Shown one piece after another: positions 1 through 37,319 of a stretch of DNA of 37,319 bases (the first letter of the stretch is position 1; each line of letters begins with the position of its first letter). The DNA is taken from NCBI GenBank assembly GCA_026393245.1, contig JAPLAO010000225.1:1-37319 (forward strand), in the 5' to 3' direction. Source of the stretch: Mycobacterium sp. Its GTDB lineage: Bacteria; Actinomycetota; Actinomycetes; Mycobacteriales; Mycobacteriaceae. Both the position numbers and the translations under genes were made by a program. Under the pieces are notes generated by a model. It saw nothing but the letters and a program-made list of their open reading frames with translations. It was not told the origin of the DNA and ran no database searches.

Positions 1-622
1 CGGCGCGTTCGATCGCGCAGCACAGCGCCTCGACGTAAGCGGTGTTGCCGGCCAGTTGTTGGGCGCGGTAGTAGAGCACCGCGATGGTGGGGGCGTCGTC
101 GGGCACCGCGGCCCGCGCGGATTCCATCCCGGTGAAGCAGGCCACACCGCCCGGGCAACCGGGGCAGCCCGATGCCGTGGTGCACACCCGGTCGAGCACA
201 CCCCAGGACGGGGTGTCGGCCGGTGCGGCGAAGCCGAAGCCGGTCATCAGCAGGGTGTCGCAGAGGAAGGCGTGCAGCTGGCGCAGGTTCGCCACACCGC
301 CCTGGGCCAGATAGATATGGGTCTGCAGGGCGATGCCCGCGGGCGCGGTCGAGCGCTCCATCAGGTCAGCGTCGGGAGCCTGCTCGCCGCTGACCACGAC
401 GGTGGGAACCCCGCTGGCCAGCGCAGTGTCGATGGTCTTCTGCAACGCCCGGTAACCACCCAGCACCCGGATCACGACCACAGCGGCCTCGTCGATCAGA
501 CCGTTCAGTTCGCCGGGGCCCAGCCTCGTCGGGTTGGCCCACCGGTAGTCCGCGGCGCTGGCGCGGGCAGTGATCAGGTCGGTGTCTGAGGTCGACAGCA
601 GCAGGACGGTGGGCTCGGGCAC
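1..622 (-). CDS. cobN: Cobaltochelatase subunit CobN, N-terminal part (runs off the left edge)
   Basis: Reverse complement from GTG at 620-622 reads VPEPTVLLLSTSDTDLITARASAADYRWANPTRLGPGELNGLIDEAAVVVIRVLGGYRA...HIYLAQGG...LHAFLCDTLLMTGFGF...TIAVLYYRAQQLAGNTAYVEALCCAIE, which is CobN-like. Open to the window edge. Confidence 0.9.
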   Translation of the reverse strand, partial: MPEPTVLLLSTSDTDLITARASAADYRWANPTRLGPGELNGLIDEAAVVVIRVLGGYRALQKTIDTALASGVPTVVVSGEQAPDADLMERSTAPAGIALQTHIYLAQGGVANLRQLHAFLCDTLLMTGFGFAAPADTPSWGVLDRVCTTASGCPGCPGGVACFTGMESARAAVPDDAPTIAVLYYRAQQLAGNTAYVEALCCAIERA

Positions 623-683
623 CCCCTATTCATACCTCAGCCACGCAGGCGGCTCACCCCCGGCCGCGTCGTACGGTGGTCGG

Positions 684-1799
684 ATGGCCCGCACCCGTGA
701 CGACGACGCCTGCCCCGGCGCCCTGAACGTGCACCACGCCGCCGACGGCGCGCTGGCCCGGATCCGACTGCCCGGCGGGATGATTACCGGCGCCCAACTG
801 GGGTCCCTGGCAGACGCCGCCGACCGATTCGGGGCCGGCACCCTGGAACTCACCGCCCGGGGCAACGTGCAGGTGCGCGGCATCACCGACACCGCCGCCG
901 TCGCCGACGCGGTGGCTGCCGCCGGTCTGCTGCCCTCGCCCACCCATGAACTGGTGCGCAATATCGTCGCCTCCCCGCTGTCGGGCCGCCTCGGCGGCGG
1001 CGCCGATGTCCGGCCCTGGGTGGGCGAACTAGACCATGCGCTGCAGTCCGACCAGGCGCTGGCCGACCTGCCCGGACGGTTCCTGTTCAGCATCGACGAT
1101 GGCACCGCCGATGTCTCCGGTCTGGCCGCCGACGTCGGGGTCCAGGTGGTCGACGACGGCGTCGCCCTGCTGCTGGCCGGCTGCGACACCGGGGTCCGCT
1201 TGGGCGCCGACGAGGCGGTGGCGGCGATGATCATCGTCGCCGCCCGATTCGCCGAGTCCCGCGGAACCGCCTGGCGAATAAGGGAACTGGATGATCAGGC
1301 ACCGCTGCTGGCCGGGTTCACACCGGTGTGCGCACCGGCTCCGATCCCGGCGGCGCCCCGGCCGCCGGTCGGCTGGATCGAGCAGGACGACGGTCGCGTC
1401 GCACTCGGGGCGGCAGTGCCACTGGGCGTGCTCCCGGCGCGGCAGGCGCAGTTCGTAGCCGCCATCGCTGCGCCGGTGGTGATCACCCCGTGGCGCTCAC
1501 TACTGGTGTGCGACCTGGAAGAGGGCGTGGCCGACACCTCGCTGCGGGTGCTGGCACCACTGGGACTGGTGTTCGATTCCACCTCGCCCTGGCTCGACGT
1601 GACCGCCTGTGTGGGCAGCCCGGGGTGCGACCGGTCTCGGGCCGATGTGCGAGCCGAGGCCGCGCGGGTGGCGGAGTCCGGCACCGCTAAGGGTGCCGTG
1701 CACTACGTGGGCTGCGAACGGGCCTGCGGCCGTCCCGCCGCCGCCGAGGTAATGGTGGCTACCGGCGATGGCTATCACCCCCTTCCGCCACCGCCGTAG
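684..1799 (+). CDS. cobG: Precorrin-3B synthase-like CobG
   Basis: Start MARTRDDDACPGALNVHHAADGALARIRLPGG; sulfite/nitrite reductase-like ELTARGNVQVRG, and CVGSPGCDRS and CERACGRP Cys motifs; followed by cobH and cobIJ. 371 aa. Confidence 0.9.
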   Translation: MARTRDDDACPGALNVHHAADGALARIRLPGGMITGAQLGSLADAADRFGAGTLELTARGNVQVRGITDTAAVADAVAAAGLLPSPTHELVRNIVASPLSGRLGGGADVRPWVGELDHALQSDQALADLPGRFLFSIDDGTADVSGLAADVGVQVVDDGVALLLAGCDTGVRLGADEAVAAMIIVAARFAESRGTAWRIRELDDQAPLLAGFTPVCAPAPIPAAPRPPVGWIEQDDGRVALGAAVPLGVLPARQAQFVAAIAAPVVITPWRSLLVCDLEEGVADTSLRVLAPLGLVFDSTSPWLDVTACVGSPGCDRSRADVRAEAARVAESGTAKGAVHYVGCERACGRPAAAEVMVATGDGYHPLPPPP

Positions 1800-1808
1800 G
1801 GTGATGGC

Positions 1809-2435
1809 GTGCTCGACTACATCCGCGATGCCGGCGAGATCTACCGGCAGTCCTTCGCGACGATTCGGACAGAGGCGGACCTGAGCCGGTTCCCCGAGGA
1901 CGTCGCGCGGGTGGTCGTGCGGCTGATCCACACCTGCGGACAGGTCGACCTCACCGAGCACGTGGACTTCACCCCTGACGTCGTCGCGGCCACCCACGCC
2001 GCACTGGCCGCGGGCGCCCCGATCCTGTGCGACTCGTCGATGGTGGCCGCGGGCATCACGGCCGCCCGGTTGCCGGCCGCCAACGAAGTCGTGTCGCTGG
2101 TCACCGACCCCCGCGCAGCCGATCTGGCGCGGCGGCGTGACACCACCCGATCGGCGGCCGGAGTGGAGTTGTGGGCCGACCGGATGGGTGGTGCGGTGCT
2201 GGCGATCGGTAACGCACCCACCGCACTGTTCCGGTTGCTGGAACTCATCGACGAGGGCGCCGACGCACCGGTGTCGGTACTCGGCGGCCCCGTCGGCTTC
2301 GTCGGGTCGGCACAATCGAAACAGGAACTCGTCGAGCACCCGCGCGGGATGGACTACCTGGTGGTGCGAGGCCGTCGCGGTGGCAGTGCGATGGCTGCGG
2401 CGGCGGTCAACGCGATCGCGAGTACCCGCGAATGA
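1809..2435 (+). CDS. cobH: Precorrin-8X methylmutase CobH
   Basis: GTG start, [48 protein letters not shown]; 208 aa; typical CobH C-terminus [14 protein letters not shown]. Confidence 0.93.
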
Positions 2436-2603
2436 AGCTTGCCGAATGAGCAATTGGCTGACGCGAATGAAGCTTGCCGAATGAGCAATTGGCTGAAGCG
2501 AATGACTGACGCGAATGAAGCTTGCCGAATGAGCAATTGGCTGACGCGAATGAAGCTTGCCGAATGAGCAATTGGCTGAAGCGAATGAGGCTTGCCGAAT
2601 GAG
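2428..2603 (+). repeat. 35-bp tandem repeat bridging the cobH stop and cobIJ start (4 full units, one 13-bp fragment, one partial unit)
   Basis: Unit GCGAATGAAGCTTGCCGAATGAGCAATTGGCTGA(C/A) at 2428-2462, 2463-2497, 2511-2545 and 2546-2580; fragment 2498-2510; partial unit 2581-2603. Confidence 0.97.
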
Positions 2604-4074
2604 CGGCACGCTGTACGGCGTCGGCTTGGGCCCGGGTGACCCCGAACTGGTGACCGTGAAGGCCGCCCGCATCATCGGCGCCGTCGACGTGGTGGCCTAT
2701 CACAGTGCGCGGCACGGTCGCAGTATCGCCCGCGGGATCGCCGAGCCATATCTGCGGCCGGGCCAGATCGAAGAACACCTCGTCTACCCGGTCACCACCG
2801 GCGACACCGACCACCCCGGCGGCTACGACGGGGCGATGGAGGAGTTCTACGCCGAATCCGCCGACCGGATTGCCATTCATCTGGACGCCGGCCGCGATGT
2901 CGCCCTACTCGCCGAAGGTGACCCGCTGTTCTACAGCTCCTATATGCACATGCACACCCGCCTGGCGGCGCGATTCGATGCGGTGATCGTGCCCGGCGTA
3001 ACGTCGATGAGCGCGGCCTCGGCAGCGACGTCCACTCCGTTGGCGACCGGCGACGAGGTGCTGTCAGTGCTGCCCGGAACGCTGCCGGTCAGCGAACTCG
3101 CCCGCCGTCTGGCCGATACCGACGCCGCCGTGATCATGAAACTGGGCCGCACGTATTCACAAGTGCGCGAAGCGCTTTCGCTGTCAGGTCGCCTTCATGA
3201 GGCGATCTACGTCGAGCGAGCCAGCAGCGACGGTCAGCGGGTCATGCCCGCCGCCGACGTCGATGACACCCAGGTGCCGTACTTCTCGGTGGCCGTCGTT
3301 CCGGGTGACGGCCGCACCACCCGGTCGGCACCGCGGATCGGAACCGTTGCGGTCGTCGGACTGGGCCCGGGCATGAGCGAATGGATGACGCCGCAGAGCC
3401 TGCGCGAGTTGGCCGCCGCCACCGATCTGATCGGCTACGGCCCGTATCTGGACCGGGTGCCGATCCGTCCTGGACAACGCCGGCACCCGTCCGATAACAC
3501 TGATGAACCTCAGCGCGCCCGGTTGGCCTGCGAACTGGCCGAGCAGGGTCGCGCGGTGGCGGTCGTGTCCTCCGGTGACCCTGGGGTTTTCGCGATGGCG
3601 ACGGCCGTACTCGAAGAGTCCAAGCAGTGGCCAACCGTCGCGGTGCGGGTGATTCCGGCGATGACCGCGGCCCAGGCGGTGGCCAGCAGGGTCGGCGCAC
3701 CGCTGGGCCACGACTACGCGGTGCTGTCGCTGTCCGACCGGCTCAAACCGTGGGAGGTGATCGCTGCTCGACTCTCTGCGGCCGCGGCGGCGGATCTGGT
3801 GCTGGCGATCTACAACCCGGCGTCGAAGAGCCGCACCTGGCAGGTCGCGGCCATGCGGGATCTGTTGCTCGAGCACCGCGACGCCGGCACGCCGGTGGTG
3901 ATCGGCCGCGATGTGTCCGGCCCCGGCGAATCGGTGAAAGTGGTTCGCCTGGCCGATCTGAACCCGGCAGATGTCGATATGCGCTGCCTTCTGATCGTCG
4001 GGTCGTCGCAAACCCAGTGGTATGCGGCGGCTACCGGGGACACGGTGTTTACGCCCCGGCGTTACCCCGGCTAA
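2599..4074 (+). CDS. cobIJ: Fused precorrin-2 C20-methyltransferase / precorrin-3B C17-methyltransferase CobIJ
   Basis: ATG at 2599, MSGTLYGVGLGPGDPELVTVKAARII; second methylase domain begins VAVVGLGPGMSEWMTPQSL; 491 aa. Confidence 0.94.
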   Translation: MSGTLYGVGLGPGDPELVTVKAARIIGAVDVVAYHSARHGRSIARGIAEPYLRPGQIEEHLVYPVTTGDTDHPGGYDGAMEEFYAESADRIAIHLDAGRDVALLAEGDPLFYSSYMHMHTRLAARFDAVIVPGVTSMSAASAATSTPLATGDEVLSVLPGTLPVSELARRLADTDAAVIMKLGRTYSQVREALSLSGRLHEAIYVERASSDGQRVMPAADVDDTQVPYFSVAVVPGDGRTTRSAPRIGTVAVVGLGPGMSEWMTPQSLRELAAATDLIGYGPYLDRVPIRPGQRRHPSDNTDEPQRARLACELAEQGRAVAVVSSGDPGVFAMATAVLEESKQWPTVAVRVIPAMTAAQAVASRVGAPLGHDYAVLSLSDRLKPWEVIAARLSAAAAADLVLAIYNPASKSRTWQVAAMRDLLLEHRDAGTPVVIGRDVSGPGESVKVVRLADLNPADVDMRCLLIVGSSQTQWYAAATGDTVFTPRRYPG

Positions 4075-4078
4075 CTAG

Positions 4079-4121
4079 GCATACAGCACTAGCATACAAA
4101 ACATGCATACCGTTGTTATGC
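4079..4121 (+). promoter_or_regulatory. Candidate vapBC operator/promoter: three GCATAC iterons at 13-bp spacing plus an inverted TATGC half-site in a TATGCT -10-like element
   Basis: GCATAC at 4079-4084, 4092-4097 and 4105-4110; TATGC at 4117-4121, TATGCT 4117-4122; vapB ATG at 4129. Confidence 0.6.
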
Positions 4122-4128
4122 TCAAGTG

Positions 4129-4377
4129 ATGTCACGAACCACGATCGATCTCGACGACGAATTGCTGGCGCGGGCGTCCAAGGAATTAGGCACAACCAGC
4201 AAGAAGGACACCATTCACGCTGCTTTACGGGCCGCACTGCGCAAGAGTGCCTCACACGCTCTGCTGGATCGACTCGCGCAGAGCACCGAAGCTGATGAGG
4301 ATGCCGTCAATGCAATGTGGGAGCAGGCTGGCGACGCCGCCACGGCGCGAGAGGTAGACGAGCAGGCATCACGGTGA
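4129..4377 (+). CDS. VapB-family antitoxin (ribbon-helix-helix type)
   Basis: MSRTTIDLDDELLARASKELGTTSKKDTIHAALRAALRK is the VapB/RHH N-terminal pattern; directly followed by a PIN-type ORF. Confidence 0.88.
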   Translation: MSRTTIDLDDELLARASKELGTTSKKDTIHAALRAALRKSASHALLDRLAQSTEADEDAVNAMWEQAGDAATAREVDEQASR

Positions 4378-4790
4378 ATGTGCGCTATCTGCTAGACAAG
4401 TCTGCGGCGTATCGCACGCACATTCCGGGCGTCCGAAAGCGGCTGGAACCCTTGATGGAACACGGACTGCTAGCCCGTTGCGGCATCAGCGATGTGGAAG
4501 CCGGCGTGTCAGCCCGCTCCGCTGCCGATCACCAGGCGCTGGGCCGCTATCGCCGGGACGCGCTGGAATACCTGACCACACCGGACAGCGTGTGGGATCG
4601 CGTCTGGGAAGTGCAACACGCCCTGGCTGCCGACGGGCTGCACCGGTCAGTAAAGATTCCCGACCTGATCATCGCAGCCGTCGCCGAACACCACGGTGTG
4701 TCGGTAATCCACTACGACCACGATTTTGACCGGATCGCAGCCATCACGGGTCAAGCGGTTGAATGGGTGGTTCCTGCCGGGTCCGCTTGA
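4374..4790 (+). CDS. VapC-family PIN-domain toxin (ribonuclease)
   Basis: GTG at 4374-4376 overlaps the vapB stop (GTGA). VNVRYLLDKSAAYR...GISDVEAGVSAR...SVKIPDLIIAAVAEHHGVSVIHYDHDFDRIA has the PIN acidic residues. Confidence 0.88.
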   Translation: MNVRYLLDKSAAYRTHIPGVRKRLEPLMEHGLLARCGISDVEAGVSARSAADHQALGRYRRDALEYLTTPDSVWDRVWEVQHALAADGLHRSVKIPDLIIAAVAEHHGVSVIHYDHDFDRIAAITGQAVEWVVPAGSA

Positions 4791-5508
4791 GAGGCCTCAA
4801 CCAATCCACGGCCTGCTGCACCGAATCCACCACCTTCACCCGAGCCGGCAATGCCGGGCGGTCGATCATGATCACATCGACATCGAGGTCGCGGGCCGCG
4901 TCGAGTTTGGCCTCGGTCAGCGCTCCCCCGCTGTTCTTGGTCACCAGCACGTCAATGGCTCTGCTGCGAAACAGTTCGCTCTCGCCGTCGTAGTTGTAGG
5001 GCCCGCGGGAGAACACCAACTCGTGGTGCGGCGGCAGCACCTCAGGGTCAGGTGCGGTGACGACCCGGATCAGGAACCAGGCGTCACTATCGGTAAATGC
5101 GGCGACACCGGATCGGCCGGTGGTCAGGAACACTCGCAAATACCTATTTGCAGCAACTACTTCGGCCGCTTCGGTATCGGTGCGCACAGTCGTCGCACCG
5201 GCCGGGTCCCACGGCGGCCGATGCAACACCAGGTGCGGCAGATCGAGTTCGGCGCAGGCCTGTGCAGCGTTCGCGGTGATGGTCGCCGCGAAAGGGTGGG
5301 TGGCGTCGACGACGGCGCTGACGTCATTGTCGAGCAGCCAGGTGCGCAATCCCTCGACGCCGCCGAAGCCGCCGATACGGACCGGTCCGACCGGCAGTGC
5401 TGGGTCGGGCACCCGACCGGCCAGTGAGCTGATGATGTCCAGACCCGGGTGCAACTGCTCGGCTAGGGCGCGCGCCTCTGTTGTGCCGCCGAGCAGCAGC
5501 ACCCGCAT
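4744..5508 (-). CDS. cobK: Precorrin-6A reductase CobK
   Basis: MRVLLLGGTTEARALAEQLHPG...; 254 aa; adjacent to cobM and cobL. Confidence 0.93.
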   Translation of the reverse strand: MRVLLLGGTTEARALAEQLHPGLDIISSLAGRVPDPALPVGPVRIGGFGGVEGLRTWLLDNDVSAVVDATHPFAATITANAAQACAELDLPHLVLHRPPWDPAGATTVRTDTEAAEVVAANRYLRVFLTTGRSGVAAFTDSDAWFLIRVVTAPDPEVLPPHHELVFSRGPYNYDGESELFRSRAIDVLVTKNSGGALTEAKLDAARDLDVDVIMIDRPALPARVKVVDSVQQAVDWLRPLKRTRQEPPIQPLDP

Positions 5509-6263
5509 CAGTGCCGGTCTCCCCGCGACCGGCCCGACGAGTAGAGATAGCTATCCGGAAACCCTTCGGCGGCAAGCACATCGCCGACGATGATCACCGC
5601 GGTGCGAGTGATCGCGGCCGCGTGAATCTGGCCGGCGATATCGGCGAGTGTGCCGCGGAGCACGACCTGCTGAGGCCAACTCGCAAATGCGACGACCGCG
5701 GCGGGGGTATCCGGCCGGTAACCCCCGGCGAGCAGTTGCGGCACGATCGCGTCGATACGGTGGGCGGCCAGGTGGATCGCGAGGGTGGCCCCGTGGGCCG
5801 CAAGCGTCGTCAGCTCCTCACCCTCGGGCATTGCGGTGGACAGGGTCGAGACCCGAGTCAGGATCACCGTCTGCGCAACACCCGGCACGGTCAGCTCCCG
5901 GCCCAGTGCGGCCGCAGCGGCGGCGAACGCCGGCACACCTGGAACGATTTCGTAGCCGATGCCGAGTTCGGCTAGGCGACGGCTTTGTTCGGCCACCGCG
6001 CTGTAGATCGACGGGTCGCCGGAGTGCAACCTCGCTACGTCATGTCCCGCAGCGTCGGCGACGGCGATCTCGTCGATGATCTGATCCAGTGTCAACGGCC
6101 CGGTGTCGACGACACGGGTATCGACCGGGCAATTCGCGAGCAGATCATTCGGCATGATTGAGCCGGCATAGAGGCAGACCGCGCAGCGCTGCAGGATTCT
6201 CTGCCCGCGGACCGTGATCAGGTCGGCCGCACCCGGCCCGGCGCCGATGAAGTACACCGTCAC
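5508..6263 (-). CDS. cobM: Precorrin-4 C11-methyltransferase CobM
   Basis: GTG at 6261-6263 (GTGA overlap with the cobL stop), VTVYFIGAGPGAADLITVRGQRILQRCAVCLYAGSIMP; 251 aa. Confidence 0.93.
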   Translation of the reverse strand: MTVYFIGAGPGAADLITVRGQRILQRCAVCLYAGSIMPNDLLANCPVDTRVVDTGPLTLDQIIDEIAVADAAGHDVARLHSGDPSIYSAVAEQSRRLAELGIGYEIVPGVPAFAAAAAALGRELTVPGVAQTVILTRVSTLSTAMPEGEELTTLAAHGATLAIHLAAHRIDAIVPQLLAGGYRPDTPAAVVAFASWPQQVVLRGTLADIAGQIHAAAITRTAVIIVGDVLAAEGFPDSYLYSSGRSRGDRH

Positions 6264-7456
6264 TTCCGTGTCACCGCCGCCACCGTCAGCAGCCACTGAG
6301 AGATCGGCATTTGAGGACGCCAGCCGGTGAACCCGCCCAGCGGCTCGCCCTGATAGTGCTGAAAGCGCCGTAGTTCGCCGCCGAGGCGGGAATGCCATTG
6401 GACCAGAAGCGCTTCGGATTCCGCGGTGACCGCATTGGCCACCAATCGGCCGCTGGCGGGCAACTGCGCCAGGCAGGCTTCGACCATTCCGGATCCGGTG
6501 AGCCCGCCGCCGATGAAGATGGCGTCCGGCCGCGCCGCGACCTCGAACTCTTCCGGCGCCTCACCCCGAACGTCGATATCGGCGCCGAAGGCGCGGGCAT
6601 TGGCCACGATCCGCATCCGGCGCTCCGGTCTGGTTTCGAATGCCACGGCCCGACAACCCGATCCGCTGCGGCACCACTCCACGGCGATGCTTCCCGAACC
6701 CGATCCGACATCCCAGAGAAGTTCACCCGGGCGGGGCGCGAGGGCGGCGAGGGTTACCGCGCGAACTGTCTGCTTAGTGATCTGGCCGTCATGGAGTAAC
6801 AGGTCATCGGGCAGCATGCCCCCGACTCGCTCATCGGGCAGGTAGTCGATGCCAATGACGTTGAGGTCGTCGATATCCCGTGGCGGCGCCGCAGCCCAGG
6901 CCTCGGCTGGGCCGGATCGGATGCGCTCCCCCGGGCCGTCGAGTTGCTCCAGCACGGTGAACTCCGAAGCACCGCGACCCGTTTCGGTGAGGATCGCGGC
7001 CAACTCGGCCGGAGTCGATGATCCCTGCGACAGCACCACTGCCCGCCCGCCTCGGCGCACCGCCGTATGCACCGGCGCGGTGACGAGGCTGATGATCTCG
7101 ACGTCCTGCACCGGCCAGCCCATCCGGGCGCACGCCAGTGTCACCGAGGACACGTGCGGCAGCACCCGCACCTGATCCGCACCATGTATCCGGATCAGGG
7201 TGCCACCGATGCCGTGCAGTAAGGGGTCGCCACTGGCTACAACGTGGATGTCCTCATCGACGGGTAGCTGTTCCAGCGCGGGCAGCATCGGCGTGGGCCA
7301 GGGATGCCTCGGTGCGGTAACTGTGTCGTCAAGCAGATCCAGCTGGCGCGGAGATCCGTAGATGACGGTGGCGGTGCGCAGTTCGAGTTGCGAGCTTTCC
7401 GACATCCCTGCCATCCCGTCGGCGCCGATACCCACCACAACAATCACCGGGGTCAT
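6260..7456 (-). CDS. cobL: Precorrin-6Y C5,15-methyltransferase (decarboxylating) CobL
   Basis: MTPVIVVVGIGADGMAGMSESSQLELRTATVIYGSPRQLDLL; C-terminal SAM domain LLWDVGSGSGSIAVEWCR; 398 aa. Confidence 0.93.
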   Translation of the reverse strand: MTPVIVVVGIGADGMAGMSESSQLELRTATVIYGSPRQLDLLDDTVTAPRHPWPTPMLPALEQLPVDEDIHVVASGDPLLHGIGGTLIRIHGADQVRVLPHVSSVTLACARMGWPVQDVEIISLVTAPVHTAVRRGGRAVVLSQGSSTPAELAAILTETGRGASEFTVLEQLDGPGERIRSGPAEAWAAAPPRDIDDLNVIGIDYLPDERVGGMLPDDLLLHDGQITKQTVRAVTLAALAPRPGELLWDVGSGSGSIAVEWCRSGSGCRAVAFETRPERRMRIVANARAFGADIDVRGEAPEEFEVAARPDAIFIGGGLTGSGMVEACLAQLPASGRLVANAVTAESEALLVQWHSRLGGELRRFQHYQGEPLGGFTGWRPQMPISQWLLTVAAVTRK

Positions 7457-7546
7457 ATTCGGTTCTTCACTTCGTTCATCACCGGAATCCTCTTCGGTTC
7501 TTCACTTCGTTCATCACCGGGGTCATATTCGGTTCTTCACTTCGTT
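7442..7546 (-). repeat. 35-bp tandem repeat (3 units) spanning the SDR stop to the cobL start
   Basis: Minus-strand unit AACGAAGTGAAGAACCGAATATGACCCCGGTGATG; plus-strand copies 7442-7476, 7477-7511 (central variant) and 7512-7546. Confidence 0.96.
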
Positions 7547-8274
7547 GGTAACAAACGCATGCCGAAGAAAAGCGGCTGCAGCGCCCACGGCACCCACACC
7601 GTGCTGCGTCCCCGCCCCAGCGCCCGCGCCGTGGCTTCAGCCACCTGCGCGGGTGTGCTCGACAATGGCGCGGGATCCATGCCCTCAGTCATCCGGCCGA
7701 TCACGAAACCCGGTCGCACGATCAGTAGCCGCACCCCACTTCCGTGCAGCGCATCGGACAGTCCGCTGGCGAAACCGTCGAGACCTGCCTTGGCCGAGCC
7801 GTAGACGTAGTTGGCCCGCCGCACCCGCACCCCGGCAACCGAGGAGAACACCACCAGCGACCCGCCACCGGCATCACGCATCGAGCCGGCGAGCACCGTC
7901 AGCAGATTGATCTGCGCCACGTAGTCGGTGTGCACGATGGCAACCGCGTGGGCGGAGTCGGCCTCGGCGCGCCCCTGATCGCCGAGGATCCCGAACGCCA
8001 GCACGGCGGTGCCGATAGCTCCGTATTCCCCGATCAGCTTGTCCAGCAGCGGGCCGTGCGAGTCCAAGTTGTCGGCATCGAACTCGACCTTATGCACCGC
8101 CACCGCACCAGCCGCGCGCACCGCCGCTACCTGCTCGCCGAGGCGGTCGGCGCCACGGGCTGCCAGCACCACCGTCGACCCAGGGGCAAGCCGGGTGGCG
8201 AGTTCAACACCGATCTCGCTGCGGCCGCCGAAAATCACGACGACGCCATCGGCCGCGTCGGCCGTGTCATCCAT
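7537..8274 (-). CDS. Short-chain dehydrogenase/reductase (Rv2073c-like)
   Basis: VVVIFGGRSEIGVELATRLAPGSTVVLAARG; S...YVYGSAKAGLDGF active-site YxxxK. Confidence 0.88.
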   Translation of the reverse strand: MDDTADAADGVVVIFGGRSEIGVELATRLAPGSTVVLAARGADRLGEQVAAVRAAGAVAVHKVEFDADNLDSHGPLLDKLIGEYGAIGTAVLAFGILGDQGRAEADSAHAVAIVHTDYVAQINLLTVLAGSMRDAGGGSLVVFSSVAGVRVRRANYVYGSAKAGLDGFASGLSDALHGSGVRLLIVRPGFVIGRMTEGMDPAPLSSTPAQVAEATARALGRGRSTVWVPWALQPLFFGMRLLPTK

Positions 8275-8309
8275 GGCTGCGATTATCCACTGCGCTAGCG
8301 TGATCGGTG

Positions 8310-8723
8310 ATGGCGAATCAAACCACCCGGCTGACCAGCGACGCTCTCGAATTCCTCTCCGAGCGCCATTTGGCGATGCTGACCACCCTGCGCGCCGACG
8401 GTTCTCCGCACGTGGTAGCCGTCGGCTTCACATTCGACCCGGTGAACCACATCGCCAGGGTGATCACCAGTGACGGATCGCAGAAGGCCATCAACGCCGA
8501 ACGCAGTAGCGTCGGAGTGCTCTCCCAGGTGGACGGCGGCCGGTGGCTGTCCCTGGAGGGCATCGCCGGGGTGAATCGCGACCCCGAGGCCATCCGCGAC
8601 GCCGAGTTGCGCTACGCCCAGCGGTACCGAACACCGCGGCTCAACCCGAAGCGAGTCGTCATCGAGGTGCTCATCAAACGAGTACTCGGATCATCAACGC
8701 TTTTGGAGCGCACCGAGCACTGA
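8310..8723 (+). CDS. PPOX/FDOR-family F420-dependent protein (Rv2074-like biliverdin reductase)
   Basis: [53 protein letters not shown]...; an alternative GTG start lies at 8307. Confidence 0.85.
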
Positions 8724-8735
8724 TGCGCTGCGGCT

Positions 8736-9860
8736 TCACTGCCGCAGCGGTACCACTGTCAAGTCATGCGGGCGATTGTTCACCGATAGCGCCCCGTCGG
8801 CGGTGACGATCACGATGTCCTCAATGCGCGCACCCCACTGCCCCGGCAGATAAATTCCAGGTTCGATGCTAAACGCCATGCCTTCAGCCAACTGGAGGTC
8901 ATTTCCGGCGACGATATAGGGCTCCTCGTGCACCGACAGGCCGATGCCGTGGCCGGTGCGGTGCACGAAGTACTCCGCGAGGCCGGCGTCGGCCAACACG
9001 TCGCGGGCGGCGGCGTCGACCTGTTCGGCCGTGACGCCGGGGCGCACTGACGCCACCGCGGCAGCCTGGGCGCTCTGCAGCACCGCGTATTGCTCGGCGA
9101 TCTTCGGTGTCGGTTCACCGAGGCTGTAGGTGCGCGTTGAGTCGGAGTTGTAGCCAGGTTCCACAGGTCCACCGATGTCGACGACAACGATGTCGCCGGC
9201 CTGCAACACCCGGTCCGAGCACTCGTGATGCGGATCGGCCCCGTGCGGTCCCGATCCCACGATGACGAACGCGGCTTCCGAATGCCCCTCAGCCACAATG
9301 GCTTCGGTGATATCGGCGGCGACCTGCGCCTCGGTGCGTCCCGGCGCGAGGAACTCCGGAACCCGGGCGTGCACGCGGTCGATCGCCGCACCCGCGGTGC
9401 GCAGTGCGTCGATCTCGGCGGCGTCCTTGATCATCCGCAGGCCCGCCATGATGTCGGTGCCCAGCACCGGAATTGAGCCCAGTCGCTCGGCCAGCGGCAG
9501 CAGATGTAGCGCGGGCATCGAGTCGGTGACCGCGACCCGTGCATGCCCGCCGAGTGCCAGCGCCACCAGGTTGCCGGGGTTCTCCCCGTCCACCCAGTCC
9601 TGCACCGTCAACCCAAGATCCCCGGCCGCGGAATCGCGCAGCGATGCCAACTCAAGCCGTGGGATGACCATCACCGGGGCACCGGCGGCAGGGATCACAA
9701 GTGCTGTCAGCCGCTCGAAAGTTTGTGCCCGCGAACCGATCAGGTAACGAAGGTCGTAGCCGGGCGTCACCACCAGTCCCGCCAGACCGGCCTGGGCCGC
9801 ACCGGCCGCTGCGGCTGCCAACCGCCGCGCATACACCTCATGGGGAAACCGGGTCGTCAT
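8736..9860 (-). CDS. pepE: M24-family Xaa-Pro dipeptidase-like peptidase (Rv2089c/PepE-like)
   Basis: [42 protein letters not shown]; metal-ligand motifs [44 protein letters not shown]. Confidence 0.9.
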
Positions 9861-9885
9861 GACTGTCAGGCTAGCGTGGGTGCTC

Positions 9886-10851
9886 ATGTCCGCACCGGTG
9901 TTACTGCTCGACGGCGCCAGCATGTGGTTCCGGTCCTACTTCGGGGTGCCGGCGTCGATCACCGGCCCAGACGGCCAGCCCATCAACGCGGTGCGCGGAT
10001 TCCTCGACAGCGTCGCGACATTGATCACCCAGCACCGGCCCGCGCGCCTGGTGGTGTGCCTCGATCTGGACTGGCGTCCACAGTTCCGGGTTGACCTGAT
10101 TCCCTCGTACAAGGCGCACCGGGTAGCAGAAGAGGGCAGCCCCGTCGGCGCGGACGAGGGCGACATCGAGGAGATACCCGACGACCTCAGTCCACAGGTG
10201 GACATGATCCTGGAGGTTCTCGGGGCATTCGGTATCGCCACCGCCGGAGCCGAGGGTTTCGAGGCAGACGACGTACTCGGCACCCTGGCGGCCGCCGAAC
10301 GGCGCGATCCGGTCGTCGTCGTCAGTGGTGACCGAGACCTGCTGCAACTGGTCGGCGACGACCCCGTTGAGGTCCGGGTGCTCTACATCGGCCAAGGGTT
10401 GAAGAAAGCGACGCTGTTCGGCCCCACCGAGGTCGCGGAACGCTATCGCGTGCCCGCGAACCGCGCCGGTGACGCTTATGCGGAGCTGGCACTGTTGCGC
10501 GGCGACCCCTCCGACGGCCTGCCCGGTGTGTCCGGGGTCGGCGACAAGACCGCGTCGGCCATGCTGATGACGTACGGATCACTGGAGAACATCCTGGCCG
10601 CTGCCCACGACCCGAAGTCCGCGATGCCCAAGGCATTTCGAGCCAAGATCCTGGCCGCCACGGACTACATCGAGGCGGCCAAGCCGGTAGTTCGGGTGGC
10701 CCGCGACGCGCCTGTGCACCTATTCACCGCCGACGACGCGCTGCCATTGCACGCGGCCGACCCCGCCCGGGTGGCCGAGTTGGCCGAGCGTTACGGCCTC
10801 GGCTCAGCTATCGCCCGACTGCAGAAAGCCCTCGACGCGCTACCGAACTGA
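9886..10851 (+). CDS. 5'-3' exonuclease (Rv2090-like, PolA N-terminal/FEN family)
   Basis: [41 protein letters not shown]...[13 protein letters not shown]...[11 protein letters not shown]...[19 protein letters not shown]. Confidence 0.92.
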
Positions 10852-10873
10852 GCAGCGCCCGCGCGAGGGGGCC

Positions 10874-10997
10874 GCCTACTTCACCCCATGACGGCGCCAA
10901 GCGCCTACTTCACCCCATGACGGCGCCAAGCGCCTACTTCACCCCATGACGGCGCCAAGCGCCTACTTCACCCGATGACGGCGCCAAGCGCCTACTT
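10874..10997. repeat. 29-bp tandem repeat (4 units plus an 8-bp partial) between convergent gene ends
   Basis: GCCTACTTCACCCCATGACGGCGCCAAGC at 10874-10902, 10903-10931, 10932-10960 and 10961-10989 (C to G variant); partial 10990-10997 includes the stop codon of the minus-strand gene. Adjacent GGCGC-CAA-GCGCC hairpins. Confidence 0.96.
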
Positions 10998-11786
10998 GGG
11001 CCGGCCGACCTCGTAGGTGCCCTTGTCATCCTGGAAGGTCACCGTCACCTGACGCTTGGTGCCGTCGATGCTCACCTCGCAGGTGAAGGTGTCGCCCTTC
11101 TTGACCGTCGGGTTCTGGCCGTTGTTGCACTTGACGTCGTTGACGTTCTTGGCGCCGTAACCGTTGGCCTCATCGGTGAGGATCTGCTGCACACCCTGCT
11201 GGGCTTTGTTCACATCGAGTTTGGTGGTGACGAAGAAACCCGGCTTGACGAAACCGAGCACCAGAACCGCGGCCAGCAACAGCGCGGCCAGCGATCCGAG
11301 GATGATCGCGGTGGTCCGCGTCGACTTCGGGGCCGCGACTTCGGCGCCGGGCTGTCCGTATGGGTACTGCCCAGGCTGCCCGGGCGGCGGGTAGGCCCCC
11401 GGTTGCGGGTACTGGCCGTACTGCTGCGGCGCGCCGTACGGGCCGGGCTGTCCGGGCTGGCCGTACTGACCGGGCTGGCCGTACTGACCGGGCTGGCCGT
11501 AGGCCGCGGGGTTGTAGTCGGTCGGTGCGCCGTAGGCCTGGGTGGGCGGGTAGCCCGGCACCGGCGGTTGGCCGTACTGCGGGTACTGCTGCGGGTTGTA
11601 GGCCGGCGGCTGACCCCAAACCGGAGCCTCCGCGCCAGGCTGGCCCCAGGCGGGCGCCTCGGTGCCCGGGTACTCCTGAGGCTGCCACGCCGGCGCCGAC
11701 GGGTAGGAGGGATCGGCGCCGGTGGCAGGCTGATCGGTGCCCGGCACCTGCCAGGGGTTGGGGTCAGATCCCTGCGGTCCGCTCAT
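10992..11786 (-). CDS. Pro/Gly/Gln/Tyr-rich membrane protein with a C-terminal DUF4333-like domain (Rv2091c-like)
   Basis: Low-complexity N-terminus ([13 protein letters not shown]), TM segment [23 protein letters not shown]-terminus [36 protein letters not shown]. Confidence 0.88.
11456..11510. repeat. In-frame 18-bp coding repeat (GQYGQP)n
   Basis: GGGCTGGCCGTACTGACC repeated in the plus strand; encodes [19 protein letters not shown]. Confidence 0.85.
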
Positions 11787-11807
11787 CAGTCTCTCCTCGG
11801 TCGGTCC

Positions 11808-11873
11808 GGGGCTCTCGCCCCAAACGGTCTGGGGGTTTGCGCCCCACGACAGTCGCTGCTGGGGCTCACGCCC
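11808..11873 (-). promoter_or_regulatory. Three consecutive G4-C4 hairpins with GNRA-like loops in the helY/DUF4333 gene spacer
   Basis: Minus-strand RNA order: GGGC-GTGA-GCCC (11861-11873), GGGGC-GCAA-ACCCC (11831-11845), GGGGC-GAGA-GCCCC (11808-11821); between the helY stop (11911) and ATG (11786). Confidence 0.6.
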
Positions 11874-11910
11874 TACAAAGAACGTTCCTCACCGTACCGT
11901 TTGCCTCACC

Positions 11911-14724
11911 CTAGCCGCTGTCAACAGCCACGACGCCGCGCCGGATGTCGTCGATCGCGCGTTTTGCCGCAGTACGCACCGAGGATTCGGGCGCGGCGTT
12001 GCGAACCTGATCCAGCAGGTCGAGCACCTGACGGCACCACCGCACGAAATCCCCCGCCGGGAGCGCAGCACCGCTGCCCGCGACGTCCGAGGCGTCCAGT
12101 GCGGCGGCCAGGTCGCCGGTGGTGGCCCACCGGTAGACGGCCGGCACGAAGCCCTCATCGGGTTCCCGCGACGGGTTCAGCCGAAGCCGATGCTCATCGG
12201 CACGAAGCGCACTCGACATCCGCCGGGTCGAAGCAAGTGCTTGGCGCACGGCCGGGGTCGGCATGTCGATCGCATGCGCGGGGGTGGGCCCATCGCTGCC
12301 ACGGGTTTCGAACACCAGGGCCGAGAGCACCGCAGCCAACTCTGCCGGCTGCAACCCCTTCCAGGCCCCGGTCCGCAGACACTCGGCAACCAAAAGGTCA
12401 CTCTCGCTGTAGATCCGCGCCAGCAGCCGCCCGTCGGCGCTCACCTGAAGATCGCCCGCGTCACCATCGGTGGCGACGTACCCGCGTTCGGTCAGCAGGC
12501 CAACAATCTGATCGAAGGTCCGGGCCAGTGAATTGGTCGCCGCGGCGACCTTCGCGCGGATCTGCTCGTTGTCCCGCTCGACCCGCAGATAGCGCTCGGT
12601 CGCTCGCGCCAGGGCCTCGCGGTCCGCCAGCCGGTGGCCCGGATGCCGGCGCATCTCATCGCGCAGAGCCACCAACTCGGGGTCGGCACCATCGGCATCG
12701 TCGGCACCGCCGCGCCGCTTGCGGTCCACCGCAATGATCAGACCGTCTGCGGCCGAACGCAGCGCGGACGCCAGATCTCGTCGCACCCGCGGTTGACGGT
12801 GCTCGACCCGCTTGGGCAGGGCCATGGTGCCCACCGGTGCCGCAGACGCCGGATAGTCCACCGAGGAAATCCTTCCGGCCCAACGGTTTTCGGTCAGCAC
12901 CAGCGGCCGGGGATCATCGGAGTCGTTGGCCGCCTCCAGCACCACGGCCAGCCCGGCACGTCGGCCGGTCACGGTGATGATGTCGCCGCGCCGCAGCGAT
13001 GCCAATGCGCTGCCGGCTGCCTGCCGACGCTGCAGCCGTGACGCTCGCGACTGAAGGCGTTCCCGCTCACTGAGCTTCGCCCGAAGCCGCGCGTAGTCGA
13101 GGATCGCAGGCTCGACCGCGTCGGCGTGCCGCTTCCAGCCCAACTCGCCCGCGATGTCATCGAGCATCTTCTCGCCACGCTCGACGCCGCGGACCAGGCT
13201 GACCACCGAACGGTCGGCCTGGTACTGGGCGAATGATCGCTCCAGCAAGCGATGGGCCTGCTCTGGGTTCATCTGGCTGACCAGGTTGATCGTCATGTTG
13301 TACGACGGCGCGAAGGAACTGCGCAGCGGAAAGGTGCGGGTGGACGCCAAACCGGCGATCTCGGCGGGTTCGGCGCCGCTGTCCTGGGAATGCCAGATCA
13401 CCACCGCGTGGCCTTCGACATCGATGCCGCGACGCCCGGCACGTCCGGTCAACTGGGTGTACTCCCCCGGCGTCAGCGGCATGTGTTGTTCGCCGTTGAA
13501 CTTCACCAGTTTCTCCAGGACCACGGTGCGCGCGGGCATGTTGATACCCAAAGCCAATGTCTCAGTGGCGAATACGGCCTTGATCAACCCTGCGGAGAAG
13601 AGTTCTTCCACGGTGTGGCGGAATACTGGCAGCATTCCGGCGTGGTGAGCGGCGAGTCCACGCAGTAGGCCCTCGCGCCACTCGTAGTAGTCCAGCACCT
13701 CGAGGTCGGCGTCGGCCAGTTCGCCGCAACGCCGGTCGATCACCTCGGCGATGCGGACCCGGTCGGACTCGCTTGTTAGCCGCAGCGAACTGCGCAGACA
13801 TTGTTTGACGGCCGCGTCACAACCGGCTCGGGAAAAGATAAACGTGATCGCCGGCAGCAGACCTTCGCGGTCCAGTGTGGCGATCACATCGGGCCGAGGC
13901 GGTGGCCGGTTCAGTCCGGACCCGCCGCCTCGCGAACCCCCACGCCCCCCACCCCGATGCCGTGGCTGCCAGTCTGCGAGTCGGTCGGCCTCCTTCCGGT
14001 TGGCGATATGCCGCATGAGTTCGGGATCCACCCTGTTCTGGTTTTTGTTCCCGTCGCCCTGGTCCGGAGTACTGGCGGAGTAATCGAAGAGATCGAACAG
14101 TCGCTTGCCCACCAGCACGTGCTGCCACAGCGGCACCGGCCGGTGCTCGTCGACTACCACGGTGGTGTCACCGCGCACGGTCTTAATCCACCCGCCGAAC
14201 TCCTCGGCGTTACTGACCGTGGCTGACAGACTCACCAGTCGCACATGTTCAGGCAGGTGCAGGATCACCTCCTCCCACACCGCGCCGCGCATCCGGTCGG
14301 CCAGGAAGTGCACCTCGTCCATCACCACATACGAAAGCCCCTGCAGGGCATCGGAACCCGCGTAGAGCATGTTGCGGAGCACCTCGGTGGTCATCACCAC
14401 CACCGGAGCGTCACCATTGATCGACTGGTCGCCGGTCAGCAGTCCGATCCGTTCGGCACCGTAGCGGGCAACCAGGTCGTTGTGTTTCTGGTTGCTCAGT
14501 GCCTTGATAGGCGTGGTGTAGAAACACTTCTGCCCGGCCGCCAGTGCCAGGTGCACGGCGAATTCCCCGACCACGGTCTTGCCCGCACCGGTCGGCGCGC
14601 ACACCAGCACACCGTGGCCGCGTTCCAGCGCCTCGCAGGACTGGACCTGGAACCCGTCGAGCCGAAAGCTCAACTGTCCGGCGAAATCGGCCAACTGAGA
14701 ATCGGGGTCAGGTGATGTCGTCAT
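11911..14724 (-). CDS. helY: Ski2-like DEAD/DEAH-box RNA helicase HelY
   Basis: [82 protein letters not shown]; 937 aa. Confidence 0.95.
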
Positions 14725-15652
14725 GTTCAGGCCCCGTTCGTGCCGGAGCGGCCACCGGAGTCGGGGCCTCGATGGGAGCCGCCTGATCGTCAGGCACGGC
14801 GATCACGGCTTCCCGCTTGGCTTTTCGCCTGTCATGAACACGCGTCACCTGGATCGCGAACTCCAGCAACAACGTCAGCGCGAAACCCAGCGACAGCATG
14901 GAGAATGGGTCCGAACCCGGTGTCGCGATCGCGGCGAAGGCGAAGACACCGAAGATCAGTCCCCGTCGCCAGGACTTCAGCTTCTCATAGCTGAGCACAC
15001 CGATGACGTTGAGCATGATGATCAGCAGCGGGAACTCGAAACTGACCCCGAAGACCAGCAGCAGGTTGATCAGGAACCCGAAATAACGGTCACCCGACAG
15101 CGCGGTGACCTGGGTTTCGCTACCGACGGTCAGCAAGAAGTACAGAGCCTTCGCCAGCACGACATAGGCCAGCACTGCGCCACCAACGAACAACGTCGCG
15201 GCCGAGACCACGAAGGTAAAAGCGAACCTGCGTTCGTTGCGGTAGAGGCCCGGGGTGATGAAGGCCCACAGTTCGTAGAGCCAGACCGGGCAGGCCAGCA
15301 CGATCCCGGCGGTCAGACCGACCTTGAGGCGCAGCATGAACTGGTCGAACGGCGCGGTGGCCAGCAGCCGGCATCCGCCGTCGGAGCTGATATCGGCGCG
15401 CGCTGACTCCGGTAGCGCACAGTACGGGTGGCGCAGCAGTTCGCCCAGGCTCTCCATCCCGAAGAATCCGTGGCTGTACCAGAGGAAGCCGACGACGGTG
15501 GTCAGGGCGACGGCGCCCACCGAGATCAGCAGACGCGTCCGCAATTCCCGCACATGCTCGACAAGGGACATGGTGCCGTCGGGGTTGGTGGCGGCACGCC
15601 GCTGTCGCGGGTCCAGACGGGATAGAAATGTGGGGGTGCGCACGGCGTTCAC
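14708..15652 (-). CDS. tatC: Twin-arginine translocase TatC
   Basis: [17 protein letters not shown]...[24 protein letters not shown]...[14 protein letters not shown]. Confidence 0.96.
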
Positions 15653-15686
15653 CTAGCGGCGCTCGGCGCCGGCCGTGCTGGTCGGG

Positions 15687-15947
15687 TCAGACCGGCCGGG
15701 CGTCGGTCGGGTTGGACGCGGGCGGAGCCACCGGTGCCTCAACGCGCTCGGAGGCCACCTGCGCCGCGGGCTGCACGGGAGTGACGGTGTCGGTCTTGCC
15801 GTCGGCCTGCAGTTCCTTGACCTCGGACTTGAAGATGCGCATCGACTTACCCAGTGACCGCGCCGCATCGGGCAGCCGCTTTGCCCCGAAAAGCAACACA
15901 CCCACGCCGAGAAGGATCAACCAGTGCCACGGACTAAGACTGCCCAT
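15687..15947 (-). CDS. tatA: Twin-arginine translocase TatA
   Basis: [46 protein letters not shown]. Confidence 0.96.
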
Positions 15948-16011
15948 CAGTTACCTCCCAGAAGTCGATTCGATGCTACCCCACCTGGCCCTGGGTGAAG
16001 CCGGACCGGAC

Positions 16012-16977
16012 TCAGTCGGCGAGATCGGCATAGGCGGCCAGTCCGTTGGTCGCGGCCTGGCGCACGCTGCGCACCAGGGACTCGGGCGCGAGTACCTGCA
16101 CATCCGCGCCGAAGCCCAGGATGAGCCTGGTCATCCACTCCTGCGCGGCGAAGGTCATGGCGGCCTCGAAGTAGCCGTCGGGTAGTTCCCGCAGCACCCG
16201 TACCGGGAAGTACTCCAGCATCCATGCCGCCCGGGGACCGACCCGCAACGTCGCCGACGGCAACGAGGGATCGGCGTCGAATAACGCGGTGTTCGGCGGG
16301 GCGTCGAGTGCCGGGCGCGGCGGGGCCGCGGCCTCGTCGAGCACATCAGCATCGACGATCCGGTCGAACCGGAACAGTCGCACGCCCTCGGCCTCGCGGC
16401 ACCAGGCCTCCACGTAACTGTGGTCGCCGACGAGCACCACCCGGATCGGGTCGACGATGCGACGCGACAGGGTGTCGCGGGATGCCGAGTAGTACTCGAT
16501 CACCAGGGCGCGGGAGTCGCGGACTGCGGCGCGCACCGCGGCGGCGGCGCCACTCTCGGCCGGGGCCGGTTCGTCGACCGCGGCCGGTACGTCGTCATCG
16601 ATTACCGTCCCGGCGGCCGCCTCGATTTTGGCGATCGCACTGCGGGCCGCTGCCGGGTCCAGTACGCCCGGGATGTCCGCGAGCGCACGCAGTGCCACCA
16701 GCAGACCGGTGGCCTCGGGCGAGGTGAGCCGAAGCGGCCGGTCCATCCCCGCGGAGAAGGTGACCTTGATGGTGTCGCCGGACAACTCGAAGTCGATCAG
16801 GTCGCCCGGGCCGTAGCCGGGCAGTCCGCACAACCACAGTTGGTTGACGTCCTGTTCGAGTTGCTTGCGGGTGACCCCGAGATCGGCGGCCGCCTTGGCG
16901 TAGGTGGTCCGCGGGTTCGCCTGGAAGTACGGAACCATGTTGAGCAACCGCACCAGGCGGGTGGACACCGGCGTCAT
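16012..16977 (-). CDS. pafC: WYL-domain DNA-damage regulator PafC
   Basis: MTPVSTRLVRLLNMVPYFQANPRTTYAKAAADLGVTRKQLEQDVNQLWLCGLPGYGPGDLIDFE; ATGA overlap with the pafB stop. Confidence 0.93.
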   Translation of the reverse strand: MTPVSTRLVRLLNMVPYFQANPRTTYAKAAADLGVTRKQLEQDVNQLWLCGLPGYGPGDLIDFELSGDTIKVTFSAGMDRPLRLTSPEATGLLVALRALADIPGVLDPAAARSAIAKIEAAAGTVIDDDVPAAVDEPAPAESGAAAAVRAAVRDSRALVIEYYSASRDTLSRRIVDPIRVVLVGDHSYVEAWCREAEGVRLFRFDRIVDADVLDEAAAPPRPALDAPPNTALFDADPSLPSATLRVGPRAAWMLEYFPVRVLRELPDGYFEAAMTFAAQEWMTRLILGFGADVQVLAPESLVRSVRQAATNGLAAYADLAD

Positions 16978-18008
16978 GAGGTCACCGCCGACTGCGCCAT
17001 GAGCCGTGCCAGTACGTCGTGACGCAGTGACGCCGGTTCCAGCACCAGTGCGTCGGCGCCATACCCGGCGACCTCGCGAGCCAGGCGGTCGAGCGCACCC
17101 ACCTCGAGTTCGATGATCTCGCCCTCGCGACCGGCGATGGTACGACGGCCGATTGAGCGACCCGCGCGTCGCACTGCGGTGGCATATCCGTCGGCCACCC
17201 ACACCACGGCCTGCCCGCCGCTGGACGTCTCACCGATCGCCCGATCCACCAGCGCGCGTAGATCCACCCCGTCCGGCCGGGTCACCGAGCGTTGTGGCCC
17301 AACGGTTTTCACGTCAGCGCCGATCCGGGAGAGGCGGAATATCCGAGTGGCATCGCGGTCTCGGTCATGACCGACCAGATACCAGCGGCCCATCGCGGTG
17401 ACCACACCCCAGGGTTCGACGGTGCGTTCGGCGTAGGCCTCGACCGGGGTGGGCCGGTGCTGGAACCGAACCGCATGCCCGGTGTCGATGGCGGACAGCA
17501 GGATTCCGAGAGCGTCTTCCGAGCCGCGAAGACCCATGGGGCCCATACCGGTGGTGATCGCCACACCGGCAGCCGGATCCACGTCGACACCGGCCGCCCG
17601 CAACTTCAGCAGCGCGCTTTGTGCGGCCGTGATCCGCTCGGGCGACTCCCAGAGTTTGGTGGCCACCGCGACAGCCGCGGCCTCGTCGCGGGTCAGGTCG
17701 ATATCGGGCAGGGCGTAGTCGTCACGGGTGATCCGGTAGCCCTCGGCGGGGTCGAAGTTCGATACCTTTCCTGTCTCGAGGGGTATGCCGAGATCGCGCA
17801 ACTCGGCCTTGTCGCGCTCGAACATCCGGGAGAACGCCTCGTCGCTGGGACATTCGGCGTAACCGGCGACGTTGGCCCGGATCCGTTCGGCGGTCAGGAA
17901 GCCGCGCGTCGATAGCAGCGCGATCACAAGGTTCATCAACCGCTCGACTTTAGAGATCCCCACGCGCCCAACCTTAACCGCACGCCCGCCGAAGCCGGGT
18001 GCACTCAC
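16974..18008 (-). CDS. pafB: WYL-domain DNA-damage regulator PafB (start uncertain: GTG at 18006-18008 or GTG at 17961-17963)
   Basis: SKVERLMNLVIALLSTRGFLTAERIRANVAGYAECPSDEAFSRMFERDKAELRDLGIPLE. Confidence 0.9.
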   Translation of the reverse strand: MSAPGFGGRAVKVGRVGISKVERLMNLVIALLSTRGFLTAERIRANVAGYAECPSDEAFSRMFERDKAELRDLGIPLETGKVSNFDPAEGYRITRDDYALPDIDLTRDEAAAVAVATKLWESPERITAAQSALLKLRAAGVDVDPAAGVAITTGMGPMGLRGSEDALGILLSAIDTGHAVRFQHRPTPVEAYAERTVEPWGVVTAMGRWYLVGHDRDRDATRIFRLSRIGADVKTVGPQRSVTRPDGVDLRALVDRAIGETSSGGQAVVWVADGYATAVRRAGRSIGRRTIAGREGEIIELEVGALDRLAREVAGYGADALVLEPASLRHDVLARLMAQSAVTS

Positions 18009-18077
18009 ATTCGGGTGTTCTCACATACGGGTGTTGCTCACATACGGGTGTTGCTCACATACGGGTGTTGCTCACAT
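18004..18077 (-). repeat. 17-bp tandem repeat between the pafA stop and pafB start
   Basis: CTCACATACGGGTGTTG at 18020-18036, 18037-18053 and 18054-18070; 16-bp variant 18004-18019; partial from 18071 overlapping the pafA stop. Confidence 0.96.
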
Positions 18078-19430
18078 ACTGGCAATGAGCCGTTTCACCC
18101 GCTCGTCGGTGGAGCGGAACGGGTCCTTGCACAGCACGGTGCGCTGAGCCTGGTCGTTGAGTTTCAGATGCACCCAGTCGACGGTGAAATCACGGCCGGC
18201 CTCCTGAGCGGCGCTGATGAACTCTCCACGCAGCTTCGCCCGGGTGGTCTGCGGTGGGGTGTCGACAGCCACCTCGATGTCCTCGTCGGTGGTCACCCGG
18301 GCCGCAAGCCCCTTGCGCTGCAGGATGTCGAACACTCCCCGGCCCCGCTTGATGTCGTGGTAAGCCAGGTCGAGTTGGCTGATCTTGGGGTCGGACAGTT
18401 CCATGCTGTAGCGGTCCTGGTAGCGCTGGAACAGTTTTTTCTTGATCACCCAGTCAATCTCGGTGTCAACCTTGGCGAAATCCTGGCTCTCGACGGCGTC
18501 AAGTTGGCGGCCCCACAGATCGACCACCTGATCGATCTGGGTATTGGGCTCGCGGGACTGCAGGTACTCCACCGCACGGGCGTAGTACTCGCGCTGGATG
18601 TCCAGCGCACTGGCCTGCCGCCCGCCGGCGAGTCGCACCGGCCGCCGTCCGGTCAGATCGTGACTGACCTCGCGGATGGCGCGAATCGGGTTGTCCAGGG
18701 AGAAGTCCCGGAACGGCACGCCGGCTTCGATCATCTCCAGCACCAGTGCGCACGTGCCGACCTTCAGCATGGTCGTCGTCTCACTCATGTTGGAATCGCC
18801 GACGATCACGTGCAGTCGCCGGTACTTCTCGGCATCGGCATGGGGCTCGTCGCGGGTATTGATGATCGGACGTGACCGGGTGGTGGCGCTGGAGACACCC
18901 TCCCAGATGTGCTCGGCGCGCTGGGATAGGCAGAACGCCGCGGCCTTCGGAGTCTGCAGCACCTTGCCGGCGCCGCAGATGAGTTGGCGCGTCACCAGGA
19001 ACGGCAGCAGCACATCAGAGATCCGGGAGAACTCACCGGCCCGAACGATCAGGTAATTCTCGTGGCATCCGTAGGAGTTGCCTGCCGAGTCGGTGTTGTT
19101 CTTAAACAGATAAATGTCCCCGCCAATGCCCTCATCGGCGAGCCGCTGCTCGGCGTCGATAAGAAGGTCCTCCAGTACCCGCTCACCCGCACGATCGTGG
19201 GTGACGAGCTGGATCAGATTGTCGCATTCGGCGGTGGCGTATTCGGGATGGCTGCCCACGTCGAGGTACAGCCGCGCACCGTTGCGCAGGAAGACGTTCG
19301 AGCTTCGGCCCCAGGAGACCACCCGACGGAACAGGTAGCGAGCAACTTCGTCCGGGCTGAGCCGACGGTGTCCGTGAAACGTGCAGGTGACTCCGAACTC
19401 GGTTTCGATGCCCATGATTCTGCGCTGCAC
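18072..19430 (-). CDS. pafA: Pup-protein ligase PafA
   Basis: [70 protein letters not shown]; 452 aa from GTG at 19428-19430. Confidence 0.95.
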
Positions 19431-19437
19431 GGAGCAG

Positions 19438-19443
19438 AGCCTA
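19438..19443 (-). promoter_or_regulatory. Candidate -10 element TAGGCT of leaderless pafA
   Basis: TAGGCT-CTGCTCC-GTG on the minus strand: TANNNT followed 7 nt later by the start codon. Confidence 0.55.
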
Positions 19444-19472
19444 CTGGTTCCCCGACGGCATCGGTGGGCAAG

Positions 19473-19550
19473 CGGCCCGGATCCTTCGCCGAGTGATCGC
19501 CGTGGGCGAACCGGCCCGGATCCATCGCCGGGTGATCGCCGTGGACGAAC
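19473..19550. repeat. 39-bp direct tandem repeat (2 units) upstream of pafA
   Basis: CGGCCCGGATCC(T/A)TCGCCG(A/G)GTGATCGCCGTGG(G/A)CGAAC at 19473-19511 and 19512-19550. Confidence 0.93.
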
Positions 19551-19641
19551 CGGCCAGCAACGTCGCGCCCGTTTGAGCTGGCGTGCGGAGCAACGCCGAA
19601 ATCCGCGGCGTGGTGGGTACTGCGACCGCCGGTTCATTCAC

Positions 19642-19647
19642 TACGCT
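19642..19647 (+). promoter_or_regulatory. Candidate -10 element TACGCT of a leaderless small ORF
   Basis: TACGCT-GGCGGCC-GTG (GTG at 19655). Confidence 0.45.
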
Positions 19648-19654
19648 GGCGGCC

Positions 19655-19879
19655 GTGCTCCGCGACGCAACGACCCTGGGCCGCCGGATTTGGATATCCG
19701 CGCTGCTGATGGCTGCCGTCGCCGTGGTGATACTCAGCTGGCGAGTGCCCGAGCCGGAGAACCAGCGGCCGAGTTCAACGCAGTCGGTCGAGAGCAGCGC
19801 GTATCTGCGGTGCGCTCCGCAGTACGTTGCGCCGCCGAGTTACGGCACACGCGCGCTCAGCAACGACTGCACTCAGTAG
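19655..19879 (+). CDS. Small single-pass membrane protein of unknown function (74 aa; longer ORF from 19583 possible)
   Basis: VLRDATTLGRRIWISALLMAAVAVVILSWRVPEPENQRPSSTQSVESSAYLRCAPQYVAPPSYGTRALSNDCTQ: one TM segment and a two-Cys tail; leaderless-type promoter spacing. Confidence 0.55.
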   Translation: MLRDATTLGRRIWISALLMAAVAVVILSWRVPEPENQRPSSTQSVESSAYLRCAPQYVAPPSYGTRALSNDCTQ

Positions 19880-19902
19880 CCGCCCCGCGCGGAGCTGCCG
19901 GC

Positions 19903-20664
19903 TCAGGTCTCGGCGGGCGATTCGGTTGGGGCGGCATCGGTGTTTGCCAGCATGGTCTCCAAAGCTGCACCGGTGATCCGCCGGAAGGCGCGGCGAGGCC
20001 GGTTGTTGTCAAGGATCGCCACCTCAAGTGTCGACGGCCCCAGCACCCGCGGTTCAGCTGCCGGTATGGCGTTGCCCGCCGAGCTAGCGATGCCCGCCCG
20101 CAACGCGCCGACCGCGATCCGCACCGCCTCCTCCAATTCGGCATGTGCCGAGTAGGTCTCCTTGAGCGCAGTGGTGATCGGTTCGGTGGTGCCGCCCATG
20201 ACCACGAAGTCAGGTTCGTCGGCGATCGACCCGTCGTAGGTGATCCGGTAGATCTCCGGTGCCTTTGTTTCGCCGTGGTGTGCAACCTCGGCCACACACA
20301 ACTCGACCTCGTAGGGCTTGGCCTGCTCGGTGAAGATGGTGCCGAGAGTCTGGGCGTAAACGTTGGCGAGTTGCCTGCCGGTCACGTCCCGGCGGTCGTA
20401 GGCGTAGCCGCGGGTGTCCGCATACTGGATTCCGCCACGACGCAGGCTGTCAAACTCGTTGAAGCGGCCTACCGCCGCGAATCCAACCCGATCGTAGATC
20501 TCGCTCACCTTCTGCAGCGATCGCGAAGGGTTTTCGGCGACGAACAACACGCCACCCGCGTACACCAACGTGACCACGCTTCGGCCCCGTGCAATGCCTT
20601 TACGCGCGAGTTCGGAACGCTCCCGCATCGCCTGCTCGGGCGAGATGAAATACGGGAAGCTCAT
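19903..20664 (-). CDS. prcA: 20S proteasome alpha subunit PrcA
   Basis: [66 protein letters not shown]. Confidence 0.97.
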
Positions 20665-21560
20665 GAATCAGCCCGTGGCGCAACGTTGCTCGGTCCCCGG
20701 CCCGGCCCGAACTCATCGGTGCGGGTGCGGGTCGCGATCACTTCACGCGCCAGCCGTTCGATGTGCTCGCCGGTCACCTCCTGAGCGCCGTCGGCCCCGA
20801 TGGTGACCGCCGTCGGGAAGATGCCCCGAATCAAATCCGGACCGCCGGTGGCGGAGTCGTCGTCGGCCGCGTCGTAGAGCGCCTCGACTGCTACCTTTAA
20901 CGCCGAATCCGCATCTGCCACAGCGGAATACAGCTTCTTCATTGAGGCCTTCGCAAACAGCGAGCCCGAGCCGACCGCCTGGTAGCCCTCCTCCTCGATG
21001 TGCCAGCCTCCAGCAGCGTCGAAAGACACGATGCGACCGGCCGCGTTGGCATCCGAGTCATTGAGGTCGTAGCCCACCAGCAGCGGCAGCGCAATGAACC
21101 CCTGCAGTGCCGCGCCGAGATTGCCCCGCACCATGATCGCCAGCCGATTGACCTTGCCGGCGAACGTCATCGGCACGCCCTCGAGCTTTTCGTAGTGCTC
21201 AAGTTCGACGGCGTAGAGACGAGCGAATTCGACCGCGAGGGCGGCGGTGCCTGCGATCCCAGTGGCGGTGTAGTCGTCGGTGATATAGACCTTCTGCACA
21301 TCGCGGCCGGCGATCATATTGCCCTGGGTGGAACGCCGGTCCCCGGCGATCAGCACACCGCCGGGGTAGCGCAGCGCGACGATGGTGGTGCCGTGCGGCA
21401 ACGCATCACCCGCGAGTGATCCCTGGGCTAGTGCGCCGGTGAGGAGTAACTCGGGCGCCTGACGGCGCAGGTACTCCGAAAAAGATGACTGGTCTGCGTG
21501 CTGGGTGAAAGATCCGGTCAGAAGGTTGTTGGCCAGTCGATCTGGGGACGGCCAGGTCAC
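20661..21560 (-). CDS. prcB: 20S proteasome beta subunit PrcB (propeptide, mature Thr at [13 protein letters not shown])
   Basis: [77 protein letters not shown]. Confidence 0.97.
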
Positions 21561-21751
21561 TGTCCGCCCTTTTGGACATAGGCCCGCACGAAGTCCTCGG
21601 CATTTTCCTCAAGCACGTCGTCGATCTCGTCGAGCAGGTCGTCGGTCTCCGCGGAAAGCTTCTCGCGGCGCTCCTGCCCGGCACCTGCATCGCCGGCGGC
21701 GCCGTCGTCATCGCCGCCGCCACCGCCACGCCTGGTCTGTTCCTGAGCCAT
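21557..21751 (-). CDS. pup: Prokaryotic ubiquitin-like protein Pup
   Basis: 64 aa ending [20 protein letters not shown], with the C-terminal GGQ that Dop deamidates. Confidence 0.98.
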
Positions 21752-21793
21752 CGCTGCCTCCTGCTCTCATCGGCGGCCCGACCGCCGCACTCC

Positions 21794-21820
21794 ACAGTAC
21801 CGTTCGGGATCCGATGGTAC
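21794..21820 (-). promoter_or_regulatory. Candidate pup promoter: -10-like TACTGT overlapping a GTACC-N14-GGTAC inverted repeat
   Basis: Reverse complement of ACAGTA at 21794-21799; arms GTACC (21797-21801) and GGTAC (21816-21820). Confidence 0.35.
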
Positions 21821-21951
21821 CTGCACCGTAGCGGCCGACCCGTGGCCGACGGGGAGCACCTCGTTGGCATCGTCGCGACCCTGACTCGGCCTGGTAGTTG
21901 GACCAATTGTCGTGTCGAGCCTGCACGCGAGCCCTCCAAGGACATAAGTTT

Positions 21952-21971
21952 CCTCCTATACCTATAGGGGG
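21952..21971 (+). promoter_or_regulatory. Operator-like inverted repeat CCTCCTATA-CC-TATAGGGGG just upstream of the permease start
   Basis: Arms CCTATA/TATAGG are perfect inverted repeats with a 2-bp spacer, extendable with one mismatch; ends 5 nt before GTG at 21977 and overlaps the likely RBS. Confidence 0.5.
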
Positions 21972-21976
21972 ATGAC

Positions 21977-23536
21977 GTGTCAGAGACAACCAACCTCGCG
22001 TCCATCAATGCGGCCGAAGCCCAGGAACTCGACCTCACCGCAGACTCCATCGAGCAGACCAGCCACCTGCAGAAGAACTTCGGCCGCAAAGAGATTCTTT
22101 TCTTTACGATCTGCACGCTGGTGGGCGTCGACACGATCGGGGTGCTCGCCGCGCTCGGCGCCGAGGCCTTCACCTGGCTCGTGATCCTGGCGATCACCTT
22201 CTTCATTCCCAGTGCGCTGCTCTTCGCCGAACTCGGCACCGCCTTCCCCCAGGAGGGCGGCCCGTACATCTGGGCCCGCCTGGCCTTCGGCCGGCTCACC
22301 GCCACTGTCAACAACGTCCTCTACTGGGTGACGAACCCGGTGTGGTTCGGCGGCACTCTGGCCACCCTGGCCGTGACGACCGTCTCGGTGTTCTTCCTGG
22401 GAGGCGAGGACATGCCGACCTTCTGGTTCTACCTCTTCACACTTGCCTTCATCTGGATCGGCACCTTGGCTGCCATCCTGTCGTTCAAGGTCGGCAAGTA
22501 CATCCCGATCGCCGGCGCCTACGCGCGGTTCATCCTGTTGGGCTTCTTCACCATCACCACCCTGATCTACGCCGCCAAGAATGGCGTCCAGGGTGTGCAT
22601 GTCGGCGACTTCGGTGTGACTACGGCGGGATTCTTCGGACTCGCGGGCGTGATCATGTTCGGGTACGTCGGCTTCGAACTGCCCAACACCGCCGGCGACG
22701 AGATGAAGAACCCGAAGAAGGATGTGCCCTTCTCGATCTTTCGGTCCGCGGTCGTGGCGATCCTCATGTATGCCATTCCCATCCTGTGCATCATCGTGAT
22801 ACTGCCGTCAGATCAGGTGTCCGGACTCGGTGGCTTCATCGACGCGATGCGTGCGGTCTTCACGGTGTACGGCGGCAGCATCGGCGACGGCGGGGCAGTG
22901 ACCCTCACCGGCGCCGGCGCCATCATCGCCGCAATCGCTGCGATCCTGTTCATCCTGTGCCTGCTGTCCAGTGGCGTCGCCTGGATCATGGGTTCCGACC
23001 GCGCCATGGCCGTGTCCGGCTATGACGGCGCCGCTCCCCGGTACTTGGGAGCGATCTCCCCCCGGTACGGCACGCCGGTCCGCGTCAACGTGCTGTCCGG
23101 AATCCTGGCCACCGCGGTGGTCGTCGCCGTCCATGAAATCACCGGCGGCAATGCCGCCAAGTATTTCGGTGCCATCCTGGGTATCGCGATCTCGACAACC
23201 CTCATCTCCTATATCGCGATCTTCCCCGCGCTGTGGAAGTTGCGCCTGTCCTTCCCCGACCACCCGCGGCCCTACCGTGCTCCGTGGGCGCCCTTTCTGT
23301 CGATCCTGCTGACCGCGTGGGTGGTTTTCGCCGCCGTGCAACTGCTGATGCCCGGGTTCGGTGTCGACTGGTTCTCCGACGAGTTCCGGCCGGATGGCTG
23401 GGCGGCCGAGGAACGGGTGAGGTATCTGTTGATCGAGGCCGTACCGCTGGCGATCTTCTTCATCACCGGGGTGATCTTTTACTTCGCCGGGACGAAGGTG
23501 CGCGAGGAGAAAGCCGTCGTCGGCTCAGTTCGTTAG
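21977..23536 (+). CDS. APC-superfamily amino acid permease
   Basis: 12-TM-like hydrophobic profile; [78 protein letters not shown] is an APC signature. Confidence 0.93.
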
Positions 23537-25021
23537 TTGCGCAACAAGTTCGGCGGCACTGTCCACCGAATCCAGCAGCGCGCCGACGTGGGCCTTGCTG
23601 CCTCGCAGCGGCTCTAGAGTCGGGATCCGGATCAGCGAATCACCACCGAGGTCGAAGATCACCGAGTCCCAGCTTGCCGCCGCGATATCGGCGCCGAACC
23701 GGCGCAGACATTCGCCGCGGAAGTACGCGCGGGTGTCGGTCGGCGGATTATCAATGGCGTCGAGCACCTGCTGTTCGGTGACGAGCCGCTTCATCGAGCC
23801 ACGAGCGACCAGCCGGTTGTAGAGGCCCTTGTCCAGCCGGACGTCGGAGTACTGCAGGTCGACCAGTTGCAGCCGCGGTGCCGACCAGGTGAGGTTCTCC
23901 CGTTGCCGGAAACCCTCCAGCAGACGCAGTTTGGCCGGCCAATCCAGCAACTCCGAACATTCCATGGGATCGCGTTCCAGCAAATCGAGGACGCGTGCCC
24001 ACGTTTCGACGACGTCGGCCGCCCGCGGGTCGGGGTCACGGCTGTCCAGCAGTGTGGCCACCCGGTCCAGGTAGATCCGCTGCAGAGCCAGCGCGGTGAG
24101 TTCACGGCCGTCGGCCAGGGCCACCGTGGCTCGCAGCGACGGATCCCGGCTGACCACGTGAACGGCGTGAACCGGCCGGGCCAGCATCAGATCGCTGAGG
24201 TCAACACCTTCTTCGATCAGGTCGAGCACCAACGAGGTGGTACCGACCTTCAGATAGGTGGAGGTCTCGGCCAGGTTGGCGTCACCGATGATCACATGCA
24301 GCCGGCGGTATTTATCGGCGTCGGCGTGCGGCTCATCGCGGGTGTTGATGATTCCGCGCTTGAGTGTGGTCTCTAGGCCCACCTCCACCTCGATGTAGTC
24401 GGCCCGCTGTGACAGCTGGAATCCGGGCTCATCGCCGGCCGGACCGATGCCCACGCGGCCGGAACCAGTGAAGACCTGCCGGGAGACCATGAACGGCGTG
24501 AGCCCGGCGATGATGGCCGTGAACGGGGTCTGCCGACTCATCAGATAGTTCTCATGCGTTCCGTAGGACGCGCCCTTGCCGTCCACATTGTTTTTGTACA
24601 GCTGCAACTTGGCCGCGCCGGGAACGCTCGCGACGTGGCGGGCAGCGGCCTCCATCACCCGCTCACCGGCCTTGTCCCAGATCACCGCATCCATCGGATC
24701 AGTCACCTCGGGTGCGGAATACTCCGGATGGGCGTGGTCGACGTAGAGCCTGGCCCCGTTGGTCAGGATCATGTTGGCCGCGCCGACTTCATCAGCGTCG
24801 ACCACCGGCACCGGTCCCGAGGTTCGGCTCAGATCGAAACCGCGGGCGTCGCGCAGTGGCGACTCCACCTCGTAATCCCAGCGGGTGCGCTTAGCGCGTG
24901 GAATCCCCGCGGCAGCCGCATACGCCAGCACCGCCTGGGTGGAGGTGAGGATCGGATTGGCGGTGGGATCCGACGGCGAGGAGATTCCGTACTCAACCTC
25001 GGTACCGATGATCCGCTGCAT
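23525..25021 (-). CDS. dop: Pup deamidase/depupylase Dop
   Basis: [65 protein letters not shown]; 498 aa. Confidence 0.96.
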
Positions 25022-25028
25022 GCGGGAC

Positions 25029-25034
25029 AGCCTA
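25029..25034 (-). promoter_or_regulatory. Candidate -10 TAGGCT of leaderless dop
   Basis: TAGGCT-GTCCCGC-ATG on the minus strand. Confidence 0.5.
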
Positions 25035-25053
25035 GCCGGGTGGCGATGCGCGC

Positions 25054-25059
25054 TAAGGT
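25054..25059 (+). promoter_or_regulatory. Candidate -10 TAAGGT of a leaderless Rv2113-like gene
   Basis: TAAGGT, 8-nt spacer, ATG at 25068. Confidence 0.45.
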
Positions 25060-25067
25060 TTCGAGTC

Positions 25068-26258
25068 ATGCCGGCCGAATCGGAAGCTGCCGAACGCTGG
25101 TTCCTCGCTCGCGGACTACCGGCGGTGCTACGGCCCGGCGCGCTGCTGCACCGGGTGTGGAGCCGGTCCGCGCCCGCTCTGACAGCCCTAGCGGTGCTCG
25201 CGGTCAGCTCGATCATCGTGGTGCAGATTTCCGGAAGCCGCGCCATCGACATCTATGGCAGCCTGGACCCAGCCGATGGGTTCGTCCTGGCGATAGTGGC
25301 GCTGGTGCTTCCCGCTGCCGGGTTCGCAGGATGGTGTGTGGCGAAGGCCGACTCCACCGTGCGGCGCGTGCTGATCGCCGATCTCGCGGTGGCGGTGATC
25401 GCCCTCGGCGTCGTTTTCGGCGGACCGAGTGCTCGAATACCGATGAACCTGATCATCTGGGCCGCGGCGATCGGGGCGGTCCTCGTGATCACCGCGACGG
25501 GCCTCGGCTCGATTCTGGGCTGGGCAGCCGAGCTGACACTGACAAACCTGGCCTACGCGGCGGGCATGTTCGTCAGGGCGCTGCCGGTCGTTCTGCTGAC
25601 CATCCTGGTCTTCTTCAACACTTACGTGTGGCTGATGACCTCACTGATCAGCCGCGGCCGCCTGTGGCTGGGCATGGGCTTTCTGTTTCTGATAGCCGCG
25701 ACCTTCCTGGTGTCGGGCACACTGACGGAGGTGCGGCCGCTGCTCTCGGCGCCCACCGCCGTCGCAGGCGACTCCGCTCGCCTGGCCGGAACGCCGTTCG
25801 AAGGCGTACCGGACCACCCGGGCACCCGTCGACTCTCTCTGGGTGAACGTCTGAACACCGTGTTCGTGGTGGCCGCCTCGCAGGTCACCCACGTGCTCAC
25901 GGTCGCCTTAATCACCGGCGCCGTCTTCTTCGTCCTGGGCCTGATCCTGGTCAGCCCGCCCGTTCTGGATGCCTGGACGCGCGGCAACGGACGACCCGAT
26001 GGACAGCTGCTCGGCATGACACTGCCGATCCCCGACTCGCTGATTCAGACCACAATGTTGTTGACCGCGATCACATTCATGTATCTGTCCGCCAAGGCCG
26101 TCACCGACACGCAGTACCGCGCACAGTTTCTGGACCCTCTACTCGACGATGTGCGGCTGACGATCGTTGCTCTCAGCCGGTACCGGTCGATGGCAATCGG
26201 CCGACCCAAAAACCAAGCAGCAGAGACAATTTTGACCACGGAGGAACCTGATGGCTGA
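25068..26258 (+). CDS. Integral membrane protein (Rv2113-like)
   Basis: [56 protein letters not shown]; multiple TM segments; located between dop and an Rv2114-like gene. Confidence 0.85.
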
Positions 26259-26865
26259 ACAATCCGGCGATGTCTTCGGTCGGCGCTACGGCGAAGTGCT
26301 GCTGGTGCGAATGGGTGAGTCCGGCCCCCAAGCCGCTGTCTACAACAGCTTTCCGCTCGACGACTGCCCTGCGCAGCTGTGGGATCGCCTCGATGCCGAG
26401 GCCATCGCCAAGGAGCACGGCGCGGTCGCCGCATTGCTCAACGGACCCCGCTACTGGTTGATGAGCGGTATAGAGAAACATGCGGCCGGCCCGCAGGAGA
26501 CTGCCACCTTCGGCGGCATCGACATGATCCAGCAGGCCGTCGTGCAACTCTCATCGATGAACCCTGCGCCCTACGGGGTCAACAGGGTCGACCGGAAAGC
26601 GATTTTCATCTTCGCTGCCGGATGTCCGGTTTTCGAACTCGTCGACCCTGACGGTCAGCGCTGGGTGATGCAGAGTTGGAGCCAGACCGTCGACAAGAAT
26701 CTGACGCTCGATGATCTACCCGGCTTGGCGAGCCGCCTGCATCTTCGGAAGGGCTGGAGTTACCAGACCCGCACGCTGTCGAGTCCACTGCGCGTCGATA
26801 CCACCACGCGCGACGCCCACGTCACCCAGGACGACGTGGCCAACAGCTATTCGCTGCAGTTCTGA
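26251..26865 (+). CDS. Conserved hypothetical protein (Rv2114-like)
   Basis: [76 protein letters not shown]; 8-nt overlap with the preceding gene. Confidence 0.85.
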   Translation: MAEQSGDVFGRRYGEVLLVRMGESGPQAAVYNSFPLDDCPAQLWDRLDAEAIAKEHGAVAALLNGPRYWLMSGIEKHAAGPQETATFGGIDMIQQAVVQLSSMNPAPYGVNRVDRKAIFIFAAGCPVFELVDPDGQRWVMQSWSQTVDKNLTLDDLPGLASRLHLRKGWSYQTRTLSSPLRVDTTTRDAHVTQDDVANSYSLQF

Positions 26866-26879
26866 CCGAACTCCACCGG

Positions 26880-28685
26880 CTAGAGGTACTGCCCCAGGTT
26901 CGACTCGGTGTCGATGGCCCGACTCGTGCTTGAGGTCTTGCCGCTGACCAGGGTCCGGATGTAGACGATCCGCTCCCCCTTCTTGCCCGAGATACGTGCC
27001 CAATCATCGGGATTGGTGGTGTTGGGCAGATCCTCGTTCTCGGAAAACTCATCGACGATCGAGTCGAGCAGGTGCTGGATGCGTAAACCGTGCTGGCCCG
27101 ATTCGAGCACCGACTTGATCGCATACTTCTTGGCCCGGTCGACAACGTTCTGAATCATCGCGCCGGAGTTGAAGTCCTTGAAGTACATCACCTCTTTGTC
27201 ACCGTTGGCATAGGTGACCTCAAGGAAGCGGTTGTCGTCGATCTCGGCGTACATCCGGTCGACGACCTTCTCGATCATCGCCTTGATGCACAACGCCCGA
27301 TCGCCACCGAACTCCGCGAGATCGTCGGCGTTCACCGGCAGGTTCACCGTCAGGTACTTGCTGAAGATGTCCTGTGCCGCTTCAGCATCGGGACGCTCGA
27401 TCTTGATCTTGACGTCGAGACGGCCGGGCCGCAGGATCGCGGGGTCGATCATGTCTTCACGGTTGGAGGCGCCGATGACGATGACGTTTTCCAAGCCCTC
27501 GACGCCGTCGATCTCGCTGAGCAACTGCGGCACGATCGTGGTCTCGACGTCGGAGCTGACACCGGTGCCGCGGGTGCGGAAGATGGAGTCCATCTCGTCG
27601 AAAAACACGATCACCGGGGTGCCCTCGGAGGCCTTCTCCCGGGCCCGCTGGAAGATCAGTCGGATGTGACGCTCGGTCTCGCCAACGAACTTGTTCAGCA
27701 GTTCGGGGCCCTTGATGTTGAGGAAGTAGGACTTCGCCTCACGGGCGTCCTCACCGCGCACCTCGGCCATCTTCTTGGCCAGCGAGTTGGCGACCGCCTT
27801 GGCGATCAACGTCTTGCCGCAACCGGGCGGGCCGTAGAGCAACACACCCTTCGGCGGACGCAGCGAGTACTCCCGGTAGAGATCCTTGTGCAGGAACGGC
27901 AGTTCGACCGCATCGCGGATCTGCTCGATCTGCCGGGTCAGGCCGCCGATATCGCCGTAATCAACGTCCGGCACCTCCTCGAGAACGAGGTCCTCCACCT
28001 CGGCCTTGGGAATGCGCTCGAAGGCATAACCCGCCTTGGCGTCGACCAGTAGCGAGTCCCCCGGCCGCAGCTTGCGCGGCCTGTGCTCGTCGTCGAGCGC
28101 GGCGGCCACCTCGGGCGCCATAATCTCGGCTGCCACCAGCGGCTCGGCCAGCCAGACGATCCGCTCCTCATCGGCGTGGCCGATGACCAACGCACGGTGC
28201 CCGTCGGCAAGCACCTCCCGCAGGGTGCTGATCTCACCAACGGCTTCGAAGTCGCCGGCCTCGACCACGGTCAGGGCCTCGTTGAGGCGAACGGTCTGGC
28301 CTTTCTGCATCGCCTTGGTCTCGATATTGGGCGAACAGGTCAGCCGCATCTTGCGTCCGGAGGTGAAGACGTCGACGGTGTCGTCGTCATGGGCTCCCAG
28401 GAGCACGCCGTATCCGCTGGGCGGCTGGCCCAGCCGGTCGACTTCCTCGCGCAGCACCAGCAGTTGCTGGCGGGCTTCCTTGAGGGTGTCCATCAGCTTG
28501 GCGTTGCGGGCGGCCAGCGAGTCGATCCGAGCCTCAAGCAACTGCACGTCGCGGCCGCTGGGCTGGTTTCCATCAGCATTCTGCAATTGCTCGCGCAGGA
28601 TCGACGTCTCCCTGCGAAGGAGCTCCAACTCGGCAGCGTCTTCGCTGTCGCCGTCGAAATCCCCGGGGCGATGCGACTCGCTCAT
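26880..28685 (-). CDS. mpa: Proteasome-associated AAA ATPase Mpa/ARC
   Basis: N-terminal coiled coil, [24 protein letters not shown] Walker [13 protein letters not shown] Walker B, C-terminal QYL proteasome-docking tail. Confidence 0.97.
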
Positions 28686-28740
28686 GTAACCGGCTCCTTA
28701 CCCCGCACTGCACCGCAGTGGGTGATGTGTGTCCCTGCCA

Positions 28741-28746
28741 ACGCTA
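28741..28746 (-). promoter_or_regulatory. Candidate -10 TAGCGT for mpa
   Basis: Minus-strand TAGCGT about 55 nt upstream of the mpa ATG. Confidence 0.3.
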
Positions 28747-28841
28747 CCGGCGATTAGACCATCATGGGTGCTGCAACGATGTCGACACCCTGACATCACT
28801 GTTAACCTGAGGCCTGATTCGATCCGATCGAAAGGACAGCC

Positions 28842-29339
28842 GTGACCCAGAAACTGCTGGCCACGTACCTGGCGGCTGCCACGATCGCAGGTGGCGCTGC
28901 CGGTGGCACAGCCGTGGTCGAGATAATCACGCCGATTGTTTCCCCGGCGGTTCGGCCCGTCGTGTTCGCGGCTCCGCTACCGCTGGATCCCGCTGCCGAC
29001 GCGCCGACGGCCGACCAACTCAACGCCGTCCTCTACGGCCTGGCCGACCCGGCCGTGTCGTTCAGCGCCAAGAGCTATCTGGTCGAAGGTGGCATCGGCC
29101 GGGTCGAGGCCCGTGCCGGCGACGGCTTGATGAAAAACGCGCAGGCCAAGGGCCAGCTTCCGTTGAGCTTCGCAGTAGCCAGCATCGCCCCGGTCGCCGC
29201 CGGGGCGGCGAGTGCCGTCGTCACCGCGACCGGCCCGGTCACGGCTCCGATAACCCAGACCATCGTCTTCGTCAACCAGGGCGGCTGGAAGCTGTCACGT
29301 GCCTCAGCCGGGTTGGTGCTGAGCATGTTCAACGGCTAA
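28842..29339 (+). CDS. MTB12/LppK-family low-molecular-weight antigen-like exported protein
   Basis: GTG start preceded by GAAAGGAC; signal-like N-terminus [46 protein letters not shown]...[17 protein letters not shown]; no lipobox Cys. Confidence 0.82.
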
Positions 29340-29374
29340 GCCGGCGATTGTGTGATGGATGACCTGACTCGGCG

Positions 29375-30540
<1,166 letters not shown>

Positions 30541-30575
30541 TCAGCCTGCCACAACCGCAGTGCCGCGGTTTCCTC

Positions 30576-30620
30576 GGTCAAAACAGTCCCGGTCAGAACA
30601 GTCCCGGTCAGAACAGTCCT
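30576..30620. repeat. 15-bp tandem repeat (3 units) in the trmI/adh divergent intergenic region
   Basis: GGTCA(A/G)AACAGTCC(C/T) at 30576-30590, 30591-30605 and 30606-30620; a TATGCT -10-like hexamer at 30620-30625 abuts the last unit. Confidence 0.93.
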
Positions 30621-30661
30621 ATGCTCACAAGACTCGCAACTCAACCGTTCGGTGAAACCTG

Positions 30662-31774
30662 ATGAAGATGAATGCCGCCGTCCTGTGGAACTACGAACAG
30701 GATTGGAGCGTCGAGGAAGTCGATCTCGATCCGCCACAGGCGGGAGAGGTTCTGGTGTCCTTCGAGGCCACCGGATTGTGCCACTCCGATCACCATATCC
30801 GCACCGGCGACCTGCCCGCCCCGGTGCCGATCATCGGCGGCCACGAGGGCGCCGGCGTCGTGCTGGAGGTCGGCCTCGGCGTCCGCGAACTGAAACCCGG
30901 CGACCATGTGGTGGCCGCCTTCCTGCCGGCGTGTGGTCGCTGCCGTTGGTGTGCGACCGGGCGGTCGAACCTGTGCGATATGGGCGCCAACAGTCTTATC
31001 GGGCTGCAACCCGATGGCACCTTCCGTCGCCATGCCCGCGGGCAGGACGTTTACGCCGCCATCGGCCTGGGCACCTTCGCGCCCTACGGCACCGTGCCGG
31101 AGGCGTCGATGATCAAGATCGACGACGATATTCCACTGGCGCAGGCCTGCCTGCTGGGGTGCGGTGTCACCACCGGCTGGGGATCAGCGGTCAACACCGC
31201 CGACGTGCGCCCCGGTGACACCGTGGTGGTGATCGGCTGTGGCGGGATCGGCAGCGGTGCCATCCAGGGAGCGCGTCTGGCCGGCGCGGAGAAGATCATC
31301 GTCGTCGACATCGTGGAAGCCAAGCGGGACAAGGCTTTTGTGTTCGGCGCCACCCACTTCGCCACCTCGATGGCAGAGGCCACCGCGCTGGTCGGTGAAC
31401 TGACCCGGGGCGTGATGGCCGACTCGGCGATCCTGACCGTCGGTCTGATCGAGGGACCGATCATCAACGAGGCGTTCGACATCGTGTCCAAGGGCGGCGC
31501 GGTAGTGCTGACCGCACTGGCCCCGGTCGCCGATGTGACGCCCACGCTGCCGACCGCGATGATCACGCTGTTCCAGAAGCGGTTACTGGGCAGTCTGTAC
31601 GGCGAGGCCAACCCGCGCGCCGACATACCCCGACTGCTCAGCCTGTACCGGGAAGGCAAGCTCCTGCTCGACGAGACCATCACAGCCGAGTACAAACTCG
31701 ACGAGATCAATGAGGCCTACGACGATATGCTCGCAGGCCGCAATATCCGTGGCGTGGTCATCCACGCGCACTGA
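30662..31774 (+). CDS. Zinc-dependent (NDMA-dependent-like) medium-chain alcohol dehydrogenase
   Basis: GLCHSDHHIRTGDLP...GGHEGAGVVLEVG, structural-zinc CGRCRWCATGRSNLCDMG, VVVIGCGGIGSGAIQGARLAGAEKIIVVD. Confidence 0.92.
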   Translation: MKMNAAVLWNYEQDWSVEEVDLDPPQAGEVLVSFEATGLCHSDHHIRTGDLPAPVPIIGGHEGAGVVLEVGLGVRELKPGDHVVAAFLPACGRCRWCATGRSNLCDMGANSLIGLQPDGTFRRHARGQDVYAAIGLGTFAPYGTVPEASMIKIDDDIPLAQACLLGCGVTTGWGSAVNTADVRPGDTVVVIGCGGIGSGAIQGARLAGAEKIIVVDIVEAKRDKAFVFGATHFATSMAEATALVGELTRGVMADSAILTVGLIEGPIINEAFDIVSKGGAVVLTALAPVADVTPTLPTAMITLFQKRLLGSLYGEANPRADIPRLLSLYREGKLLLDETITAEYKLDEINEAYDDMLAGRNIRGVVIHAH

Positions 31775-31779
31775 TCGTT

Positions 31780-32262
31780 CTACAGTGCGCTGGTGGCGTA
31801 CGCGACCGCAACACCAGCGATCACGGCGACGACGTCCTCGCCCAACGCCACCGGCCGGTCCCGCCCCTCGTTGGCGGCGACCAAAGCTGTGCGCGCCGCG
31901 TAGCCACCGAGGGTGCCCAGCACCGCGCCGATCATGCCCGCACCCAGGCTGCCCCAGCGGTATCCCCACGCCGTTCCGAGCACCGCACCCGCGAAGGCAC
32001 CGGCGGCGATCCGCACCAGGAACTGCGGCGCACTCTTGCGACTCGGCAGGGTGGGCATCTTGTCGCTGACGAGTTCGGCGACCGCCAGCACCGTGAGAAC
32101 CGCCACGGTGGCCCAGTGGCCCATCCACGACGCCCACGTCCCGGACAGGTTGATCCAGTGCAGGAAGGCGGCCCAGGCAAGGACGGCGGGGGCGGTGAAG
32201 GCCCGCAGACCGGCAACCACGCCGATCAGCAGGGCCAGCAGCAATACCAGCGCATGCGTCAT
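31780..32262 (-). CDS. DUF4126-type membrane protein (Rv2120c-like)
   Basis: MTHALVLLLALLIGVVAGLRAFTAPAVLAWAAFLHWINLSGTWASWMGH; GYRWGSLGAGMIGAVLGTLGGYAAR. Confidence 0.85.
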   Translation of the reverse strand: MTHALVLLLALLIGVVAGLRAFTAPAVLAWAAFLHWINLSGTWASWMGHWATVAVLTVLAVAELVSDKMPTLPSRKSAPQFLVRIAAGAFAGAVLGTAWGYRWGSLGAGMIGAVLGTLGGYAARTALVAANEGRDRPVALGEDVVAVIAGVAVAYATSAL

Positions 32263-32281
32263 GAACGGGACGCTAGCACGA

Positions 32282-33130
32282 CTAGAACCGGCAGAACCTG
32301 ACGTCGGAGGCGAGGATCGCCTTGGCTCCGATCGCCGCGATCCGGTCCATGATCGTGTTGACCTCGCGGCGCGGCACCAGGGCGCGCACCGCCACCCAGT
32401 CCGGGTCGGCCAGTGGCGCGATAGTCGGCGACTCCAGACCCGGGGTGATGGCGGTGGCCCGCTCGAGCACCGCACGCGGGCAGTCGTAATCGAGCATCAG
32501 GTACTGCTGGCCGAACACCACGCCCTGCACCCGGGTCGCGAGTTGATCGCGTGCTGCGCGGTGCTCCTCGGCGTCGGTGCGTTCGATCAGCACCGCCTCA
32601 GAATCCACCAGCGGCTCACCGAAGGCGACGAGATCGTGCAGGCTCAGGGTGCGCCCGGAACCCACCACATCGGCGATGGCATCGGCGACTCCCAGTTGCA
32701 CCGAAATCTCTACTGCACCGTCGAGCCGGATCACGGTGGCCTCGATTCCCTTGGCCGCCAGATCTTTTTGGACCAGATTCGGGTAGGCCGTCGCGATACG
32801 TTTGCCGGCCAGATCCGCTACCGTCCATGGCTTCCCGACGGGCGCGGCGTAGCGGAAACTCGACGAGCCGAAGCCCAGTGCCAGACGCTCAACCACCGGT
32901 GCGTCGGATTCGGCTGCCAGGTCGCGGCCGGTGATCCCGAAGTCGAGTTCGCCGGAGCCGACGTAGATCGCGATGTCCTTGGGTCGCAGGAAGAAGAACT
33001 CCACGCCGTTGGCCCGGTCGATGACGGTCAGATCCTTGGGATCGGTGCGACGCCGGTAGCCGGCTTCGGACAGGATCTCAGCGGCTGATTCGGACAGTGC
33101 GCCCTTGTTGGGGACTGCGACACGCAACAT
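32282..33130 (-). CDS. hisG: ATP phosphoribosyltransferase HisG
   Basis: [34 protein letters not shown]...[11 protein letters not shown]...[48 protein letters not shown]. Confidence 0.97.
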
Positions 33131-33138
33131 GGTGGGCC

Positions 33139-33402
33139 CTACAGCTTCCGGTAGACGTCATCGAGGCCGAGCCCGCGGGCGATCATCAACACCTGGGTCC
33201 AGTACAGCAACTGGCTGATCTCTCCGGCCAGCGCCTCATCGGATTCATGCTCGGCGGCCAACCACACCTCGCCGGCCTCCTCAAGGATCTTCTTTCCGAG
33301 ATGGTGAACACCGCCGTCGAGTGCGGCGACGGTGGCGCTGCCGGCCGGACGGGAGCGGGCCCGTTCGCCGAGCTCGGCGAACAGTTCCTCGAAAGTCTTC
33401 AC
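33139..33402 (-). CDS. hisE: Phosphoribosyl-ATP pyrophosphohydrolase HisE (start uncertain; ORF extends to 33450)
   Basis: [87 protein letters not shown]. Confidence 0.94.
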
Positions 33403-33474
33403 GGCCGGATTGTTCCACGCTGGACCCGAACCCGTCACGGCGGTTTCCACCGGGCTACCGCGCCCGCCTGTCGA

Positions 33475-34935
33475 TCAGGCGGCGGTCGGCTTCTTCTCGG
33501 CGAGCTCACCCTGCATATCTTCCAGCGCCACACCCTTGGTCTCGCGCACCCACGTCCACACGAAGAGGAACGACAGAATGGCACACAGGGCATAGAAGCC
33601 GTAGGCCAATCCGAGGTTGTTCCGCAGTTGCGGGAAGCTAACGGTAATCAGCCAGTTGGCTGCCCACTGTGCCGCGGCGGCCAGACCCAGCGCAGCAGCC
33701 CGGATGCGGTTGGGGAACATCTCGCCAAGCAGCACCCACACCACGGGGCCCCAGGACATACCGAAGGCCACCACGAACAGATTCGCCGCGATCAGGGCGA
33801 TGGGGCCTTGCGCACCACTGAGTTGAGGGGTGCCGCCGACCTGGGGGGCGGTTCCGAAGATGAACGCCATCGTCGCCAGGGTGATAGCCATTCCCGCCGA
33901 CCCGATCAGCAGCAGCGGTTTGCGGCCGACCTTGTCGATCAGCGAAATGGCGATCAACGTCGTCGCGATATTGACGATCGAGGTGATCACCGTGATCACG
34001 AAGGACTGGCTCTCATCGAAGCCGACTGCCTCCCACAGCACGTTGGAGTAGTAGAAAATCACGTTGATGCCGACGAACTGCTGGAAGATCGACAGTCCCA
34101 GGCCGACCCACACGATGCTGTAGACCCCACCGCCGGGCTTGCGAAGATCACGCCACGACGGCTTGGTCTCACCCACCAGTGTGCTCTCGATCCGATCGAT
34201 CGTGATGTCGAGGTTCTTCTCGCCCAGCAGCATGGTGAGTACCTTGCGGGCCTCCGGAATACGGTGGCGCGCAACGAGATAGCGGGGCGACTCTGGAATC
34301 GTGAACGTCAGCGCGCCGTAGATCACCGCCGGTATCGCCATCATCAGGAACATCCACCGCCACGCCTCAAGGCCCAGCCACAGTTCCTTGCTGGCGCCAC
34401 CGGCAAGATGTGCAAGCAGGTAGTCGATTGCCAGGGACACGAAAATGCCCGTGACAATGGCCAACTGCTGCAGAGAGCCGAGACGGCCCCTGATGCGAGC
34501 CGGCGAGGTTTCAGCGATGTATGCCGGTGCGATCACCGACGCGATGCCGACGCCGACGCCACCGATGACTCGGAACAACACGATGATCCAGACGCTGCCA
34601 GCCAGGGCGGTGCCAATGGCGCTGATGAAGAACAGCACTGCGGCGATCTTCATCACCGAGATTCGACCAATCCGATCGGCCAACCGACCGGCCGTCATCG
34701 CACCGGCAGCGGCGCCCAGGAGTGCCGAGGCAACGGCAAGACCCAGGGTCAGACTGTCCACCCGGAAATGGTCTTCGATCGACTTCACCGCGCCGTTGAT
34801 CACCGCGCTGTCGTAGCCGAACAACAAGCCACCGAGTGCGGCGACCGAGGCGATCCGAATTACTCCGCGACCGGAACCGGTGTCCTCGTCGTCGAAAATC
34901 GACGGCGTATCGCTCGCGGAGCCTTGACCGGACAT
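33475..34935 (-). CDS. Sugar-porter family MFS transporter
   Basis: AALGGLLFGYDSAVINGAVKSI, GRLADRIGRI, RVIGGVGVGIASVIAPAYIAETSPARIRGRLGSLQQLAIVTGI, PESPRYLV, GQQ-like FQQFVGINVIFYY, WVRETKGVALEDM. Confidence 0.95.
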   Translation of the reverse strand: MSGQGSASDTPSIFDDEDTGSGRGVIRIASVAALGGLLFGYDSAVINGAVKSIEDHFRVDSLTLGLAVASALLGAAAGAMTAGRLADRIGRISVMKIAAVLFFISAIGTALAGSVWIIVLFRVIGGVGVGIASVIAPAYIAETSPARIRGRLGSLQQLAIVTGIFVSLAIDYLLAHLAGGASKELWLGLEAWRWMFLMMAIPAVIYGALTFTIPESPRYLVARHRIPEARKVLTMLLGEKNLDITIDRIESTLVGETKPSWRDLRKPGGGVYSIVWVGLGLSIFQQFVGINVIFYYSNVLWEAVGFDESQSFVITVITSIVNIATTLIAISLIDKVGRKPLLLIGSAGMAITLATMAFIFGTAPQVGGTPQLSGAQGPIALIAANLFVVAFGMSWGPVVWVLLGEMFPNRIRAAALGLAAAAQWAANWLITVSFPQLRNNLGLAYGFYALCAILSFLFVWTWVRETKGVALEDMQGELAEKKPTAA

Positions 34936-35039
34936 GTGACGAACCCTTCCGCAGATGACTTACCGCAAATGAACCCAAACCTGTGGTGACACGATTGCAC
35001 AGACCACGCCCGAACACCGCAATATGGGCGGCAAACACC

Positions 35040-35720
35040 TCAGGGGCGGCCGCCCGCACCGGCGGTCAACTCGGTGTGGATCTCCCGCAACCTCGCCACG
35101 TCCAGACCGCGCAGCGACGTGACATGGCGCCGCCGTGGGCTGCCAGGCACGTCAACATCGTTGGGTACCACCAGCACCGGACACCCGGCGTCCTCGGCTG
35201 ATGCCGCTCCGGTGACCGAGTCCTCAATGGCCAGACACTGTGCCGGTTCGAAGCCCAGCAGCGTGGCGGCATGGCGGTAGGGATCCGGCGCCGGCTTGGC
35301 GCGCACCACCTCGTCGCCGCACACACTGGCCGCAAAGTAGTGCCGGCCGATGCTGTCCAAGGCTCGCTCGGTGAGCGCCCTCCGGGTATTGGTCACCAGT
35401 GCCATCGGCACGTCCTCGTCAGCCAGGGTGTCGAGTAGTTCGCGCGCCCCGTCGCACCATGGCAGTCCACCGTCGAAGAGATCCCCGGTGTAATCGTGCA
35501 GCCAGTCGGAGTGCGCCGCCATCTCGTCAGGATCGGGGTCCAGACCCAGATCGGTGTAGACCATCTGCATCAGGCTCTCGGCGGAACCGCCGACGGTGGC
35601 CTCTCGCATCGCCGGAGTCAACTCACCCCCGAGCCTGGAGTAGAGCACGTGCAGCGCCACTTCCCAGAGTTTCTCGGAATCGACCAGCGTGCCGTCCATG
35701 TCGAAGAGCACCGCACGCAT
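35040..35720 (-). CDS. HAD-superfamily phosphatase (beta-phosphoglucomutase-like)
   Basis: MRAVLFDMDGTLVDSEKLWEVAL; MALVTNTRRALTERAL; KPAPDPYRHAATLLG; AIEDSVTGAASAEDAGCPVLVV. Confidence 0.93.
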   Translation of the reverse strand: MRAVLFDMDGTLVDSEKLWEVALHVLYSRLGGELTPAMREATVGGSAESLMQMVYTDLGLDPDPDEMAAHSDWLHDYTGDLFDGGLPWCDGARELLDTLADEDVPMALVTNTRRALTERALDSIGRHYFAASVCGDEVVRAKPAPDPYRHAATLLGFEPAQCLAIEDSVTGAASAEDAGCPVLVVPNDVDVPGSPRRRHVTSLRGLDVARLREIHTELTAGAGGRP

Positions 35721-35772
35721 GGTGGTGATTGTGTCACTCAAATTTGTCAGACCGAAGTGCCATGCTTGTTCC

Positions 35773-37065
35773 ATGTCCTCGATCGCTACGTCAACCGACG
35801 TCGACGCCCCACCGTCAACCGACGTCGACGTGACTCCCGGTGACCGGCTCGGCGTTCTCTTCGAGCAGCTTTCGGAGTTGACCGGTCAGCGCAACGCAAT
35901 CGATGGGCGGATTGTCGACATCGTTGCCGAGATCGATAGTGCCGGACTGTGGGGCGCTACCGGTGCTCGATCGGTCACCGCCCTCGTGGCCTGGAAGACC
36001 GGCACCTCGCGCGGCAATGCCGCTGCCATTGCGAGCGTGGCCCACCGGCTGGAAGCGTTTCCCCGCTGCGCCCAGGGCATGCGGGAGGGCCGACTGTCGT
36101 TGGACCAGGTCGGGGTGATCGCCGCACGCGCGGGTAACGGGTCCGATGCGCACTACGCACAACTGGCCGAGGTCGCCACGGTCAGCCAACTCTGCACCGC
36201 GATCAAGCTGGAACCGCGCCCCGATTCTGGCCCCCGGCCCGATCCGCAACCCGCGATCACCAAGACCAGCGATGGCGCGTTCGACTTCTGGCGAATTACC
36301 CTGCCGCATGTCGAATCGGCCACATTCGAAGCCGCCCTCCAATCTCACCGCGACGCGCTGATCACCGAGTGGAAACACGACCGGGACGGCAGCGGCACGG
36401 CACCGGACAAGGCGGAGTGGAGCATGGGGCAGCCCCCGATGCCGACCACCATCGATGCCTTCATGCGACTGGTGGAGACCGGATGGGATGGTGAGGTACA
36501 GCGCCGGCCCCATGGACAGCGCACCAACGTGGTGGTGCACCTCGATGTCGACCAGAAGATCGGCGCACTGCACCTTGGCCCACTGCTGCCCGAGTCCGAG
36601 CGGCATTATCTGACCTGCGATGCCACCTGTGAAGTGTGGTTCACCCGCGACGGCGAAGTGATCGGCTCGAGCCGAACCACCCGCACGATCAATCGTCGTC
36701 TGCGCCGCGTGCTCGAGCACCGCCACCGGACCTGCGCCATCCCCGGCTGCGGAGCCACCCGCGGTCTGCACGCGCATCACATCCAACACTGGGAAGACGG
36801 TGGCGAAACCGAGTTGGACAACCTGGTGCTGCTATGCCCCTACCACCACCGTCTGCATCATCGTGGCGTCATCACCATCACCGGGCCGGCCAGTCGCCTC
36901 GTCGTCACCGACAGCGATGGCGAGGAACTGAGCCCCGGATCGTTGGCCCGCCCGCCCAGTAGCCCACCGCCATCCGTCGCGCCATGCCCCGGCCCGACGG
37001 GCGAGCGGGCCGACTGGTGGTGGTACGACCCCTTCCAACCGCAGGCCCCGCCTCCGACCAACTGA
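35773..37065 (+). CDS. DUF222 / HNH endonuclease-like protein (13E12 family-like)
   Basis: LFEQLSELTGQRNAIDGRIVDIVAEIDSAGLWGATGARSVTALVAWKTG; C-terminal HNH HRTCAIPGCGATRGLHAHHIQHWEDGGETELDNLVLLCPYHHRLHHRG. Confidence 0.92.
   Translation: MSSIATSTDVDAPPSTDVDVTPGDRLGVLFEQLSELTGQRNAIDGRIVDIVAEIDSAGLWGATGARSVTALVAWKTGTSRGNAAAIASVAHRLEAFPRCAQGMREGRLSLDQVGVIAARAGNGSDAHYAQLAEVATVSQLCTAIKLEPRPDSGPRPDPQPAITKTSDGAFDFWRITLPHVESATFEAALQSHRDALITEWKHDRDGSGTAPDKAEWSMGQPPMPTTIDAFMRLVETGWDGEVQRRPHGQRTNVVVHLDVDQKIGALHLGPLLPESERHYLTCDATCEVWFTRDGEVIGSSRTTRTINRRLRRVLEHRHRTCAIPGCGATRGLHAHHIQHWEDGGETELDNLVLLCPYHHRLHHRGVITITGPASRLVVTDSDGEELSPGSLARPPSSPPPSVAPCPGPTGERADWWWYDPFQPQAPPPTN
35789..35830 (+). repeat. 24-bp direct repeat in the 5' coding region of the DUF222-HNH gene
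   Basis: CGTCAACCGACGTCGACG at 35789-35806 and 35813-35830; encodes STDVDAPP/STDVDVTP. Confidence 0.85.
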
Positions 37066-37096
37066 TGATGAGCCCCGGGCCCAATTCTGGGGGACC

Positions 37097-37319
37097 TCAA
37101 TCCTCCGGGTTGTAGCCGAGGTTCGGGCCGAGCCAACGCTCGGCTTCGGCCAGTGTCCAGCCCTTGCGCTTTGCGTAGTCGGCCACCTGGTCCTGGGCCA
37201 GCCGGCCGACCACGAAGTACTGCGACTGCGGGTGTGAGAAGTACCAACCGCTGACGGCGGCACCGGGCCACATCGCCATCGACTCGGTCAGCTCGATGCC
37301 GGTCCGCCTCTGCACATCC
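37097..37319 (-). CDS. metH: Cobalamin-dependent methionine synthase MetH, C-terminus (runs off the right edge)
   Basis: QRRTGIELTESMAMWPGAAVSGWYFSHPQSQYFVVGRLAQDQVADYAKRKGWTLAEAERWLGPNLGYNPED*. Confidence 0.95.
   Translation of the reverse strand, partial: DVQRRTGIELTESMAMWPGAAVSGWYFSHPQSQYFVVGRLAQDQVADYAKRKGWTLAEAERWLGPNLGYNPED

Follow-up and report, generated by a model that had tools for sequence, protein, structure and literature searches.

The stretch of DNA analysed here (the window, 37,319 nucleotides of a Mycobacterium sp. contig) contains the neighbouring cistrons cobH and cobIJ, and the gap between them is occupied by a tandem array of 35-bp units (Table 1). The units lie head to tail and are near-identical (96–100% matches), and with a TRF score of 324 the array cannot be a product of chance. 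The core GAATGARGCTTGCCGAATGAGC occurs five times, with starts at 2430, 2465, 2513, 2548 and 2583. The spacings between cores are 35, 48, 35 and 35 bp, the 48 bp corresponding to 35 bp plus a duplicated 13-mer, and TRF identified positions 2427–2588 as an exact 83-bp repeat. The 13-bp duplication and the exact 83-bp repeat together indicate at least two nested duplications. Because the window genome is a draft assembly (3.35 Mb, 364 contigs), in which short reads easily mis-size an exact 83-bp tandem repeat, the copy number of the array is uncertain.

When the path was walked from the cobH stop with restarts at 4-nt NTGA overlaps alone, it reached cobIJ through four micro-ORFs and five junctions, all of them ATGA. 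A preliminary description of this DNA had proposed both the 35-bp repeat filling the gap and the micro-ORF chain with ATGA at every junction; TRF and the five cores confirmed the former, and the chain walk reproduced the latter to the base. It had also mentioned a 13-bp irregular insertion that leaves the chain whole. The chain is indeed whole, and the insertion is a second copy of CTGAmGCGAATGA (2493–2518). Every one of the 16 stop codons of the array is a TGA, within ATGA in 11 cases and CTGA in 5, and each of the array's 11 ATGs reaches cobIJ via NTGA hops. A consensus scan of positions 1700–2900 found no promoter or terminator. Antisense ORFs running through the array on the minus strand (1500–2675 and 2407–2880) were taken as spurious, and a structured RNA was rejected on the grounds that the window has no Rfam match and that the fold score of the array is weak (z = −2.07; 4 of 200 shuffles as stable), as expected of repeats.

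Table 1 Features of the cobH–cobIJ junction and of the other arrays in the window.
Feature	Position	Strand	Basis or remark
cobH (precorrin-8X methylmutase, CbiC family), upstream cistron	1809–2435	+	Pfam CbiC, E = 5.9e-69
cobH stop TGA	2433–2435	+	
Tandem array, 35-bp units, five cores, 13-bp internal duplication, exact 83-bp higher-order repeat	2427–2604	+	TRF; core matches
Micro-ORF 1, MKLAE	2432–2449	+	Chain walk; ATGA overlap with cobH stop
Micro-ORF 2, MSNWLTRMKLAE	2446–2484	+	Chain walk
Micro-ORF 3, covers the 13-bp duplication	2481–2567	+	Chain walk
Micro-ORF 4, MSNWLKRMRLAE	2564–2602	+	Chain walk; ATGA overlap with cobIJ start
SD-like GAGG, 8 nt 5' of cobIJ ATG	2587–2590	+	Sequence; anti-SD duplex energy
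cobIJ (two tetrapyrrole methylase domains), downstream cistron	2599–4074	+	Pfam TP_methylase, 2 stretches, E = 8.6e-76
cobIJ start ATG	2599–2601	+	
Second, unrelated 35-bp array, 3 units, between SDR gene (7537–8274) and cobL (6260–7456)	7443–7546	−	
SDR–cobL micro-ORF VKNRI	7540–7523	−	GTGA/ATGA chain
SDR–cobL micro-ORF MTPVMNEVKNRRGFR	7526–7479	−	GTGA/ATGA chain
SDR–cobL micro-ORF VMNEVKNRI	7482–7453	−	GTGA/ATGA chain
cobL ATG	7456	−	GTGA/ATGA chain
29-bp array, about four units, between convergent genes (5'-3' exonuclease, DUF4333)	10873–10997		
17-bp array at stop of presumed pafA	18004–18079	−	GTGA chain of VSNTRM-stop repeats

We compared the cobH–cobIJ junction across the genus in a sample of 150 rows, 149 of them distinct (L037 equals L045); the 116 junctions that were fetched were the best-scoring among the matches listed, and about 45 more divergent genomes lie outside the sample. 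Strict NTGA steps joined the two genes in 147 of the 149 distinct junctions, directly in 134 and through 1–4 micro-ORFs in 13. In the remaining two, cobH ends in TAG and the overlap is 8 nt (ATGCCTAG). The direct opening of cobIJ at the cobH-stop NTGA in 134/149 supports the earlier suggestion of an ancestral ATGA junction, the ancestral state being a simple NTGA overlap. No broken path was found in the 149 distinct junctions, although the gap ranges from 8 to 175 nt, and in several lineages of the tree (L020; L022; L090/L100; the window's group; L079) micro-ORFs bridge out-of-phase inserts. Shuffled inserts kept the chain in 3–35% of cases, and dinucleotide shuffling of the window insert left cobH-to-cobIJ intact in 10.6%. 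As a control we used a junction of the same genus that we take, from the gene order in M. tuberculosis, to be pafA–pafB. There the path reached the downstream gene in 5 of 20 cases and failed to do so in 15 (Fisher p about 2e-15 against cobH–cobIJ, relatedness ignored). According to the preliminary description, routine breaks of the chain by the repeats of close relatives would speak against its reading; such breaks were sought at cobH–cobIJ without being found there, and were seen at pafA–pafB instead. Since none of the 149 cobH–cobIJ paths is broken while most pafA–pafB chains break, coupling of cobH and cobIJ appears to be conserved in the genus.

The integrity of the array itself carries less weight. 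We enumerated tandem duplications in silico within each junction, and 80–94% of them kept the chain in the repeat-bearing group (about 80% for a junction such as that of the window). In the window the chain survived 99 of 100 simulated 83-bp duplications. With changes of 35 bp it was kept in 137 of 148 duplications and in 137 of 138 deletions, as anticipated by the proposal that new copies bring the coupling signal along. Simulated 1-nt indels left a path in 76% of cases in the window versus 0% in two simple overlaps. Duplication thus preserves the chain almost automatically, so that an unbroken array is by itself no evidence of selection; once duplication is granted, the unbroken chain is weakly informative, and we rejected it as proof of selection. 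The simulations favour the simple duplication model of the preliminary description, and they suggest that the chain stays intact almost regardless of how many units there are.

The core is confined to this one junction. Elsewhere in the window genome (3.35 Mb, 364 contigs) it had no match at ≤ 3 mismatches outside 2430–2604. A scan of 84,980 species for the exact core returned 7 loci, all in MAGs of related mycobacteria and only at the cobH–cobIJ junction; six are flanked by both genes, and the seventh (L032) by cobIJ on one side and the contig end on the other. Among 397 genomes of the genus, the exact core was present in 7, including that of the window, and absent from other loci in them. 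Genomes of the core-bearing group measure 2.5–4.0 Mb, some being incomplete, and the group likely consists of freshwater mycobacteria with small genomes, the habitat being read from lake or river record titles alone. Unit number, compared between species, is one in G112, G195, G312 and L032, two in G032 and G025, three in G330 and five in the window; G112, with its single unit, is the closest relative. A degenerate copy of the core, GTGAGGCTTGCCGAACGAGC, lies at the cobH–cobIJ junction of G194 (L079), where another stop maintains the chain. As G194 is placed outside the repeat-bearing group in the tree, the core element either has an old origin and many losses behind it or was transferred. One record of the sample, L036 (CAMCWJ010000192.1), is titled Bifidobacterium breve and is a G112 contig; its CobH is 97.6% identical to that of the window, and the title looks wrong.

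We further examined the ribosome-binding signals of the array. In the core ATGAGGCTTGCCGAATGAGC, a Shine–Dalgarno (SD)-like GAGG ends 8 nt before the second ATG. Within the window GAGG is found in the last unit only, before cobIJ, and the other four units read GAAG; the anti-SD duplex energy is −7.3 kcal/mol at the cobIJ start and −1.4 kcal/mol at the micro-ORF starts 2446, 2481 and 2564. The value of −7.3 kcal/mol at the final start was shared by 5 of the 6 core-bearing relatives evaluated, and the mean over direct junctions was −3.45. In G112 (L003), where GAGG sits a step further upstream, the value at the final start is a weak −1.9 kcal/mol. The direct junctions of most species are without a strong SD. 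Core identity is 95–100% among eight species, a figure inflated by the fact that three of the eight were found via the core itself, while cobH and cobIJ third codon positions average 63% and equal-length linkers 64%. The encoded peptides vary (MKLAE, MRLAE, MRPAE), so that the conserved part would be the nucleotide signals and not the peptides.

Other repeats of the same genome provide comparison. The second 35-bp array of the window, unrelated to the first, behaves alike in linking the SDR gene to cobL by chained micro-ORFs, in favour of coupling. The SDR–cobL junction carries three micro-ORFs in G330 (L211) and one in G312 (L210), in arrays related to the one at 7443–7546 in the window. Sixteen of 18 evaluable SDR–cobL paths reach cobL, and L228 proved direct on inspection. 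In L220 (G025) the path is broken by the TAG that terminates the SDR gene; AGAGG precedes a GTG in frame with cobL there. In a census covering 270 kb of the genome (40 contigs plus the window), at least three chained micro-ORFs between long ORFs were found only at cobH–cobIJ and SDR–cobL; 17 other paths had one or two, some of them surely spurious. The 17-bp array was considered as a third coupling relay and rejected, as its chain ends at a TAA before the likely leaderless start of pafB. The unit lengths of the four arrays in the window (17, 29, 35 and 35) are all 2 mod 3. The cobIJ–cobK interval (4130–4790) holds a pair that, judged by sequence, resembles toxin–antitoxin systems of the VapBC type, with an antitoxin from about 4130 and a PIN-like ORF at 4317–4790.

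Several known systems resemble the array in part. MIRUs were reportedly first described, by Supply and colleagues in 1997, in a mycobacterial two-component operon, and they occur in tandem copies at some loci. According to a review, start codons are the sites at which MIRUs insert, their internal ORF is coupled at −4 nt, and expression is probably spared (PMC12548453). The array, too, is a short repeat located at a start codon, with an internal ORF that shares 4 nt with its neighbour, and downstream translation should likewise survive it. Unlike MIRUs, it occupies one locus, has a shorter unit and no core match elsewhere, chains up to four micro-ORFs and apparently derives from the local junction and not from insertion. 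With NUGA-overlap termination–reinitiation pairs (Huber et al. 2019, PMC6728339, where coupling was seen for 13 of 14 overlapping pairs tested in Haloferax and E. coli) it shares the 4-nt stop–start overlap and an SD-like motif ahead of the second start; those pairs, however, have one overlap between two genes, whereas the array places several in series via micro-ORFs. In uPPE2–PPE2 of M. tuberculosis, which belongs to a B12 riboswitch operon, AUGA reinitiation after a short uORF was shown by mutation and assayed in M. smegmatis (PMC11260477). There too a small ORF hands ribosomes on through AUGA, in mycobacteria and near B12-related genes, but it is a single uORF downstream of a riboswitch and without a tandem repeat, whereas the window is without Rfam match. 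Mycobacterial VNTR or minisatellite loci share the near-identical tandem units varying in number between taxa; in contrast to them, the array lies inside an operon junction with the coding path preserved, and its variation is known between species only. Read from its sequence, the array is a multi-step version of known stop–start coupling.

We therefore propose, with a probability of roughly 0.7, that the array is a chained, locus-confined termination–reinitiation relay, functionally like the −4-nt coupling of MIRUs without being a MIRU. In the ancestral junction, a 4-nt NTGA overlap would have let ribosomes ending CobH reinitiate on cobIJ. In the lineage of the window, the junction would have acquired a mini-cistron, ATG–(SD-like GAGG)–8 nt–ATGA, later duplicated in tandem. 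With its own stop–start overlap in every copy, the array would hand ribosomes through micro-ORFs of 5 to 28 codons to the cobIJ AUG, which would still be preceded by the GAGG of the last unit, and a change in copy number is predicted to leave the integrity of coupling almost unaffected. The micro-ORF peptides are probably by-products, position and overlap mattering and not peptide sequence. The data show the array, its ATGA chain, the ancestral overlap, the restriction to one locus and a continuous path in all relatives examined; from them we infer reinitiation in vivo at each junction, use of the GAGG and peptides without function. A chain over five junctions should shed ribosomes unless every step is efficient. 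At rather low odds, the array might in addition act as a frame-proof ribosome funnel, in which entry at any array ATG, most indels and nearly any unit change would be tolerated and a unit number adjusted by slippage would grade CobIJ:CobH.

If cobIJ were initiated de novo at the GAGG that precedes it, as could be the case, the relay would be dispensable. The main rival to the relay starts from this point: the array would be a neutral minisatellite, slippage debris whose chain is a mechanical result of ATGA-rich units, with cobIJ initiated de novo from the last GAGG. The retention of GAGG by the last unit alone fits this reading, as do the chain-keeping rates of simulated duplications (80–94% in the repeat-bearing group) and 1-nt indels (76% in the window), and the same genome holds non-coupling arrays between the convergent genes and at pafA–pafB. 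However, the 0 of 149 broken paths stand against 15 of 20 that do not reach at pafA–pafB, and because the direct junctions of most species are without a strong SD, coupling itself looks conserved; we consider a purely neutral array unlikely, if a serious contender. The unit number, differing between species (1, 1, 1, 1, 2, 2, 3, 5), could alternatively point to an attenuator tuned by copy number, in which ribosomes lost per junction would set a slippage-variable CobIJ:CobH ratio, and reporter studies show that coupling efficiency depends on spacing and context (PMC12548453). Yet copy number, in a comparison between species only, is linked to no need, and the loss of upstream GAGG is explicable as one change spread by duplication, so that such tuning, which the preliminary description had suggested, is doubtful.

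That the unit number is an assembly artefact, the true array being shorter or longer, is suggested by an exact 83-bp tandem repeat in a 364-contig draft and by the single unit of G112. This is improbable: three further assemblies (L005, L006 and L034) also contain several units, which shows that the expansion is real, and the GAAG and GAGG unit variants hold an order. Insertion of a MIRU-type mobile repeat at the cobIJ start would match the start-codon position and the −4-nt coupling of an internal ORF that are described for MIRUs (PMC12548453), but the unit is 35 bp and the core occurs only at cobH–cobIJ, whether sought in the genome (≤ 3 mismatches) or as an exact match in 84,980 species and 397 genus genomes. 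A MIRU-like interspersed repeat was accordingly rejected, as the preliminary description had expected from unit sequence and length, and the mobile-repeat reading is scarcely credible.

If the array acts as a termination–reinitiation relay, the natural series formed by this orthologous junction, with its 0 to 4 micro-ORFs in a chain, would provide a gauge of successive bacterial reinitiations, whose number single-overlap studies cannot gauge. It would also reveal how simply an out-of-frame insert may be made harmless where two genes are coupled, in that the insert brings its own ATGA.
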